This document shows, piece after piece, positions 1-64,000 of a stretch of 64,000 bases of DNA (positions are counted from its first letter, which is position 1; each line of letters begins with the position of its first letter). Origin of the DNA: Solidesulfovibrio magneticus RS-1 (lineage in GTDB: Bacteria; Desulfobacterota; Desulfovibrionia; Desulfovibrionales; Desulfovibrionaceae); assembly GCF_000010665.1 (NCBI RefSeq), contig NC_012796.1:5108001-5172000 (forward strand), given 5' to 3'. The notes under the pieces are model-generated. The model made no database searches, had not been told where the DNA came from, and saw only the letters and a program-made list of their open reading frames with translations. The position numbers and the translations under genes are program-made.

Positions 1-71
1 CGGGAAACCGGGCATTTTCTTGAAAATCCGCGAGGATTTATCCAGGGTCGCGGCGCGTGGCGGACTTCGGC

Positions 72-97
72 GGCCGGAAGCTCTTCAGCTTCCGGCC
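72..97. other. GC-rich hairpin downstream of the IMP cyclohydrolase gene
   Basis: An 11-bp perfect inverted repeat (arms 72-82 and 87-97, loop CTTC) lies just past the 3' end of the minus-strand purH-like gene. There is no clear U-tract on either strand, so it may be a weak terminator or an RNA-stabilising hairpin. Confidence 0.4.
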
Positions 98-117
98 ATC
101 GAAGCATGGCGGGAGAC

Positions 118-711
118 TTAGGCGCCCGCCAGGTACGTGGCGATGGCGTCGTCGTAGGCGCTGGTCTGGCGGAAGGTGGCGGCGGCGGTTTTCTGGCGCA
201 GGGCCAACGGCGCTTTCATGCCGTTTTGGGCCAGGGCGTCCATGACCTCGGGATAGAAGGCCGGGTCGGGGACCACCAGGATGGAGGCGAAATTTTTCGC
301 CGAGGCGCGAAGCAGCGTCGGCCCGCCGATGTCGATCTGCTCCACCATCTCCGGCAGGGGCAGTCCCTTTTCCAGGGCCTTGCTGAAGGCGTAGAGATTG
401 ACCACCACCATGTCGAAGGCGGCGATGCCGTGCTTCTCCAGGGTGGCGACGTGTTCGGGGTTGTCCTTGTCGGCCAGGATGCCGCCGTGGACATTGGGGT
501 GCAGGGTTTTGACGCGGCCGTTTAAAATTTCCGGGAACCCCGTCACGTCGCTGACGGAGGTGACGGGCAAGCCGGCTTCGACGAGCATCTTGCGGGTGCC
601 GCCGGTGGAGACGAGTTCGACGCCGGCGGCGGACAGGAACCGGGCCAGTTCGGGCAGGCCGGACTTGTCCGTGACGCTTAAAAGCGCCCGTTTGACAGGC
701 AGAAAATCCAT
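118..711 (-). CDS. purH: IMP cyclohydrolase (PurH N-terminal domain as a stand-alone protein)
   Basis: The 197-residue product corresponds to the MGS-like IMP cyclohydrolase domain that forms the N-terminal part of bifunctional PurH; it would close FAICAR to IMP, the last step of purine synthesis. Recognisable segments are ALLSVTDKSGL at the N-terminus, STGGT, GRVKTLHPNVHGGIL and NLYAF, with the conserved IGGPTLLRASAKN block. The start at 711 has GAGG seven bases upstream; a longer in-frame extension to 786 looks like non-coding. The AICAR formyltransferase domain (about 300 further residues in PurH) is absent: the frame ends normally with TAA at 118. The transformylase must therefore be encoded elsewhere, as a separate PurH C-domain or a PurP-type enzyme. 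Confidence 0.88.
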   Translation of the reverse strand: MDFLPVKRALLSVTDKSGLPELARFLSAAGVELVSTGGTRKMLVEAGLPVTSVSDVTGFPEILNGRVKTLHPNVHGGILADKDNPEHVATLEKHGIAAFDMVVVNLYAFSKALEKGLPLPEMVEQIDIGGPTLLRASAKNFASILVVPDPAFYPEVMDALAQNGMKAPLALRQKTAAATFRQTSAYDDAIATYLAGA

Positions 712-833
712 GCTGGACCTCGCTTTTTCAGGCGAGGTGCCACATGGCGGCCGGCTTGGCAAGGGTGCAAGGGGCGCGCGGCGCAAAACGCCCTGCGCGC
801 CTTACGTGGACACGACACGGGATGCAGGGCCGT

Positions 834-871
834 GACGTCCGGCCGGGGCTGGGCGGCCCGGGCCGGACGTC
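834..871. repeat. Inverted repeat between the TPR gene and purH
   Basis: Arms GACGTCCGGCC (834-844) and GGCCGGACGTC (861-871) are perfectly complementary over 11 bp. It sits in the 286-base gap downstream of the minus-strand TPR gene. No T-run follows, so it is only a possible terminator. Confidence 0.4.
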
Positions 872-997
872 GCGCAGGGGTGTCCATGGGCCGGTTCGAC
901 GCGGCTTGCATCGTCTCCCTGAAGCCTGGCAAAGCCTGGCCAAGGAGAAATTTGTCAGGACAAGGCTGTCCGGCCAGGGCCCGGACCGCTTCGCCGG

Positions 998-1570
998 CTA
1001 GGCCGCGATGCGCTTGAGCTCGTCGGCCAGTTCCCGGGCGGCGTCGTTGGCCGGGTCCTGGAGCAGGATCTGGTCGATCTCCGCCCCGGCTTCGCCATGG
1101 CGGCCAAGGCTCACCAGGCAACCGGCCAGGGTGAAGCGGACCTCGTGCTTGAGCGGATCCAGGGCCAGATAGTCCTGCAGGTAGGGCAGGACGTCGTCCA
1201 GGCGGTCGTCGGCATGGGCCAGACGGACCAGGCCGAACAGGGCCACCAGGTTTTCCGGGTTCTTGGACAGCGCGCCCTTGAAATGGGTGAACGCCTCGGC
1301 CGATTGGCCGCGCTCCATCTCAATAAGCGCCATGCCGGACAGGGACCGGTCGTCGGCTTCAATGGAAGACGCCTTGCGGTACAGCGTCATGGCGTCGTCA
1401 AGCTTGCCGCGCTGCACGGCGATGGTGGCCAACCCCAGATAGGGGTCGGGGTGCACGCCGTTGCTGGTCATGGCCTTGCCGTAATATTCCTCGGCCTTGT
1501 CCAGGTCGCCCATGAACAGATAGCATTCGCCGAGTTCCTTGTTGATTTCGTAGTCGAGTTGCCCACTCAT
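998..1570 (-). CDS. Tetratricopeptide-repeat protein
   Basis: A 190-residue soluble protein built from about five TPR units. Signatures include the repeats beginning ELGECYLFMGDLDKAEEYY, DPYLGLATIAVQRGKLDDAM and TLAGCLVSLGRHGEAGAEI. There is no signal peptide or membrane segment, so a cytoplasmic protein-protein adaptor is expected. The chosen ATG at 1570 is preceded by GGAGGGG; longer frames up to 1969 run into the flagellar promoter region and are rejected. It is transcribed divergently from the flagellar operon, so a link to motility is possible but not shown. No specific TPR family (PilF, BamD and so on) is recognisable. Confidence 0.85.
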   Translation of the reverse strand: MSGQLDYEINKELGECYLFMGDLDKAEEYYGKAMTSNGVHPDPYLGLATIAVQRGKLDDAMTLYRKASSIEADDRSLSGMALIEMERGQSAEAFTHFKGALSKNPENLVALFGLVRLAHADDRLDDVLPYLQDYLALDPLKHEVRFTLAGCLVSLGRHGEAGAEIDQILLQDPANDAARELADELKRIAA

Positions 1571-1841
1571 GACATCCCCTCCGTTGGCGGCCCGTCGGGT
1601 GCTGGTTTCGGGCCTGGCCGGTTCGCGCCTTGACGGCGCAGCTGGTGCTCGTTGGTCCCGACGGCCAGGGCTGCCGGGCGTTTTCCTCCAAGCAATCCTC
1701 ATGCCAAGAACCCCAACGCGCCGGCCGGCCGGCTCCACAGGCCCGCGACGCATGACGCTTTTGGGAAATTCGTCCGGCTTTATTAGAAAGTGAAACGAAT
1801 AGGCGGCAAAAAATGCCCCCGGCCGCGCCGGGCTGATCGGG

Positions 1842-1858
1842 CTGGAACGCTTTTTGCC
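1842..1858 (+). promoter_or_regulatory. Probable sigma-54 (-24/-12) promoter of the flagellar operon
   Basis: CTGGAACGCTTTTTGCC matches the -24/-12 consensus TGGCACG-N4-TTGCW with the essential GG (1844-1845) and GC (1856-1857) separated by exactly 10 bases. The only core departure is A for C in the -24 block. It lies about 65 bases upstream of the flgB start, in the 350-base non-coding stretch 1571-1922, which otherwise shows no gene. Sigma-54 control of basal-body genes is established for many polar-flagellated bacteria; here it is inferred from the motif. Confidence 0.6.
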
Positions 1859-1922
1859 CAATAGGCTTTCGAAAACGGGCGGCCAGCCCGGAGACGACTC
1901 TCCCAAGCGGAGGAAACAGACC

Positions 1923-2333
1923 ATGAAAACCATTTTTTCAAGCAATCTCGGGCTTCTCGGCAAGGTCATGGACCTGCATCAGGAGCGTCAGAATGTCGTC
2001 ATGTCCAACCTGGCCAACCAGGACGTGCCCGCCTTCAAGGCCCGCACCCTGGAGTTCGAGCAGGAACTGCAGGCCGCGCTCAATATCGACGGCCGGGGCA
2101 AGATGACGCGCACCCAGGGCGGCCACATGCCCACGGTGTTCAATGCCGCCGGCTTCGAGGGCAACATCGACATGGGCTGGAAGCCCCGGGTCGTCCAGGG
2201 CCTGGACAGCGTGGACATGGATAAGGAAATGGCGGTCATGGCCAAGAATACGCTCATGTACAACGCCCTGACCGACATCACCAAGAAGAGTTTCGAAGGC
2301 CTGCAAAAGGTCATCATGGACGGAGGCAAGTAA
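1923..2333 (+). CDS. flgB: Flagellar basal-body rod protein FlgB
   Basis: The 136-residue product is of usual FlgB length. The N-terminus (short helix ending MDLHQERQNVVMSNLANQDV) carries the rod-family SNLANxDxP motif, and the C-terminus has the matching amphipathic helix. FlgB forms the proximal rod at the MS ring, exported by the flagellar type III system. The ATG at 1923 follows GGAGG; the in-frame ATG at 1854 lacks a ribosome site. It is the first gene of a seven-gene flagellar operon and is one base away from flgC. Confidence 0.95.
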   Translation: MKTIFSSNLGLLGKVMDLHQERQNVVMSNLANQDVPAFKARTLEFEQELQAALNIDGRGKMTRTQGGHMPTVFNAAGFEGNIDMGWKPRVVQGLDSVDMDKEMAVMAKNTLMYNALTDITKKSFEGLQKVIMDGGK

Positions 2334-2334
2334 C

Positions 2335-2778
2335 ATGGATCTCTTCACCGCAATGGACATCGGTTCGTCGGGCATGTCGGCCCAGCGGACCACCATGAAC
2401 ACCATCTCCATGAACCTGGCCAACATCAAGACCACCAGAACGGTCAACGGCGGCGGACCTTACGTGCGCAAGTCCGTCATGCTCGAATCGACTCCGGTGG
2501 ACAGCCCGTTCTCCAAGGCCATGCAGTCGGCCCAGGACCGCGACCTGGCCGGCGTCAAGGTCACGAGCCTGGTCAACGACAACCGCCCGTTCCGCATGCA
2601 GTACGAGCCCGGCCACCCCGACGCCAACGCCGACGGCTACGTGGCCTATCCCGACATCAACGTGGTCGAGGAAATGGCCAACATGATCACGGCCATGCGC
2701 AGCTACGAAGCGTCCAGCTCGTCGATCGGCACCGTCAAGAACATGTTCAACAAGGCCCTGGAAATCGGCCGCAGCTAA
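2335..2778 (+). CDS. flgC: Flagellar basal-body rod protein FlgC
   Basis: The 147-residue product begins with the rod signature GSSGMSAQRTTMNTISMNLA and contains the FlgC-specific YPDINVVEEMANMITAMRSY block before the C-terminal helix. It is a proximal rod subunit that assembles with FlgB and FliE. Its ATG starts one base after the flgB stop codon, so translation is probably coupled, with the ribosome site GGAGG inside the end of flgB. Confidence 0.96.
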   Translation: MDLFTAMDIGSSGMSAQRTTMNTISMNLANIKTTRTVNGGGPYVRKSVMLESTPVDSPFSKAMQSAQDRDLAGVKVTSLVNDNRPFRMQYEPGHPDANADGYVAYPDINVVEEMANMITAMRSYEASSSSIGTVKNMFNKALEIGRS

Positions 2779-2790
2779 CGGAGAAGCGTC

Positions 2791-3117
2791 ATGGCCATCC
2801 CTTCCCTCGCCCTCGCCGCCTACCAGAACGCCCTGTCCCAGTCCGGGGCCATCGAAGCCAAGGTGTCACGCTCCCTGGCCAAGCCGGCCGCGCCGGCCGA
2901 AGGGTTCGGCCAGATGCTCACCGACTCCGTCAAGCGCGTCAACGACATGCAAAACGGCAAGGACGCCATGGTCGAGTCCTTTGCCTCGGGCCAGACCCAA
3001 AACGTCCATGAACTCATGATCAATCTGCAAAAGGCCAGCTCCGCCATGCAGATGACCACGGCCGTGCGCGGCAAGGTCATCGAGGCCTACCGCGAACTCG
3101 TCAAGATCCAGTTCTAG
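2791..3117 (+). CDS. fliE: Flagellar hook-basal body complex protein FliE
   Basis: The 108-residue product has typical FliE length and its conserved C-terminal half: FASGQTQNVHELMINLQKAS followed by a terminal VIEAYRELVKIQF. FliE links the MS ring to the rod and is the first exported rod substrate. It lies 12 bases after flgC with a good GGAG site and precedes fliF by 39 bases. Confidence 0.95.
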   Translation: MAIPSLALAAYQNALSQSGAIEAKVSRSLAKPAAPAEGFGQMLTDSVKRVNDMQNGKDAMVESFASGQTQNVHELMINLQKASSAMQMTTAVRGKVIEAYRELVKIQF

Positions 3118-3156
3118 CCCGCGCGACCGTAAACGAAGACCGCCAGGAGACCCGCC

Positions 3157-4800
3157 ATGCCCGACTTCCTCAAGCAAAACTTCGAGAAGCTCATCCAGTA
3201 CTGGTCCAACCGTTCCGCCGCCCAGCGCATCATGCTGGCCGGACTGGCCGCTTCCCTGGTCGCCGCCTTCGTGGTCATGCTGTTTATTCTCAACCAGCCC
3301 GACATGCGCGTACTCTACACCAACATGCCCCAGGAAGACGCCTCCCGGGTGGTGGAGCTCCTCAAGGCTTCCAAGACCCCCTACGAACTGCGCGACAACG
3401 GGGCCACCGTGCTGGTACCGGCCGAGGCCGTCTACGAGCAGCGCCTCAAGGTGGCCGGCGAAGGCGTCATGCGCGGCCAGGGCATCGGCTTCGAACTGTT
3501 TGACGAACTCAAGGTCGGCCAGACCGACTTCGTCCAGCGCATCAACTACACCCGGGCGCTGCAAGGCGAACTGGCCCGCACCATTTCCGAATTTCCCCAG
3601 GTCGAAAAGGCCCGCGTCCACTTGGTGCTGCCCCACAAGAGCCTTTTTATCGAAGAGCAGAAAAAGGCCACCGCCTCGGTGGTGCTGACCCTGCGCAAGG
3701 GCCAAAAACTTGACGCCAAGCAGCTCCAGGGCATCGTCAACCTCGTGGCCATGTCCGTGGAAGGCCTTACCCCCGACCACATCACCGTCACCGACACCGC
3801 CGGCCAGTCCCTGTATCAGCCGCGCGGCGACGGCGGCCTCGACGGTCTGACCACTACCCAGTTCGAATACAAGAACACCTTCGAATCCAACCTCGAAAAC
3901 CGCCTCGAACAGATACTCACCCCCATCCTCGGCCCGGGGCGCTCCCTGGCCAAGGTCAACGCCGAGCTCGACTTTGCCCAGCGCACCATCCGCAAGGAAC
4001 TCTACGACCCCAACGCCACCGTGGTGCGCAGCGAACAGAAAAGCGAGGAATCCACCTCCGGCACGGCGGCCGTGGACGCCTCGGGCGTCACCACCACCCC
4101 GCGCGGCGGCGGACAGGCCGTGCCCAACACCAATTTCCGGGGCGAAGGCTATTCCGGCACCGAGTCCACTCAGAAGTCCAACCGGGAAAACAAGACCACC
4201 AACTACGAGATCAACAAGGAAGAGCAAAACGTCGTCACCCCCGTTGGCGACTTGAAGCGCCAGTCCATAGCGGTTATCGTGGACGGGACCTATGAGAAGG
4301 TCGAGGGGACCAAGAACTGGAAGTTCGTGCCCCGCTCGGCCGAGGAACTGGAACGCATCAAGCAGATCGTGGCCCGGGCCGCCGGCCTGGACGCGGCGCG
4401 CGGCGACGAGATCCAGGTGTCGAGCTTCGAGTTCGGCGCGCCGGACGGATCGGCCGAGCCGAGCCTGGTGCAGACCATGCTGGAATACGCCCAGCGGCTG
4501 GGCAAGCCCTTCATCAACGGCCTGCTCATCTTCCTGTTCCTCATCCTGGTCGTGCGGCCGGTGGTGCTGGCGCTCATTCGTCCGCGGGTCACCGAAGAGG
4601 AGATCGAAACCTTGGAAAGACTGCCCGAAGGCGAAGCCCGGCTGGCCCTGGCCGAGGCCGTGGAAAGCGAAGAGGCGGCGGCCATGCTGGAACCCGGCCG
4701 CCAGTTCGAGCTGGCCAAGCACCTGGCCTTGCAACTGTTCGAAGAAAACATGGAGCAGTCCATCTCGCTGCTCAAGAGCTGGCTTAAGCAGGAGGCCTAA
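3157..4800 (+). CDS. fliF: Flagellar M-ring protein FliF
   Basis: A 547-residue protein with the two-helix FliF topology: transmembrane segments at about residues 25-45 and 452-474, enclosing a large periplasmic YscJ/FliF ring-building region. The N-terminal ring domain contains YELRDNGATVLVP and the FELFDELKVGQTDF block. A low-complexity Gly/Ser/Thr linker lies at about residues 290-340, and the cytoplasmic tail (475-547) should bind FliG. Length is normal for the family. FliF forms the MS ring in the inner membrane that houses the export gate. It is followed by fliG after 6 bases. Confidence 0.96.
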   Translation: MPDFLKQNFEKLIQYWSNRSAAQRIMLAGLAASLVAAFVVMLFILNQPDMRVLYTNMPQEDASRVVELLKASKTPYELRDNGATVLVPAEAVYEQRLKVAGEGVMRGQGIGFELFDELKVGQTDFVQRINYTRALQGELARTISEFPQVEKARVHLVLPHKSLFIEEQKKATASVVLTLRKGQKLDAKQLQGIVNLVAMSVEGLTPDHITVTDTAGQSLYQPRGDGGLDGLTTTQFEYKNTFESNLENRLEQILTPILGPGRSLAKVNAELDFAQRTIRKELYDPNATVVRSEQKSEESTSGTAAVDASGVTTTPRGGGQAVPNTNFRGEGYSGTESTQKSNRENKTTNYEINKEEQNVVTPVGDLKRQSIAVIVDGTYEKVEGTKNWKFVPRSAEELERIKQIVARAAGLDAARGDEIQVSSFEFGAPDGSAEPSLVQTMLEYAQRLGKPFINGLLIFLFLILVVRPVVLALIRPRVTEEEIETLERLPEGEARLALAEAVESEEAAAMLEPGRQFELAKHLALQLFEENMEQSISLLKSWLKQEA

Positions 4801-4806
4801 TCCCCC

Positions 4807-5808
4807 ATGCCCGCCATGATGTCCGGTCCGCAAAAGACCGCCGTTCTCTGTCTGGCCCTGGGCGAAAAGTTCGCCGGGGAGGTGTTCAAACGCCTGGATC
4901 GGCGCGAAATCGCCGCCATCTCCAAGGCCATGTTGGACATCGAAACCGTGCCCAAGGAACAGGTCGAGGAAGTGGTCCACGAGTTCAACGACGCCCTCCA
5001 GACCGGACGCGACATGGTCACGGGCGGCGCGGACCAGGTGCGCCGGCTGCTCTCCAAGACCCTGGACTCGGACACGGCCAAGTACATCATGGAAACCCTG
5101 GAGCTCGACACCGGCCCGACCCCGTTCCAGGAACTGGGCAACGTCTCGCCGCGCATCCTGGCCCAGATCCTGCGCAACGAGCATCCCCAGACCCTGGCCC
5201 TGATCCTTGGCCACCTGCACCCCGAGCAGGCCGCCGAACTGCTGCAGAACCTGCCCTCGGGCGTGCGCGCCGAGGTGCTCATGCGCTTGTCCAAGCTCGA
5301 AGCCGTGGCCGAGGACATGCTCATGGAAGTGGACAAGGTGCTGCAAAACCAGCTCATCGCCATGGGCGGCAAGGAAGGCAAGAAGGTCGGCGGCATCACC
5401 GCCGTGGCCGAAATCCTCAATGCCGTGGACCGGGCCACCGAAGAGGAAGTCCTCTCCGAGATCGAGGAAGAATCCGCCCAGACGGCCGAAGACATCCGCA
5501 ACCTCATGTTCGTCTTCGAGGACATCAAGGCCCTGGACGACCGGGCCATCCGCGAACTGCTCAAGGAAGTCTCCAACGAGGAGCTCACCCAGGCCTTAAA
5601 GGGCGCTTCCGAGGAGCTGCGGGACAAGTTCTTCCGCAACCTTTCCGAGCGCGCCGCCAACATGATCCAGGAAGACCTGGAGATCATGGGTCCCATCCGC
5701 CTGGCCGAGGTCGAAGGCGCCCAGCAAAACGTGGTCAAGACCGTGCGGCGCCTGGAGGCCGAGGGCAAGATCGCCATAGGCCGCGGAGGCGGCGATGTCT
5801 TTGTCTGA
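4807..5808 (+). CDS. fliG: Flagellar motor switch protein FliG
   Basis: A 333-residue protein with the N-, middle and C-terminal armadillo-like FliG domains. It includes EHPQTLALILGHLHPEQAA (middle domain) and the C-terminal stator-contact region FVFEDIKALDDRAIRELLKE with its conserved charged residues. FliG sits on the cytoplasmic face of the MS ring and converts ion flow through MotAB into rotation. The ATG at 4807 follows AGGAGG located within the end of fliF. The gene overlaps fliH by 14 bases. Confidence 0.96.
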   Translation: MPAMMSGPQKTAVLCLALGEKFAGEVFKRLDRREIAAISKAMLDIETVPKEQVEEVVHEFNDALQTGRDMVTGGADQVRRLLSKTLDSDTAKYIMETLELDTGPTPFQELGNVSPRILAQILRNEHPQTLALILGHLHPEQAAELLQNLPSGVRAEVLMRLSKLEAVAEDMLMEVDKVLQNQLIAMGGKEGKKVGGITAVAEILNAVDRATEEEVLSEIEEESAQTAEDIRNLMFVFEDIKALDDRAIRELLKEVSNEELTQALKGASEELRDKFFRNLSERAANMIQEDLEIMGPIRLAEVEGAQQNVVKTVRRLEAEGKIAIGRGGGDVFV

Positions 5809-6658
5809 CGAAGAGGCGGCAAGCGTCCTCACCGGCCGGGTCATCCTCGGGCCGGGCCTGGCCGGCCCGGGCGAGACCACCGTGGCCGAGCTGGAAGCCC
5901 ACCGCTCCCCCGAGGAACTCGAAAAGGTCGAGCTCCGATTCTGGGAACGCCTGCGGGCCAAGGCCACGGCCAAGGCCCAGACCATCCTCGCCGAGGCCAT
6001 GGCCGAGGCCGAGCGCCTGCGCGAGACGGCCCGCCAGGAAGGCTACGCCGCCGGCCACGCCCAGGGCCGGGCCGACGCCGACGCGGCCGCCGCCGAAGCC
6101 GCCGCCGCCGCCGCCGCCGAATATGAAGCAACCCTGGCCCATCTGGCCGGCTCTTTCGGGGCCATGGCCGAGGCCCTGACCGGCGAGCGCGCCCGGGTGT
6201 GGGATCTGCAGCGCGACGAATTTCTGACGCTGCTGCGCCTGGCCGTGGAGCGCACCGTCAACGTGGCCATCGACGCCCGGCGCGAAGAGATCCTGGCGGC
6301 CCTGCTGCACGAAGCCCTGGAAGCCATCGACGCCAAGGCCGAACCCACCCTCACCGTCCACCCCGAGGACGAACCCCTCCTGCGCGAACTGCTCACGCGG
6401 GCCAAGGCCGAACGCCCGGCCCTGGCCCGGGTGTCCGTACGCGTCAATCCCGGGCTCATTCCCGGCAGCCTCTATCTCGAATACCCCGAAGGCCTGGTGG
6501 ACAACACCATCGCCAGCCGGTTTGCCGAAGTCGAAGCGATTTTCGCCCATCTGGCCGCCGCCCCGGCTCCGGGCGAAGGCGGCGACGCGGCCCCCGACAC
6601 CGCCCCGGCCGGCGACCTGACGCCGGGAGCGCCCGGAGACGGCCATGCCCACGGTTGA
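5795..6658 (+). CDS. fliH: Flagellar export ATPase regulator FliH
   Basis: A 287-residue Ala/Glu-rich protein identified by position between fliG and fliI and by the FliH/HrpE C-terminal domain (about residues 150-250). The N-terminal half has coiled-coil character with an alanine-rich run near residues 90-110. FliH holds the ATPase FliI inactive at the export apparatus and stabilises its docking. Its ATG, preceded by CGGAGG, lies 14 bases inside fliG, and its end overlaps fliI by 14 bases, indicating tight translational coupling. The last 40 residues are Pro/Ala/Gly-rich and probably disordered. Confidence 0.9.
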   Translation: MSLSDEEAASVLTGRVILGPGLAGPGETTVAELEAHRSPEELEKVELRFWERLRAKATAKAQTILAEAMAEAERLRETARQEGYAAGHAQGRADADAAAAEAAAAAAAEYEATLAHLAGSFGAMAEALTGERARVWDLQRDEFLTLLRLAVERTVNVAIDARREEILAALLHEALEAIDAKAEPTLTVHPEDEPLLRELLTRAKAERPALARVSVRVNPGLIPGSLYLEYPEGLVDNTIASRFAEVEAIFAHLAAAPAPGEGGDAAPDTAPAGDLTPGAPGDGHAHG

Positions 6659-7970
6659 CGCCGCCGGGGCCATTTCCCTGCTGTCGGCCATGCAGCCCAT
6701 GAAGACCTACGGCAAGGTCTCCAAGGTCGTGGGGCTTATCGCCGAGGGGCGCGGCATCCGCGCGCCGGTGGGGTCGGTGTGCCACATGCTGCCCCAGGGC
6801 GAAGCCCCGGGCACGGAAGTGCCGGCCGAGGTGGTGGGCTTTCGCGACGGGGCGTGTCTGTTCATGCCCTACGGCGACCTGCGCGGCATTGCACCCGGGA
6901 CCCTTATCCGCAACACCAGCACGCCGCCGCTGTTTCCGGTGGGCCGACGCTACCTCGGCCGGGTCATCGACGCCTTCGGCAACCCCATCGACAACGGCGA
7001 TCCCGTCGTGCCGCGCCGCTTCAATCCCATTTTCGCCCCGGCCCCCTCGCCCATGGACCGGCCGCGCATCTGCGACCCCATGGATGTGGGCGTGCGGGCC
7101 ATCAACGGCTGCCTGACGCTGGGCAAAGGCCAGCGCGTGGGCATCATGGCCGGTTCGGGCGTGGGCAAATCCACGCTCATGGGCATGATCGCCCGCAACA
7201 CCGTGGCCGACGTCAACGTCATTGGGCTTGTGGGCGAACGCGGCCGCGAGCTGCGGGAATTTATTGAAAAGGACCTCGGCCCCGAGGGCATGGCCCGGTC
7301 GGTGGTGGTGGTGGCCACCTCGGACCAGAGTCCGCTCATCCGTATGCGGGCCGCCTACGCCGCCACGGCCATGGCCGAATTTTTCCGCGACGAAGGCAAC
7401 GACGTCATCCTCATGATGGACTCCGTCACCCGCTTTGCCATGGCCGGCCGCGAGGTCGGTCTGGCTGCCGGCGAACCGCCGACCACGCGCGGCTATACGC
7501 CCTCGGTCTTCGCCCAGCTGCCCAAGCTCCTGGAGCGGGCCGGCCGCAATGGCCTCGGCAGCATCACCGGCATCTACACCGTGCTGGTCGACGGCGACGA
7601 TTTCAACGAACCCATCGCCGACAGCGTGCGCTCCATCCTTGACGGGCATATCGTCCTGACCCGCGACCTGGCCGACCAGGGGCATTTCCCGGCCATCGAC
7701 GTGCTGCGAAGCATCAGCCGTCTGCGCTCCGACGTGACGCCCAAAGACGCCCTTGCCGCCTCGCGCGAGCTCATCCGGCTGCTGGCCACCTACCGGCGCG
7801 TGGAAGACATGGTCAACATCGGGGCCTACGCCCGGGGGGCCAACCCGGAAATCGACCGAGCCATCGACATGATCGGCCCCATCAACACCTTCCTGCGCCA
7901 GGACGTGGCCGAACGGCAAAGCCTGGAAGAGTGCTTCCAGGCCGTCATCGCCCTGATCGGCAAGAAGTAA
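6645..7970 (+). CDS. fliI: Flagellum-specific export ATPase FliI
   Basis: A 441-residue F1-beta-like ATPase. The P-loop AGSGVGKSTLMGMIA is near residues 168-182, Walker B VILMMDSVTRFA near 253-264, and the family block GEPPTTRGYTPSVFAQLPKL follows. It energises type III export of flagellar subunits together with FliH and FliJ. It overlaps fliH by 14 bases with the ribosome site GGAG inside fliH. No fliJ follows: the next gene, 180 bases on, is an aminotransferase. Confidence 0.96.
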   Translation: MPTVDAAGAISLLSAMQPMKTYGKVSKVVGLIAEGRGIRAPVGSVCHMLPQGEAPGTEVPAEVVGFRDGACLFMPYGDLRGIAPGTLIRNTSTPPLFPVGRRYLGRVIDAFGNPIDNGDPVVPRRFNPIFAPAPSPMDRPRICDPMDVGVRAINGCLTLGKGQRVGIMAGSGVGKSTLMGMIARNTVADVNVIGLVGERGRELREFIEKDLGPEGMARSVVVVATSDQSPLIRMRAAYAATAMAEFFRDEGNDVILMMDSVTRFAMAGREVGLAAGEPPTTRGYTPSVFAQLPKLLERAGRNGLGSITGIYTVLVDGDDFNEPIADSVRSILDGHIVLTRDLADQGHFPAIDVLRSISRLRSDVTPKDALAASRELIRLLATYRRVEDMVNIGAYARGANPEIDRAIDMIGPINTFLRQDVAERQSLEECFQAVIALIGKK

Positions 7971-8153
7971 TTTCGGCTTCCGCCGCCCGCCGTCCTTGCC
8001 TGCCGCCCGCCCCCGGGCTACATCTTCCTGCCCCGACGCCTTTTTTCCTCACCGGCCTGGATGCGGCCGAAACCGGCGCGGCCGTGGCCAACAACGGCCG
8101 GCTGCGCGCCAAGCGTTCGGGAACGCGCCTCAACCACCAACCGGACCACTGCC

Positions 8154-9299
8154 ATGAACCCCGCCTGCAAGGACATCACCTCGTTTCTCGTCATGGACAT
8201 CCTCGAACGCGCCCAGGCCATCGAGGCGGCGGGCCACCGCGTCATCCACCTGGAGATCGGCGAACCAGATTTCGACATTCCCGAGTGCGTCAAGGACGCG
8301 GCGCAAAAGGCCGTGGCCGAGGGGCGCACCCACTACACCCACAGCCTGGGCATCCTTGAGCTGCGCGAGGCCCTGTGCGCCCTTTACGCCGACGAATACG
8401 GCGTGAAGATCAGTCCGGAGCGGATTCTGGTCGCCGGCGGCACCTCGCCGGCCATGCTGCTGGCCTTCGGCGTCCTGGCCCGGCCGGGCAAGCACATGCT
8501 GCTCACCGATCCGGCCTATGCCTGCTACCCCAATTTCCTGCGCTTTACCGGACTGACGCCGCGTTATGTGGCCGTGGACGAAGAAGACGGCTTCCAGTGG
8601 ACGCCGGAGCGTATCTGGGAGTCGGTCAGCGAGGACACCGCCGCCATCCTGCTCAATTCCCCGGCCAACCCCACCGGCACGCTGCTGTCCGAGGCCGCCT
8701 TGGAGACCGCCTGCGCCTGCGGCGCGCCGGTGGTGTCCGACGAAATCTACCACGGACTGACCTACGCCGGCCCGGCCCGCAGCGCCCTGCAGTTTTCCGA
8801 CGACGCTCTGGTGTTAAACGGCTTTTCCAAGCGCTTCGCCATGACCGGGCTGCGCCTGGGCTATCTCATCGCGCCGCCGTCGCTCATGCCGCTTTTGCAA
8901 AAGCTTCAGCAAAACCTGTTCATCTGCGCCTCGTCCGTGGCCCAATGGGCCGGGCTGGCCGCGCTGTCCCCGGACGGGCTGGCCGCGGCCGAGGTCATGC
9001 GCCAGACTTACGACGCCCGGCGCAAGGTCCTTTTGGCCGGCCTGTCGCGCCTGGGGCTTTCGCCGCGCGTGGAGCCCACCGGCGCGTTTTACGTGTTCGT
9101 GCGGGCCGATCACCTGCACCCCAACTCCCTGGCCCTGGCCTACGACATCCTGGAAAAAGCCCACGTGGGCGTCACCCCGGGCATCGACTTCGGCCCGGGC
9201 GGCGAGGGACATCTGCGGTTTTCCTACGCCAACTCCCTGGAAAACATCGAGGAAGGCCTGGCCCGGCTGGAGCGGTACATCACCGACCATTGCCGGTAA
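8154..9299 (+). CDS. PLP-dependent class I/II aminotransferase
   Basis: A 381-residue fold-type I aminotransferase. Visible features are HLEIGEPDFDIP near the N-terminus, the cofactor-binding SPANPTGT segment, SDEIYHGL (Asp/Tyr contacting PLP) and the Schiff-base lysine in NGFSKRFAMTGLRLGYL, followed by the substrate-carboxylate Arg region RFSYANS. Family members transaminate aspartate, alanine or aromatic amino acids; the substrate cannot be read from sequence. The start at 8154 is chosen because homology begins there, although the ribosome site is weak; an in-frame ATG at 8061 would add 31 low-quality residues. The gene closes the plus-strand block and ends at a strong terminator. Confidence 0.9.
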   Translation: MNPACKDITSFLVMDILERAQAIEAAGHRVIHLEIGEPDFDIPECVKDAAQKAVAEGRTHYTHSLGILELREALCALYADEYGVKISPERILVAGGTSPAMLLAFGVLARPGKHMLLTDPAYACYPNFLRFTGLTPRYVAVDEEDGFQWTPERIWESVSEDTAAILLNSPANPTGTLLSEAALETACACGAPVVSDEIYHGLTYAGPARSALQFSDDALVLNGFSKRFAMTGLRLGYLIAPPSLMPLLQKLQQNLFICASSVAQWAGLAALSPDGLAAAEVMRQTYDARRKVLLAGLSRLGLSPRVEPTGAFYVFVRADHLHPNSLALAYDILEKAHVGVTPGIDFGPGGEGHLRFSYANSLENIEEGLARLERYITDHCR

Positions 9300-9320
9300 A
9301 ACACCTCCGGCGCGGCCATG

Positions 9321-9350
9321 AAAAAAACCGGCTCATGGGCCGGTTTTTTT
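9321..9350. terminator. Bidirectional intrinsic terminator
   Basis: A-run, stem ACCGGC/GCCGGT and T-run form a symmetrical 12-bp arm hairpin with loop TCATGG. It sits between the convergent aminotransferase and hybrid kinase genes and can terminate both. Confidence 0.9.
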
Positions 9351-9374
9351 CGTTTTGCCGCAGGAGGCCTGCCC

Positions 9375-11120
9375 CTACTTGGCCAGGGCCCGCTCCATGG
9401 CCGCCGTCAGCTCGGCCGGCTCGAAAGGCTTGGTTACGTACTCGTCCATGCCCGCCTCCAGGCCCTTTTGGCGGTCGCCCTCCATGGCGTAGGCCGTCAG
9501 CGCCACCACCGGCATGGTCGGGGGGACGCCCTCCACCTGGCCCGAGCGGATGCGCCGGGTGGCCTCCAGGCCGTTTAGGCGCGGCATCTGAATGTCCATG
9601 AGCACCAGATCGTAAGCGCCGCGCTCCAGCATGGCCAGGGCCTCGCGGCCGTCGGCCGCCGCGTCCACGGCATGGCCGAGCTTTTGCAGCGCGCGCACCG
9701 TGAAAATGCGGTTGACCGGCTCGTCCTCGGCCAGAAGAATGCGCAGCCCGCCGCTCGTTTCCGCCGCCTTTTCGCTCTCCGGGCCGCGACGCGCCGGCCG
9801 ACTCCGACGCGGCTTTTGCGCCGGGAGCGGCAGGCCGCATTCCAGGGTGGCCGTAAACGTGCTGCCTCGGCCCGGCTCGGACACAAACGTCACGTCGCCG
9901 CCCATCATCCGGGCCAGCCGGCGGGCGATGGCCAAGCCCAGGCCGGCTCCGCTGTACTTCTTGGTCAGGTAATCCTCGCCGATGCCGAAAGGCTCGAAGA
10001 TGGACCGCTCCCGACCCGGCTCGATGCCGATGCCGGTATCTTCCACCACCAGACGCAGCCGCGCGCGTCCCTCGGGCGCGGCAAAGCCCTCCGCCCCCGG
10101 GCCGGCGGCCTCGCCCCCCGGCGCGACGCGCACCGTCACGTGGCCCCGGCGGGTGTACTTGAAGGCGTTGCCCACCAGATTAATAAGAATCTGCTTGATG
10201 CGGTTGGCGTCGCCGATGATCCGCTCGGGCAGGCCCGGGTCGAAAAAGTAGGAAAACTCAAACGAACGCGGCAAACTTTGGGCCATGAAATTGCGCAAAA
10301 GGGGCGTGAGTTCGGCGGCCAGCTCGAACTCGCGGGGGGCCAGGCGCAGCCGGCCGGCCTCGACGTTGGAGAGATCGAGCAGCTCGCCCACGATGTTGGT
10401 CAGCGTGGCCGCCGACTGGCGGATGACGCCCAGATACTCCCGGGTCTCCTCGTCGCCGCCCTTGTCGAGCAGGAGCTGGGCAATGCCGAGGATGCCGTTT
10501 AGGGGGGTGCGCAGTTCGTGGCTGATGTTGGCCAGAAACTGGGTCTTGGCCCGGCTGGCCGCCTCGGCCGCGCGCTTGGAGGCCAGCAGTTCCTCGGCCA
10601 GGCGCTTCTGGTCGGTGATGTCGTCAAAAGCCCAGACCACGCCCTCGGCCGCGTTGCCCGGGCTGATCTGCCGCGCGGCGGTGCGAAGGGTCAGGCGCGT
10701 GCCGTCGGGGCGCAGGAATTGGTGCTCGCCGACATGCAGGCCGTGCTGGCGCATGTCGTCATAGGCCTGGCGCACGAAGGCCTGATAGGCCTCGGGAGCA
10801 TCGAACAGCGCCTCGGCCGTGCGGCCGATGAGTTGCTCGCCCGGACAGCCCAGCAGCTCCGCGCCCCGGGCGTTGATCTTGACGAACCGGTTGTCCCGGG
10901 CCAGCACCATGCCGACCAGGGCGTTTTCGAAGATGGTCTCCATCTCGCGAAGGGCCTGGGCCAGGGTCGGACGAGGCGCCTGCGCCGCTACGGCTTGGCT
11001 GGCCACCTCATCCGGGTTCCGGGACGAGGCCTGATTCGCGCAGGAACTCTCCAGAGGACTCCCGCCCTCCTGTTGGCCGCCTGCCGCTGCATCCGGCGCG
11101 CGTGTTTCGTCTCCGGCCAT
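9375..11120 (-). CDS. PAS-domain hybrid sensor histidine kinase with receiver domain
   Basis: A 581-residue cytoplasmic hybrid kinase with no membrane segment. A PAS domain (about 58-172) is followed by a HisKA domain with phospho-acceptor His201 in [15 protein letters not shown]. Next comes an HATPase_c domain with the N box [10 protein letters not shown] and G boxes VEDTGIGI and [14 protein letters not shown]. The C-terminal receiver (about 460-581) has phospho-Asp509 in [10 protein letters not shown]. The start is supported by GAGGG upstream. Input to the PAS domain and the output partner are unknown; a receiver-ended hybrid needs an Hpt protein, and one is encoded at 28944-29309. It lies downstream of a lipoprotein gene in the same direction. 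Confidence 0.92.
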
Positions 11121-11221
11121 TTAACCCTCGCCGTTCCAACGCTTCGATGCGAACGGGTTGTCGTACCGTCGAGCCTACTCCCAAGGGCGGCCCATCGCAA
11201 CACGGGCCTTGAAAAAAACGG

Positions 11222-11572
11222 CTACGACCGGTCACGCCGCCGGCAGAACTGGTCGCACAAATCGATGGCCCGATCCAGGATGCCGGCGCAGCCGTTGGTC
11301 AGATTGGCCACGTACAAGGCGTCGCCGGTCTTGCGGCACATGGTCAGACAGGCCGACAACTCCGTCGGCGGCTGACTGAGTTCCTGCTTGAACCGGTTGC
11401 AGATGGGATCGGAAAGACAGGCGTTTGGCCCGGGCAAGGCCGAACAATATTCGTAATAGTCCGTCACCGTCATCACCGGCGGCTTGTCGCCGCCCAGCCC
11501 GCCGCCCTGCCCGGCGCAGCCCGCCAGAAGCATCAACAACACCGCCGCCAAAAGACTCGTCCGCACCGCCAT
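11222..11572 (-). CDS. Small Cys-rich lipoprotein, function unknown
   Basis: A 116-residue product with a classical lipoprotein signal: a short positive N-terminus, hydrophobic core and lipobox LAGC (Cys at about residue 19). The mature part contains about seven further Cys residues (YCSAL, ACLSDP, ICNRF, ACLTMC, GCAG, LCDQFC), suggesting disulfides in the periplasm. The ATG at 11572 has GGAG upstream; the longer frame to 11653 adds no plausible signal. I do not recognise the family. It lies 101 bases upstream of the hybrid kinase and may be co-transcribed. Confidence 0.75.
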   Translation of the reverse strand: MAVRTSLLAAVLLMLLAGCAGQGGGLGGDKPPVMTVTDYYEYCSALPGPNACLSDPICNRFKQELSQPPTELSACLTMCRKTGDALYVANLTNGCAGILDRAIDLCDQFCRRRDRS

Positions 11573-11748
11573 GACCGCTCCAATCGTTAAGGGTTGCAGC
11601 GTAACACTCTGCCCAACAGCCGGCTTCGTGTAAAGCGATTTACCAACCGACACAACTATTCGCCAATACTAATTAAAAGATTTATGACATAGACTGACTG
11701 GTACGTGTCCGCCTTCCATGGTCTTTCTGGAACCAAGGATGGTGCAAC

Positions 11749-11994
11749 ATGAACACGCATTCGGCCCTGCCGGCCATGCCGGCCGACCTGCGAAACGCGG
11801 TCCTGTCCCACTACACCACTTTCAGCGAAGACGGCACATTGTGCTACGTCGCGGACAAGGTGCATCGCAATTGCCCGGACTGCGGCACCGTTTTTACCGG
11901 CTCGGCCAGCCGCCTAGCCTTTGGCGGCGGTCCGGCCTGTCCCTTCTGCCGGGGGCTGGCCTCAAAGCCCTTGCCCGAGGCGGGCTGGGCATGA
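11749..11994 (+). CDS. Small zinc-ribbon-like phage-associated protein
   Basis: An 81-residue protein with paired CPDC (about residues 42-45) and CPFC (65-68) knuckles spaced like a zinc ribbon, so metal binding and nucleic-acid or protein contact are plausible. The ATG at 11749 is preceded by a weak AAGGA-type site. It is the first of four small ORFs leading to the terminase genes; its stop codon overlaps the next start (ATGA). No named family is recognised with confidence. Confidence 0.65.
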   Translation: MNTHSALPAMPADLRNAVLSHYTTFSEDGTLCYVADKVHRNCPDCGTVFTGSASRLAFGGGPACPFCRGLASKPLPEAGWA

Positions 11995-12218
11995 ACGCCG
12001 CGTCCCCCGCCGCCTCGCGCAAGCTCTGGGCCGCCGGCCTGGCCATCGCCGCCGTGGCCCTTAGCCGCAAGTACAGCCTGGGGCTGACCCCGGACGAGAT
12101 CCAGGCCATCACCGACATTGCGCTCACGGCCATCGGCTCCCAGGCCGGCATCGATCTGGCCGAAAAAGCCCTGCCGCTGCTGGCCAAACCCCAAACGCCC
12201 ACGGAGCCCCGGACATGA
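11991..12218 (+). CDS. Small hydrophobic phage-associated protein (holin-like candidate)
   Basis: A 75-residue protein with one hydrophobic stretch near the N-terminus (LWAAGLAIAAVAL, about residues 12-24) and a second moderately hydrophobic helix. It starts in an ATGA overlap with the preceding zinc-ribbon gene and ends in another ATGA overlap with the next gene, so it is translationally coupled on both sides. Size and position upstream of terS would fit a holin or lysis accessory protein, but only one clear membrane helix is present; the function is a guess. Confidence 0.6.
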   Translation: MNAASPAASRKLWAAGLAIAAVALSRKYSLGLTPDEIQAITDIALTAIGSQAGIDLAEKALPLLAKPQTPTEPRT

Positions 12219-12484
12219 ATCCCGACGCCCTGGTGCTGCCGGCCTGGAGTTCGCTGCTCGTCGGCATGGCCCTGTTTTTCGCCCGCAAATGGATCAATGA
12301 CGTGGCCCGGGCCATCGACAAGCTCGAAGAACGGATGCGGGCCTACGAAAAGGCCCAGATCGACTGCCGCCTGGAACTGGCCAAGGGCTACCCCACCCGC
12401 GAGGAAACCCTGCGCCTGGCCGAACGCCTCGACAACCACGCCACCCGCCTCGTCATTCTCGAAGAGCGCGATCTGGCCGCCTAA
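12215..12484 (+). CDS. Membrane-anchored coiled-coil phage protein (DUF2730/spanin-like candidate)
   Basis: An 89-residue protein with an N-terminal membrane segment (about residues 9-24, WSSLLVGMALFFARKW) followed by a charged amphipathic helix rich in Glu, Arg and Leu (residues 30-85), the layout of DUF2730 or i-spanin-like phage proteins. It begins in an ATGA overlap with the previous gene. The same layout upstream of terminase genes is common in Mu-like and related phages; the assignment is structural only. Confidence 0.6.
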   Translation: MNPDALVLPAWSSLLVGMALFFARKWINDVARAIDKLEERMRAYEKAQIDCRLELAKGYPTREETLRLAERLDNHATRLVILEERDLAA

Positions 12485-12505
12485 CCACCCCCAAGGAGCC
12501 GCACC

Positions 12506-12604
12506 ATGTCCCTCGACAAACTCCTGGCCCTCAATCCCCACCTCACCCTGGCCGATATCCTCGCCCTGTGGCACTGGTCCGGTCCCTCGCGCCGGCTGCA
12601 CTAG
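12506..12604 (+). CDS. 32-residue micro-ORF with strong ribosome site
   Basis: A 32-residue ORF (begins MSLDKLLALNP, ends PSRRLH) follows the coiled-coil gene by 21 bases and has AAGGAG eight bases before its ATG. Leu-rich amphipathic composition and operon position argue for real translation. It may be a truncated member of a longer phage protein, because sequence immediately after its stop turns into simple repeats. Function unknown. Confidence 0.5.
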   Translation: MSLDKLLALNPHLTLADILALWHWSGPSRRLH

Positions 12605-12607
12605 GCA

Positions 12608-12638
12608 AGAGGGAAGAGGGAAGAGGGAAGAGGGAAGA
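12608..12638. repeat. Heptanucleotide tandem repeat (AGAGGGA, about 4.4 copies)
   Basis: Four exact copies of AGAGGGA and a partial fifth begin four bases after the stop codon of the 32-residue ORF. It opens the 446-base gene-free interval 12605-13051, which also holds three palindromic elements. Confidence 0.9.
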
Positions 12639-12664
12639 CGAAGAGCGGGCTCTGCCCGCGCCCG

Positions 12665-12685
12665 CCGGGGGACTTAGTCCCCCGG
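12665..12685. repeat. Intergenic palindrome (10-bp arms)
   Basis: CCGGGGGACT and AGTCCCCCGG flank a single central T. It belongs to the family of GC-rich palindromes found at 28433, 38320 and 61988 in this window. Confidence 0.85.
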
Positions 12686-12759
12686 ACCCCCAAGCCGGGT
12701 ATCGGGCAAGGGCGCAATCTCTCGTTCTCTTCATGCTTCCTGCCTTTCCCGGGCGAACC

Positions 12760-12836
12760 GGGGCGTTGGAATTTCCGGGCCGTCGAGCACCCGGCGGCAG
12801 CCGGGCGCATCGACGGCCCGGAAATTCCAATGCCCC
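12760..12836. repeat. Long inverted repeat with arms of about 36 bases
   Basis: The arms share GGGGC, one mismatch, then TTGGAATTTCCGGGCCGTCG plus one more base in perfect complement, and continue with further GC pairing towards a short centre near 12797-12800. It lies in the gene-free stretch before terS. Such a structure could be a cruciform, a MITE-like remnant or a terminator; no T-run follows. Confidence 0.85.
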
Positions 12837-12939
12837 ACGCGGCGCAGCCGCCAGCGCCTTGGCGCACGCCGCCAGGCGGTCTTCCCGCCCAACCTCACGC
12901 CGCAGCACGCCCTTCCCCGTCCGCGCCCATTCGGGGTTT

Positions 12940-12980
12940 CCAAAGGGGGTCACCCCCTTTGGCCGCCGGAGGCCTCTTCG
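12940..12980. repeat. Palindrome plus GCCGCCGGAGGCCTCTT module
   Basis: CCAAAGGGGG (12940-12949) and CCCCCTTTGG (12953-12962) form a perfect 10-bp hairpin with a 3-base loop. It is followed directly by the module GCCGCCGGAGGCCTCTT that recurs at about 36760 and 62008, and in reverse orientation at about 28418. Confidence 0.8.
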
Positions 12981-13051
12981 TATTTGTCTTTGTTCACCAA
13001 TCTCGCCGTCCGCCTGCCAACCAGGCCGCCTTGCGCCACGGAGCCGTCGCC

Positions 13052-13708
13052 ATGTCCGACAACGCCACGTCCCCTTCCGCCTCCCCTTCCGCCTCTTCTG
13101 CCACGTCCATCTCCTCTGCTGCTCCCCCTGTTGTTGGCGAACCGGCGTTGACGGACCAGCAGCGGCGGTTTGTGGAGGAGTATCTGGTGGACTGCAACGC
13201 CACCTTGGCGGCCGGTCGGGCGGGCTACAGCGCGCGCAGCGCCAGGCAGGCCGGGACGCGGCTGCGGGCGCTGCCCCATGTGCGGCGGGCGCTGGAGGCG
13301 GCCATGGCGGCGCGCAGCGACCGGCTGGGGGTGAGTCAGGACCGGGTGGTGTTGGAGCTGGCGCGGCTGGCTTTTGCCGACATGCGGGATTTCGCCAGTT
13401 GGGGGGACGGCTGCGTGCGGCTGCGGCCGTCGGAGGAGCTGACCGAGGATCAGGCGGCCTGCGTGTCGGAGATTGTGGAGACGCCGGGCAAGGGGGTGCG
13501 GGTGAAGCTTTTCGGCAAGCAGCCGGCGCTGGCCGCCTTGGCGCGGCACTTGGGGGCGCGCGAGGGCGGCGGCAAGGGGGCCGGGCGCGGCGACGCCGGG
13601 CCGGACGCGGCGTCCGGGGAGGGGGCGCGGCCGCTGACGGTGGTCACCTGGGTTCCGTTTCCGGACGCGCCGCCGCCGGAGGAGCCGGAGGACGGCCCGG
13701 GGGAGTAG
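13052..13708 (+). CDS. Phage terminase small subunit
   Basis: A 218-residue protein. After a Ser/Ala/Pro-rich leader (about 1-33) comes the Terminase_2 (XtmA-like) HTH core: LTDQQRRFVEEYLVDCNATL, then AGYSARSARQAGTRLRALP and the VRRALEAAM helix. The small subunit recognises the pac/cos site and loads the large subunit. The middle region is typical for this family; the last 50 residues are Gly/Ala/Pro-rich and likely disordered. The ATG at 13052 has CGGAG upstream. The usual neighbour, the large subunit, is 2.4 kb away rather than adjacent. Confidence 0.85.
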   Translation: MSDNATSPSASPSASSATSISSAAPPVVGEPALTDQQRRFVEEYLVDCNATLAAGRAGYSARSARQAGTRLRALPHVRRALEAAMAARSDRLGVSQDRVVLELARLAFADMRDFASWGDGCVRLRPSEELTEDQAACVSEIVETPGKGVRVKLFGKQPALAALARHLGAREGGGKGAGRGDAGPDAASGEGARPLTVVTWVPFPDAPPPEEPEDGPGE

Positions 13709-13772
13709 GCGGGAGGGGTAGCGGTCAGAGCAACATGAAACGCCCCATCGCGAGGGGAGCGGAGGACACGAC

Positions 13773-14465
13773 ATGGGCAGCAGCGATTACGGCACTCCGG
13801 AGCAGAGGCTTCGCTGGGAGCAGATGGAATTTGAAACTAAAGTAGAACTGGCGAGTTTCCATGCGATCTTAAACAAATTTGAACAAATTAAGAGTGGAAG
13901 TTTTTTTGATAAATCGAATATTGACGTGAAGGATGACCCTCTCTCGACAAGGCTATACATCCCGGCGTCACCTCCTGGCACCAGCATAGATGCCAACATC
14001 AAACAGGCTAGAGAAACCTTCGATCCTCTTTGGTTTGTTAGCATGGTCGCAAAGAACAAACCATGGGATTACAAAACTAAGGATAAAAAATACGAAGACT
14101 TTGGAAATTTTAATTACGGAGCGACAGCTTTAGCTTTCGGGTTCAAAGAAGAATGGGCGTTACGCGCAGCAGGATTTTATCATATTCACACAAACGTCGC
14201 CCAGAAACTTCGATCTCAGGGAGAATTATTAAAAAGCATTCTAGCATATGGCACATCGTTCCAAGGGCCACCATATGGAGACGATGCCAAGGATCAAAAA
14301 ATGAAAAAATTCGGATTCCAATACTACAAAGAAGTCTACAGCAATAGATACATGGGCACGGAAACATCTAAAGAATCTATAATGCGAGCAGCATCAAACA
14401 CAATAACAAGCAATTTCCCAGGAGGAAGCATCATCGCAAAAAATCTCATTAATATGACAGACTAG
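13773..14465 (+). CDS. Stand-alone polymorphic toxin type 44 (Ntox44-like) domain protein
   Basis: A 230-residue protein whose residues about 85-190 match the polymorphic-toxin type 44 pattern as I know it: FDPLWFVSMV, PWDYK (97-101), YEDFGNFNYGA (107-117) and a PYGDDAKDQKM-type segment (167-177) followed by GFQYYK. The family is a predicted RNase-like toxin domain usually found at the C-terminus of very large secreted proteins. Here it is short, with about 85 N-terminal residues, no signal peptide and no recognisable delivery domain. The gene is strikingly AT-rich (about 40% GC by eye) beside GC-rich neighbours, which points to recent transfer. A GGAGG site precedes the ATG. It sits directly after terS. 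No co-directional immunity gene follows; the nearest gene is a convergent membrane protein. Confidence 0.75.
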   Translation: MGSSDYGTPEQRLRWEQMEFETKVELASFHAILNKFEQIKSGSFFDKSNIDVKDDPLSTRLYIPASPPGTSIDANIKQARETFDPLWFVSMVAKNKPWDYKTKDKKYEDFGNFNYGATALAFGFKEEWALRAAGFYHIHTNVAQKLRSQGELLKSILAYGTSFQGPPYGDDAKDQKMKKFGFQYYKEVYSNRYMGTETSKESIMRAASNTITSNFPGGSIIAKNLINMTD

Positions 14466-14497
14466 ACGAGATACAAGAAAAAATATCTCCCTGCAAG

Positions 14498-15202
14498 TCA
14501 CTGACGAACATAAAACCACCCCTGTCCCAATATCTCGACCTGGATGGGCTTCTCGAAGGCGTCGTCATCGGGATACGCGCCGTCCGAACTGTACACCAAG
14601 CCCTCCCAGTAGCCCAAAAAGCCGTGGCGCGTTGCGAATACGGCCGTATTCCGGTTCCAGTCGCACTTCAGATAAGCGCCGTCCCCCACGACAGACAGAT
14701 GCCGCAGTTCGCGCGGCAAGACATAATAATGCCTTGTCTCCTGCGGCGGCAAAGAGAGTTGCTTGTCGCAAAAGGCTTGGACAACCGCCTCGCGCTCCTC
14801 ACGAAACCAGTCGTGATAGGCATGGAGATTCGTTGCGTCGGGACGGACGCCGCCAAAGGGCAGATGCGCCAGCAACAGGACCAGGAGCGGATAAACGCTT
14901 TGCAGCCACGGCAGGCGGATAAAGCGAACCGCGAGGTAAAACGCATAGAGAAACGTCGCGACCAGCACAATCGTGAACAGCGGCGGCGTCCAACCGGCCA
15001 AGGACTCCGGAAGAAAGGCCAAAACGGTAAACTCGTAATAGCGAAACGGGATTTCCGCCAGACAAAGCGCCAGGACGAACAGCAACACGCGGCGGCAATG
15101 CCGGATGGCCCAGGCCTGTTTCTCGGCTTCGGTCAGCGGCGCAGGCGGCGGCCCCCGGCGGACGCCGGGCAGGCGGGTGAGCCACGGCGGCAGTTTCGCC
15201 AT
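14498..15202 (-). CDS. Membrane protein with C-terminal extracytoplasmic domain, function unknown
   Basis: A 234-residue protein with three hydrophobic helices in the first half (around VLLFVLALCLAEIPF, FTIVLVATFLYAFYLAV and YPLLVLLLAHLPF). About 120 C-terminal residues follow, containing NRNTAVFATRHGFLGYW and EGLVYSSDGAYP. The start at 15202 is chosen from the charged N-terminus; the ribosome site is weak. It is GC-rich, unlike the toxin-like gene it converges on (33 bases between stop codons). A role in immunity against that toxin is conceivable but immunity genes are normally co-directional; otherwise the function is unknown. Confidence 0.7.
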   Translation of the reverse strand: MAKLPPWLTRLPGVRRGPPPAPLTEAEKQAWAIRHCRRVLLFVLALCLAEIPFRYYEFTVLAFLPESLAGWTPPLFTIVLVATFLYAFYLAVRFIRLPWLQSVYPLLVLLLAHLPFGGVRPDATNLHAYHDWFREEREAVVQAFCDKQLSLPPQETRHYYVLPRELRHLSVVGDGAYLKCDWNRNTAVFATRHGFLGYWEGLVYSSDGAYPDDDAFEKPIQVEILGQGWFYVRQ

Positions 15203-15267
15203 GTCACTGCGCTTTGCCTTGAGGCAATCGCCCTGATGGCCGCTTGGGGATGGCGAACACGGGGCTG

Positions 15268-15540
15268 CTACTTGGTAAACAGCTTCATGAGAGCGGCGAT
15301 CAGCGCGGCCTGTCCGATCAACATGGCGGCCACCCATTTGAGAATATCCGCCTTGGTGTCGGCATTGAGCTTGGCCATCTCGGCCAGGAGACGAAGTTCC
15401 GTTTCGCGCAAATCGTGCTTGGTGGCGATCTCGCGCTTGGCGTCCTCATCCTGCTTTTCCAGGATGCTGATAAGGACGCCGGCCGCTTCCTCGCCCAGGG
15501 CTTTTTCCAGCCTTTTCGAGTCGTCAAAAAGAAGGGTCAT
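15268..15540 (-). CDS. Coiled-coil protein with C-terminal membrane anchor (DUF1640-like)
   Basis: A 90-residue protein with the layout of DUF1640/CCDC90-like bacterial proteins: an N-terminal helix beginning FDDSKRLEKALGEEAA, a charged coiled coil containing the typical EIATKHDLRETELRLLAEMA, and a C-terminal transmembrane helix AAMLIGQAALIAALMKL. GGTGAGG precedes the ATG. Such genes are widespread in accessory regions and their role is unsettled. It lies in the minus-strand trio inserted between terS and terL. Confidence 0.75.
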   Translation of the reverse strand: MTLLFDDSKRLEKALGEEAAGVLISILEKQDEDAKREIATKHDLRETELRLLAEMAKLNADTKADILKWVAAMLIGQAALIAALMKLFTK

Positions 15541-15645
15541 GCCTCACCCGTGCATCCATTCCCGGTTCAAGTCAAGACGCCGCAGGCGGCAAGGCGCATC
15601 CTTTGCAAATCATGACTTCTGGCCCCTCCCACGCGCCCACAAGCC

Positions 15646-16041
15646 TCACACTCCTGACGGCGAACGCCAGGACAAATAATACTTCTCCTTGTCTCCGGCG
15701 TGCCCCGCGCCGACCGCGCCGAGTTCGCAGTCGTCGCCTTCCCGCGGGCCAGGCGTGGACTGACGGGCAGACGGTCGCGCGGCCTGGCGGCAGCGGCCGG
15801 ACAGCGCTTCGAAGGCCGCGTCGGGGATGGCCGCGTCCGGGCTGCCGGCGTGCAGCGCCAGGGCCGCCACGGCGCAATCGGCCACGGCCGTGGGCGGCGG
15901 CGCGGCATGGCGACGCAGCAACCGGGCATAGCCTGCGGCGGCCGGCTGGGACAACGACGGCACGGCGCACACGGCCAGCGCCAACAGCGCCAGGGCGAAC
16001 AGGGCGATGGCCAGACGACGTTTGCGCGGCAAGACCAGCAT
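15646..16041 (-). CDS. Small exported protein, function unknown
   Basis: A 131-residue product with an N-terminal signal sequence (basic RKRR, hydrophobic IALFALALLALAVCAV, Ala-rich cleavage region ending near residue 30). The start at 16041 is fixed by a strong GGAGGAG site. The mature part is Ala/Arg-rich with a few Cys; no family is recognisable, and the C-terminal third looks disordered. It is transcribed divergently from terL. Confidence 0.55.
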   Translation of the reverse strand: MLVLPRKRRLAIALFALALLALAVCAVPSLSQPAAAGYARLLRRHAAPPPTAVADCAVAALALHAGSPDAAIPDAAFEALSGRCRQAARPSARQSTPGPREGDDCELGAVGAGHAGDKEKYYLSWRSPSGV

Positions 16042-16144
16042 GGCGGACTCCTCCGAACGCGGCTGACGCGTCCGCCCCGGTCCAAGCCTGAATCGTGCCA
16101 AAAATAATTCCAATCATTACGGCTTTGCCGCCGGGCAGCGCGGC

Positions 16145-17611
16145 ATGAGGAAACCGGCATTGCGGACAATTGACGGCATTTCGGCACTTCCCCCCGGCGC
16201 GGTGGCCATCGACTACCGGCCTCAGCCGCTCCAGGCCCGGCTCCATGCCTGCCCGGCCAACGAGATTCTTTTCGGCGGCGCGGCCGGCCCGGGCAAAAGC
16301 CACGCCCTGCGCTTCGAGGCGCTTCTCGCCTGCCTGCGCCTGCCAGGCCTTCGGGCCTACCTCTTCCGGCGCACCATGGCCGAGCTGGAGCGCAACCATA
16401 TCCTGCCGGCCCTGGCCCAGTTTCCCCGGCAGCTCGGCACGTTTCGGGCGGCCAAGCAGCGCTTCGAATTTGTCAACGGCTCCATGCTGCTGTTTTGCAG
16501 CTGCCAGCGCGAGAGCGACGTGTTTCGCTACCAGGGCGTGGAGATCCATCTGCTGTGCATCGACGAACTGACGAGCTTCACGGAGTTGCAATACGACTAC
16601 CTGCGCGGCCGGCTGCGCTGCGCCCTCGACGTGCCGCCGGCACTGCGCCACAAGATTCCGGGCATTGTCTGCGCCTCCAACCCCGGCGGCGTGGGCCACG
16701 GCTTCGCCAAGGCCCGGTTCGTCGATTTCGCGCCGCCAGGCGTGTGCCGCCGCGCCCCGGCGGCCGAGGGCGGGATGCTGCGCTGCCACATCCCGGGCCG
16801 GCTTAGCGACAACGCCATCCTCATGGCCCGCGACCCGGGCTACGCCGCCCGCCTGGACGCCCTGCCCGAACCCTACCGCACCGCCTACCGCGACGGCGAC
16901 TGGGACGTGTTCATGGGCCAGGCGTTCGCCTTCCAGCGCCGGCTCCACGTGATCCCGCCGCGTCCGGTCCCGGGCGACGCGCCGCTTTACATGACCTTCG
17001 ACTGGGGCTACGGCGCGCCGTTTTCCGTGGGCTGGTGGTGGGTGGACGCCGACGGCCGGCTTTACCGCCTGGGCGAATGGTACGGGGCCAGCGGCGCGGC
17101 CAACCAGGGCCTGCGGCTGACCGATCCGCAGATCGCCGCCGGCATCCTGGAGCGCGAGCAGGCCCTTGGCCTGGGTGGCCGGCGGATCACCCGGCTTTGC
17201 GGCCCGGACTGTTTCGCCAAAAAGCCCGACTACCGGGGCGGCGGCCAGGGACCAAGCACGGCCGAGGTGTTCGCCGGGGCCGGCGTTTTCCTCTCCCCCG
17301 GCGACCCCTCGCGTAAAAATAAGATCCGGCAGTTCCACGAACGCCTGCGCCCCCGGGACGACGGGCCGCCCATGCTGCAGGTCTACGACACCTGCCGCGA
17401 TTTCATCCGCACCATCCCGCTGCTCACCGCCGACCGGCGCAACGTCGAGGACATCGACACCACCGGCGAGGACCATATCTACGACGAGGCCTGCCACGCC
17501 TGCATGGCCCGGCCCCTGGCCACCAGCCTGGACGAGGCCGGCAAGCGGCCGGCGGCCCGGCTCATCGACGCGGTGTTGGCCCCGCCCCCAAACGACGAGG
17601 AGGTTCCATGA
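16145..17611 (+). CDS. Phage terminase large subunit (ATPase/nuclease)
   Basis: A 488-residue terminase. The N-terminal packaging ATPase has Walker A GGAAGPGKSHALR (about residues 41-53), Walker B LLCIDELT (about 137-144) and the coupling segment CASNPGG. The C-terminal RNase H-like nuclease domain begins at MTFDWGYG with its first acidic residue and continues to DHIYDEACHACMARP with further acidic residues. Length is normal, so the enzyme may be intact. No strong ribosome site precedes the ATG at 16145. It is coupled by ATGA overlap to a small membrane ORF rather than to a portal gene. Confidence 0.9.
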   Translation: MRKPALRTIDGISALPPGAVAIDYRPQPLQARLHACPANEILFGGAAGPGKSHALRFEALLACLRLPGLRAYLFRRTMAELERNHILPALAQFPRQLGTFRAAKQRFEFVNGSMLLFCSCQRESDVFRYQGVEIHLLCIDELTSFTELQYDYLRGRLRCALDVPPALRHKIPGIVCASNPGGVGHGFAKARFVDFAPPGVCRRAPAAEGGMLRCHIPGRLSDNAILMARDPGYAARLDALPEPYRTAYRDGDWDVFMGQAFAFQRRLHVIPPRPVPGDAPLYMTFDWGYGAPFSVGWWWVDADGRLYRLGEWYGASGAANQGLRLTDPQIAAGILEREQALGLGGRRITRLCGPDCFAKKPDYRGGGQGPSTAEVFAGAGVFLSPGDPSRKNKIRQFHERLRPRDDGPPMLQVYDTCRDFIRTIPLLTADRRNVEDIDTTGEDHIYDEACHACMARPLATSLDEAGKRPAARLIDAVLAPPPNDEEVP

Positions 17612-17901
17612 GCGATTCCGTCATCTTGTGGCTGGCCTTTGATGTCGCCCTGCATCTGGCCGGGGCGGCGGGATTTGTGCTGCTCGGCTGGCGGCTTGGC
17701 CGGGAGAGCGCCGGCCGGCCCATGTTCGACTATCCGACCTGGCCGACCCGCCCGGAGGCCAACGCGCCCCTGGAAGAGGCCGATCCCTGGTCCGCGTCGT
17801 CCATCACCGCCACGCCCCTGGATCGTCGGCCGGCCATGGTGGATATTTTCGAGACACTTGCGCCCCGGCGGCCGTTCAATGCCGACCAGGGGACGCCCTA
17901 A
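17608..17901 (+). CDS. Small membrane protein coupled to terminase large subunit
   Basis: A 97-residue protein with one N-terminal membrane helix (WLAFDVALHLAGAAGFVLLGW, about residues 8-28) and a Pro/Ala-rich hydrophilic tail. It starts inside terL (ATGA overlap), with GGAGG upstream, so it belongs to the same transcript. A portal gene would be expected here in a complete phage. Function unknown. Confidence 0.65.
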   Translation: MSDSVILWLAFDVALHLAGAAGFVLLGWRLGRESAGRPMFDYPTWPTRPEANAPLEEADPWSASSITATPLDRRPAMVDIFETLAPRRPFNADQGTP

Positions 17902-18071
17902 ACCAGGCTAACACGCTGAATTACCATTCTTTCGCACTGAATCGGCCTGCATAGAAACTATACGCCGCCAGGCTTGGCCGCCTGCTGGTTGGGCACAATG
18001 CATACAACCACCAAGGGCTGCCGTTCTTGGTAAGAATATGATAATACGCTGATTTTATGGATAAAACAATG

Positions 18072-18088
18072 TTGGCACGGCTGCTGCA
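18072..18088 (+). promoter_or_regulatory. Near-consensus sigma-54 promoter of the ZraP-like gene
   Basis: TTGGCACGGCTGCTGCA has a perfect -24 element (TTGGCACG) and a -12 element CTGCA, with GG (18074-18075) and GC (18086-18087) separated by 10 bases. It lies 84 bases upstream of the start codon. Enterobacterial zraP is a known sigma-54/ZraR target, which independently supports the assignment. The rest of the 270-base gap 17902-18171 shows no gene. Confidence 0.78.
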
Positions 18089-18171
18089 ATTGGGAAAACC
18101 ATCCACGGGCAACGGCCCAGCGGAACCCGACCACGCCGGACATTTCCGGCAACCCTACGGAGGTATTTTTC

Positions 18172-18612
18172 ATGCGCGTAAAGTCGCTTCACATCGTTCT
18201 CTCGGCTCTGGCCATCCTGGCGCTGACTTCTTCCCTGGCTCTTGCCCGAGGCGGCATGGGCGGCGGCCAAGGCGGCCAGGGCAGCTGCCCCGGCATGGGC
18301 GGCGGCTGGGGACAGCTCAGCCCGGAAAAGCAGGCGGCCTTCCAGAAGCTCCATGACGCCTTCGCGGCCAAGACCGCCCAGCTGCGCGCCGACCTCGGCG
18401 TCAAGATGGCCGAACTCAACGCCCTGTCCGTGGCTGCCACCCCGGACCAGGCCAAGATCGACGCCGTGACCAAGCAGATCGGCGACTTGCAGGCCAAGCT
18501 GCTCTCCGAGCGCACCCAGTTCCGCATCCAGGTGTCCAAGGAAGTCGGCGCTGGTGTGGCCGGCGGCGGCTGTCCCGGCATGGGCGGCTACCACGGCGGC
18601 GGCTGCCAATAA
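18172..18612 (+). CDS. ZraP-like periplasmic metal-stress chaperone
   Basis: A 146-residue secreted protein: signal peptide (about 1-25, ending SLALA), a Gly/Met/Cys-rich segment (GGMGGGQGGQGSCPGMGG), then the ZraP/Spy-type helical hairpin (LSPEKQAAFQKLHDAFAAKT onward, about 45-125). It ends in a second Gly/Cys/His-rich metal-binding-like tail (CPGMGGYHGGGC). ZraP-family proteins bind zinc and protect periplasmic proteins under envelope or metal stress. A CGGAGG site precedes the ATG. The sigma-54 promoter upstream implies control by an NtrC-type activator. It is followed by a SHOCT-domain gene. Confidence 0.82.
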   Translation: MRVKSLHIVLSALAILALTSSLALARGGMGGGQGGQGSCPGMGGGWGQLSPEKQAAFQKLHDAFAAKTAQLRADLGVKMAELNALSVAATPDQAKIDAVTKQIGDLQAKLLSERTQFRIQVSKEVGAGVAGGGCPGMGGYHGGGCQ

Positions 18613-18621
18613 CGACGAACG

Positions 18622-18658
18622 CTTCGGGGCCGGGCGAGTCCTCCGTCCGGCCCCGAAG
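18622..18658. terminator. Hairpin between ZraP-like and SHOCT genes
   Basis: CTTCGGGGCCGG (18622-18633) and CCGGCCCCGAAG (18647-18658) form a perfect 12-bp stem. There is no T-run, so it may attenuate rather than stop transcription into the SHOCT gene. Confidence 0.45.
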
Positions 18659-18678
18659 CCGACCCCATTGAGGCAGCC

Positions 18679-18942
18679 ATGTGCACGATCCCCGGCTTCC
18701 CCTTCTTCCCGGGCGGTTGGCTGACCATGCTGCTCCTTGTCCTCGCCGCCGTGGTCGTCCTGGGTCTGGCCCGGACCCGAAACGACAAACGGCGGCAAGC
18801 GGTGCGACGCGGCGCGGCCGCCGACCGCGACGACGCCCTGGACATCCTGCGACGGCGATTGGCCGAGGGGGCGATAAGCCCCGAAGACTACGACCGGCTG
18901 CGCAAAATCGTCGCCGCCCCGGCAACCGACGGGAACAGATAG
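18679..18942 (+). CDS. SHOCT-domain membrane protein
   Basis: An 87-residue protein with one N-terminal membrane helix (MLLLVLAAVVVLGLA, about 17-31) and a C-terminal SHOCT domain recognised by DALDILRRRLAEGAISPEDY. SHOCT domains are short oligomerisation modules. It probably forms an operon with the ZraP-like gene, 66 bases upstream, and may act in the same envelope-stress response. Confidence 0.8.
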   Translation: MCTIPGFPFFPGGWLTMLLLVLAAVVVLGLARTRNDKRRQAVRRGAAADRDDALDILRRRLAEGAISPEDYDRLRKIVAAPATDGNR

Positions 18943-19004
18943 GCAGTTCCTGTTGACTCCATAGACGTACCCCCGTGTTGACAACCCTCTGTCTCCTTCC
19001 CCAA

Positions 19005-19038
19005 CCCGAAGCGGCCCCGTGGCCGCTTCGGGCCTTTT
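19005..19038 (+). terminator. Intrinsic terminator after the SHOCT gene
   Basis: CCCGAAGCGGCC (19005-19016), loop CCGT, GGCCGCTTCGGG (19021-19032), then CCTTTTG. Confidence 0.8.
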
Positions 19039-19111
19039 GAACCGATGACTTTTGCCGGCGACGTTGCTACCGTTCCGGCCCCACGACACCACGCAGCACA
19101 AAGGAGCGCCC

Positions 19112-19735
19112 ATGGGCACCAACAAATCCGGCGAGGCGACGGTAGGTCGCAGCGCCGCCATCCTCGGGGCCGGACTGGCCCTTCTGGCCGGCATCTTTCT
19201 GGGGTTCACCATTCGCGGCATGATGGACAGCCCGTCCAAAGGCGGCATGCCCGCAGCCCAGCAGCAAATGCCGCCGCCCCAAGCCCAGCAGCAGCAAGCG
19301 CAGCAGGCCTCGCCGGCCCTGCTCGACCGCATCAAGGCCCTGGAAAAACAGACCCAGCTCGAACCGGCCAACGTGGCCGCCTGGACCGAGCTGGGCAATC
19401 TCTATTTCGACACCGACCAGCCCGAAAAGGCCATCCCGGCCTATGAGAAGTCGCTGACCCTGGAGCCGGGCAACCCCGACGTGCTCACCGATCTGGGCGT
19501 CATGTACCGCCACGTGAATAAGTTCGACAAGGCGCTGGAGTGCTTCAACAAGGCCCTGGCCATCAACGCCGGCCACGTGATCGCCAGCTACAACAAGAGC
19601 ATTGTGCTGGAGCACGACAAGAACGACCGCGCCAGCGCGGTGGCGGCGCTCAAAGCCCTGGCCGCGAAAAACCCCCAGGCCGTGCTGCCCGGCAACAAGC
19701 CCGTGGCCCAGGCCATCCAGGAGCTGTCGCAGTAG
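19112..19735 (+). CDS. Membrane-anchored TPR protein
   Basis: A 207-residue protein with a single N-terminal transmembrane helix (about 14-32, AAILGAGLALLAGIFLGF), a Gln/Pro/Met-rich linker (45-65) and three TPR units beginning AAWTELGNLYFDTDQPEKAI, DVLTDLGVMYRHVNKFDKAL and VIASYNKSIVLEHDKND. The TPR part should face the periplasm as an assembly scaffold. Similar TPR proteins occur in cytochrome maturation and in cell-envelope complexes, but nothing here fixes a partner. The ATG at 19112 is preceded by AAGGAG. Confidence 0.85.
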   Translation: MGTNKSGEATVGRSAAILGAGLALLAGIFLGFTIRGMMDSPSKGGMPAAQQQMPPPQAQQQQAQQASPALLDRIKALEKQTQLEPANVAAWTELGNLYFDTDQPEKAIPAYEKSLTLEPGNPDVLTDLGVMYRHVNKFDKALECFNKALAINAGHVIASYNKSIVLEHDKNDRASAVAALKALAAKNPQAVLPGNKPVAQAIQELSQ

Positions 19736-19791
19736 CGGGAGCGAGAGGTTGGTCTGATGAGAACGCGTCGGCCGAGCGCCGAGAAAAGCGA

Positions 19792-19817
19792 AAGCCCCGG
19801 GAAACCGGGGCTTTTTT
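19792..19817. terminator. Intrinsic terminator after the TPR gene
   Basis: AAGCCCCGG, loop GAAA, CCGGGGCTT followed by T4. It lies between convergent genes. Confidence 0.88.
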
Positions 19818-19877
19818 ATGGCGTCGATGCTGCGGCGCAAGCCGTGCCGGTGTGGCGACGGCCCAGGCACACAAACC

Positions 19878-22487
19878 TCAGTTGCGCGTGCCGTCGAACT
19901 CCAGGGCGACGAAATGGCGTCCCGGACCGACAGGGACCGTCACGACGTTGCCCGGACCACGCTCAGGCCGGGCCGGCGCGCCGTCCACCATGGCCCGCCA
20001 GGCCGGATGGTAGGGCAGGGAAAAGGCCACCTGGCCGGCCACCTCGGCCGTGACCGCGGCAAAGGCGTTGTAGGGATCGGCGGAAAAACAGGTCGCCGGC
20101 AGGATGGCCATGGGTTCGGTGGCGATGGAGCGCACCTCGCCCTGGGCTCCGGGCTCGGCGGCGTTGAGCTCGTAGCCCGGCTCGGGCACGCCCGAAACGG
20201 GCAGCGGCACGTCGACGTCGTTGTCTCCCGGCCCAAGCAGCAGGCTGAGCGGCTGGCCCGCGCCCTTGAGCAGCAGGTCCATGCGGCCGGTGCAGGCCAC
20301 CCGCATCCGCACCCGCAGGAGCGTGCGCTCCCCTGGGGCGGTCCCGGCCGGATAGAGCCGGCCGTAGGGCAGAAGCTTGTGGCGCGCCAAAAGGCCCTGC
20401 CAGCGCGGCGCGACGGCGAGCTTTTCGCTGGCCGGGGCGTTGGGCAGGAAATGGGCCATGCCCTGGTAGCCGCCGTAGCGGAAAAGCCCAAGCCCCTCGG
20501 GCAGGCTCTTGCCGGGGGGCAACTCGGCCGGGGCCAGGGCGAACCGGGGATCGGCCAGGGTCTGGCGCTCCACGGCCTCGTCCTGGCGGGCGTAGAGGTA
20601 TTTGACGCCCCACAGAGTCAGCAGCTCGGGTGTGAGCTGGTGCGGATAGGCCGGCGGCGAGACCGGGGCGCGCAGGGCGGCGAAGAACAATCCCGGCCCC
20701 AAGGGCAGATACTGGCCCCGGGCGCGCATAAAGACCGTCATCTGCACGGGAAAGATGCCCGAGGCGTGATATTCGACGATGTTGCAATCGCCTTCGCCGG
20801 CCAGGGCCGCGCCCAAGGCCGCGTCCGGGTCGGTGGGGCCGGCGGCGGGCGGCGTCGCCGGCGCTTCAAGGCGCTTGTAGACGGCGTAAATGTCGTCCTG
20901 GAAAAACGTGTAGGGCTCGCGGGGCAGATCGCGGCCGGCGTTAAACAGGGCCACCTGTTCGTAGCCGGGGCTGGCGAAATGCGGCATGAGCGGATTTGAG
21001 CGGACCCAGAACACATAGTCGGGCCGCAGGGTTTCGGTTTCCCCGCCGTCCTGGCCCAGCAGCAGGATGCGGTGGCGGAAGGGATCGAGCAGATAGCGGT
21101 CGCTGAAAACCAGATGGGCCGAAGGGGCCAGCGGGATGCCGACTGAGGCTCCGGCCGGAACGTTGGCGTCGAACCAGCCCTGGGCCATCTGCCGGGTGCT
21201 CTGGCCGCACGAAAAACGCAGCACGTCGAGGTTGGCGGCCATGGTGGCGACGACCAGGCCCGCCGCCAGGACGTCCAGGCCCAGGACGGCCCGGCGCGAG
21301 CCGGCCCCGAGCGTGGCCAGCCAGTCGAACAGCAAGGCGGCGAGCACCGCCGTCAGCAAGGACTGGCCGTAATAATAGTAGGTGATGTTGCCGACCACGT
21401 GGTCGTTGGCCACGAACCACAAAAACAGGAGCTGGAGCACGTACAGGGCAGTCAGGCAGTTGACGGCCGTGACCCGCCGGCCTTCCCTGGCCGAGCGCCA
21501 GAGGGCGGCCAGGAAGGCCGGGATGGCGACCAGGCCCAGGGCCTTGCCGAGCAAGGCTTCAAAGTGGGTCAAGCGAAAGAGGATGGTGGCCCAGAAATCG
21601 CCCTTGACCGCCGTTTTCTTGTTGAGCGTGGAATAGCGGACGATGAAGTCGTAAAAAATCCAGGCCCCGGGGATGATGCGGGGGTTGGACACGACGAACA
21701 GCCCAAGGCCCAGGCCGGCGGCCTTGGCGACGAGCGCCAGGCCCGGCCCCCGAAACGGCCGCAGCCCCCGGCCGGCCAACCCGGCCCACAAACAGGCCGC
21801 GAAGGGAAAGACCACCGTGGCCATGGTGAATTTCATGGCAAAGGAGACGGCGAGCAAGGCCACGGCCGCGTACAGGTGGCGCGCGCGGCCGTCCCGGGCA
21901 AAGGCCAGCTGGTAGAGCATGGACAGCATGGTCAGGCCGAAAACCACGCCGTCGGGCTTGAGCCGCAGCTCGAAGCCGGTGAGAAACGGCACGGAAACCA
22001 TGAGCCAGGCCCCCAGCACCCCGGCCCGTTCGCTGACGTGGTTGCGCAACAGCCAGAACACGCCCAGGGGAATGGCGAGCAGGAAGGCCAGCTTGTAAAA
22101 CGAAAAAATCTTGAAGATGCGCAGCATCTCGGCCGGATACAGCACGTACAGGCTGCGGTCCTCGAAACGCTGGACAAAACCGAGCTTGGCCGCGGCCCAG
22201 ATGACCGGCCGCGCGCCGTGGAGCAGCGGCCCGCCGAAATTGGTGGCCACGTCAAAGGTGTTGGTGGTCGGCCCGTAGTAGCCCAGGGCGTGCATGAGGG
22301 AGACCTGGGCGTCGTCTTCGTAGCTGTTGACCGGCAACGGCTTGTTGGAATTGAAGTTATAGCCCTGGGGATCGGCCACGCCGCGCATGTTGCAGATGGC
22401 GACGGTGTGGACGGCGACAAAGACCAGCAGGGCGGCCAGGACCGACCGGGGCAGACGGTAGGAAATGCGAAAGACGTCGTGGCGCAT
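19878..22487 (-). CDS. Large multi-spanning membrane protein, GT39/PMT-like glycosyltransferase
   Basis: An 869-residue protein with about 10-12 predicted membrane helices in the first 420 residues and a large soluble C-terminal part. The extracytoplasmic loop after helix 1 holds acidic NSYEDDAQVSLMHA, comparable to the catalytic loop of GT-C (PMT/ArnT) enzymes. The C-terminal region has a beta-rich domain ending HPAWRAMVDGAPARPERGPG, as in YfhO-like membrane proteins. It likely transfers a lipid-linked sugar at the periplasmic face. It is the last gene of a GT2 - methyltransferase - GT operon, starting 9 bases after the methyltransferase stop. Substrate unknown. Confidence 0.75.
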   Translation of the reverse strand: MRHDVFRISYRLPRSVLAALLVFVAVHTVAICNMRGVADPQGYNFNSNKPLPVNSYEDDAQVSLMHALGYYGPTTNTFDVATNFGGPLLHGARPVIWAAAKLGFVQRFEDRSLYVLYPAEMLRIFKIFSFYKLAFLLAIPLGVFWLLRNHVSERAGVLGAWLMVSVPFLTGFELRLKPDGVVFGLTMLSMLYQLAFARDGRARHLYAAVALLAVSFAMKFTMATVVFPFAACLWAGLAGRGLRPFRGPGLALVAKAAGLGLGLFVVSNPRIIPGAWIFYDFIVRYSTLNKKTAVKGDFWATILFRLTHFEALLGKALGLVAIPAFLAALWRSAREGRRVTAVNCLTALYVLQLLFLWFVANDHVVGNITYYYYGQSLLTAVLAALLFDWLATLGAGSRRAVLGLDVLAAGLVVATMAANLDVLRFSCGQSTRQMAQGWFDANVPAGASVGIPLAPSAHLVFSDRYLLDPFRHRILLLGQDGGETETLRPDYVFWVRSNPLMPHFASPGYEQVALFNAGRDLPREPYTFFQDDIYAVYKRLEAPATPPAAGPTDPDAALGAALAGEGDCNIVEYHASGIFPVQMTVFMRARGQYLPLGPGLFFAALRAPVSPPAYPHQLTPELLTLWGVKYLYARQDEAVERQTLADPRFALAPAELPPGKSLPEGLGLFRYGGYQGMAHFLPNAPASEKLAVAPRWQGLLARHKLLPYGRLYPAGTAPGERTLLRVRMRVACTGRMDLLLKGAGQPLSLLLGPGDNDVDVPLPVSGVPEPGYELNAAEPGAQGEVRSIATEPMAILPATCFSADPYNAFAAVTAEVAGQVAFSLPYHPAWRAMVDGAPARPERGPGNVVTVPVGPGRHFVALEFDGTRN

Positions 22488-22496
22488 GGGCTGTGG

Positions 22497-23174
22497 CTAT
22501 GGCGCCGGCTGTCCGCCGGCCGGTTGGCGTTTGCGCAGCTTGAGGCAGAACTTGTGGGCCATGATGGGCCAGGGCAGCAGGAAGGCCGGATTGCGGAAGA
22601 TTTCCTGCTCGGCGATCTCCATGTCCGGGATTTGGGTCAAAAGGGCCAGAAAGGGCTCCTGTTCCCGGACATGGCGGCCCTCTTCCAGGGCCAGGATGAA
22701 GCGTTCCATCCAGCCCGGGTTGTCGTGCAGGGCGTAGTCGATGACCACCATGATCCCGTCCGGGGCCAGCAGCCCGGCCGTGTGGTTGAGGATGGAGACG
22801 GCGTCGGCGTCGGGCATGTGGTGCAGGGAGCCGCAAAAGAGGATGAAATCAAAGGCATGGTCGGCCGGGGACAGGGTGCGCACGTCCTTTAGGAGAAAGC
22901 GCATGTGCCCCTTGTCGCGGTAGCGTCCGGCGGCCAAAGCGATGGCGTCGGCGTCGATGTCCACGCCCAGGTAGTCGCAGGGGCGTTTGGAGAAATGGAC
23001 GCTGTCGATGCCCACGGAACAGCCCACTTCCAGGACGCGCCGACGGCCGTCCAGGTGTTTGACGATGGCCCGGCCGCGGTAAAAAAATCCGGCCAGCAGA
23101 TACTGGGCCGTCAGCCAAAGGCGGGGGAATCGGGACTGCAGCGGCTTTTTTGGCGTCTTTGCGGCGTTGGTCAT
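22497..23174 (-). CDS. Class I SAM-dependent methyltransferase
   Basis: A 225-residue methyltransferase. Motif I is VLEVGCSVGIDS (about 45-56); the acidic ribose-binding loop is YLGVDIDADAIA; motif IV region is FDFILFCGSLHHMPD and post-motif APDGIMVVIDYALHD. This is a methyltransf_11/25-type fold acting on a small molecule or lipid-linked intermediate. It begins in an ATGA overlap with the upstream GT2 gene and is followed by the large membrane glycosyltransferase, so a joint role in glycan or glycolipid modification is likely. Confidence 0.85.
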   Translation of the reverse strand: MTNAAKTPKKPLQSRFPRLWLTAQYLLAGFFYRGRAIVKHLDGRRRVLEVGCSVGIDSVHFSKRPCDYLGVDIDADAIALAAGRYRDKGHMRFLLKDVRTLSPADHAFDFILFCGSLHHMPDADAVSILNHTAGLLAPDGIMVVIDYALHDNPGWMERFILALEEGRHVREQEPFLALLTQIPDMEIAEQEIFRNPAFLLPWPIMAHKFCLKLRKRQPAGGQPAP

Positions 23175-24139
23175 GGGTTCCGGGCACCCGCATCAGCCTG
23201 TTCGACGCTCATGACGACCCAGTGCTTTTGTCGGGAGGAATTGGTTTTGATACGCCCCAGCATCAGGGTGAGGATGGAAAAAAAGGCCGCGCACAGGCCC
23301 AGGGAGAACACTTCCAGCAGCAGGATGCTCGTCACCCCGGTGGGCAAAATGACTCCGGCCAAGCGCAAGGCCAGCACCACGGCGGCCAAGACGGCCAAAA
23401 GCGCGAACAGCACGCCCGCCGCGCCGACCACCACCCGGGACGGGAGGTCCGAATACAGGATCAGCGCCCGAAGCGACAGGCGGATCAGCCCGTGAATGGC
23501 CACTTTGGAAGTGCCGCCGCCCCGGGCCTGGCGATCCAGGAGCAGGCCCTTCTGGCGGTAGCCCACCCAGGCCCGCAGTCCCGGGAAATAGGGGTCCGCG
23601 TCGGCGCATTCGACGATCTGCCGGGCCACGGGGGTCCGTATGACGCTGAAGGTGCCGGCGTTTTGCGGAATGGGAAAGTGGGACGTGCGGGAGAGCAGCC
23701 GGTAGAATTTCGGGGCGAACACGCGCATGACCCAGCCGTCATGGCGTTCGGCCCGCACGGCGTAGACCACGTCCTGGTCGTCGCTGACATCCAGCAGCGA
23801 AACAAAGTCTTCGGGCCGATCCTGCAGATCGCCGTCGATGGTCCCGATCCAGTCCGCCCCCACCTCTTCGGCCAGGCGGCAGCCCTGTTCGCAGCCGGCG
23901 AGCAAGGCGGATTGATGGCCGAAATTGCGGGAAAGGCGCACGAGGCGGATGGGCACGGACAAGGCGTTGATATGCTTTTGGACGAGGGCGACGGTCTGGT
24001 CGGTGGAGCCGTCGTCCACCGCCACGATCCCTTTCAAACGATGGCCGAGGCCGTCGACCAGGCGATTGAAAAAGTTGTCGATGTTCTCTTCTTCATTGAA
24101 GAAAGGAACAACAACGACAAGAGACTGGTCTTGAGCCAT
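23171..24139 (-). CDS. GT2-family glycosyltransferase (DPM1/GtrB-like, membrane)
   Basis: A 322-residue protein. The GT-A domain (about 1-225) has VVVPFFNEEENI, VDDGSTDQT and the DXD-like TIDGDLQDRPED. Two C-terminal transmembrane helices (about 235-260 and 265-295) complete the GtrB/polyprenyl-phosphate glycosyltransferase layout. It is expected to load a sugar on undecaprenyl phosphate, feeding the downstream GT-C-like enzyme. First gene of the three-gene operon. Confidence 0.88.
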   Translation of the reverse strand: MAQDQSLVVVVPFFNEEENIDNFFNRLVDGLGHRLKGIVAVDDGSTDQTVALVQKHINALSVPIRLVRLSRNFGHQSALLAGCEQGCRLAEEVGADWIGTIDGDLQDRPEDFVSLLDVSDDQDVVYAVRAERHDGWVMRVFAPKFYRLLSRTSHFPIPQNAGTFSVIRTPVARQIVECADADPYFPGLRAWVGYRQKGLLLDRQARGGGTSKVAIHGLIRLSLRALILYSDLPSRVVVGAAGVLFALLAVLAAVVLALRLAGVILPTGVTSILLLEVFSLGLCAAFFSILTLMLGRIKTNSSRQKHWVVMSVEQADAGARNP

Positions 24140-24227
24140 GGGCGTATCCCTACTGGCGGCACGACAAGCTTGTCAAGCCTGGGCCGGGGCGGCGGTCGCA
24201 GGAGGCTTAGGGCCGTTTGCCGCGCTC

Positions 24228-24470
24228 CTAGCTTTCCATGAAAGCTCGCAGCACGGCGCTTATGGCCGTCTCGTAGCCCATGTTCCGCCGGGCGCGAAAC
24301 GAGGCCAGCACGTCGCGATTTGAAAAGGCCTCTCCCGTGCCGCCACTTTCAAGATAATACTTTGAATTGGCGGGATTAATTTTTAGATGACTTTTGCCGA
24401 TTTTCAAATATATCGTTTTGCCCTGCTCCGCGTGACCCCGGTTCGAGGCATTTGGGCATTGCAGGTGCAT
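24228..24470 (-). CDS. Hypothetical protein, doubtful
   Basis: An 80-residue frame whose C-terminal half (SNRDVLASFRARRNMGYETA) looks protein-like. The N-terminus is weak and no ribosome site or family is evident. It lies in the 449-base interval between the GT2 operon and the AT-rich kinase; composition shifts from GC-rich to AT-rich within it. It may be a gene remnant. Confidence 0.3.
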   Translation of the reverse strand: MHLQCPNASNRGHAEQGKTIYLKIGKSHLKINPANSKYYLESGGTGEAFSNRDVLASFRARRNMGYETAISAVLRAFMES

Positions 24471-24588
24471 TCATCGCAAAAATCCAAGTCAAGAACAGGT
24501 ATTTTCAGCTGTTTTCCTGTCGATAAAAGCTTCAACAGATCGTGTTGCTGCTAGTCTATTGGGAACATCAAGAAGCACGAGGCGAGAT

Positions 24589-26025
24589 ATGGCAGAACAG
24601 AAATCGAATTTTGACATTACCCTTGGGGAAAACATTTTCAGAATTGCCGTCGAGAACACTCCGACAGGAGTTTGCATTACAAATGCAGAAGGAATTTTTG
24701 AGTATGTCAACAAGTCATATTGCAGCTTGTATGAGTATGGCCAGAAAGAACTTCTTGGCAATAATTTTACAATGATTGTCCCTGATGAGCACAAAGCCGT
24801 ACTGCAGAAACTTCATGACCAATACATCAATGGCACTAAAGAGGTACGAGGAGAATGGGATGTTGTCACAAAAAGCGGCAAACGTCTCACGATTTTAGCC
24901 GACGCAGTTCGAGTCACAGGCCTCGATGGCAGCTTCAAAAAAGTTACTTTTGTTACTGACATCACAGAACGAAGAAAGTACGAGCAAGAACTTCAAAAAC
25001 TATACCTATCCATCGAGACTTCGTCGGCATCTATCGTGATAACAGATTCGAGCGGTGCCATATGTTATGCGAATCCTTCATTTTGCAAAACCACTGGATA
25101 TCTACAAGAGGAAGTGCTCGGCCAGAATATGAGGATGTTTAAGTCTGGGGTCCACGACCAGGAGTTCTATATATGCATGTGGAATTCCATATGCAACGGA
25201 AAAACTTGGCGGGGCGAGATATGCAATAAAAGCAAAAATGGAGAGCTGTTCTGGGAATCGACAATCATAACTCCAATTCCTGACAAGTTTGGCAAAGTCG
25301 TTAATTATGTAGCGGTAAAGAACGATATTTCAGAAAAAATTGACCTTGAAAGGCTCAAGGGCGACGTGGATTGAATTTTGCGGCACGACCTCAAAACTCC
25401 ACTTAACGCCATCGTGTCATTACCCCAATTATTAAAAGAAGATGGCAACCTGACACTTGAGCAGCGTGACTACTTAAACCACATTGAAAGATCTGGATGG
25501 AGAATGCTCAGGATGATCAACAGTTCTTTGGATATATTCAAGATGGAGGAAGGGAGTTACCGCTGCAGCCTGAGTCCGAACGATTTAGTCAGCATAACAA
25601 AAGAAGTTGTCGATAGCCTGCAAAGCTCTTTAAAAAGATACGATTGCAAAATTATTCTTCATTATAACGCAAAAGTAGCAAATGACAGCAACACACTTGT
25701 GATACAGACCGAAGAAACCAACATTCACAATATGATGTCAAATTTGTTGACCAATGCCATTGAGGCGTCTCCGGCCGGAAGCGACATTATCGTTAACTTC
25801 GCAAACAGCTCCCCAAAGAGCCTTTCCATTACAAACAAGGGCGTTGTCCCCAAAACCATTAGAGATCACTTCTTTAAAAAATACAAAACTTACGGGAAGA
25901 AACACGGAACCGGGCTGGGCGCTTATTCGGCAAAGCTGATTGCTGATGCACTTGGATACAAAATCGAGATGCAAACTTCCGACGAAATCAATGAAACAAC
26001 CATTACGATCACTTTTTGCGATTAA
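24589..26025 (+). pseudogene. PAS-PAS histidine kinase interrupted by an in-frame TGA
   Basis: Reading through one stop gives a 478-codon kinase: PAS1 (about 16-135), PAS2 (about 140-260), HisKA with phospho-acceptor in RHDLKTPLNAI, and HATPase_c with N box SNLLTNAIEAS and G box GTGLGAYSAKLI. TGA at 25372-25374 falls inside the linker DVD-stop-ILRHDLKTPLN. Related kinases commonly have Arg or similar there, so a CGA-to-TGA change is the simplest explanation. The downstream piece could only restart at TTG 25378, which has no ribosome site. The upstream piece alone would be a 261-residue PAS-PAS protein. The whole gene is AT-rich compared with its surroundings, indicating foreign origin. Confidence 0.8.
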
Positions 26026-26147
26026 CAGGACGTCCTCTCCCCGCAGCTTCATCAACATTTGTTCTGTTGCAGTACACATCAGCCGCATACTCAAAAAGCG
26101 CGGGCAGCCAAAGCTGCCCGCGCCGTCGCAACAACTATCCCTCCCTG

Positions 26148-27650
26148 CTAGGCAGGCTGGGCCTCCCCCTCGCCTTGCGGCTCGGGGTCGGGGGGCGGCG
26201 GGACCACCGCCGCCGCCGTCACGCCCGAGGGATGGGCGTACCGGTCATTAAGCGTCTGGATGAACCGCTCGCTGTCGGCGATCACCGACACCAGCATCTT
26301 GCGGTATTTCACACCCCAGCCAGCCGGCTCGGAACGGAAAATCGAACGCCAGGGCGCGGTGTTCTTGTAAAACGCCCGCAACAGCCCCTCGCGAAGCGGT
26401 CCGTGCGGATACGTCTTGGACACCAGCCGGGCCACCGACGCCGCCGACCACTTGCGCGCCAGCATATGCAGCCAACCGGCCAGGCCAAGGCTCGCCAGCA
26501 GGAATAAAATCGTGCTCCAGGCCTCGCCGAACACCCAGCCCAGCCAGCCCGGCACCACGCCGGTGGTAAAGGGATGGCCCGTCAGCACATACAGCGCCGC
26601 CAGCACCACGCCCAGCGCGCCGAAAATGCCGCAATCACGGGACAGCGTGCCCGAACGCCAGCGCTGCATCATGCTGCGCAGCTCCGGCACACGCACGTCC
26701 TCCACCTCGCGGGCGAGCTTTTCCAGCTCGCCGACGATGCGGTAGGCCCGCTCCACCCGCACTTGGTTCATGCGGGTGTGGATGCTCGCCATGTCCGCGT
26801 CGCGCTTGGCCTCAAACCGCTGGCGCAGGGCCGGGTCGTCGATGGGCACGGCCGAAGTGGGCGAATAGATACGATAAAACTTGCCGGCCGTGAGGCCCTG
26901 TTGGGCCAGGGCGCGCTGCCACGCGCCCACCACCTCTTCAGGGTTGTCCTCACGGGCGGCAATGTCCATTTGGTTGAGGATGAAGATGAACTTGTTGGAA
27001 TCGCGGCGGTTGATCGTGGCCGCCACGAGATGGGTGAGCGTGTCGCGCATGGCCCCTGGCTCGGGGCGGCGCGCGTCGAAAAGCACCAGCACCAGATCGG
27101 ACAGATCCATGATGTGGTTGGTGATGCGCAAGGTCGAGGTGCGCTGGGCGTCGGCGTCAAAGCCCGGCGAATCAATAAGGATAAGCCCGCGCAGCTTGTC
27201 GCTGGGGCAGGTCTTGAGCCGGATGTAGGAGTCGATGCGGCCGCCCTCGCCCGGCTCGACCTTTTCCAGCTCCTCGCTCATCTTGTAGAACGGGAAGCGC
27301 AGGTCGGCGTTAAGCGCCGTGCCGGGCAGCACCCGGGATTCGCCGGCGGCGTTGTAGCAGATGACCGTGAACTTGTCGTCCACGGCGTGGGAGCCGGTCT
27401 GCTGCACCGGAATGTCGAGATAGTTGTTGATGAAGGTGGACTTGCCGGCCGAAAACGGCCCCAGGATGGAAATCAGCGGCCACCAGGCGATCTGGGAGAT
27501 GGTGGACTGGTCGTTGCCGATGAGTCCCAGCCCCCGGCAGACCTTGTCGAGTTTGCGAAAACTCCCCACCGCCTCGACAAGCAGCGGATTCTCCAGTTGC
27601 AGATGTTCCTTCAGGCTGTTGAGCCTGTCATGCAGCCGGCCGTCTTCCAT
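26148..27650 (-). CDS. Dynamin-like GTPase, membrane-associated
   Basis: A 500-residue protein with a dynamin-type GTPase domain: P-loop GPFSAGKST (64-72), G3 DSPGF (160-164) and G4 NQMD (226-229). A helical segment (about 280-335) is followed by two transmembrane helices (341-358 and 379-397), then a conserved C-terminal helical part and a Pro/Glu tail. Bacterial dynamin-like proteins remodel or protect membranes; some act in phage defence. The start at 27650 is chosen because the longer frame upstream is low-complexity. It is divergent from the HsdR-N-like gene, with about 200 bases between. Confidence 0.85.
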   Translation of the reverse strand: MEDGRLHDRLNSLKEHLQLENPLLVEAVGSFRKLDKVCRGLGLIGNDQSTISQIAWWPLISILGPFSAGKSTFINNYLDIPVQQTGSHAVDDKFTVICYNAAGESRVLPGTALNADLRFPFYKMSEELEKVEPGEGGRIDSYIRLKTCPSDKLRGLILIDSPGFDADAQRTSTLRITNHIMDLSDLVLVLFDARRPEPGAMRDTLTHLVAATINRRDSNKFIFILNQMDIAAREDNPEEVVGAWQRALAQQGLTAGKFYRIYSPTSAVPIDDPALRQRFEAKRDADMASIHTRMNQVRVERAYRIVGELEKLAREVEDVRVPELRSMMQRWRSGTLSRDCGIFGALGVVLAALYVLTGHPFTTGVVPGWLGWVFGEAWSTILFLLASLGLAGWLHMLARKWSAASVARLVSKTYPHGPLREGLLRAFYKNTAPWRSIFRSEPAGWGVKYRKMLVSVIADSERFIQTLNDRYAHPSGVTAAAVVPPPPDPEPQGEGEAQPA

Positions 27651-27850
27651 GCCACCCCCCCGGCGAAAATCAACGTGGACTTCCGTATCAAATGATTCGG
27701 GATTCGTCGAGGCGGCAGGACCAACGCGGCGTGAAAATCCCCGGCCGGACGAAAAAACCTCGCCCGAGCGCCAGGGGCGCGGCAACGGTTGCCCCACCGG
27801 CCCTGGGCGGTTAGGCTGTGCCCGGCCGCCCGCGCGGCCAGGAGGCCCCC

Positions 27851-28408
27851 ATGCACGAGGAATCCCTTGGCAACGTCATCCGCGATTACCTGACCGGGGA
27901 GGAAGTCGTCGAGACCTCCTACGAGGAGTTCCGCCAGGCCCTGGCCAGGCTGCTCGTGGAGGAGCGCGGTTTTCCCAAAAAGCGCCTGACCCCCAAGATC
28001 GGCGTCTGCTTCCCGGCCGACGGCCAGGACTACACCCGCATGATCGACCTGGCCGCCACCGACGAGGCCGGGCGTACGCTGCTTTTCGTCATCTTCTGCT
28101 CCGGCGAACCCGGCAGCTACGTCCGCGAATCCCTGGCCGCCGCCCGGGTCTACGACAAAGGCCCCGTGCCGCTGGCGCTGGTCACCGACACCCGCGAGGC
28201 CATACTGCTCGACGTCGCCTCGGGCCGGGAGATCGGCCGAGGCCTGCGAGCCATCCCGCGCTACGAGGAACTGGCCGCCCTGGCCGCGCCCATGGAACCG
28301 CTGCCGGGCGACGTGCTGGCCCGGGAACGCCGTATCCTTTTTGCCTACAGCGAATTCCTCTCCGGCGGCTGCTGCCAGGGAGCCTGCCGGCCAAAGGCGA
28401 GAATGTAG
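27851..28408 (+). CDS. HsdR N-terminal-domain-like protein (probably non-catalytic)
   Basis: A 185-residue protein resembling the type I restriction enzyme R-subunit N-terminal fold (HSDR_N_2) over about residues 20-135: YEEFRQALARLLVEERGF, KIGVCFPADGQDYTRMIDLA and LALVTDTREAILLDV. In active members a PD-ExK set follows; here Asp in MIDLA is present but the ExK strand reads LLFVIFCSGE, without the lysine, so nuclease activity is doubtful. GGAGG precedes the ATG. The C-terminus has a CCQGAC cluster, a possible metal site. No HsdM/HsdS genes are nearby. Confidence 0.7.
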   Translation: MHEESLGNVIRDYLTGEEVVETSYEEFRQALARLLVEERGFPKKRLTPKIGVCFPADGQDYTRMIDLAATDEAGRTLLFVIFCSGEPGSYVRESLAAARVYDKGPVPLALVTDTREAILLDVASGREIGRGLRAIPRYEELAALAAPMEPLPGDVLARERRILFAYSEFLSGGCCQGACRPKARM

Positions 28409-28414
28409 AGAAGA

Positions 28415-28453
28415 GGAAGAGGCCTCCGGCAGCCGGGGGCCTGAAGCCCCCGG
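28415..28453. repeat. Intergenic palindrome with reversed GGCCTCCGGC module
   Basis: CCGGGGGC and GCCCCCGG flank CTGAA (28433-28453); the preceding bases GAGGCCTCCGGCAGCC are the reverse complement of the module seen at 12963, 36760 and 62008. It sits between the convergent HsdR-N-like and response-regulator genes and could terminate both. Confidence 0.8.
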
Positions 28454-28476
28454 CCCCCCCACTTGGAGAGACGGGG

Positions 28477-28935
28477 TCAGGCGGGGGCGGGCTGGAGTTC
28501 GATGAGGCCGAGCTTGACGAGTTCGGCGATAAGCGTTTCGCGGCGCAGGGGCTTGGGCAGATAGGCGTCGGCGCGGCCGTGGAAAAACGACTCGCTGACG
28601 TGGCGGGTGTCGGTCAGCACGGAAATCATGATGAGTTTGAAGGGCTCGCGGCGACCCGGCCGGGTTTCCTCGATGCGCCGCAGCTCCTGCACCACCATGT
28701 TGCCGTCCATGCCGGGCAGCAGGATGTCCATGAACACGGCGGTAAAGGGGCGGTCCTCGTCCAGGGCGGCCTCATAGGCGGCCACGGCCTCTAGCCCGGT
28801 GGAGGCGGTGATGCACTCGGCATAGGCCGACAGGAACGTGCGCAAAAAAAGGATGATGCTCTCGTCGTCGTCGACGATGAGAAACCGCATGGGAGCAAGA
28901 GACGGCACGGCTGATGTCGGTGAGGCGAACGACAT
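28477..28935 (-). CDS. Single-domain response regulator (CheY-like)
   Basis: A receiver domain alone: FLIVDDDES with the acidic pair, phospho-Asp in AVFMDILLPGMDG, Ser/Thr switch in MISVLTD and Lys in YLPKPLRRE. It carries no output domain, so it acts in a phosphorelay or by protein contact. Start choice is uncertain: the ATG at 28935 is 8 bases from the stop of the upstream Hpt gene (coupling), while 28890 would give a conventional MRFLIVDDDE start; neither has a clear ribosome site. Confidence 0.85.
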   Translation of the reverse strand: MSFASPTSAVPSLAPMRFLIVDDDESIILFLRTFLSAYAECITASTGLEAVAAYEAALDEDRPFTAVFMDILLPGMDGNMVVQELRRIEETRPGRREPFKLIMISVLTDTRHVSESFFHGRADAYLPKPLRRETLIAELVKLGLIELQPAPA

Positions 28936-28943
28936 GGAGCTAG

Positions 28944-29309
28944 CTACGATGTTTTGGACTGCCCGGCAAGGGCGTCGTTCCGGGGTTGCGGCCCGACGAA
29001 AATGACGTTGAGGGTTGCGAAGTAATTGGTCAGTTCGGCGGCCAGGGCCAGGGCCTCTTCCTGGCGTCCGTGGTGGATGGCGGTCTCGGCGGCGGCGGCC
29101 AGGGCGGCGGCGGCCGGGAGTTCGTAGGTGCCGGCCGCGCCTTTGACGCTGTGGGCCAATCGCCGGGCCTCGGCTGTGTCGCCAACGGCCAGGGCGGGCG
29201 CGATGCCGGCCAGATGCCGCTTCTGGATTTCCAGAAACTGCGAATAAATTGGTTTGAGGGCCTGGCTGACGCGGACGGTGGTCGGCAGCCTGGAAATCAT
29301 CGCGTTCAT
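28944..29309 (-). CDS. Hpt (histidine phosphotransfer) domain protein
   Basis: A 121-residue all-helical protein with the Hpt signature AEARRLAHSVKGAAGTYEL, whose His is the phospho-acceptor. The ATG at 29309 is supported by GGAG; longer frames start in the tRNA leader. Together with the response regulator 8 bases downstream it forms a transmitter/receiver pair that could serve the hybrid kinases at 9375 or 31771, which end in receivers and lack their own Hpt. Confidence 0.85.
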   Translation of the reverse strand: MNAMISRLPTTVRVSQALKPIYSQFLEIQKRHLAGIAPALAVGDTAEARRLAHSVKGAAGTYELPAAAALAAAAETAIHHGRQEEALALAAELTNYFATLNVIFVGPQPRNDALAGQSKTS

Positions 29310-29383
29310 GCCGTCTCCGTGCTTGGCCATCCGTGTCGGGCCATCTTGACGCATCCGGCGCGATCCATTTAGGAATGTCCCGC

Positions 29384-29460
29384 GCGCCCGTAGCTCAGCC
29401 GGATAGAGCGTCGGACTTCGAATCCGCAGGCCGGGAGTTCGAATCTCTCCGGGCGCGCCA
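29384..29460 (+). tRNA. tRNA-Arg (anticodon TCG)
   Basis: The 77-base cloverleaf folds with acceptor GCGCCCG/CGGGCGC, D stem GCTC/GAGC, anticodon loop CTTCGAA (anticodon TCG, reading CGA), T stem GGGAG/CTCTC with TTCGAAT loop, and encoded CCA. The outer anticodon-stem pair (T with C) is a mismatch. No integrated element or duplicated 3' end is visible beside it. Confidence 0.95.
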
Positions 29461-29533
29461 GTTTTTGCCCCTGGCCAAAGCCCTTGCCGCCCTTAGAACC
29501 ATCCCCCGGCGTCCCCTCCCCCACGGCGCACAG

Positions 29534-29878
29534 TCAGTCGCCCTTGCCTTGGGCGTATTCCCCGGCATAGGCCGCCAAAATCGCCCCGATCAGCTGGCCG
29601 AAACGGGGCTTTAACTCCTCGCAACGCGGGGTGTTGCGCAATTCCACACCCTTTCGCTCGCTGCGGATCAAACCCGCCTCGCGCAACACCCGAAAATGTT
29701 GCGACAGCGTGGACTTCGGCACCACGCGATCCGGCAGGTTCAAGAAATCCGAACACGTCTTTGGCGCGCTGGACCGCATGATTTCCTTGAGAATCTGTAC
29801 GCGGACAGGGTCGGACAGGGCATGCAGGATGCCCTCCACAGTCACGTCCTCAATGGCCGGATGCTGCAGCGGCTTCAT
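29534..29878 (-). CDS. ArsR-family winged-helix transcriptional regulator
   Basis: A 114-residue protein with the ArsR HTH layout: ALSDPVRVQILKEIM, KSTLSQHFRVLREAGLI (recognition helix) and wing RSERKGVELRN. Canonical ELCVCDL-type metal ligands are not present, so the inducer is unlikely to be arsenic-type metals. AGGGGA precedes the ATG at 29878. It is divergent from the Tat-exported metallo-beta-lactamase-fold gene and probably regulates it through the 245-base intergenic region. Confidence 0.85.
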   Translation of the reverse strand: MKPLQHPAIEDVTVEGILHALSDPVRVQILKEIMRSSAPKTCSDFLNLPDRVVPKSTLSQHFRVLREAGLIRSERKGVELRNTPRCEELKPRFGQLIGAILAAYAGEYAQGKGD

Positions 29879-30123
29879 CGTCCCCTTTCCTCGGTCTCCC
29901 TGGGCGCGGGCGAAATCCACGCCAGGATTGGCGTTGACAGTCCCGACCATAGTTCGTAAAAACGGAACAAACGAACTTACGACAGCGCCGGAGGCCAACG
30001 CCCCTGGCTCAGGCAGCAGGCAAGGCCATACACCGTTGCCTGCCTGCGGACAAGGCAACCACCCGCGCCCGGGAAACGCCCCGGCGACCCAAACCGCGCC
30101 AAAGACAAGCGAGGGAGACCACC

Positions 30124-31100
30124 GTGAACAGACGCCAGTTCTTCATGCAGGCGGCCCTGGCCGCCACCGTGCTCGGCAACATCCCCGCCCTGGCCGCCGC
30201 CGGCCAGGAAGCCCCAAAAAAAACCGGAACCAAGCGCAAGCAGGCCGGATATTACTGGTTCTCCGTCGGCGACGTCGATGTGCTCGCCCTGTCCGATGGT
30301 ACCCTGCGCAGCCGAGCCAAGCTCCTCAACGACTCCCCCGGCCAGGTGGACGCCCTGCTGCGCCAAGCCCATGCCCCCGTTCCGACAATCGCGTCCGTCA
30401 ACGCCTACTGATCGTTTTGGGGGACCGCCGCATCCTCGTCGATGCCGGGACCGGGGATCTGCTCGGCCCTTCACTCAACAAGCTGCCCGAAAGCCTGGCC
30501 GCCGCCGGGTTCGCGCCCGGACAGATCACCGACATCCTGCTGACCCACATTCACGCCGACCATTCCGGCGGGCTGACCGTGCAGGGCCGCCTGGTCTTCC
30601 CCAACGCCACGGTGCACGTCAGCCGCGCGGAAAAGGCCTTCTGGCTGGACCCCGCCAACGCGGACAAGGCCCGGGACAGCCATAAGCCCATGTTCGCCCA
30701 GGCCCGAAAATCCCTGGAACCGTACGCCGCCGCCGGCAGGCTCGTGACGTTCGAGGCCGGCCAGGACGTCGTCCCGGGGATCGCCTCCCGGCCCTCGACC
30801 GGCCATACGCCGGGGCACACGTTCTACGTCCTGGACAGCCAGGGGCAACGGCTGGTGTTCTGGGGAGACACGGTCCATGTGGCCGAAGCCCAATTTCCCT
30901 GCCCCGAACTGGCCATCGAATACGACATCGATCACGAGGCCGCCGTCAGGGCGCGGCAGCAGGCTATGGAGGAAGCGGCCCGGGAGGGACATCTCGTGGC
31001 CGGGGCCCATATCGCCTTCCCGGGCATCGGCCATGTGGCCAAGGTCGGCCAGGGATACCAGTGGATTCCCGCCCCGTACGTCAACGACGCCATCGGTTGA
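30124..31100 (+). pseudogene. Tat-exported metallo-beta-lactamase-fold hydrolase, frameshifted
   Basis: The first frame (30124-30411) encodes a Tat signal (NRRQFFMQAALAATVLG) and the start of an MBL fold (YYWFSVGDVDVLALSDGT) up to IASVNAY, then stops. The continuation lies in the next frame from about 30409 (LIVLGDRRILVDAGTG) and carries the metal motif THIHADHSGG, TGHTPGHT and WGDTVH to the end at 31100. Inserting one C after 30408 restores TAC-CTG-ATC and a single frame of about 325 codons. All metal ligands are otherwise intact, so this is a recent mutation or a sequencing error. Divergent from an ArsR regulator. Confidence 0.82.
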
Positions 31101-31770
31101 CGACGCGTGCGCGAGTGGGGGGCATTGTCGAGATGTTCAGGCGCCCTTGGGGCTCCAGGGCCGCGCCGGGGCAATGCCGCCGCAGGAACGTGCCGAAGGC
31201 GTGCCTGACTCGCTCACGATCCTTCGGCAAAAGCGAGCCGTCCTTCCTGCAGACGTTTCTCGGCCCGCTGCCTTTGCCATCCTCCCGCAAGAGGACATTT
31301 GACGCCGCCCCGCCTCGCGCAAACGCCCCTGGCGACAGATCGTGAGTTCAGCCCGGGACGGGATGAGCAGTCCTCCATGGCCGAAACGCCTGCGCCTTGC
31401 CCGTCGGTGCTGCCCCAAAAAAAGGGGGGCTCGGATGAGCCCCCGCGCAGGAGATGAAGGAGAGGTCAAAATGATAGGGAGGTATCACTTTGCTCTTGAT
31501 TATAATCTATCCAAATTACGTGCCAGACCTTAAGCCCTGTCGGTTTTTTAAAAATTCCTCATCAATTTAGGCTACTACGCCCAACATGATCGAATGGCCC
31601 GAAAACACGGCTCAGGGATTACCTCCTGTTTTACGGCAAAATAGCAAGAATTCCTGAAAAACAGGACTCTGTCGCCCCTCTTCCAACAGAAGAGTACCCG
31701 CCCCTACGTTGCCGCCAACTCCAGTCGAATACGCCAAGGAGCGGATTGTGGCGCAACGGCGATCTCCGGG
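31101..31770. other. 670-base interval without a supported gene
   Basis: No frame here has both a ribosome site and recognisable protein content. The left half is GC-rich and the right half (31470-31670) AT-rich. It contains a terminator at 31418-31444 and a weak inverted repeat CCTGTTTT/AAAACAGG at about 31627-31664. Confidence 0.6.
31418..31444 (-). terminator. Intrinsic terminator, minus strand
   Basis: On the minus strand GGGGGCTC, loop ATCC, GAGCCCCC is followed by a run of seven T. It lies 330 bases beyond the stop codon of the minus-strand hybrid kinase. Confidence 0.75.
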
Positions 31771-34299
31771 CTAGACCGGCCGGCCCGACGCCGCCAGCTC
31801 TTCCACCAGCCGGGCCAGCCGGGCCAGGTCCAACGGTTTTTCGATGTAGCCGTCCATGCCCGCCGCCAGGAACTTTTCCTTGTCGCCGGCCATGGCGTAG
31901 GCGGTCATGGCCACGATGGGCAGGCCAGACAGCCGGGCGAACTCCGGCGCGGTCCGGATGCGGCGCGTGGCCGCCACCCCGTCGAGCTCGGGCATGTGGA
32001 CGTCCATGAGCACCACGTCCACGGCCTCGCGGGCCAAGATGTCCAAGGCTTCCAGGCCAGTCGTGGCCGTCAGGACGGCAAAACCCTGTTTCTCCAGATA
32101 CTGCCGGGCGGCCAGGCGGTTGATGGCGTCGTCTTCCACCAGCAGCACCACCGCCCTGTCCTCTCCCGAGACCAGAGGGGGCGGCGCGTCCTGCCGCCCA
32201 TTTCGCGGCAACGGCGCGGCCTCGGCCTCGGCCTCGGGCGCTACGGCGAGAACAGCCGTGCCGGCCGGGACGACCACCGGCAGGCAGCCGTAGACCGTGG
32301 TGCCGCCCGGGGCATTGTCCACGGCCAACTCGCCGCCAAGCAGGGCGATCAAGCGGCTGACGATGGACAGCCCCAGCCCGACGCCGAAGCGGGATTGCTG
32401 CCGGGGATGGTCGCCCTGGGCAAAAGGCTCGAAGATCTCCCCCAACCGTCCGTCCGGGATGCCCACACCGGAGTCGGCCACGGAAAACACCAACGGCGTG
32501 CGGCCGTCCGGCCGGGCAGGCAGGCTCCACAGATCCACCCGGACAAAGCCCAGGCCCGTGAATTTGACGGCATTGCCGACAAGATTAAAGAGAATCTGCA
32601 ACAGTCTGGCCTCGTCGCTCTCGATGCGGGCCGGCAGGCCGGGATGCAGCGTGAATTCCAGGATCAGCCCTTTCTCCCGGGCCGCCAGGGCAAAGACTTC
32701 CAGAATGGCGGCGCGCAGGTTGGCCGTCTCGAAGGGGGCCAGACGCAGGTCCAGCTTGCCGGCCTCGATGCGCGACAGGTCCAGGATATCGGAGAGCAGG
32801 TCACTTAAGCGCCGGGTCGATTTGAGGGCCGCCGTCACGTACTCGTGCTGCTCGCCGTCCAGGGCGGTGGTCAGCAGCAGCTCCAGCATTCCGGCCACGC
32901 CGCCAAGGGGCGTACGCAGTTCGTGGCTCATGTTGGCCAGGAAGGCGGATTTGGCCCGGCTGGCCGCCTCGGCCTGATGCTTGGCCTGGCGCAGCTCGTC
33001 CTCGGCCTGTTTGCGAACGGTGGCGTCATTGATCAGCAGCAAGGCATGGTTTTGCCCCCCCCGCACGAAACGGACCAGCCGCCATTCCAGCCAGATCGGC
33101 TTGCCGAAGGTGGACACCACCTGGGCTTCGCTGTGAAACGTTCGGCCGTTGTCCAGGGTCTCCAGTATCTCGGGCAGCAAGCCGCTGACGCGCCAGGACT
33201 CAAGCTGGTTGAAATTCTGGCGTTGCACGGCCTCCCGGTCGCCGCCGACGATGTGGGCGAAACTGGCGTTGACCGAAAGGCACTGTCCGTCCCGACGGTA
33301 GACGCCAATCCCCAGGGGCGAGGCTTCCAGGATGGCCGTGTTGAGTTCCAGCAGTCCTTGCAGGTCCGCGGTCCGGGCGGTCACAAGGTCTTCCAGTTCG
33401 GCCTGTTGCCGCCGGGCCGCCTCCCACTCGCGGCGAAGCCGGGCCGCCAGGGCGGCGGAAAGCGCCAGGATGGCGGCCACGGCCGCCGCCGTGCCCAGGC
33501 CCAGCAGCCAGGCCACCCGCCGCCACCCCGCCAGCAGGCTGTCCAGGGGCAGGGACAGGCACACCGACATGGCAAATCCCGGTACGTCCCGGGCCCGGCT
33601 GATGCTCTCGCCCGGAATGGGACACGACACGCCCTGGCCGTCCAGCCGGCCGGGGGCGGGATAGGCGGCCAGGGGCAGGCCGTCGCCCCGGCGCAGGACG
33701 ATGGTGGCGTCATGGGGCAACTTCAGGGCGGTGTAGATGTCGAGAAAATACTGCACGTCGATGGCCGCCATGAGCACGCCGGCAAAGACCCCCGAGGGGG
33801 TGTCGATGCGGCGCGACAGGCTGATCATCCAGGCGTTGTTGACCCGGTTGCGCAGCGGTTCGGAGATAAACAGGAAATCGCCGTCCCCGGCTTTTTGGGC
33901 CGTGAAATATTCCCGGTCGGCCACCAGGACCCGGGGCGTGGGCCATTCCCGGGAATGGCCGCGCATCTTGCCGTCGGCGTCAAAGGCGAGCAGCGCCTGC
34001 CCCTGGAGCAGGCCGCGAAAGTTGGCCCGCAGGATGTCGTGGATTTTTTCCTCGTCGGCCGGCCAGGTCGTCCAGTCGCTTTCCAGCTGCATTTTCGCGT
34101 CGGAAAGTTTGGTGTTGATCTCCTGAAAGGCCAGGGCGGTCTGATTGGCCAGAACAAAGCACAGCCGGTCCAGATCCTTGCCGGCTTCCTCGATCTGGCC
34201 GGAGCGCAAGAGATACAGCACGCCGCCGCAGCCCACGGCCAGGACACAACTCAGCGCGATACCGGCGAACACGACATGAAGACTGGAACGCATCGGCAA
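31771..34299 (-). CDS. Membrane hybrid histidine kinase with dCache sensor, PAS and receiver
   Basis: An 842-residue hybrid kinase. Transmembrane helices at about 8-30 and 261-285 enclose a periplasmic dCache-like sensor ([20 protein letters not shown] is typical). A PAS domain follows (about 318-430), then HisKA with His459 in [15 protein letters not shown], HATPase_c (N box [11 protein letters not shown] box VADSGVGI) and a C-terminal receiver with phospho-Asp in [14 protein letters not shown]. It likely senses a small extracellular ligand such as an organic or amino acid. It needs a separate Hpt partner. The start lies in an AT-rich leader (34300-34677). Confidence 0.92.
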
Positions 34300-34677
34300 G
34301 CCTCTCTCAAGGACCTAAATCCTGGCAACAACACCTTGGAGCATTGAAAAATACTGACAACTATCTAGCCGCGCCCCTTGCAACGACAACTATGGTCTTA
34401 TTGCAATGATATCGTCTCAAATCATTTCATCAGAACGCAACCGACAACTCTTCGGCCCGCAACACCCCGCGCTTTACCCTATCGGCCCAGCAACGCCATT
34501 TCAAGTCCGTTTCCGGAAAAACCCCGGCCGCCGCGACAGGCGGCAAGGCCTGCCAGACGTTTCGTGTCGTGTCCACGAAAAGTACAGCGGGTAGCCGCAG
34601 ACATAAGACTAAAACCACTGCTTTCTCTTAAAAAATACTCTCGCACATAATGGGGAGCGCGACACTCGGCCAGCGCG
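34300..34677. other. 378-base AT-richer intergenic region
   Basis: Upstream of the dCache kinase and downstream of the GlxA-type regulator gene (both minus strand). It is richer in A and T than its surroundings and presumably holds the kinase promoter. No gene, strong hairpin or consensus sigma-54 site was found by eye. Confidence 0.5.
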
Positions 34678-35652
34678 TCAGCACCGCGCCGGCCCCGCGT
34701 CGGTCCCGTAGGTCTCGCGCCAGGCCGTGGGCGATACTCCCACCAGCCGGCGAAAGCGCTCCCGAAACGCGGCGGCCGAACCAAAGCCCACGGCAGCCGC
34801 CACCGCCTCCACGCCCAGGTTCGTGGTTTCCAGCAGCGCCTGGGCCCGGCCCACCCTGGCCCGGGCCAGCCAGTCCATGGGGGCCGCCCCGAGCTGCTCC
34901 CGGAAGCGGCGGTGCAGCGTGCGCGGACTCAGGCGGGCCTGGGCGGCCATGGTTTCCAGGGAGAGCTCGACATGGAGGTTTTCCAGCAGCCAGACCTGCA
35001 AGGCGGCCAGGCTGTCGTCCGCGCCCGGGGCCACGCGGCGCAGGCGCTGGGCGCAGCCGCCATGGCGCTCCAGGGGCAGCACGAAAAACTCGGCGCACCC
35101 TTCGGCCACGGCCGCGCCGCAGTCCATACGCACCAGATGCAGACACAAGTCGATGCCGGAAGCCAGGCCGGCCGAAGTCAGCACCGCGCCGTTATCGACG
35201 AACAGGACATCATCCGCCACGGCAACCGCCGGGTACAGCCGGGCCAGGTCGGCCGTCTTGGCCCAATGGGTGGTGGCCGGCAAGCCGTCGAGCAGTCCGG
35301 CGGCAGCCAAAACGAAGGCTCCGGTGCAGATGGAGGCCAGGCGCGCTCCCCCTGTCGCCGCCCGGCGCAAGGCCTGGGCCACAGCCGCGTCGGCAAAGGC
35401 CTCCGGCTCCATGATGCCGGGGATGACCACGGTGTCGGCCTCGGGCAGCCTCTCCAGGGGCGCGACCCCGCCAAGGGCATGCTCGCCGCTGCGGATCGGA
35501 TCGCCCGGGCCGCACAGGAACACCTCGTAAGGCTTGCTCCCGTCCGGGAGACGGATTTGGGCGAAAAGCGCCTGGGGGATGGCCAGATCAAAGGCCACTA
35601 ATCCGGGCAGGGCCAGGATGGCCAGCCGATGGGGCGTGGGGAATATGGGCAT
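34678..35652 (-). CDS. GlxA-family AraC-type regulator with DJ-1/PfpI domain
   Basis: A 324-residue regulator. The N-terminal DJ-1/PfpI-like domain (about 8-195) has VVIPGIMEPEAF and the nucleophile-elbow-like SICTGAFVLAAAGLLDG. The C-terminal AraC domain has two HTHs, SLETMAAQARLSPRTLHRRF and the VEAVAAAVGFGSAAAFRERF motif. GlxA-type proteins sense small metabolites and activate nearby operons. It is divergent from an exported DJ-1/PfpI protein with a similar domain, its likely target. Start 35652 was preferred over 35706, where the extra residues are not family-like. Confidence 0.88.
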   Translation of the reverse strand: MPIFPTPHRLAILALPGLVAFDLAIPQALFAQIRLPDGSKPYEVFLCGPGDPIRSGEHALGGVAPLERLPEADTVVIPGIMEPEAFADAAVAQALRRAATGGARLASICTGAFVLAAAGLLDGLPATTHWAKTADLARLYPAVAVADDVLFVDNGAVLTSAGLASGIDLCLHLVRMDCGAAVAEGCAEFFVLPLERHGGCAQRLRRVAPGADDSLAALQVWLLENLHVELSLETMAAQARLSPRTLHRRFREQLGAAPMDWLARARVGRAQALLETTNLGVEAVAAAVGFGSAAAFRERFRRLVGVSPTAWRETYGTDAGPARC

Positions 35653-35779
35653 GGTTGATTCCGTCGGGACACGGGCAGCAGGCGTTTGACCATATTCCGG
35701 CGGCAATTGGCCGGCAAGCCCCTTTCGGGAAAATGGCGGCGGCGTAGATCAGGGGAAAACGATCACCCTAGGAGGTTTT

Positions 35780-36616
35780 ATGAATCGCCGCCATTTCTCC
35801 CTGGCCTGCCTGGGCCTGGCCGCCGCCGCCAGCGCGGGCGTGGCCCCGGCCCTGGCCGCCGCCCCGACGGGAGCATCCGGTCCGGCCAAACGCGAGTCCG
35901 GCAAGCCCCATATCGCCTTTCTGCTTTTTGACGGCATAACGGCCCAGGACATGATCGGCCCGGCCACGGTGCTCGGCGCTTCGGGCCGGTTCACCATGGA
36001 CTATGTCTGGCGCGACACGAACCCGGTGCGGGCCGAAAGCCGCTCCCCGGTCGAGCTGCACATCGTGCCCACGGCCACCTTCGCCGAGACCACCAGCGCC
36101 GACATCCTGTGCGTGCCGGGCACGAGCAACGTATTCGCCCAGTTGCGCCAGCCCGACATTCTCGACTGGGTCGCCCGGGTCGGGGCCAAGGCGGCGTGGG
36201 TGACCAGCGTGTGCACCGGCTCGTTCATCCTGGGCGCGGCCGGGCTGTTAAACGGCTACAAAGCCACCTCGCACTGGACCCTGGTGGACGAACTGGCTGC
36301 TTTCGGGGCGATTCCGACCCGGGAGCGGGTGGTGGCCGACCGCAACCGTCTGACCGGGGCCGGGGTGACCTCGGGGATCGACTTCGGGCTGACGCTTCTG
36401 GCCAAGCTGTGCGGCGAGGAGACGGCCAAGGCTATCCAGCTCACCCTGGAATACGACCCCGAGCCGCCCTTTGCCTGCGGCTCGCCCAAATCGGCCCCGG
36501 CCGAACTGACGGCCAAGGCCAAGGCCGGCTATCTGGCCTATCTGGAGCAGGTCGCGCCCGACGCCCGCCAACTCCTGGACGCGGCCTCCAAACGCCTGGG
36601 CGTTAAAACCTCCTGA
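35780..36616 (+). CDS. Tat-exported DJ-1/PfpI-family protein (isonitrile hydratase-like)
   Basis: A 278-residue protein with a Tat-type signal (MNRRHFSLACLGLAAAASAG, cleavage after Ala-rich region near 28). The DJ-1/PfpI fold (about 42-235) includes HIAFLLFDGITAQDMIGP, VPGTSNVFAQL and the nucleophile elbow SVCTGSFILGAAGLL with Cys at about 143, plus SHWTLVDEL and VTSGIDFGL as in InhA-type isonitrile hydratases. Export of such an enzyme is unusual; most are cytoplasmic. AGGAGG precedes the ATG. Probably controlled by the divergent GlxA-type regulator. Confidence 0.87.
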   Translation: MNRRHFSLACLGLAAAASAGVAPALAAAPTGASGPAKRESGKPHIAFLLFDGITAQDMIGPATVLGASGRFTMDYVWRDTNPVRAESRSPVELHIVPTATFAETTSADILCVPGTSNVFAQLRQPDILDWVARVGAKAAWVTSVCTGSFILGAAGLLNGYKATSHWTLVDELAAFGAIPTRERVVADRNRLTGAGVTSGIDFGLTLLAKLCGEETAKAIQLTLEYDPEPPFACGSPKSAPAELTAKAKAGYLAYLEQVAPDARQLLDAASKRLGVKTS

Positions 36617-36730
36617 CCATCCGCGCGCGCCCTGCGCCCCCAGGCGGGCGCGCGCCAACAAAAAAGCCTATCCTCCTCCCCGACCGGCCAGACAGACGCC
36701 CCGCCGAACCCCCTTTACCCCTTTCTCCAA

Positions 36731-36782
36731 CTGGGGGGTCTGAGAGCCTCAGGCCCCCAGCCGCCGGAGGCCTCTTTTCCCC
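36731..36782. repeat. Imperfect palindrome plus GCCGCCGGAGGCCTCTT module
   Basis: CTGGGGGGTCTGAG and CTCAGGCCCCCAG pair with one bulge, and the module GCCGCCGGAGGCCTCTT follows. It sits between convergent DJ-1/PfpI and NtrC-type genes. Confidence 0.75.
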
Positions 36783-36794
36783 TTCCCCACGCGC

Positions 36795-38204
36795 CTATGG
36801 CCGCGTCGACAGGCCGTATTTCCGAAAAAGGTCATACAGCCGCGACGGCGACAGGCCGCTGGCCTGGGCGGCCCGGACCACGTTGCCCCGGCTGGCTTCG
36901 AGCAGGTCGCGCAGGTAGTGCCGCTCCACGTCCTCCAGGGCCTGGCGGCGGTAATCCTTCCAGGGCATGACGGCAGCCCGGGCCGAGTCGGCCGTCTCGG
37001 GGCGCAGGGCCTCGCCCGGCTCGCACAGACCGGTCACCCGCAGCATTTGCAGGCGGATCTCGTCGGGCAGATGCTTGGGATAGAGCACGGGTTCGCCGCG
37101 ATGCTGGAGCAGCACGCGTTCCAGGGTGCCGAACAGGTCGCGGACGTTGCCGGGCCAGGAGTAGGCGCACAGCACCTGGAAGAACTCCTCGGCAAAGCCC
37201 TTGGTGGGCAGGCCGTAGCGGCTGCACAGCCGGTTCATGTGGTGGATGGCGAGCTGGCGGATGTCTTCCGGGCGCTGCCGCAGGGCGGGCAGGGTGATGA
37301 CGATGGTGCGCAGGCGGTAGAGCAGGTCGTCGCGAAAGGCTCCGGCCGCGGCCATGGCGGCCAGGTCGCGGTTGGTGGCGGCCACCAGCCGGAAATCGCT
37401 GGACAGTTCGCGCTTGGAGCCCACCGGCCGGAACCGGCCGTCCTGGAGCACGCGCAGGAAGGTTTTTTGGATGGCCGGGGAGAGTTCGCCGATTTCATCG
37501 AGAAACAGCGTGCCCCCGTCGGCCAGCTTGAAAAGCCCGTCGCGGTCTCGGTCCGCGCCGGTAAAGGCTCCCTTGACGTGGCCGAACAGCACGCTTTCGA
37601 CCAGGCTTTCGGGCAGGGCGGCGCAGTCCACCACCACGAAATTGCTGACGGCCCGGGCGGAGTTGGCGTGAATGGCCCGGGCGAAGAGTTCCTTGCCGGT
37701 GCCGGTCTCGCCGGTGACCAGGACGGCGGCGTCGGAATCGGCGGCCTGGGCCACGAGGTCCAGGCAGGCTTCCATGGCCGGGGCCGTGCCGATGATGGCC
37801 TCGCGCTTGAGCACCGACGGCGGGCGGCGGGCGGCCTTCTGGGCCCGGTATTCCAGGGCGCGGGTCAGGGGCAAGGTGACGCGGTTGGGGGTCAGCGGCT
37901 TTTGGATGTAATCCCAGGCCCCGGACTTGATGGCGATGGCCGCGCCTTCGGGGTCTTCCTGGCCGGTGACGATGATGACCTCGGGCGCGCCCATGGCGGC
38001 CTTGACGTCGGGGAGCAGGTCCAGGCCGTAGCCGTCGGGCAGGTTCAAGTCGAGCAGCACCACGTCCAGGCGTTCCCGGGCCAGGGTCAGCCGGCCCTGT
38101 TCGATGGAGCCGGCCCAATAGAGGGTATGGCCCAGGCGGCGCATGAGCGCGCCAAAGGTTTCGCGCAGGATGGGGTCGTCGTCGACGAGGAGAATGTGGG
38201 CCAT
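36795..38204 (-). CDS. NtrC-family sigma-54-dependent response regulator
   Basis: A 469-residue activator: receiver (about 1-120, phospho-Asp52 in VLLDLNLPDG), AAA+ domain (about 138-370) with Walker A GETGTGKE (165-172), the sigma-54-contact loop GAFTGA (212-217) and Walker B region GGTLFLDEIGEL, and a Fis-type HTH at the C-terminus (GNVVRAAQASGLSPSRLYDL). It drives transcription from -24/-12 promoters when phosphorylated. No kinase gene is adjacent. Whether it controls the sigma-54 sites at 1842 or 18072 is unknown. The ATG at 38204 begins the receiver directly. Confidence 0.93.
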   Translation of the reverse strand: MAHILLVDDDPILRETFGALMRRLGHTLYWAGSIEQGRLTLARERLDVVLLDLNLPDGYGLDLLPDVKAAMGAPEVIIVTGQEDPEGAAIAIKSGAWDYIQKPLTPNRVTLPLTRALEYRAQKAARRPPSVLKREAIIGTAPAMEACLDLVAQAADSDAAVLVTGETGTGKELFARAIHANSARAVSNFVVVDCAALPESLVESVLFGHVKGAFTGADRDRDGLFKLADGGTLFLDEIGELSPAIQKTFLRVLQDGRFRPVGSKRELSSDFRLVAATNRDLAAMAAAGAFRDDLLYRLRTIVITLPALRQRPEDIRQLAIHHMNRLCSRYGLPTKGFAEEFFQVLCAYSWPGNVRDLFGTLERVLLQHRGEPVLYPKHLPDEIRLQMLRVTGLCEPGEALRPETADSARAAVMPWKDYRRQALEDVERHYLRDLLEASRGNVVRAAQASGLSPSRLYDLFRKYGLSTRP

Positions 38205-38319
38205 GGGTCTGATTCCATTTCCGAATAATCGGACAAACGCATTGTGGGGCCGACACCCGGCCCCCGTCAAGGCGCATTGCCGTGACGAAGGCCGGACACC
38301 GGCCCCACAAGATGGGGGG

Positions 38320-38362
38320 CCGGGGGCCTAAGGCCCCCGGCGGGGCGCGGGGCAGCGCCCCG
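38320..38362. repeat. Two adjacent GC-rich palindromes downstream of the EF-G-like gene
   Basis: CCGGGGGCCT-A-AGGCCCCCGG (38320-38340) has perfect 10-bp arms; GGGGCGC and GCGCCCC (38342-38362) form a second hairpin. They may terminate the EF-G-like gene and belong to the recurring palindrome family. Confidence 0.8.
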
Positions 38363-38382
38363 CTTCCAACGCTCCCCTGCCG

Positions 38383-40452
38383 CTATTCTTCCTTCTTCTT
38401 GCTCTCGGCCACCACCTTCTCGGCGATGGGCGGCGGGCATTCCTCGTAGTGGTCGAAGGCCAGGGTGAACGCGCCCTGGCCGCCGGTGGTGGAACTCAGC
38501 GTCTTGGCGTATTCCTGCATCTCGGCCATGGGCACGTGGGCCTGGATTTCGGTGATGCCGCCGGTGGAGTCGGACCCCAGCACCTTGCCGCGCCGGCTGG
38601 ACAGGTCGCCGATGATGTCGCCCATGTATTCGTCCGGACAGCTCACGGACACGAGCACGATGGGTTCGAGCAAGGAGATCTTGAGCTTTTCGCAGGCCGC
38701 CTTGAAGGCGATGGAGCCGGCGATCTTAAAGGCCATTTCCGAGGAGTCCACGGTGTGGAAGGTGCCGTCGAAAAGCGTCACCTTGAAGTCGACCATGGGA
38801 TAGCCGGCCAGATAGCCGCGCGCGGCCGATTCCTGCACGCCCTTGTCCACGGCCGGGATGTATTGCCGGGGAATGGCGCCGCCGACGATGGCGTCCACAA
38901 AGGCGTAGCCGCCGCCGCGCGGCTGGCCTTCCATGCGAATCCAGCAGTCGCCGAACTGGCCGCGTCCGCCGGTCTGCTTCTTGTGGCGGCCCTGGACCTC
39001 GACCTTGCCCTTGACCGTCTCGCGGTAGGGAATCTTCGGGGCCTTGAGCACGGGCGTGACCTTGTAGCGCCGCTTGGCCTTTTCCACGGCCGTTTCCAGA
39101 TGGGTCTGGCCCATGCCGGAGATGAGGATGTCGCCGGTCTCCTCGTCGCGGGTGATGGACAGCGTGATGTCTTCGTCCAGGAGCTTGGACATGGCCGCGA
39201 AGACCTTGTCCTCGTCGCCCTTCTCGGCCGGGGCCAGGGCGTAGGAAATCATGGGCGGGGCCAGGACCGGGGCGGGAATGACCACGGGCTTTTTGGGGTC
39301 GCACAGGGTATGGCCGGTGGCCGTGTCCTTGAGCTTGGCCAGGGCGATGACCGACCCCGGGCCGGCCGGCTCCTTGGAGATGACGGTTTCCTTGCCCAGG
39401 GGCAAGAGGATCTGGCCGGCGCGCTCCAGGGTGTCGGTAGCCGGATTGAACAGTTCCTGGTTGGTGGCGATGGTTCCGGTCAGCACGCGCACGATGGAGA
39501 GCTGGCCGGCGAAGGGATCGAACAGCGTCTTCACCACAAAGGCGACGGCCGGGCCGGACTCGCTGGCCGTGATCTCGCCGGTCTCGGTGGCGATGACCTT
39601 GTCGCCGCCGGCGGCCTCCAGAGGACCGGGCAGGTAGTTCTGGATGGCGGCCAAAAGGCGCGCGCCGCCCATGGCCTTAAGCGCCGCGCCGCAGCACACC
39701 GGACACAGCGCCCCGGACAGCGTGGCCTTGTGCACGGCGGCCAGCAGCTCCTCCACGGCGATCTCCTCGCCTTCGAGGTAGCGCTCCATGAGCTGCTCGT
39801 CGGACACGGCCACTTCCTCGACCATGGTTTCGCGCAGCGTCTCGACCTCGTCGGCCATGTCGTCGGGGATGGGGCCTTCGGTGAACCCGCCCTTGTCGTC
39901 GAAGAAATAGGCCTTGCCCTCAAGGACGTTGACCACGCCCTTAAAGGCCTCTTTCTCGCCGATGGGGAGATTTTGGATGTAGGTCTTGACGCCCAGCTTT
40001 TCCTTGATGCCGGCAAGGGCCATCTCGAAATCGGCTCGGTCGCGGTCCATTTTGTTGATGAAAAAAAGCGTGGGCAGGCCCAATTTGGCGACTTCGCCCC
40101 AGAGCTTTTTGGTCAGCGGCTTGACGCCGTCCACGGCGTCGACCACAAAGACCACGCCGTCCACGGCGCGCAGCAGGTAGGGCAGATCGCCGTTGAAGCT
40201 GCCGTCGCCCGGGATGTCCAGGAGAAAATGACGGTTTTTCTGGAACTGGAAGGCGGCCAGACCGGGCTGGGTGCTGCCCCGGCGCTTTATTTCCTCGGGC
40301 TCGTAGTCCAGGGTGGTGACCCCTTCCTCGATCTTGCCCAGTCGCGGGATGGCGCCGGCGGTAAAAAGGAGCATTTCGGCCACAGAGGTCTTGCCGCATC
40401 CGCCGTGGCCGATCAGGGCGTAGGTGCGTTGGCTGGCGAGGTTTTCCGACAT
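38383..40452 (-). CDS. EF-G-like translational GTPase (FusA2 type)
   Basis: A 689-residue protein with EF-G domain order. G1 is GHGGCGKT (15-22), G4 NKMD (133-136); domain II, the IV-like region (VKGKVEVQGRHKKQTGGRGQ) and the V-like fold (LLEPIVLVSVSCPDEYMGDI) follow. The G3 motif reads DIPGDGS (79-85) instead of DTPGH, so the catalytic His of canonical EF-G is replaced by Asp. This is seen in the EF-G-like paralogue group rather than housekeeping EF-G, so a second fusA should exist elsewhere. GGGAGAAGGGA precedes the ATG. Its cellular role (ribosome rescue, recycling or regulation) is not established from sequence. Confidence 0.88.
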   Translation of the reverse strand: MSENLASQRTYALIGHGGCGKTSVAEMLLFTAGAIPRLGKIEEGVTTLDYEPEEIKRRGSTQPGLAAFQFQKNRHFLLDIPGDGSFNGDLPYLLRAVDGVVFVVDAVDGVKPLTKKLWGEVAKLGLPTLFFINKMDRDRADFEMALAGIKEKLGVKTYIQNLPIGEKEAFKGVVNVLEGKAYFFDDKGGFTEGPIPDDMADEVETLRETMVEEVAVSDEQLMERYLEGEEIAVEELLAAVHKATLSGALCPVCCGAALKAMGGARLLAAIQNYLPGPLEAAGGDKVIATETGEITASESGPAVAFVVKTLFDPFAGQLSIVRVLTGTIATNQELFNPATDTLERAGQILLPLGKETVISKEPAGPGSVIALAKLKDTATGHTLCDPKKPVVIPAPVLAPPMISYALAPAEKGDEDKVFAAMSKLLDEDITLSITRDEETGDILISGMGQTHLETAVEKAKRRYKVTPVLKAPKIPYRETVKGKVEVQGRHKKQTGGRGQFGDCWIRMEGQPRGGGYAFVDAIVGGAIPRQYIPAVDKGVQESAARGYLAGYPMVDFKVTLFDGTFHTVDSSEMAFKIAGSIAFKAACEKLKISLLEPIVLVSVSCPDEYMGDIIGDLSSRRGKVLGSDSTGGITEIQAHVPMAEMQEYAKTLSSTTGGQGAFTLAFDHYEECPPPIAEKVVAESKKKEE

Positions 40453-40708
40453 TCCCTTCTCCCTTGTGCTAGGCGTTGTCACCGTGGTCCAAACGCCTGG
40501 GGGCGTTTTTCCTGTCCCATATCGAAAGCCGGCGGGCCGGCTTTGTGACGAAGCGAATCGAGAGAGAGATCGGGCGGAAATCCGGGCATTTTCAGGCCCT
40601 TGGCTTTTCCGCGAGTTTGGGCATATTGGATGAGGCGTCACCCCTTGTCAAGACGACAACTTCCTGAAATCACAAACTCTACGGCAAAAAGCCAAGAATA
40701 CCGACACC

Positions 40709-41734
40709 GTGCAGCCACTCTTTCTTCACCCCCGCGACATCGACCTGTCCGCCCCGCACCTGTTCTGGGGCGCGGCGCCCGACGCGGCGCTGACCGATTC
40801 CCTGGCCGCCCTGGGGCAGGTCACCCCGGCCCTGGTCATCGAAACCGACGGCCGGCCCATTCTGGCCGCCGGCAGCAGGCGCGCCGCCGCCCTGCGGGAG
40901 ATCAAAGGGCGCAGCCTGTGCGCCCTGGCCCTGCCCGAGGCCGACCCCGACGCCCCGGCCCATGCCCTGGCCCCGGACGGCGGCCCGCTGCCGCTCCCCC
41001 TGCGCCTGGGACTTATCTACCTCGCCTCCAACCTCGGCCGGGCCGTCACCGACGCCATGGCCGTGGCCGCCGGGCGCTATTTCGCCCCCCTGGCCGGCGT
41101 GGACGGCTTCCTGGCTCTGGCCGGCCCCCTGCTTTTCGCCCCGGACGACCGGCGCGGCCGGCTGCTTGCCCGCTGGCTCACCCTGCCGCCGGCCCTGGAT
41201 GCGTGGCTTGCCTCGGGCCATGTGCCGCTGGGGGCCGGCGAACGCCTGGCCGCCCTGGCCCCGGAGGATCTCAATGCCTTTATGCCGCTTCTGGGGGCCG
41301 TGCGCTGGTCGCGCGGCAGCCTTTCGGCGGCGTTGACCTTTTTGACCGAAGCCGCCCGGCTGGCCGGCGAGACGCCGGCCGCCACCCTGGCCCGCTCGGG
41401 CCTGCTCGACCTGCCGGGCCGGGGGCTGTCGCCAAACGACCTGACCGCCGGCCTGCTCGCCGGGCTGCGGCGGCTGCGCTATCCGGCCGTCACCACCCTG
41501 GAGGCCCGGTTCACGGCGCTTTCCCGGGAACTCTCGCGGGGCAGCCGGGTGAAAATCCGCCCCAGCCAGGGCTTCGAGTCCGACAGCGCCACCTTCGAGG
41601 TCACGGTCAAAAACCGCCAGGAGCTGTCCAAGGCCGCCGCCGATCTGGCCGCCATGGCCGCCGCCCCGGCCCTGCCCAGGCTCCTTTCCGTGGCCCAGGA
41701 GGAAATGTCCGAAGAGCCGGGAGAAAAAACGTGA
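40709..41734 (+). CDS. ParB/sulfiredoxin-fold-like protein in radical SAM operon
   Basis: A 341-residue protein starting at GTG 40709. The first 75 residues resemble a ParB N-terminal/Srx fold: LTDSLAALGQVTPALVIETD, RPILAAGSRRAAALREI. No classical ParB HTH is evident; the rest is Ala/Leu-rich helical. ParB-fold domains bind DNA or hydrolyse CTP/ATP. It overlaps the radical SAM gene by four bases (GTGA), so the two are translationally coupled and probably act together. The ribosome site is weak. Confidence 0.75.
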   Translation: MQPLFLHPRDIDLSAPHLFWGAAPDAALTDSLAALGQVTPALVIETDGRPILAAGSRRAAALREIKGRSLCALALPEADPDAPAHALAPDGGPLPLPLRLGLIYLASNLGRAVTDAMAVAAGRYFAPLAGVDGFLALAGPLLFAPDDRRGRLLARWLTLPPALDAWLASGHVPLGAGERLAALAPEDLNAFMPLLGAVRWSRGSLSAALTFLTEAARLAGETPAATLARSGLLDLPGRGLSPNDLTAGLLAGLRRLRYPAVTTLEARFTALSRELSRGSRVKIRPSQGFESDSATFEVTVKNRQELSKAAADLAAMAAAPALPRLLSVAQEEMSEEPGEKT

Positions 41735-42837
41735 GCGCGCCGCTGTGGGACATCACGGCCCTGGCCGTGGACGCGGCCGTGGCCGAAACCCCCATGGCCG
41801 TCCGGGCCAGGGCCGCCCTGCCCGAGGCGGCCGTGACCGTGCTGGCCCCGGGCGATCCCCTGCCCCAGGCCCCGGACGGCGGCCGGGCGCTGCACATAAA
41901 GGCCCATCCCGGCCGGTTCCTGCGCCCCTGTCCGGCCACGCGCCATTACCGCTGCTGCGGCTACCAGATCATCCACATCGGCGAGAACTGCCCCATGGAC
42001 TGCTCGTACTGCATCCTGCGGGCCTATTTCCGCGACCGCACGCTCACCGCCTTTGCCAACACCGAGGCCATGTTCGCCGAACTGGGCCGGGTGTTTGGCC
42101 GCGACCCCAGCCGGCTTTTTCGGGTCGGCACCGGTCAGTTCGCCGACGCCCTGGCCCTGGAACCCATCACCGGCCACACCCGGGAACTGCTGGGCTTTCT
42201 GGCCGGCCACCCCAACGTCGTGTTGGAGCTCAAGTCCAAGACCGCCGATCTCAGCTGGATGGAAGCCGACCCGGACCCGAAAACGGTGCTGCCGTCCTGG
42301 TCGCTTAACGCCCCGGTGATCGTGGCCGCCCAGGAGCGCGACACGGCCTCGCTTGAAGCCCGGCTGTCGGCGGCCAAGGCCTGCGTACGGGCCGGCTTTC
42401 GGGTCTGCCTGCACTTCGACCCCATCTGCTGGTTCGAGGGTTGGGAGCGGGAGTACGCCGCCACAGTGGACATGATTTTCGATTATCTCGCCCCGGACGA
42501 CATCGCCTACATCAGCCTGGGCTCGTTTCGCTGCCTGCCCGAGCTGCCCGGACGGCTTATGGCCGAGGGCCGGGAGCTGCCGCGCTACATGCTTGGCGAA
42601 TTCACCATCGGCCCTGACGGCAAGACGCGGCTTTTGCGGCCCCTTCGGGTGCGGCAATTGCGTTTCATGGCCCGTCGGCTGGCCGGACACGGCTTTTCGC
42701 GTGGGCTTTATTGCTGTATGGAATCGGACGAGGTCTGGCGCGCCGCCTTGGGCCAGGCTCCCCGGGACCTCGGGGGGCTGGCCGCCCATCTGCTGTCGCG
42801 CGCCCACAACCCCGGAGGAACGCGGCCATGCTCGTAG
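41731..42837 (+). CDS. Spore photoproduct lyase-like radical SAM enzyme
   Basis: A 368-residue protein starting at GTG 41731 (GGGAG upstream). The cluster motif is C87-x3-C91-x2-C94 within ENCPMDCSYCILRAYF, the spacing and context of spore photoproduct lyase (SPL). Further SPL-like segments are ELKSKTAD, SLNAPVIV and FDPICWFEGWE. SPL reverses the UV thymine dimer of spores by radical SAM chemistry. This organism's neighbourhood shows no sporulation genes, so the substrate may be another DNA lesion or nucleotide. It is coupled to a ParB-like gene upstream and overlaps a 161-residue gene downstream by 10 bases. Confidence 0.85.
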   Translation: MSAPLWDITALAVDAAVAETPMAVRARAALPEAAVTVLAPGDPLPQAPDGGRALHIKAHPGRFLRPCPATRHYRCCGYQIIHIGENCPMDCSYCILRAYFRDRTLTAFANTEAMFAELGRVFGRDPSRLFRVGTGQFADALALEPITGHTRELLGFLAGHPNVVLELKSKTADLSWMEADPDPKTVLPSWSLNAPVIVAAQERDTASLEARLSAAKACVRAGFRVCLHFDPICWFEGWEREYAATVDMIFDYLAPDDIAYISLGSFRCLPELPGRLMAEGRELPRYMLGEFTIGPDGKTRLLRPLRVRQLRFMARRLAGHGFSRGLYCCMESDEVWRAALGQAPRDLGGLAAHLLSRAHNPGGTRPCS

Positions 42838-43313
42838 ACTACGCCGACACCCTGGACCGCCTGGAAAAGGCCCTGGGCCGCCATTTCGCCGATTCGCCGT
42901 CGATTTTAAACGTGCCGGGCGTGTCCGTGGCCCTGAAAATCGACCCGTTTTACTATCTGGCCCTGCGGCCGGCCTTTTTCGAGCTGCTGGGCAAATGGGC
43001 GGCCGTGCCGCCGTCTCGGGTTGAAGAGACGCTCCTGCGCACGGGCAACATCGTGCTCGGGCCGGGCAAGGCGCGCTACGACAAGCCGATCAGCGTCTTC
43101 GAGGACGGCACGCGCACGGTGCTGAAGCTGCCGGCCGATTTCGTGCCGGCCGAGTGGATCGACCGGGCCGTGACCATGTACGGCGGCGAGGCCGGGCCGC
43201 TGCCGGTCTCCGGGCTGCGCCTGGCCGAGGAGCAACGGGAGACGCTGGCCCGGCTTTTCGCCGGCAAGACCGAACTGGCCGCCCTGGCTTTTGGCGCGCC
43301 CCGGCATAGTTGA
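42828..43313 (+). CDS. Conserved hypothetical protein of the radical SAM operon
   Basis: A 161-residue soluble protein beginning MLVDYADTLDRLEKALGRHF, with a GGAGGA site inside the end of the radical SAM gene. It contains PPSRVEETLLRTG and DRAVTMYGG segments but I recognise no family. Its 10-base overlap with the upstream gene makes functional coupling likely. Confidence 0.75.
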   Translation: MLVDYADTLDRLEKALGRHFADSPSILNVPGVSVALKIDPFYYLALRPAFFELLGKWAAVPPSRVEETLLRTGNIVLGPGKARYDKPISVFEDGTRTVLKLPADFVPAEWIDRAVTMYGGEAGPLPVSGLRLAEEQRETLARLFAGKTELAALAFGAPRHS

Positions 43314-43402
43314 ACAACACCCCCTTCCCTTGACACAAATGGCTGTTGAGGGGCATGTGGGCAGCATCGACTACAGATGGCCGCCGGCCATGGAGGGATA
43401 TC

Positions 43403-43873
43403 GTGAAACGTCTGCTTGTCCTGTTGCCGCTTCTGTGCCTGCTTTTGGCTTCCTGCTCTTCCACCATGAATTTCTTCGGCTTCGGCGGCAAGGAAGACAA
43501 ACCGCAGGAACCCACCATCGTCATGGTGGATTACGGCATCTATCAAAACGGCGCGTTGTCCCTGGCCACCACCAGCGTGCCACGCCAGCTCGGAGCCACC
43601 TTCGGCATGCGCTTTAAGACCCTCAAGCCCGAGGGCGGCACGTCCAAGGTGAAGATCATCACTACCACGCCGGGCATCATCGATCCGGCCAAAAACGCCG
43701 TGGTCTTCACCACCGAGACCGTGGAGACCATCGCCACGGGCAAGGAGTACCACTGCACGTTCACCTTCCAGAAGGAATGGGAAATGGCCAGCGGCGACTG
43801 GACGCTGACGGCCATCGCCGAGGACGGCAGCCAGGTGAAAAAGACTTTCCAGGTCTTCAATCCCCAGCCCTAG
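43403..43873 (+). CDS. Lipoprotein with beta-sandwich-like domain (DUF3859-like)
   Basis: A 156-residue lipoprotein starting at GTG 43403 after GGAGGG. The signal is KRLLVLLPLLCLLLASC with Cys at about 18. The mature part starts with VMVDYGIYQNG and ends GDWTLTAIAEDGSQVKKTFQV, which recalls DUF3859, a small beta-rich domain; this match is tentative. A TTGACA hexamer at 43330 may be its -35 element. A strong terminator follows. Confidence 0.75.
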   Translation: MKRLLVLLPLLCLLLASCSSTMNFFGFGGKEDKPQEPTIVMVDYGIYQNGALSLATTSVPRQLGATFGMRFKTLKPEGGTSKVKIITTTPGIIDPAKNAVVFTTETVETIATGKEYHCTFTFQKEWEMASGDWTLTAIAEDGSQVKKTFQVFNPQP

Positions 43874-43895
43874 GGCACGATTTTTCGCTTCCGCG

Positions 43896-43934
43896 AGCGC
43901 CCGGGACAAGGCTTGTCCCGGGCGCTTTTTATTT
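43896..43934 (+). terminator. Strong intrinsic terminator after the lipoprotein gene
   Basis: AGCGCCCGGGACAAG and CTTGTCCCGGGCGCT flank a single G; five T and ATTT follow. Confidence 0.93.
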
Positions 43935-43952
43935 GCGCTCCTGTAACGGGAC

Positions 43953-43980
43953 TTGCCAGAAATCTAAATATCGATATAGG
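43953..43980 (+). promoter_or_regulatory. Possible sigma-70 promoter of the 101-residue gene
   Basis: TTGCCA (43953-43958) and TATAGG (43975-43980) are 16 bases apart, 43 bases before the start codon at 44023, within an AT-rich leader. Confidence 0.4.
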
Positions 43981-44022
43981 GTAATTGGCATCGCCAACCC
44001 TCAACAGCAAAGGACGGTTACC

Positions 44023-44328
44023 ATGAGCAATCCCTATGCTGGCACTATGACCATCGGGGGAGGGGCCACGCTGTCGTACATTTCCGTTGACGGCAAGAGC
44101 GTTGTCGTTTCGGCAACTGTCGGAGGGGTCTTGCAGGGAGCAGCGACGCTCGATGCTGCCAATGCCAGCGCGAAACTCTGCAACCAAGGCATGCCGGGGT
44201 CTGGGGTCCCCTCTGTCGAAGTGGCGTTTGCGTTAGCGGCGCAGGTGACGCTGAGTTGGACGTTAAGCTGGGCAGGGATGCCCAGCGGCTCGACAAGCAG
44301 CGGCATCTTGGCCGGTTGGCCCGTTTAA
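44023..44328 (+). CDS. Small Gly/Ser/Ala-rich protein, function unknown
   Basis: A 101-residue protein with no signal peptide, rich in Gly, Ser, Ala and Val with alternating beta-type residues (ATLSYISVDGKSVVVSATVG, LSWTLSW). An AAGGA site precedes the ATG. Its monocistronic setting between a terminator and a gene desert, and its moderate GC, suggest an accessory gene. No family is recognised. Confidence 0.6.
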   Translation: MSNPYAGTMTIGGGATLSYISVDGKSVVVSATVGGVLQGAATLDAANASAKLCNQGMPGSGVPSVEVAFALAAQVTLSWTLSWAGMPSGSTSSGILAGWPV

Positions 44329-45461
44329 CAACAACAGCGGGCGTCTTTTGGGGGGCAGTCTGGCGGCTGGGGGAAAAGCTGCTTCCGGTTTGCTGATCAT
44401 GCTCCCGCACTACTGCCGCCACCCTGTCCGGGACATACCCCGAGCAGGGTGGCGGCGCGCGCTGGGACAGCGACGCAGCGGTCACACCCCACTCCGGCCG
44501 AGTAAAGCCCTGCCTTCGTTCCAAAGCAGCCGTAGCGACGCCCGCGTCTCATGCTGCCCCAGAATCGCTTGGGCACGCCTCCCCCGATCTTCATGCGACG
44601 CCTCCCGGCCGGCAGATGCGTACCGCCCAGGTGGCGTCCGAGGAAACCCACGGCCAACCCATTGCGCTTCAGGCCTGGGACCGTGCTGCGCCTGCATCCG
44701 GCCCAAGGCGAGACGGGCGGGCATCCTTTTGTGCAAATCTCGCCTTACCAACTAAAATCACTGAAGGAAAATTGAACACTATTTGTTCGTCCGCTGTTCG
44801 CTTCTTGTTCTTCAGCAATTCTTACGTTCCCTTTCGCTGTTCGCCTGCTGTTCGTTTATCGAGCTTTCGCTGTTCCTTGAGCGTTTCTTCGCCGTGCCTT
44901 GCTGGGCCTTTTCTGGTTTGCCGGACGCGGTTTCCGGCCATGGCGGACGGTCCGCCCTCTGCCACCAAGCCGGCCATCCGGGCGGCTCCGGCAAATACGG
45001 CAAGCATCCGGGCACGATGAAACCGCAACCTCCTGTGCCTAACAACGACAATCAAATGATATTACGGGGAAAAACAACGAACACGGGCTGTTCATTGCGT
45101 GTGTTTGCCCGTTCCTAACCAGCTTTGCCTTGTGCCTATCCCGGGCGCGGCTGTGCCAAACCGGCCCCGAACGGTTCGTTTCGGGACGGTTTATGTTCCT
45201 CAGCCGTGCCTGGTTGTTCCTTTTGACTTGAAACGCCGACACGGCCGGGAGATTGGGGAATGTGGACGGGGAATGCGGACAAGGGACGCGACGCAACCCA
45301 ACGTTGCGCCCCAAGGGTGGCGACGGCGCGGGCAAGGCCCTGCTCCGGCCGCATCCAAAAATCCAAGGGGGAGGCTGGCCGGGAGCGTCGAGTCAGCCGG
45401 CCGGCCGGCCAGGCGCGGCCGTTCTCCGGGCAGGCTTCGCCGCCGGCGGCGGCTGGGGCGG
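44329..45461. other. 1.1-kb interval without a supported gene
   Basis: Frames on both strands lack ribosome sites and protein-like composition. Codon-position bias is weaker than in neighbours, as in decayed sequence. A cluster of CTGTTCG-type repeats lies at 44794-44876. No IS ends or tRNA were seen. Confidence 0.6.
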
Positions 45462-45722
45462 CTATTTGGCCCGAAGCAGTTCCCAGTCGATGGCCAGCAC
45501 CGCCGCGATCTTTTTGAGCGTCGCCGCGCGCGGCCGGCTTTTGCGGGCCTCCATCTGGGTCACGGCGGCCGGCGACACCTCCAGCCGGCGGCCAAGCTCC
45601 TCCCGGGTCACGCCCAGGTGTTCCCGCCAGGCCCGGATGGGCGAATAGCCTTCCTCCACCAGCCAGGCCACTTCGCGCGGCACGGGCTTTGGGGTGTCCG
45701 TGGTTTCGTGTTCCGTTGTCAT
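45462..45722 (-). CDS. XRE-family helix-turn-helix regulator
   Basis: An 86-residue protein: an N-terminal region with PREVAWLVEEGYSPIRAWREH, then a Cro/C1 HTH (LGVTREELGRRLEVSPAAVTQMEARKS) and a closing helix. The layout resembles antitoxin-type XRE proteins whose N-terminus includes a Phd/YefM-like helix, but no toxin gene is adjacent. AAGGAG precedes the ATG at 45722. It lies 31 bases after the DUF4239-like gene in the same direction. Confidence 0.85.
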   Translation of the reverse strand: MTTEHETTDTPKPVPREVAWLVEEGYSPIRAWREHLGVTREELGRRLEVSPAAVTQMEARKSRPRAATLKKIAAVLAIDWELLRAK

Positions 45723-45753
45723 GGCATGAATCTCCTTGCGGCTGCGCCGGACC

Positions 45754-46521
45754 CTACAGGCCGCCCAGGGCGCGGATGGCCTGGGCGGCCTGGGTAAACT
45801 TGTCCGGGTCCAGGCAGATGACCCCGGAAAAGGGCGTGTCGAGTTCATAGAGCAGAAAAATATTGCCGACGAGCATGGCCAGCATCATGGCGATAAAAAA
45901 ACGGTCGGCCGGCTTGTTGCCGGTCTCGATGAAATAAAACCCAATCAGGGTGAAGGCCACGCCGAGGTAGATGATGATCCAGATGGGCGTATACAGGCTG
46001 CCGTCGATGAGCAGCAGCCGCTGGTGGCGCAGCTTGTTGCAATCGATCAGTCGCGACAACATGAGCGTATAAATAGCCTGAACGTGGCTGTCCGGGGCCG
46101 GGGCCAGGGCGCGCAACTCGTCCCAGACCACGTCATAGAGCTTTCCCGCGCCGTCCGACGCCTCGCCGTCGCGCATCATGGCCCAGCCCGGATCGCGCAC
46201 GGCCTCGGTATAGCGCAGCAAGGCCCGGCGGAAACCGTCCGAGTCCGGCAGGGACTGGGATAGGCGGCACTCCACCACCAGCAGGTCGGTCTCGTCGGTG
46301 ATGGCCGTGTCCGCGCCGTTGTAGGTCTGCCACAGGGAGACCACGGCGAAGCCCAGGAAAAAGGTGTACAGGGTGGTGAAAAAACCGAAATTGGTGCTGA
46401 ACAGGTTGCGCTGGGACAGGCTCAAGGGGCAGGCGATGCGCCGACGCGCCAGCCGCAGCAGGATCAAGGCCGCCGCCACCCCGGCCAGGAAGACGGCGAT
46501 ATAGCGCAGATCGCTGTACAC
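45754..46521 (-). CDS. DUF4239-like integral membrane protein
   Basis: A 255-residue protein starting at GTG 46521, fixed by the strong AAGGAGGG site. It has four predicted membrane helices: near the N-terminus (YIAVFLAGVAAALILLRLA), FGFFTTLYTFFLGFAVVSLW, and two close to the C-terminus (IWIIIYLGVAFTLIGFYFI, FFIAMMLAMLVGNIFLLY). The NGADTAITDETDLLV segment after helix 2 is typical of DUF4239/bestrophin-like proteins. Function unproven; an ion channel role is possible by analogy. Confidence 0.8.
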   Translation of the reverse strand: MYSDLRYIAVFLAGVAAALILLRLARRRIACPLSLSQRNLFSTNFGFFTTLYTFFLGFAVVSLWQTYNGADTAITDETDLLVVECRLSQSLPDSDGFRRALLRYTEAVRDPGWAMMRDGEASDGAGKLYDVVWDELRALAPAPDSHVQAIYTLMLSRLIDCNKLRHQRLLLIDGSLYTPIWIIIYLGVAFTLIGFYFIETGNKPADRFFIAMMLAMLVGNIFLLYELDTPFSGVICLDPDKFTQAAQAIRALGGL

Positions 46522-46546
46522 GATTCCCTCCTTGCTGGCGGCGGGC

Positions 46547-46575
46547 AAAAAAAAGCCGCCCGCGTCGCGGACGGC
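46547..46575 (-). terminator. Intrinsic terminator, minus strand
   Basis: On the minus strand GCCGTCCGC, loop GAC, GCGGGCGGC is followed by eight T. It separates the 46600-47460 gene from the DUF4239-like gene. Confidence 0.85.
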
Positions 46576-46599
46576 CCAAAACATTCGCGCGCCTTCCGG

Positions 46600-47460
46600 C
46601 TACTCCGGCCTGGCCCAGGCCGCCGCCACAAAGGGGGCCAGCGTGTCGCCGTCCTGGCGGTAGAGATCCAGGGCGTCGCCCTCGGGGCCGGACCAGCGCA
46701 CGGCCAGCTCCCGCCCGGACGCGCTCACAAAGGCGAAAAGCGGTCGGTAACTCTCGGGCGAAAACTCGCCGCCGTCGCCGGCCTGCCATGTGCCGCCGGC
46801 CTCGGCCGTGCCGGCATGGTCCAGGTAGACCGTGGACGCGCCGGGCATGGACCAACCCAGGGTCACCAGTTCGTCGCGGCCATGGGGCGTAAACCGGGCC
46901 AGGGACAGCCTGCCGCCGTCGGAAAGCGCGCCGATCTCCCGGCACCAAGCCACGTCGCGCCCGGTCCGGTCGGCCATCTCCCGCCGTACGGCCGGGGAAC
47001 AGGGGACCTCCCCGGCGGCCGGGGTCACGGCCAGGACCTGCCGCGCGGCCAGAAAATCCTCGGTGGCCACCAGCACATGATCGCCCGGGCCAAAGGCCTG
47101 GCTGGCCGCGAAGACCGCGCCCGACTCTTCGGCGAAACGCTGGGACGACGCCCCGGAGTCCAGCTCGCTGCGCTGGGAACCGGCATAGGCCAGATCGACC
47201 ACCCGTCCCGGAGCGGCCACGGCCTTGCGAAAGCCCTTCATGCCCCGGGCCAGCCCCGGCTCCACCGGCACCAGCACCTGCCGCCCCGGCTGGTCGGCAA
47301 AGCCGAAGGCGCTGCCCGAAAGCACTTGGTTGGCTCCCGGGTCGTCCTCCCGGTAGTTGGCCTGGGCAAGGGCCATCATGGACAAGAGCAACACCAACAC
47401 CGTAACGCCGCACGCGGCCCGCCAGGGCAGTTCCCGGTCAGGCTTCGCCGACTCGCTCAT
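46600..47460 (-). CDS. Exported or membrane-anchored protein, function unknown
   Basis: A 286-residue protein with one N-terminal hydrophobic helix (AACGVTVLVLLLSMMALAQA, about 15-34), which is either a signal peptide or an anchor. The remainder looks beta-rich and soluble (DHVLVATEDFLAARQVLAV, LVTLGWSMPGASTVYL). Two Cys (PCSPAV and WCREI) could form a disulfide. I recognise no family. Confidence 0.75.
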   Translation of the reverse strand: MSESAKPDRELPWRAACGVTVLVLLLSMMALAQANYREDDPGANQVLSGSAFGFADQPGRQVLVPVEPGLARGMKGFRKAVAAPGRVVDLAYAGSQRSELDSGASSQRFAEESGAVFAASQAFGPGDHVLVATEDFLAARQVLAVTPAAGEVPCSPAVRREMADRTGRDVAWCREIGALSDGGRLSLARFTPHGRDELVTLGWSMPGASTVYLDHAGTAEAGGTWQAGDGGEFSPESYRPLFAFVSASGRELAVRWSGPEGDALDLYRQDGDTLAPFVAAAWARPE

Positions 47461-47560
47461 GCAACAGTTCTCCCGCGCTTGTTCAAAACTCTAGGCCGAG
47501 TGTCTCGTCCCCGAAAACGCCTGGGCGTCTCGTGGACTGCCAATAAAACCAATTGATTTT

Positions 47561-47588
47561 CTTAAAAAATACGTTCGTATTTTTTAAG
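47561..47588 (-). terminator. AT-rich perfect palindrome after the LysR gene
   Basis: CTTAAAAAATACG and CGTATTTTTTAAG are perfect 13-base arms around TT. Located 9 bases beyond the LysR stop codon with a T6 run on either strand; it can act as a terminator, or as an operator for the gene starting at 47460. Confidence 0.6.
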
Positions 47589-47597
47589 GGGCTGGCC

Positions 47598-48497
47598 CTA
47601 ACGTTTCCGGGCCGGGAGTCCCCAGACCTCGGCCACGGCTTCGGCCACCGCTTCGATGCACCGGTCCGCCGCCCGTTCCCGGCGATGGACCAGGGCCAGT
47701 CCCAAGGCCATGCCTTCCCATGGCCACACGCAGGCCTCCCCGGCCGCCGCCGCCTCCAGGGCGTCGTCGCGGCGCAGCAAGGTCAACCCGACGCCGGCCG
47801 CGACCAACGTGCGCAGCGTGGCGTCGTTGTCGCCCACCATCACCTTGTTGATGGGCAGTCCCCGGCGTGAAAACGAGGATTCGAGCAGATACTGGAACGG
47901 ACAGCGCTCGGAAAACCACACCCAGGGCAGACCGGCCAGTTCGTCCCAATCGGCCTGGCGCACCCGCTCGGACCAGGAGGTCGGCCCCACCACGGCCATG
48001 GGCACCTCTTCCAGGGGCGTGACCGCCACCTCGTGGCCGCCCTCAATGATGTTGTCGTAGATGAAACCGACATCAAGCCGGCCCAGGCGCACATTGTCGA
48101 GGATGCGCGGCGAACTGGAATTGACCAGATGCAGCTCTACCCCCGGATGCCGCCGGGTCATGACGGCCAAAATCTCCGGCACATGCAGGCGCGCGGCTTC
48201 GTTATTGAGTCCCAGCCGCACCACGCCCGTCACGTCCTGGCGCAAGGCTCCGGCCCGCCGCCGCACGGCTTCCAGGCCGCGCAAGGCCTCCCGGGCCTCT
48301 TCCAGAAGCGCCCGGCCCTCGGCCGTCAGACGCATCCCCTTGGGCGTACGCGAAAAAAGCGCCACCCCGAGTTCCTCTTCCAGACCCCGGATGTGGGCGC
48401 TGACCGCCGGCAGGCTGGCGTTTAGCCGCTCGGCCGCCCGGGTGAGATGCTCCTCCTCGGCCACGGCCACGAAGGTGCGCAGGTGATAGTATTCCAC
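47598..48497 (-). CDS. LysR-family transcriptional regulator
   Basis: A 299-residue LysR protein starting at GTG 48497 (GGGAGGGG upstream). The winged HTH is at about 2-60 (YYHLRTFVAVAEEEHLTRAA, LNASLPAVSAHIRGLEEEL, GVALFSRTPKGM). The effector domain occupies about 90-290. It is divergent from a small Cys-rich exported protein, its most likely target, with 176 bases between. Confidence 0.92.
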   Translation of the reverse strand: MEYYHLRTFVAVAEEEHLTRAAERLNASLPAVSAHIRGLEEELGVALFSRTPKGMRLTAEGRALLEEAREALRGLEAVRRRAGALRQDVTGVVRLGLNNEAARLHVPEILAVMTRRHPGVELHLVNSSSPRILDNVRLGRLDVGFIYDNIIEGGHEVAVTPLEEVPMAVVGPTSWSERVRQADWDELAGLPWVWFSERCPFQYLLESSFSRRGLPINKVMVGDNDATLRTLVAAGVGLTLLRRDDALEAAAAGEACVWPWEGMALGLALVHRRERAADRCIEAVAEAVAEVWGLPARKR

Positions 48498-48673
48498 AAC
48501 GCCCCTCCCGGCGTCGCGCGTCTTCGGCCAAGCCGAAGCACCGCTTCGGACATTGCGATTGGATCGCGACCGGCGCGGCGGGCTACGGTCCGACCGAAGC
48601 CCCACTCGGCCTATGGCACAGCCCGCCCCCGTCGTAAAGGCCGGGCCGGGTGTTACGGATGGAGGAAAAAACA

Positions 48674-48970
48674 ATGTCCAATGTCAAGAAAATCGTCGTC
48701 ACCAGCCTGGCCGCCGCCGCGCTTTTCGCGCTGTTTGTCCTGGATCGGCCCTCGGCCGGCCCGGCCGCGCCCGCCCCACGAGGGGTCGCCGCCCCGGCCC
48801 GGGCCGATCTGGCCGAGGCGGTCTTTTCCATGGTGCTGGCCCGGGCCGGCGAGGAAGGCGTCTGCCTGTCCCAGCCCCCCAGCCTGTGCCAGGCCTGCGT
48901 GGCCGCCCACCTGGGGCTGGACAAAGCCGACGTGCGCAGCCGCTGCGCCCGGGCTTGTTCGCTGCAGTGA
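48674..48970 (+). CDS. Small exported Cys-rich protein
   Basis: A 98-residue protein with an N-terminal hydrophobic segment (IVVTSLAAAALFALFVL, about 7-23) and a compact C-terminus holding five Cys (VCLSQPPSLCQACVAAHLG and RCARAC). GGAGGA precedes the ATG. Divergent from the LysR gene. A periplasmic disulfide or metal-binding peptide is plausible; the family is unknown. Confidence 0.7.
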   Translation: MSNVKKIVVTSLAAAALFALFVLDRPSAGPAAPAPRGVAAPARADLAEAVFSMVLARAGEEGVCLSQPPSLCQACVAAHLGLDKADVRSRCARACSLQ

Positions 48971-49072
48971 AATCGGAAGCGGTTGCCGCGACGGGGACGA
49001 ACACGCGGGCCATGGGCCAAGACCGCTTTGCCCAGGCGACCGGCAGCGCCCGCCTGTGGCGATGGCCGAACC

Positions 49073-49540
49073 TTACTCCCGGCCGTAGCGGCCAATGAGG
49101 GTGGCCGAGGCCAGGATGTGGCCCTTGGCGGCGCGCAGGAGATCTTTCTTGGCAACCCCGGGCGGCAGGGCGAGGACGGCGTCCAGGGCGTAGAGGGTGA
49201 AAACGTAGCGGTGGATGCCCGATGGCGGTTGCGGCCCGGCGTAGCCGAGGCGTCCCCAGCCGTTGAGCCCGGACAGGCTGCCGTCGGCATGACGGGGCAC
49301 GCCCGGCAGGCCCTCGGGCAGGCCCGGGGTGGCCGGCGAGAGATTATACAGCACGAAGTGGTCGAACACGCCGGAAACGGCGTCGGGATCGTCGCACACC
49401 AGCGCCAGGCTGGCCGCGCCGGCCGGCACACCGGCAAACAGCAACGGCGGCGACAAGTCCGCCCCGGCGGCGGCGTAGCGGTCGGGAATCCGGCCCATAT
49501 GGGCAAAGGCCGGCGAGGTGAGCGTCAGCGTCTGGGGCAT
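49073..49540 (-). CDS. YbhB/YbcL (PEBP) family protein
   Basis: A 155-residue phosphatidylethanolamine-binding-protein fold: LTLTSPAFAHMGRIPDRYAA, LSPPLLFAGVPAGAASLALVCDDPDA, then DHFVLYNL and the GYAGPQPPSGIHRYVFTLYA block that lines the ligand pocket. Bacterial members are small cytoplasmic or periplasmic proteins of unsettled function. AAGGAG precedes the ATG at 49540. It has no signal peptide. Confidence 0.92.
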   Translation of the reverse strand: MPQTLTLTSPAFAHMGRIPDRYAAAGADLSPPLLFAGVPAGAASLALVCDDPDAVSGVFDHFVLYNLSPATPGLPEGLPGVPRHADGSLSGLNGWGRLGYAGPQPPSGIHRYVFTLYALDAVLALPPGVAKKDLLRAAKGHILASATLIGRYGRE

Positions 49541-49668
49541 CGGCGCTCCTTGGGCGCGCCTGGCGCGTCCTCGAGAAGTCCTTGATGCTTCAAGGCAACC
49601 CCTTGAAAGCACTTTTTCCCGGAAAATACTCCTGTAGTTTTTTAGAGGCCAAAGACGCGGCCAACGAA

Positions 49669-49702
49669 GGCGGCCGGCCGGGCACTCGCCCGGCCGGCCG
49701 CC
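49669..49702. terminator. 15-bp perfect hairpin after the aldolase gene
   Basis: GGCGGCCGGCCGGGC (49669-49683), loop ACTC, GCCCGGCCGGCCGCC (49688-49702). It lies just beyond the aldolase stop codon at 49716; the T-run precedes rather than follows the stem on the minus strand, so termination efficiency is uncertain. Confidence 0.6.
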
Positions 49703-49715
49703 GCAAAAAAACGCA

Positions 49716-50993
49716 TTAATCGTCGAAGTCGCCTTCGGGGCCCTTGTCGCGGGACAGGGACTTGGCCCGCTCCAGGATCTTTTCCCGGGTCCATTCGGCC
49801 GGATTCTCGATGACGCCGGCCTTGGGGCCAAGGTCATGGGAACCGGCGGCCACCAGGGCTTCCACGGCCAGGGGCGCGGTGCCGGCGGCGTTAAAGACGT
49901 CGGTCAAAAGCCAGGCCACGAACTCGGCCACGGCTCCGGCCATGCGGTCGCGGATGGCCTTGGGCTGGCCCAGGATCTTGTTTTCAAACACGGCGTTGAG
50001 CTTCTTGTAGTCGCCGGCCTTGATGCCCTTGGCTCCGGCGTAGGCCACCATCTCGGCCCACAGCGCCTCGTCCAGGCCCTTGCCCGGCTCCTTGGTGAAG
50101 GCCCCGGCCGCGTCCAGCACGGCGTTGCCGTAGTCGTTGACGGCCACGCCCCAGGCGATCATCTGCAGGGCCGTGGCCACGTTGGCCTTGGTGGTGCGGG
50201 TTAGGCTGGCGATCTGCTTGAGCTTGTCCGAGGAGTTGCCCGAGGTGCCGTGCTGGGCCCCGGAAATGCCGTAGGGGGCCAGGGCCTGATGGATCTCGGC
50301 GGTCAGCTCCACCTGGATGCCCGTGGCCGAGGCCTCGATGCCGTGGGTGGTGCCGTTATTCAGCGCAATCCAGTCCGGGTGGATGCCGTTGGCATTGAGC
50401 CCCCGGATGAGGAACAGGGCCTCGTCCGGGGTGGACAGGCCGGACTTGCCCTTGATCTCGCCCACTTCCGTCTCGTAGCCGGCCCAGCCCGGGACCACGG
50501 GAGCCAGGGCGATGTTGGCCAGGAGGTTCTCCTCGTCGGGCAGGTGGGAGGCGTCAATGGCGATGGAGGTGATGCCGGCCTCGAACAGCGTCGGGATTTC
50601 GGCCAGGGCCTCGGCCACGTCGCCGGGCTTCTTGATGCCGTAGTGGTCGGCATGGATGGCCACGGGCACGGTGATGCCCAGTTCGTTCATGGCCTGGTCG
50701 GCCTGCCGGGCGATGTTCCACATGGTGACGTTGCAGTAGGTGGACTCCGACCGGGCGATCTCCAGGATGACGGCGGCGTCGGCCTTCTGGGCGGCGAGCA
50801 AGGCCCCGCGCAGCACGGCGTTGCTGCGGGAGTTGGCGGCGATGGTCATGGCCTGGCCCTTTTTGAGCATGGCCCGGTCCACGGCTTTGCCGCTGACGAG
50901 AAGCGCCCGGGAATGGGGGAAAAGGGTCTTGACGTTGGGCGGGCGGCCAACGGCCAGGGCTTGGTTGAAGGCGGTCATATCCGTCTTGGTCAT
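49716..50993 (-). CDS. fba: Class II fructose-bisphosphate aldolase
   Basis: A 425-residue long-form class II aldolase cleaving fructose-1,6-bisphosphate to DHAP and glyceraldehyde-3-phosphate. Metal and substrate motifs are visible: PVAIHADHYG (zinc His and catalytic Asp), IDASHLPDEEN, NNGTTHGIEAS and ISGAQHGTSGNSSDKL. AAGGAGG precedes the ATG at 50993. It is 58 bases downstream of a small zinc-site protein in the same direction. Confidence 0.9.
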   Translation of the reverse strand: MTKTDMTAFNQALAVGRPPNVKTLFPHSRALLVSGKAVDRAMLKKGQAMTIAANSRSNAVLRGALLAAQKADAAVILEIARSESTYCNVTMWNIARQADQAMNELGITVPVAIHADHYGIKKPGDVAEALAEIPTLFEAGITSIAIDASHLPDEENLLANIALAPVVPGWAGYETEVGEIKGKSGLSTPDEALFLIRGLNANGIHPDWIALNNGTTHGIEASATGIQVELTAEIHQALAPYGISGAQHGTSGNSSDKLKQIASLTRTTKANVATALQMIAWGVAVNDYGNAVLDAAGAFTKEPGKGLDEALWAEMVAYAGAKGIKAGDYKKLNAVFENKILGQPKAIRDRMAGAVAEFVAWLLTDVFNAAGTAPLAVEALVAAGSHDLGPKAGVIENPAEWTREKILERAKSLSRDKGPEGDFDD

Positions 50994-51051
50994 CGAGTCC
51001 TCCTTGTCGTGGCGGGGCGCGTGGCCCGAAATGGCGTGGGTCGCGGCCGGC

Positions 51052-51498
51052 TCAACCGGCGGCGTAGATGGCTTCGATCTTGTGGGCGGCAAGCACGGCG
51101 GCGGCGGCCGGATCTTGGGCCACGGCGGCGATCAGCGCGGCCACGGCCGAAGCGATGCGGGCGCGCTCCACCGGATAGGGAATGTCGGCCAGCCTGCGGC
51201 ACAGGGCGTCCAGGCGGGACAGGTTGGCGTCGGCCGGACCGGCCTGGCAGCGGCCCAGGAAATCGCAGGCCACGACCTGACCGCCGGCCTTGGGCTGGAC
51301 GCCGGCCAGATAGGCCGGCGCGCCGCACACGGTACAAGTGATCTCGCCGGCGGCGGTGTCGGCCACCGGGAAGGTCCAGTCGTTGACCGTATTGCCGCAG
51401 GCGTCGTACTTGCGGATGTGCAGAAAGCGACTCTCGGCCGCCCAGCCGAAATCGGCGTGGGTCGGGTCGGCGACGCAGAACAGTCGGCGCGAAAGCAT
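51052..51498 (-). CDS. Hypothetical protein with a CxxC site, upstream of the aldolase gene
   Basis: A 148-residue protein with TCTVCGAPAYLAG (a single CxxC) and further Cys, suggesting a small metal site, followed by an Ala-rich helical C-terminus. AAGGAG precedes the ATG at 51498. It shares the operon direction of the aldolase; no family is recognised. Confidence 0.7.
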   Translation of the reverse strand: MLSRRLFCVADPTHADFGWAAESRFLHIRKYDACGNTVNDWTFPVADTAAGEITCTVCGAPAYLAGVQPKAGGQVVACDFLGRCQAGPADANLSRLDALCRRLADIPYPVERARIASAVAALIAAVAQDPAAAAVLAAHKIEAIYAAG

Positions 51499-51677
51499 GG
51501 CAGGCTCCTTGGGTCCCAAAGCAAAGGCGAAACCGTCCAAGGCATAGTACGCCCGGGCGAAACAATCAACACGCCACGCCCCAATTCCCCGCCTACACAG
51601 GGGGTTTTCCCTTTCGCGCCGGGCCGGATTCTGATAGCCCCTAGCCTCGTCGCCGTCGCGGCCTGGAGGCTTAAGAC

Positions 51678-52559
51678 ATGTCGGGCTATCTCTACGTTCT
51701 GGGAGCCGCCGCCTTGTGGGGGCTGATCGGGCCGCTGTCCAAGCTGTCGTTCGCCGCCGGCATGGACACGGTGGAAGTGGCCTTCTGGCGCACCACCCTG
51801 GCCTGGTTTTTTTTCGCCGCCCAGGCCCTGCGCGCCCGGGAAACGCGCATCGCGCCCCGGGACCTGCCGGCCGTGGCCGGTTTTGGCGTGGCCGGCATCG
51901 CCGGGCTTTTCGGGGCCTATGTCGTGGCCGTGGAAGCCGGCGGCGCGGCCCTGGCCTCGGTGCTGCTCTACACCGCCCCGGCCTGGGTGGCCGTCATGTC
52001 GTGGCTGTTTCTCAAGGAACCCATGGGCGGCTACAAGATCGCGGCCGTGGCCGCCACCATCGTCGGCGTGGCCGGGGTGAGCTGCGGCGACGGAACCTCC
52101 GCCGTCAACGGCCGGGCCATTTTCTTCGGCCTGCTTTCGGGCGTCACCTATGCCCTGTACTACATCTTCGGCAAATACTACCTGGGCCGCTACAAGACGC
52201 CCACGCTGTTTCTTTACGCCCTGCCCGTGGGGTCGCTGACCCTTTTGCCCTTTGTCCACTTCACCCGCCCGACCCTGGCCGGGGCGCTGCCCTGCATCGT
52301 CCTGGCCCTGTGCTCCACCTACGGGGCCTATTCGCTCTATTACGCCGGCTTAAAACGCCTGGAAGCCACCCGGGCGGCCGTGGTGGCCACCCTGGAACCA
52401 GTCATGGCCGCGATTTTGGCCTACGCCCTTTTCGGCGAACGCTTCGGCGTCGTCGGCTATCTCGGTTCGGCGCTTATCATCGCCTCGGTGCTGGCCACCA
52501 TCTGGGACGGCGCGCGCGAGCGGCTGCGCGCCCCCCTGCCCCGGGGGAGCGGAAACTAA
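51678..52559 (+). CDS. EamA-family (DMT superfamily) transporter
   Basis: A 293-residue membrane protein with ten predicted helices in two EamA repeats (repeat 1 from YLYVLGAAALWGLIGPLSKL, repeat 2 from NGRAIFFGLLSGVTYALYYI). Typical DMT features are EVAFWRTTLAWF and the LEPVMAAILAYALFGE signature. Such carriers export metabolites or amino acids; the substrate is not evident. GGAGG precedes the ATG. Confidence 0.92.
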   Translation: MSGYLYVLGAAALWGLIGPLSKLSFAAGMDTVEVAFWRTTLAWFFFAAQALRARETRIAPRDLPAVAGFGVAGIAGLFGAYVVAVEAGGAALASVLLYTAPAWVAVMSWLFLKEPMGGYKIAAVAATIVGVAGVSCGDGTSAVNGRAIFFGLLSGVTYALYYIFGKYYLGRYKTPTLFLYALPVGSLTLLPFVHFTRPTLAGALPCIVLALCSTYGAYSLYYAGLKRLEATRAAVVATLEPVMAAILAYALFGERFGVVGYLGSALIIASVLATIWDGARERLRAPLPRGSGN

Positions 52560-52627
52560 AGACGGCCGGCCCGAAAACCGATAGGAAGGGCGTGGAGGAC
52601 CGCCGCGTCCGCGCGGCGACGGCAGCC

Positions 52628-52948
52628 ATGAGCGACAGCGTGACCACTCCCCCTCTTGGGGCGACTGCCCCGGCCCAGACCGCCCCGCAACGGACGGCCT
52701 TGGCTCCTGTGGCCGAACGCAAGATCGAGGAGCACGCCGCCGCGTCCACGGTGCGCGAAATCCAGGCCGCCTTTCCCGACCGCAGCATCGCCCTGCGCAT
52801 CGACGAGGCCACCCAGATCGTCCAGACCCTGGTGCGCGACGACGCCACAGGCAAACTGTTGCGTGAACTCCCCGACGAAGAATGGCTGCGCCTGGTGGTC
52901 AAGCTTCGGGCCTTTGCCGCCGAGGCCATCCTGGACAAGTCCGTCTAG
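52628..52948 (+). CDS. FlaG-like protein
   Basis: A 106-residue protein: a Thr/Ala/Pro-rich N-terminus (1-45) and a C-terminal FlaG core, SIALRIDEATQIVQTLVRDD followed by LLRELPDEEWLRLVVKL, matching the FlaG pattern of a beta hairpin ending in a Pro-containing helix start. FlaG influences filament length or cap function in polar-flagellated bacteria. It is isolated from other flagellar genes. The ribosome site is weak. Confidence 0.7.
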   Translation: MSDSVTTPPLGATAPAQTAPQRTALAPVAERKIEEHAAASTVREIQAAFPDRSIALRIDEATQIVQTLVRDDATGKLLRELPDEEWLRLVVKLRAFAAEAILDKSV

Positions 52949-53158
52949 GGCGCGCCACGGGAACCATGCTTGCCCTTTCCGGCCGCCTTGGCTACTGTTC
53001 TTGCAGCCATTGCGCATGGCAACCCCTTCTCATAATTTATATTAAAAATAGTTTCACAGTTCACCCGGCGGGTTTTCCCGCGACGCCTCCTATCTCCCAA
53101 CCTGACGGCTTTCGCGGCGTCGCCAAACCACCGGTGCTTTCGACCCGCCCAAACCGTC

Positions 53159-55327
53159 ATGCCCACGGCCAAGCAACCCTTTCGCCCCTTTCCCGTCGGT
53201 CGCGGTCTGGCCCTTATTGCCCTGGCCCTGGCCCTCTACGTCGTCCTGGGCTGGCTGGTGGTGGCCGCCAACCGCAACGCCGCCGCCATCCGCGACGTGG
53301 TGCTGGAAGCCGACAACGCCGTGTCCGACATCCAGGCCGCGGCCGGTGAGATGCGCGCCCTGGCCCTGGTCGTGGCGGCGCGGGGCGACGACGCCGCCGC
53401 CGTAGCCTACCGCCAACAAGCCGATATCGCCGTCCAAAGCCTTCGGGAATTGCGCCATCTGGTCGATGCCTCGCCCGGGTTGGCCGACGTTGCCGCCATT
53501 GCGGCGCATCTGCCCAAGCTCATGACCATCCAGGCCCAGGCCCTGGAACTGGCCGACCAGGGGCGCACCGACGCGGCCTGGGACATGCTCCACGGCAGGG
53601 ACTACGAAAGCCTTCTGGCCGAGCTCCATCTTTGCCTGACCACCTGCCAGGCGTCGGTCAAGGCTGGTCTGGACGCCCTGCTGGCCACCCAGGCCGGACA
53701 TGCCCGAACGGGCCTGGCGGCCATCGCCGTGGCCACGCCCATCCTGGCCCTGGGGAGCCTGCTGCTCCTGCGTCGGGCAGCCCGGGTCTCCCGGGCCAAC
53801 GACGAGGCCCGCTCCGAACTGGCCGCCTCGGAACGCCGCTTTCGGGGCACCTTCGAACTGGCCGCCGTAGGCATCGCCCATGTAGGGCTTGACGGCCGGT
53901 TCCTGCGCGTCAACGCCCGGTTCCGGGACATTACCGGCTACGACGTAGTCGAATTTGACCGCCTCGATTTCGCTGCCATCACCTACCCCGACGACCTGGA
54001 CGCCGACCTGGAACGCGTGAGCGACCTCCTGTCCGGACGGCTGGCCACCTACTCCATGGACAAGCGCTACGTGCGCAAGGACGGCTCCCTGGTCTGGATC
54101 ACCCTGACCGTGTCCCTGGTGCGTGACGACGACGGCGCGCCGCTTTTCTTCATCAGCGTCATCGCCGACGTCTCCGCCCGCAAGGCGGCCGAGGCCGCCG
54201 CCCGGGACAACGCCGCCGCCGTGCGCGAACTCCTCGACGCCGCCTCGGACCGGGTAGTGGTCGCCGACGCCTCGGGCCAGGTCCTGGCCGTCAACGCCGC
54301 CGCGGCCGCCGGCCTCGGGCTGCCCGGCGAGGCCATCGTGGGCAAGACCTTTGCCGAGGTTTTCCCGGGCAAGGTCGGCGAGAACCGTCTGGCCCAGCTG
54401 CGCCGGGCCGTGGAACTCGGCCGGCGGATGCGGTTCACCGACGAGCGGGCCGGCATCCTCTTCGACATCATCGCCGCCCCGCTGCCCACGCCGGCTGACG
54501 CCCTGCCTCGGGCCGCCCTGTTCGCCCGCGACGCCACGGCCATGATCCAGGCCAGACAAGCGGCCGAAGCGGCCAGTCAGGCCAAGAGCGATTTTTTAGC
54601 CAACGTCAGCCACGAGCTGCGCACGCCCTTAAACGGCATCATCGGCATGGGCCAGGTGCTGGCCGCCTCAAACCTCGACCCGGACCAGCGCCAATGCCTG
54701 GCCGACATTGAGCAGGCCGCCGGCGCGCTGTTGCATCTTGTCGAAAATCTTCTCGACCTGTCGCGCCTGGAGTCGGAAAAGCTCGCCCTGGACAACCAGC
54801 CCTTTGTCCTGTCGTCCATCCTTCAGGGCGTGGAAGCCACCCTGGCTCCCTTGGCCCAGGAAAAAGGCCTGGAGCTGTCAGCGGCCGTCGCCGGAGACGT
54901 GCCGGAGCTTTTGTACGGCGACGGCGGCAAGCTTCGCCAGGCGCTCCTGAACCTTGGCGGCAACGCCGTGAAGTTCACGCCGGCAGGCTCGGTGACCATC
55001 GAGGCCTACTGCGCCAAGCCGTGCGTGCTGGCCGGCCCGGAAGGGGAAACGGTGGAAGTGGGGTTTGCCGTGCGCGACACCGGCATCGGCATCGCCAAGG
55101 CGGATCAGGAGCGGATTTTCGAGCGTTTCACCCAGGTGGACGCCTCGTCCACCCGGCGTTTCGGCGGCACCGGACTGGGGCTGGCCATCAGCCGGGGGCT
55201 CATTGAGGCCATGGGCGGGGAACTGGCCGTGGACAGCGAACACGGACAGGGCAGCGTGTTCCGGTTTTGCCTGCGCTTCGGGCTTGTGCCCGAGGACGAG
55301 GCTACTGCCCCAGATAGGCCTTTCTGA
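53159..55327 (+). CDS. Membrane sensor histidine kinase with two PAS domains
   Basis: A 722-residue kinase: transmembrane helices at about 15-37 and 184-205 around a helical periplasmic sensor, PAS1 (225-340, VGIAHVGLDGRFLRVNARFR), PAS2 (350-460), HisKA with His485 in [15 protein letters not shown], and HATPase_c with NLGGNAVKFTP, VRDTGIGI and FGGTGLGLAIS. No receiver domain is attached and no regulator gene is adjacent. Its last 26 bases overlap the 3' end of livF, which lies on the opposite strand. Confidence 0.92.
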   Translation: MPTAKQPFRPFPVGRGLALIALALALYVVLGWLVVAANRNAAAIRDVVLEADNAVSDIQAAAGEMRALALVVAARGDDAAAVAYRQQADIAVQSLRELRHLVDASPGLADVAAIAAHLPKLMTIQAQALELADQGRTDAAWDMLHGRDYESLLAELHLCLTTCQASVKAGLDALLATQAGHARTGLAAIAVATPILALGSLLLLRRAARVSRANDEARSELAASERRFRGTFELAAVGIAHVGLDGRFLRVNARFRDITGYDVVEFDRLDFAAITYPDDLDADLERVSDLLSGRLATYSMDKRYVRKDGSLVWITLTVSLVRDDDGAPLFFISVIADVSARKAAEAAARDNAAAVRELLDAASDRVVVADASGQVLAVNAAAAAGLGLPGEAIVGKTFAEVFPGKVGENRLAQLRRAVELGRRMRFTDERAGILFDIIAAPLPTPADALPRAALFARDATAMIQARQAAEAASQAKSDFLANVSHELRTPLNGIIGMGQVLAASNLDPDQRQCLADIEQAAGALLHLVENLLDLSRLESEKLALDNQPFVLSSILQGVEATLAPLAQEKGLELSAAVAGDVPELLYGDGGKLRQALLNLGGNAVKFTPAGSVTIEAYCAKPCVLAGPEGETVEVGFAVRDTGIGIAKADQERIFERFTQVDASSTRRFGGTGLGLAISRGLIEAMGGELAVDSEHGQGSVFRFCLRFGLVPEDEATAPDRPF

Positions 55328-56018
55328 TGTCGGCGTTTTCCCGCAGCGCCGCCGCGTCGTCTTCCATGACCACCGCGCCGGTCTCCATGACGTAGGCCCG
55401 GTCGGCCAATTTGAGCGCCATGTTGGCGTTTTGCTCCACCAGCAGCACGGTCATGCCGCGCTCCTCGTTGACGTTGCGGATGATGCGGAAGATATGCTGG
55501 GAGATCATGGGCGACAGCCCCAAGGACGGCTCGTCCAAAAGCAACATGCGCGGCCTCCCCATGAGCGCCCGGGCGATGGCCAGCATCTGCTGCTCGCCGC
55601 CAGAGAGCGTCCCGCCGTGCTGCTTGCGCCGCTCATGGAGCACCGGGAAGAGCCGAAACACCATGCCTAGATCGGCCTCGATCTCGTCGGCGTCGCGGCG
55701 CAAGAACGCGCCCATGTCGAGGTTTTCCTGGACGGTAAGCCGCGGAAAGATGCGGCGTCCCTCGGGCACCTGGCACAGGCCCAGGGCCGGCAGCTGGTCC
55801 GGGCGCTTGTCGCGGATGGACTCCCCGGCGTAACGCACCTCGCCGGCCGTGGCCCGCACGATGCCGCAGATGGTCATGAGCGTGGTGGACTTGCCCGCGC
55901 CGTTGGCCCCGATGATGGTGACGACCTCGCCTTCCTCCACCCGCAGCGACACGTCGCGCAGGGCCTGGATGCGGCCGTAGTGGGCGCACACGCCCTCAAG
56001 CTCCAAAATAGCGGCCAC
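55302..56018 (-). CDS. livF: Branched-chain amino acid ABC transporter ATP-binding protein LivF
   Basis: A 238-residue ABC ATPase. Walker A GANGAGKSTTL, signature LSGGEQQMLAIARAL, Walker B MLLLDEPSLGL and the LivF-type ending are present. With LivG it powers uptake through LivH/LivM. It is the last gene of the liv run, two bases after livM, and converges on (overlaps) the histidine kinase gene. Confidence 0.95.
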   Translation of the reverse strand: MAAILELEGVCAHYGRIQALRDVSLRVEEGEVVTIIGANGAGKSTTLMTICGIVRATAGEVRYAGESIRDKRPDQLPALGLCQVPEGRRIFPRLTVQENLDMGAFLRRDADEIEADLGMVFRLFPVLHERRKQHGGTLSGGEQQMLAIARALMGRPRMLLLDEPSLGLSPMISQHIFRIIRNVNEERGMTVLLVEQNANMALKLADRAYVMETGAVVMEDDAAALRENADIRKAYLGQ

Positions 56019-56020
56019 GA

Positions 56021-57244
56021 CTACTCCGTATCGTCGGAACGTTTGCCCATGCGCGCCGCCGGCCAGAGTCCGGCCGGGCGCACCAGCATCATGACGGCCA
56101 TGGCGCCGCCAAAGGCCAGCATCCGGTAGAGTTCGAATTCGCGAAACGCCTCGGGCAGGGCCACCAGGGCCAGGGCGCCGAGGATGACCCCGGGAATGGA
56201 GCCCATGCCGCCGAGCACCACCATGGCCAACACCATGGCCGACTCGATGAAGGTGAAGCTCTCGGGGCTGACAAAGCGCATCCGGGCGGCGAAAAAGGCC
56301 CCGGCCAGGCCGCCGAAGACCGCGCCCAGGGCGTAGGCCAAAAGCTTGAACCGGAACGTGTCCACGCCCATGAGTTCGGCCGCGGTCTCGTCCTCGCGGA
56401 TGGCCTCGAAGGCCCGGCCGATGCGCGAGAAGTTGATGCGGTGCACGGCCACGATGGTAAACGCGGCCAGGGCCAGGATGATGTAGTAGAGGTATTCGAG
56501 CTTGCGCAGCAGCAGGTACTCAAACGAAAAGGAGCCGTCCACGAAATGCGGGATGTAGATACCCGGGGACTTGATGCCGAGGATGCCGTTGGGGCCGCCG
56601 GTCAAGGCCATCCAGTTGTTGATGACGATGCGCACGATCTCGCCGAACCCCAGGGTCACGATGGCCAGATAGTCGCCGCGCATCCGCAGCGTCGGGTAGC
56701 CGATGAAACAGCCGGCCACGGCGGCAAAGATGGCGCAGATGGGCAGGCAGACCCAGAACGGCACGGAATAGTGCACCGAGAGCAGCGCGTAGGTGTAGGC
56801 CCCAACACCATAAAAGGCGATGTAGCCCAGGTCGAGCAGGCCGCACAGCCCCACGACCACGTTGAGGCCCAGGCCCAGGCAGATGTAGACCAGAACGTTG
56901 ATCGCCACGTCCTGGGCATAGCGGTTGGTGAGCATGGGATAGGCCAGGGCGAAGACGATGACCGGGGCCAGCAGCATCCAGCGCGGCGCGCGACCCAGGG
57001 CGTCGCCCACGGCGTCCCGGGCGGCGGCCAGGGGACTCAGGACCCCATCGAGGCGGCCGGCCTTGCCCAGGCGGTAGAGCACGAAGCAGATGGTCGCGCC
57101 CACGGCCACCCGCAGCCAGACGGCAAAGGCGTCGGCGAAATGCAGCTCGCCGTCACGGATGCCCAGAAGCGGCCACAGGAGCAGGTAGAACCAGGCCAGG
57201 CCCAGGCCGAAATACTGCCAGGATTTCCTAGACCCGCGTGTCAT
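56021..57244 (-). CDS. livM: Branched-chain amino acid ABC transporter permease LivM
   Basis: A 407-residue permease with a roughly 85-residue N-terminal extension containing two hydrophobic helices before the usual LivM core (LAYPMLTNRYAQDVAINVLV onward). Family motifs are VVGLCGLLDLGYIAFYGVGA and GRAFEAIREDETAAELMGVD. The ATG at 57244 has GGGAGA at correct spacing and lies inside the end of livH (17-base overlap). Alternative in-frame starts exist a few codons upstream. Confidence 0.94.
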   Translation of the reverse strand: MTRGSRKSWQYFGLGLAWFYLLLWPLLGIRDGELHFADAFAVWLRVAVGATICFVLYRLGKAGRLDGVLSPLAAARDAVGDALGRAPRWMLLAPVIVFALAYPMLTNRYAQDVAINVLVYICLGLGLNVVVGLCGLLDLGYIAFYGVGAYTYALLSVHYSVPFWVCLPICAIFAAVAGCFIGYPTLRMRGDYLAIVTLGFGEIVRIVINNWMALTGGPNGILGIKSPGIYIPHFVDGSFSFEYLLLRKLEYLYYIILALAAFTIVAVHRINFSRIGRAFEAIREDETAAELMGVDTFRFKLLAYALGAVFGGLAGAFFAARMRFVSPESFTFIESAMVLAMVVLGGMGSIPGVILGALALVALPEAFREFELYRMLAFGGAMAVMMLVRPAGLWPAARMGKRSDDTE

Positions 57245-58145
57245 CGACATTCTCTCCCATGATGCCAGTGGGCATGAAATAGAGCACCCCGATGAGGATG
57301 ACGAAGGCGAAGACATCCTTGTACTCGCCGCCGGCCGGGATGTAGGCGGCGGCCAGGATCTCCACCATGCCGATGATGAGCCCGCCGATCATGGCTCCGG
57401 TGATGTTGCCGATGCCGCCGAGCACGGCGGCGGCGAAGGCCTTGATGCCGGGGACGAAGCCCATGTCGTAGCGCACCGAGCCGTAGTAGAGGCCGACCAT
57501 GATGCCGGCGGCGGCGGCGAGCGCCGCGCCGATGGCGAAGGTGGTGCTGATGACCTTGTCGGAGTGGATGCCGACCAGGGCGGACATGACCTTGTCCTGG
57601 GCCGTGGCCCGCATGGCCTTGCCGATGCGGGTCCTAAAAACCAGCGTGTTGAGCAGCACCAGAAGCAGGGTCGTGACGAGCAGGATGCCGATCTGCATGA
57701 AGCTCACCCGCACGCCCAACCACTCGAAGCCGCCGTGGGTGAACTCCGTGGGGTAGGCCTTGTCGTAGACGCCCTGGGTGAGCATGAGGCCGTTTTGCAG
57801 GAAGATCGACATGCCCAGGGCCGAAAGCAGCACGGACAGGCGCGAGGATTGGCGCAGGGGCTTGTAGGCGACCTTTTCCACGGCCATGGCCAGCATGGCG
57901 CAGTAGCCCATGGCCAGGATCAGGGCAAAGGCCAGCCCGAACCAGGGGTGGCTGTCCATGAGGCCCTGGGAGGCCATGTAGCTTAAAAGGATGACGCCGA
58001 GGTAGCCGCCGGCGGCGAAGATCTCGCCGTGGGCGAAATTGATGAGCTGGATGATGCCGTAGACCATGGTGTAGCCCAGGGCCACCAGGGCGTAGACCCC
58101 GCCAAGGGTCAGTCCGTTTATGAGCTGCTGGAAAAAATAGTCCAT
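57228..58145 (-). CDS. livH: Branched-chain amino acid ABC transporter permease LivH
   Basis: A 305-residue permease beginning MDYFFQQLINGLTLGGVYAL, with LGYTMVYGIIQLINFAHGEI typical of LivH, and about eight membrane helices. It pairs with LivM to form the translocation pore. Its stop codon is inside livM. It lies 61 bases after the binding-protein gene; no strong ribosome site is seen. Confidence 0.95.
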   Translation of the reverse strand: MDYFFQQLINGLTLGGVYALVALGYTMVYGIIQLINFAHGEIFAAGGYLGVILLSYMASQGLMDSHPWFGLAFALILAMGYCAMLAMAVEKVAYKPLRQSSRLSVLLSALGMSIFLQNGLMLTQGVYDKAYPTEFTHGGFEWLGVRVSFMQIGILLVTTLLLVLLNTLVFRTRIGKAMRATAQDKVMSALVGIHSDKVISTTFAIGAALAAAAGIMVGLYYGSVRYDMGFVPGIKAFAAAVLGGIGNITGAMIGGLIIGMVEILAAAYIPAGGEYKDVFAFVILIGVLYFMPTGIMGENVDDTRV

Positions 58146-58206
58146 GCGTCGGGGCCGCCATTGGGGGGAGGGCCGGCCCTCCCCCCTGCTGCTTGAGGAT
58201 CGTGTT

Positions 58207-59331
58207 CTAGTACTTTTTGCCGGTCTGGGGGTCCCAGAAGTTGGCGAACTTGCCGTCCTTGACCACACGGATGATGTAGTTGGAGCCGGACTCGCCGTTG
58301 GCCTGGAACTTGATCTTCTTGGAAGCGCCCTGCATCTCGCCCTTGATCAGCTCGGCCTTGATCTTGGCCGGATCGGTGCTCTTGGCGGCCTTGATGGCGG
58401 AAAGCAGCGAGTAGGCGGCGTCGTAGGAATACGCGGAATACGCGCCGGGCTTGCCGAACTTCTCGTAGGCGGCCAGGAACTTCTTGTAGGAGGGGGTTTC
58501 CTCGTCGATGTAGCCAAAGGTCAGGTACATGCCCTCGGCGGCGTCCTTGGCGATCTCCATGAGCTGGGGATGGTAGACCGCGTCCTGGCCGATGATGGCG
58601 GCGGTGACGCCGGCACGCTTGGCCTGGATGAGCATGAGCGCGCCGGAGGCGGAGTTCTGCAGGCTCATGTAGAGAACGTCGGGCTTGGCGTCCTTGATCT
58701 TGGTGAGCACGGCCGAGAAGTCCTTGTCGCCCTGGTTGACGTGGTCATGGGCGATGACCTTGAGGCCTTCCTTGTTGGCCAGCTTCTCGACGTTGTCGGC
58801 CAGCCCCTGGGAGTAGGTGGTCTTGTCGTCGACGATGTAGATGGTCTTGGCGGCCAGCATGTCCTTGATGAACTTCATGGCGGCGATGGACTGGTCGTCG
58901 TCACGGCCGCAGACGCGGAACATGTAGGGCAGGCCGCGCTCGGTGACTTTCTCCGAGGTGGAGGCCGGGGTCAGCATGGGGATGTCGGCTTCGGCCAGGG
59001 TCTCGGAGGCCGGGATGGTGGCCGAGGAGCAGTAGGCGCCGACCACGCCGACGACCTTTTCGTTGACCAGCTTGTTGGCGGCAGCCACGGCCTGGCGCGG
59101 GTCGCAGGCGTCGTCCTCGGCGAAAAGCTCGATCTTGTCGAAGCCGGGGATACCGCCTTCCTTTTCGATGGCCGCGATGGCGGCGCGGGCGCCGTTGGCG
59201 ATGTCGTTGCCGTCGGCGGCGTAGGAGCCGGTCAGCGGGCTTAAGCTGCCGATCTTCAGGGTGGCGGCCGTGGCCGTGCCGGCCATCAGACACATCGCAA
59301 CCAGGGTCAGGATGACACGTTTCGCACTCAT
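58207..59331 (-). CDS. livK: Branched-chain amino acid ABC transporter substrate-binding protein
   Basis: A 374-residue periplasmic binding protein. A Sec signal (about 1-25, ending TATA) precedes mature ATLKIGSLSPLTGSYAADGN. Peripla_BP_6 features include VVGVVGAYCSSATIPASETL and ASTSEKVTERGLPYMFR. The Cys pair (DDACDPR, GAYCSS) resembles that of LivJ/LivK. The ATG at 59331 has AAGGAGG ten bases upstream. The bound ligand could be Leu/Ile/Val or another amino acid. Confidence 0.93.
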   Translation of the reverse strand: MSAKRVILTLVAMCLMAGTATAATLKIGSLSPLTGSYAADGNDIANGARAAIAAIEKEGGIPGFDKIELFAEDDACDPRQAVAAANKLVNEKVVGVVGAYCSSATIPASETLAEADIPMLTPASTSEKVTERGLPYMFRVCGRDDDQSIAAMKFIKDMLAAKTIYIVDDKTTYSQGLADNVEKLANKEGLKVIAHDHVNQGDKDFSAVLTKIKDAKPDVLYMSLQNSASGALMLIQAKRAGVTAAIIGQDAVYHPQLMEIAKDAAEGMYLTFGYIDEETPSYKKFLAAYEKFGKPGAYSAYSYDAAYSLLSAIKAAKSTDPAKIKAELIKGEMQGASKKIKFQANGESGSNYIIRVVKDGKFANFWDPQTGKKY

Positions 59332-59510
59332 GTTCCGCAAACCTCCTTGCTCATGGTGTCGCCCTCACGGCCGCGACGTGCGGCCTCCCCGGGCGTTTCG
59401 CGGCCTGCTTGCCCTGTCGCGCGGACCTGCCGCGACACGGCCTCAAAAAGCCTCAAGCGTGACAGACATTCTCTCGATACTATCCCGTAATCGTTTCCCA
59501 AAATACGTCG

Positions 59511-60275
59511 TTAATCGGCCTCGGAGCCGAGGTAGGCCTCGATGACGGCCGGATTGGACCGGACCTCGGCCGGCGCGCCCTGGCAGATGCACACTCCATG
59601 GTCCAGGACCACCACCCGATGGCTCACGTTCATGACCACGCTCATGTCGTGCTCGACCAGCAGCACGTTGACGCCGGTTTTGGCGATGCGCTGGATCATT
59701 TCCATAAGATCCCGGCTCTCGGACGGGTTGAGTCCGGCGGCCGGCTCGTCGAGCAAAATGGTGGTGGGATCGGAACCCAACGCCCGGGCGATCTCCAGGC
59801 GGCGCTGGAGGCCGTAGGGCAGATTCTTGGCCACGGCGTCGGCATGGTTGGCCAGACCCACGAAATCCAGGGCGGCCATGGCCCGCTCGCGCACGGCCCG
59901 TTCCTCGGCCCGCTGACGCCTGGTGCGCAGCACCGAGCCGACCACCCCGGAGCGGGTGCGGCAGTGGCGCGCCACCATGACGTTTTCCAGGGCGGTCATG
60001 GCGGTAAACAGCCGGATGTTCTGAAACGTGCGGGCAATGCCCCGGGCCAGGATATGGTGGGGACGCAGACCGGAAATGGTCTGGCCGTCGTAGGCCACGG
60101 ACCCGCCGGAAATCTTGTAAACGCCTGTTATGACGTTAAATATCGTTGTCTTGCCGGCCCCATTGGGGCCAATGAGACTTACGATCTCGCCGGGACGCAG
60201 ATCGAAGGACACTTCCGTGAGGGCTTGGAGCCCGCCGAAGTGGACACTGACATCGGTTAGACACAGGTGGGCCAT
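59511..60275 (-). CDS. livG: Branched-chain amino acid ABC transporter ATP-binding protein LivG
   Basis: A 254-residue ABC ATPase of the LivG type: Walker [13 protein letters not shown], the LivG-specific [19 protein letters not shown] block, a Leu-Pro-rich segment before the degenerate signature ([16 protein letters not shown]) and Walker [14 protein letters not shown]. It lies upstream of livK (179 bases between), separated from livF by three genes, so the two ATPase genes flank the rest of the system. Confidence 0.94.
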
Positions 60276-60417
60276 GGGATTGACTCTATACGAAAAAATC
60301 ACAAGAAAAAAAAGGGGAAATTTTCAGGGAGTCCGTTGGGTTACCGCTTGGGCCGGCAATGCCCCCAAACCGTGGTCAAGAATAAAAAGCGCTCGGAAAT
60401 CCTTAACAAAAAAGTCT

Positions 60418-60477
60418 AAAAAACAACAATCCGCCGCCCCCCCGGGAGGCCTTTGCCCCCTGGACGGACGGCGGATC
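60418..60477 (-). terminator. Terminator downstream of argD
   Basis: On the minus strand ATCCGCCG and CGGCGGAT enclose a GC-rich inner stem, followed by TGTTGTTTTTT. Located 89 bases beyond the argD stop codon; the remainder of the 290-base gap 60276-60565 is AT-rich and presumably holds the livG promoter. Confidence 0.7.
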
Positions 60478-60565
60478 AGGCGACGAAAAAAATGCTTCGC
60501 CGCCGGCCGATATTTGGTTTTTTGCTAATTTCGCAAAACAATCATCTGTCCGTTCCCTGCCCGTT

Positions 60566-61759
60566 TCAGGCCAGGATGGCCTCCAGAGCCTCGGCAAAGG
60601 CCTTGAGGTCGTCCTGCTCGACCACCAGCGGCGGCAGCAGACGCAGCACCGTGTCCTGGGTCAGGTTGCACACGAAGCCCTTGTCCATAAGCGCCTTCCA
60701 GACGTCCGCGCCCGGGAAGGTCAGCTCAATGCCGAGCATCAGCCCCAGGCCCCGGATCTCGGCGATCTTGCCCGGCCGGCGCTCGGCCACCTCGGCAAAC
60801 AGGGCCTTGGCGAAATCGCCCAGGCGCTGCGCCCGCTCGGCCAGCTTGTCGCGGTTCATGATCTCGATGGTCTTGGACGCCGCCGCCGACACCAGAGCGC
60901 CGCCGCCGAAGGTCGTGGCGTGGGAACCGGGCACGAACCCGGCCGCCACCTCGTCCGTGGCCAGCACCGCGCCCATGGGCAGGCCATTGGCCAGGGCCTT
61001 GGAGCAGGTGAAGACATCCGGGGTCAGGCCGTAGTTCTGGAAGGCCCAGAACCTGCCGGTGCGGCACATGCCGGTCTGCACCTCGTCGATCATGAACAGG
61101 ATGTCGCGCTGGCGGCACAGGGCCTGGACCGCCTCCAGATACTCCCGGGGAAACGGCTTCACGCCGCCCTCGCCCTGGATGCACTCCAGCAGCACCGCCG
61201 CCGTCTTGTCGCTGACGGCCGCGCCCAAGGCGTCGATGTCGCCGGCCTCCACGGTGGTGAAACCCTCGGGCAGGGGATCGAAACCGAACTTGATCTTATC
61301 CTGGCCGGTGGCGGTCAGGGTCGCCAGCGTCCGGCCGTGAAAGGACTTGGTCAGGGTGATGATCTCGTAGGCGTCGCGGTTTTTCACCGTGCGCATATAG
61401 CGCCGGGCCAGCTTGATGGCCCCTTCGTTGGCTTCGGCTCCGGAATTGCAGAAAAACACCTTGCCCATGTGGCAGGTGGCCTTGAGGGCCTCGGCCAGCT
61501 CGACCTGCTCGCGCTGGTAGAACACGTTGCTCACATGCACGAGTTCCCTGGCCTTTTGCGCCACCACGTCGGCCACCTCGGGATGACAATGCCCCAGGTT
61601 GCACACCGCGATGCCGGCCAGCAAGTCCACATACTCGCGGCCGTCGAGATCGCGCATACGGCAACCGCCGGCCGAGGCCACGGCCAACGGATACCGGCCA
61701 TAGGTGCTCATGACGGACGCCTGCTCCCGCGCTTTCAGCGCGTCAAACGCTTCACTCAT
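60566..61759 (-). CDS. argD: Acetylornithine aminotransferase
   Basis: A 397-residue class III aminotransferase making N-acetylornithine in arginine synthesis (may also serve succinyldiaminopimelate). Family features: YPLAVASAGGCRMRDLDGREYVDLLAGIA at the start of the core (given here in part), FFCNSGAEANEGAIKLAR, SFHGRTLATLTATGQ, DEVQTGMCRTG and the PLP lysine in TCSKALANGLPMGA. AAGGAGG precedes the ATG at 61759. It is followed at the 5' side by the large palindrome cluster and then dut. Confidence 0.93.
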   Translation of the reverse strand: MSEAFDALKAREQASVMSTYGRYPLAVASAGGCRMRDLDGREYVDLLAGIAVCNLGHCHPEVADVVAQKARELVHVSNVFYQREQVELAEALKATCHMGKVFFCNSGAEANEGAIKLARRYMRTVKNRDAYEIITLTKSFHGRTLATLTATGQDKIKFGFDPLPEGFTTVEAGDIDALGAAVSDKTAAVLLECIQGEGGVKPFPREYLEAVQALCRQRDILFMIDEVQTGMCRTGRFWAFQNYGLTPDVFTCSKALANGLPMGAVLATDEVAAGFVPGSHATTFGGGALVSAAASKTIEIMNRDKLAERAQRLGDFAKALFAEVAERRPGKIAEIRGLGLMLGIELTFPGADVWKALMDKGFVCNLTQDTVLRLLPPLVVEQDDLKAFAEALEAILA

Positions 61760-61787
61760 CGCGATCCTCCTTACGGGACGTGAATTC

Positions 61788-61835
61788 CCGGGGGAGGGAA
61801 CCCCCTTTTTGCAAAAAGGGGGTTCCCTCCCCCGG
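61788..61835. repeat. Perfect inverted repeat with 23-bp arms
   Basis: The arm starts CCGGGGGAGGGAACCCCC, continues with TTTTT, and is mirrored after a GC centre. It lies just upstream of argD and might act as a terminator for dut, since T5 is part of the stem. Confidence 0.95.
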
Positions 61836-61907
61836 ACCCCCACCCTCCCCCAAAAACTTTCAACGGGTTGCGGTCACCGTAAAGCCTGCCTTCTGGTCCC
61901 CTTATTG

Positions 61908-61975
61908 GGGGCAGCGAATCGCCCGGTTTTGGACCGGGGCGCGCCCCGGTCCAAAACCGGGCGATTCGCTGCCCC
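61908..61975. repeat. 68-base perfect palindrome without a loop
   Basis: Two 34-base arms (61908-61941 and 61942-61975) are exactly complementary. Each arm contains GGGGCAGCGAATCGCCCGG, then TTTTGGACCGGGGCG. No spacer separates them, which is rare because such palindromes are usually unstable. Confidence 0.95.
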
Positions 61976-61987
61976 TAGTGAGGGGGT

Positions 61988-62027
61988 CCGGGGGGATCAT
62001 CCCCCCGGCCGCCGGAGGCATCTTCCT
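61988..62027. repeat. Palindrome plus GCCGCCGGAGGCATCTT module
   Basis: CCGGGGGGAT-C-ATCCCCCCGG (61988-62008) has perfect 10-bp arms and is followed by GCCGCCGGAGGCATCTTCC. It ends 10 bases before the dut stop codon and may terminate dut. Confidence 0.88.
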
Positions 62028-62037
62028 CTTATCCTTC

Positions 62038-62502
62038 TTATTCTCTCCCCGTATGGCCAAACCCGCCCGCGCCGCGGGCGGTGGCGTCGAGGTCGTCGAC
62101 GGGCGTGATGATGGGCCGGATAAAGGGGGCCAGCACGAGCTGGGCGATGCGGTCGTGGCGATTGATGGTCAGGGGCTCGGTGGACGTGTTGAGCAGCCAG
62201 ACGATGATTTCGCCCCGGTAGTCCGGGTCAATAACGCCCACGCCCTGGGCCACGGTGAGGCCGTGCTTGGCCCCCAGCCCCGAGCGGGAATAGATGAAGC
62301 CGGCCACGCCGGGCATGTCGATGGCGATGGCAATGCCGGTGGGCACGGCGGCGCGATGGCCCGGGGCGATGGTCAGCGATGCGGCCTCGATGTCGGCGCG
62401 CAGGTCCAGTCCGGCCGAGCCGGCGGTGCCGACGCTGGGCGGATTGTCGCGGCTGGAGTCGCGCAGGAATTTGACGCGCAGGATGGATGTCGGGCCGGTC
62501 AT
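62038..62502 (-). CDS. dut: dUTP diphosphatase
   Basis: A 154-residue trimeric dUTPase hydrolysing dUTP to dUMP and pyrophosphate. All five motifs are recognisable: AGSAGLDLRAD (1), SRSGLGAKHG (2), GVIDPDYRGEI (3, catalytic Asp), RIAQLVLAPF (4) and the glycine-rich GAGGFGHTG (5). Length is normal. The AT-rich leader at 62540-62600 likely contains its promoter. Confidence 0.95.
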   Translation of the reverse strand: MTGPTSILRVKFLRDSSRDNPPSVGTAGSAGLDLRADIEAASLTIAPGHRAAVPTGIAIAIDMPGVAGFIYSRSGLGAKHGLTVAQGVGVIDPDYRGEIIVWLLNTSTEPLTINRHDRIAQLVLAPFIRPIITPVDDLDATARGAGGFGHTGRE

Positions 62503-62936
62503 GATGGTCGCCTCCGGGTCGGGAAATCAGGGGCGTAAAAGTACCCCTTTGACGGGATTTGTAAACGCTTTTTAATTTACTGAAATACTACATTTTTTAG
62601 ACGGCGCTTGAGGGCGTTTCGGCGCGGGGTGAGCCAGGCGGACGGGAGGGGCGGAAGACGACGGGGCCGATGGGCAGGCATGGCCGGGCGACCGGAACAA
62701 CGATGCGAATCAGAAAACGACGTCGCTGAAGAAGCGCGAGCGCGGCAGGAAGGCGACCGGAAGGCGTGGGGAGCAGCGGAGAGGCGTCGGGGCGGGGGCT
62801 ATCGGTCACGCGCCCGGAGACGGCCGCTGCCGGGAGGGGTTTTCCGGCAGCGGCCGCGTCCGTCGGCATGGCGCGCGGAGAGAGTCCGCGTCAGGCGCGG
62901 GACGGCCCGTATCCGGCCGTCCCGCTGTCGTGGGTC
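62503..62936. other. 434-base interval without a supported gene; two hairpins
   Basis: It separates dut and ald (both minus strand). No convincing coding frame is seen. Hairpin 62821-62856 has perfect arms CGGCCGCTGCCGG/CCGGCAGCGGCCG; hairpin 62897-62925 has GCGGGACGGCC/GGCCGTCCCGC with a 7-base loop and lies 12 bases beyond the ald stop codon as a likely 3' structure without T-run. Confidence 0.7.
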
Positions 62937-64000
62937 CTACAGCAGGCTGTCCACCGGGGTGTATTCCAGGCCGAAGGCGTCGGAGACGCCCTTGTAGGTG
63001 ACCTTGCCGTGGACGACGTTGGCCCCGGCCTTGATTTCGGCGCTATCCTTCATAGCCTCTTTCCAGCCCTTGCCGGCGATCTGCAGGGCGTAGGGCAAGG
63101 TGGCGTTGGTCAGGGCCATGGTGGAGGTCTTGGCCACCGCGCCGGGCATGTTGGCCACGCAGTAGTGGATCACGCCGTCAACGGTGTAGATGGGGTCGCC
63201 GTGGGTGGTGGGGCGGGAGGTTTCGAAGCAGCCGCCCTGGTCGATGGCCACGTCCACGAGGACCGCGCCCTTTTTCATGGTGGCGAGCATTTCCCGGGTG
63301 ATGAGCTTGGGGGCCTTGGCGCCGGGGATGAGCACCGCGCCCACGACCACGTCGGCCCGGGTGAGCAGGTCGCGCAGAAGGGCCGGGCTGGACATGAGCG
63401 GGAAGCAGTTCTTGGGCATGATGTCGCTGAGGTAACGCAGCCGGTCCAGGTTGAGGTCGAGGATGTAGACCTTGGCACCCAGGCCGCAGGCCATCTTGGC
63501 CGCGTTGGCCCCGACTTCGCCGCCGCCGATGACCACCACCGTGGCCGGATCGACGCCGGTGACGCCACCGAGCAGCACGCCCAGGCCGCCGTGTTCCATT
63601 TCGAGATATTTCGCGCCCTGCTGGATAGCCATGCGGCCGGCGACTTCGCTCATGGGGGTCAGCAGGGGCAGGGAACCGTCGGCCTTCTGGATGGTTTCGT
63701 AGGCGATGCCGACGCACTTGCTCTTAATCAGCGCATGGGTCTGGCGCTCGTCGGCGGCCAGATGCAGGTAGGTGAAGACGATCTGGCCTTCGCGGATGAG
63801 GTCGTACTCGGCCGGCAGGGGCTCCTTGACGTGCATGACCATGTCGGCGCGCTCGAAGATTTCCTTGGGCGTGGCCACCATCTCCGCGCCGGCGGCGATG
63901 TAGGCGTCGTCATCGAACCCGCTTCCCGCGCCGGCGTTTTTCTCGACCAGCATGGTATGACCATTTTGGCGCATCACTTCCACGCCGGCCGGGGTCATGC
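62937..64000 (-). CDS. ald: Alanine dehydrogenase (5' end outside the window)
   Basis: The visible 353 residues cover nearly all of a roughly 370-residue alanine dehydrogenase, which interconverts L-alanine with pyruvate and ammonia using NAD. The visible part begins TPAGVEVMRQNGHTMLVEKN, so about 15-20 N-terminal residues lie beyond 64000. Catalytic Lys is in VMHVKEPLP and catalytic His in FTYLHLAAD; the Rossmann motif is VVIGGGEVGANAAK. The internal ATG at 63998 is not the true start. Confidence 0.94.
   Translation of the reverse strand, partial: MTPAGVEVMRQNGHTMLVEKNAGAGSGFDDDAYIAAGAEMVATPKEIFERADMVMHVKEPLPAEYDLIREGQIVFTYLHLAADERQTHALIKSKCVGIAYETIQKADGSLPLLTPMSEVAGRMAIQQGAKYLEMEHGGLGVLLGGVTGVDPATVVVIGGGEVGANAAKMACGLGAKVYILDLNLDRLRYLSDIMPKNCFPLMSSPALLRDLLTRADVVVGAVLIPGAKAPKLITREMLATMKKGAVLVDVAIDQGGCFETSRPTTHGDPIYTVDGVIHYCVANMPGAVAKTSTMALTNATLPYALQIAGKGWKEAMKDSAEIKAGANVVHGKVTYKGVSDAFGLEYTPVDSLL

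Follow-up and report, generated by a model that had tools for sequence, protein, structure and literature searches.

A putative Ntox44 toxin-immunity cassette following terS in a split, apparently domesticated phage element of Solidesulfovibrio

The window, that is, the whole 64,000-nucleotide stretch of Solidesulfovibrio magneticus RS-1 DNA that was analysed (NC_012796.1, positions 5,108,001 to 5,172,000), contains a terminase cassette with a cargo insert between the genes for the small (terS) and large (terL) subunits. The features are listed below in window coordinates.

11749-11994, + strand: zinc-finger-like small gene, conserved in 13/13 loci holding that cassette end and also found in genome G160
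11991-12218, + strand: small membrane-protein-like gene, holin-like by eye only
12215-12484, + strand: conserved 89-aa cassette gene, from the cassette comparison across genomes
13052-13708, + strand: terS, 218 aa, with a Terminase_2 match (PF03592, 105 bits, residues 33-169)
13728-15631, no strand assigned: cargo insert made up of the leader, the toxin gene, m15/immA and the 15268-15540 gene, unmatched in the toxin-free genome G109
13773-14465, + strand: Ntox44 toxin gene, ATG start, 230 aa in translation, PF15607 match
13773-13832, + strand: constant first 20 toxin codons, common to the allele of genome G025 (55/60 bases) and the G160 remnant (about 17 codons)
14498-15202, - strand: m15/immA, putative cognate immunity gene, 234 aa, homologues of which adjoin toxin relatives
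15268-15540, - strand: small gene within the insert (phrog_17872, 33 bits), also in G160, with no match in G025
15646-16038, - strand: m16, small gene of the ancestral terS-terL interval, found in toxin-free genomes too
16145-17611, + strand: terL, 488 aa (phrog_979, 121 bits), with a homologue in 14/14 genomes of the genus
17608-17901, + strand: post, conserved last cassette gene after terL, from the cassette comparison

The toxin gene starts 64 bases past the end of terS, whose strand it shares, and is separated from terL by three genes of the opposite strand (14498-15202, 15268-15540 and 15646-16038). An earlier note on this DNA had placed the toxin between the two terminase genes; the interval was correct, but the toxin does not directly adjoin terL since these three genes intervene. 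The Terminase_2 domain of TerS is nearly full. Pfam zinc-ribbon matches to the 11749-11994 product were all below the cut-off, the 11991-12218 product had no Pfam or PHROG match, and no portal or capsid genes were recognised by eye beside the cassette.

The 230-residue protein matched Ntox44 (PF15607) in a Pfam profile search with 58 bits (E 1.4e-15, cut-off 24), the best stretch pairing toxin residues 104-187 with profile positions 40-104, and was the single Ntox44 match in a search of its whole genome. The motifs DxK, GNxxxG and DxxxD, attributed to Ntox44 together with an all-alpha fold (PMC3482391), were all found as D99/K101, G111-N112-G116 and D170/D174, and these residues were invariant across 26 aligned Ntox44 sequences, the query included. 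The structure model of the toxin was all-alpha (mean pLDDT 80.6), and its N-terminal region, about 60 aa in length, contains a single long helix. Comparison of the model with PDB structures and with BFVD viral structures gave no convincing match and yielded no activity for the toxin; an unrelated phage structural protein was thus not indicated. No hydrophobic segment was present (highest 19-residue hydropathy 0.47), and a Pfam search for the MuF domain (PF04233) gave no match at E up to 1. The protein is a member of Ntox44 on profile, motifs and fold class, its toxic activity being predicted, and the identification in the earlier note, for which an HMM search and a structure prediction had been proposed as checks, was borne out.

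The toxin gene is AT-rich, with a GC content of 0.44/0.39/0.43 by codon position against 0.59-0.72 in the adjoining 500-base windows, as the note had observed. Its suggestion of a probable horizontal acquisition is judged right, as is its placing of an Ntox44 toxin in a terminase cassette. A second sharply AT-rich segment of the window at 24501-26025 (about 42% GC) contains a PAS-domain ORF (24559-25374) and a histidine-kinase-like ORF (25378-26025, named by eye) and is probably another acquired piece.

A set of 87 Ntox44 relatives, made up of 80 of 91 bacterial loci and 7 viral loci (IMG/VR), was compared with the window. Fifty of the 87 were ORFs of 160 aa or less, two of which (L163 and L220) were cut or broken readings. 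Short Ntox44 proteins are therefore ordinary, and the lack of a long delivery region, correctly noted for the toxin, is not unusual for the family as had been supposed. An ORF started within 250 bases downstream of Ntox44 in 66 of the 87 relatives, and 54 of these 66 neighbours had a hydrophobic N-terminus, compared with 119 of 557 control ORFs of the same loci; a GATT-like motif was seen by eye in many of the downstream partners. That the partners are mostly membrane-anchored points to a periplasmic target for Ntox44, contrary to the predicted RNase or nuclease label given in PMC12165300 and PMC7790226. In three loci of genus g5 (L019, L020 and L021) the Ntox44 domains lie behind a region with a Cys/His motif, similar to the terminal part of the MuF domain of phages; matches to PF04233 were only below the cut-off in L019 and L020 (E 0.03 and 0.09, respectively) and absent in L021.

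The partner protein encoded at 14498-15202 belongs to no Pfam family, and the excerpts of PMC3482391 assign no immunity family to Ntox44. Homologues identified by tblastn occurred in 11 of 199 genomes of the family, ten of them Solidesulfovibrio and one of the sister genus g41, and were found to adjoin toxin relatives. Within Solidesulfovibrio and g41, a partner homologue was located within 600 bases of nine of the ten toxin matches (E<1e-10), and the two genes ran in opposite directions in all nine pairs, converging in seven and diverging in two. The tenth toxin match, in G174, had no partner homologue nearby; that gene contains a stop and the genome is 69% complete. One of the nine paired toxin genes (G143) also contains stops. 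Toxin matches at E<1e-10 occurred in G083 and G027 of other genera, and no partner homologue was found in either genome. Tandem partner homologues were present in G069 (three), in G025 (two) and near the toxin of G160 (three), and G121 and G152 had a partner homologue and no toxin match. This arrangement of tandem and toxin-less copies is the pattern of immunity genes.

Because its homologues adjoin nine of ten related toxin genes, 14498-15202 is likely the immunity gene of the toxin, judging from gene neighbourhoods, and we are highly confident that the locus is a toxin-immunity cassette. The toxin gene is accordingly not the stand-alone gene described in the earlier note. The structure model of the partner (mean pLDDT 74.4) has helices at residues 25-63, 72-93 and 104-113, with hydrophobic helices in the N-terminal half and a C-terminal domain of helix and beta structure. 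Judging by the basic residues that flank the helices, the N-terminus would be cytoplasmic and the C-terminal domain periplasmic. At about 3.98 Mb of the same genome (L091:7564-9815, contig C2) there are three tandem immunity-like genes without a toxin, two from the homology search and the third read from ORFs, and this array occupies the site of a second Ntox44 toxin gene in G025 and G160.

The extent of the cargo was defined against G109, whose terL is the closest among the toxin-free genomes (94%); the alignment with it ends at 13727 and restarts at 15632, giving an insert of about 1.9 kb. An intact toxin at the terminase locus was present in two of the 14 genomes of the genus, the own genome (G000) and G025, which has a different allele. 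The G160 terminase locus holds about 17 toxin codons together with immunity genes and is a toxin-less remnant, and the other 11 genomes had no toxin match at the locus.

Divergence between the two alleles (toxA of G000 and toxB of G025) lies mainly in the body of the gene, as 55 of 60 bases are identical over the first 20 codons and only 24 to 39 of 60 per block thereafter. The two loci are 96% identical for terS and 98% for terL, but only about 51% for the toxins. In G025 a second immunity type, immB, adjoins toxB and immA (92%) is retained behind it, and in G160 both immunity types are kept with no toxin at the terminase locus; immA identity across G025 and G160 is 92-93%. These patterns, drawn from two toxin alleles and one remnant, indicate that the toxin body has been exchanged at the constant start and that old immunity genes have been stacked, as in polymorphic toxins. 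Going by these alignments, the locus would thus combine the traits of a polymorphic toxin-immunity module, namely a linked immunity-like gene, a constant N-terminus with an exchangeable body, and retained older immunity genes.

The earlier note had proposed an abortive-infection or exclusion device, and an intracellular system of this kind or a toxin-antitoxin pair, triggered by phage and with the 14498-15202 protein as antitoxin, would agree with the toxin lacking a hydrophobic segment and with the phage-derived neighbourhood. The presumed neutraliser is, however, a membrane protein on the opposite strand, unlike a cytoplasmic antitoxin, and hydrophobic N-termini predominate among the partners at other Ntox44 loci. 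Toxin-less and stacked immunity-like genes are common, as for interbacterial toxins, and PADLOC returned only weak matches (E 0.005, 15 bits or less). The antisense membrane partner, body exchange and immunity stacking fit an interbacterial polymorphic toxin better, and an intracellular device is considered very unlikely.

The terminase cassette itself is a feature of the genus. Copies of terL at the common site were 76-98% identical, with extra copies in G121 (a second at 69%) and G181 (one at 36%), and the cassette (zinc-finger-like gene, small membrane-type gene, 89-aa gene, terS, terL and post) sits between the same chromosomal genes throughout. The upstream lipoprotein-like flank gene was present in 13/13 scanned loci holding that end and the downstream spy/tpr flank genes in 13/14 loci, the contig of the remaining one stopping short of them. 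At one locus (G152) post was missed, and the G160 locus is divided over two contigs (L031 and L087).

A matching head module was found elsewhere in the chromosome. With the portal of a complete-looking prophage of G121 (L086) as query, a portal homologue was identified in 14/14 genomes of the genus, the prophage's own copy excluded. Where terL and portal shared a contig they were separated by 0.26 Mb (G025), 0.43 Mb (G121), 0.62 Mb (G080) and, in G000, 4.6 Mb by coordinate or 0.6 Mb should the contig be circular; the remaining ten genomes have them on different contigs. The head-tail module of the own genome at 0.472-0.489 Mb (C2:472171-488977; L106:2172-18978) includes genes for a portal, a zinc protein, a scaffold-like protein, a major capsid protein and a transglutaminase-domain protein as well as tail-like genes, and no terminase was seen in it. 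Its portal is assigned to phrog_156 and is P22-like in Pfam, and the capsid protein has a profile match too. Gene order from portal to h5 was the same in the nine other genomes with a long enough piece, and the flank gene adjoining the portal was present in 13/13. The major capsid query had matches in 17 of 199 genomes of the family. The own genome holds a single terL homologue and a single portal homologue, which makes the two loci natural partners.

The three genomes of g41 have the terminase cassette at the same chromosomal site, and their head module lies directly beyond tpr in G069, about 87 kb off in G088 and on a separate contig in G041. Genome G121 additionally carries a second, complete-looking podovirus-like prophage (L086, L121) in which terS-terL and the portal, scaffold, capsid and tail genes are contiguous. 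Each half of the split element has related genes in this prophage, which is possibly a living relative of the element's ancestor.

Tyrosine-integrase matches (PF00589) numbered 47 in the own genome, none of them within 200 kb of the terminase locus or the head module, and inspection by eye of the ORFs at both G000 loci recognised no replication genes or other recombinases. The terminase locus is not an active prophage, nor is it a satellite, and in place of the phage or satellite cargo proposed in the earlier note we find a vertically inherited genus-core locus at a fixed site with a matching head module elsewhere. On contig C2 of the own genome many of the 47 integrase matches form neighbouring pairs of like size that are scattered along the chromosome, as though a mobile element with several integrases had multiplied.

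Selection was estimated from pairwise dN/dS against G025, G109, G133 and G097, five inconsistent rows being dropped. Values were 0.08-0.18 for terL, 0.02-0.10 for the major capsid gene, 0.15-0.22 for the portal and 0.22-0.36 for terS, with weaker constraint on h4 (0.36-0.53) and m16 (0.20-0.62). Protein distances of terL and portal were correlated over 14 genomes (r 0.95), and each was correlated with those of the host flank gene tpr (r 0.92 for terL and 0.94 for portal); in a permutation test 0/2000 permutations reached the three r values. With low dN/dS, a sign of purifying selection on both halves, and correlated distances, the element looks old, kept and inherited with the host, and the locus is probably part of a domesticated split element.

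A dead prophage remnant in decay, with the toxin as a neutral insertion being lost, would be in keeping with the roughly 17 toxin codons and the terL in two frames in G160, with the stops in the toxin genes of G143 and G174, and with head genes that do not adjoin the terminase in Solidesulfovibrio. The low dN/dS of terL, major capsid and portal in four comparisons and the presence of terL and portal in 14/14 genomes speak against such decay, to which we give only a very slight chance. The terL of G160 and the portal of G174, each in two pieces in different frames, come from fragmented assemblies and represent either decay or assembly errors.

The split element is probably a gene transfer agent (GTA). 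Its phage-derived structural and packaging genes appear to be vertically inherited and under selection with no tyrosine integrase nearby, and vertically inherited genes at separate loci have precedent among GTAs (PMC6854486). A shortened TerS without a DNA-binding domain is a GTA trait (PMC11841831, PMC6854486) that this TerS does not share, having 218 aa and a Terminase_2 domain at residues 33-169. An apparently domesticated split element in 14/14 searched genomes of the genus would represent a candidate GTA lineage with a P22-type portal.

Toxin-immunity pairs of the same family were also found at non-phage sites in these genera, including after groEL (G069, L134), beside a malate-synthase-like gene (G181) and in a diguanylate-cyclase/ribB-like region (G025, G160), the neighbours at these sites being named by eye. 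The cassettes at the groEL site of G069 (L022) and L134 have toxins with 217 of 233 residues identical and groEL proteins at 83%, which indicates that the cassette moved laterally into the same site, across genera if the Desulfomicrobium label of the MAG L134 is right. Both of these closely similar cassettes directly after groEL include tandem immunity genes.

The main rival to a functional association follows from these sites, as related cassettes there make the terminase locus unnecessary for the existence of the cassette. A mobile Ntox44 cassette with another delivery route, or serving as a recombination reservoir, may merely be tolerated in the terS-terL gap, the element then having no role in delivery, and such passive lodging would suit the cassettes at the groEL, malate-synthase-like and ribB-like sites, the movement of the groEL-site cassette between lineages and the intact terminase-locus cassette in only 2/14 genomes. 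It fits less well with a toxin 64 bases behind terS on the same strand whose two alleles share the start region, with the recurrence of Ntox44 in phage head modules and with the missing T6SS marker in the genus, a single secretion system having been surveyed. Ntox44 toxins are listed for T2SS, T6SS and T7SS (PMC3482391), and the one T6SS marker searched for (PF05943) was found in 0/14 genomes with a positive E. coli control, so that one obvious rival delivery route is weakened. Passive lodging is regarded as possible but less likely.

Among the seven viral contigs the recurrence in head modules was seen in L216, L217 and L220. In these three, Ntox44 and a membrane-type immunity-like gene lie between the portal (phrog_156) and major capsid genes; the other four showed no portal-capsid association in the stretch covered. 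Ntox44 was above the cut-off in L216 and L217, and the frame is broken in L220. L217 resembles L220 and L216 has another capsid family, which implies at least two origins of the association of Ntox44 with head modules besides the one in the window. The L220 partner matched DUF5412 above the cut-off (30.5 bits) and the L217 partner just below it (24.4 against a cut-off of 25), which suggests that DUF5412 includes Ntox44 immunity proteins.

The reading we prefer, at a probability of roughly 0.55, is that a polymorphic-toxin cassette entered a genus-core, podovirus-like element, which is split and domesticated, at a point following terS in its terminase half, and that the cassette acts as a kin-discriminating weapon. 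The toxin would be co-transcribed with terS and the upstream same-strand genes and, upon expression of the element, would leave the cell inside or on a particle or with lysis; by the particle route it would be ejected from a podovirus-like particle into the recipient's periplasm. It may then act in the periplasm of recipients, of which carriers of the immunity gene would survive, the membrane protein protecting kin. The cassette is thus probably a weapon for kin discrimination, carried along by a tamed phage. Dependence of toxin delivery on the element is a more tentative part of this proposal, rated at less than even odds. Rather doubtful still is the fuller version of an armed, split podovirus-like GTA, in which particles or the lysis that releases them would deliver an exchangeable, periplasm-acting Ntox44 and thereby restrict the recipients of DNA to immune kin. 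The presence of a toxin gene and a probably protective membrane-protein gene among packaging genes long retained by this sulfate-reducing bacterium and its relatives raises the possibility of a tamed phage that carries a weapon, and a toxin cassette with allele exchange inside such an element would tie gene transfer to kin discrimination.

In comparison with known systems, the locus shares with Ntox44 polymorphic toxins the Pfam domain above cut-off, the invariant motifs and a linked immunity-like gene, and differs in having an N-terminal region of about 60 aa where those have a long delivery region. The partner is an antisense multi-helix membrane protein here, whereas at other Ntox44 loci it is a downstream protein with one hydrophobic N-terminus. 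Among the relatives, an hcp gene directly precedes Ntox44 in Rahnella L185 (PF05638, 113 bits) and in the IMG/VR contig L219 (hcp by eye). Such Hcp-linked T6SS cargo resembles the window in pairing a short Ntox44 with its own membrane-anchored immunity-like gene; the preceding gene is hcp there but terS here, where a T6SS was not detected. With GTAs (RcGTA, Desulfovibrio Dd1 and BaGTA) the element shares phage derivation, vertical inheritance, conservation and distribution over several loci (PMC6854486, PMC11841831). It differs from them in its P22/SU10-like portal and in a TerS of 218 aa against 92-125 aa for the GTAs of Table 1 in PMC6854486. The literature searches turned up no toxin described within a GTA-like locus. 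Toxins in the DNA-packaging modules of temperate phages are already known as MuF toxins (PMC5576092). These differ from the present case, which has no MuF match and a split chromosomal locus with no recognisable prophage as host element. A toxin with a neighbouring immunity-like gene in a packaging module beside terminase genes is nonetheless common to both, and the MuF toxins are the closest known parallel to a toxin among packaging genes.
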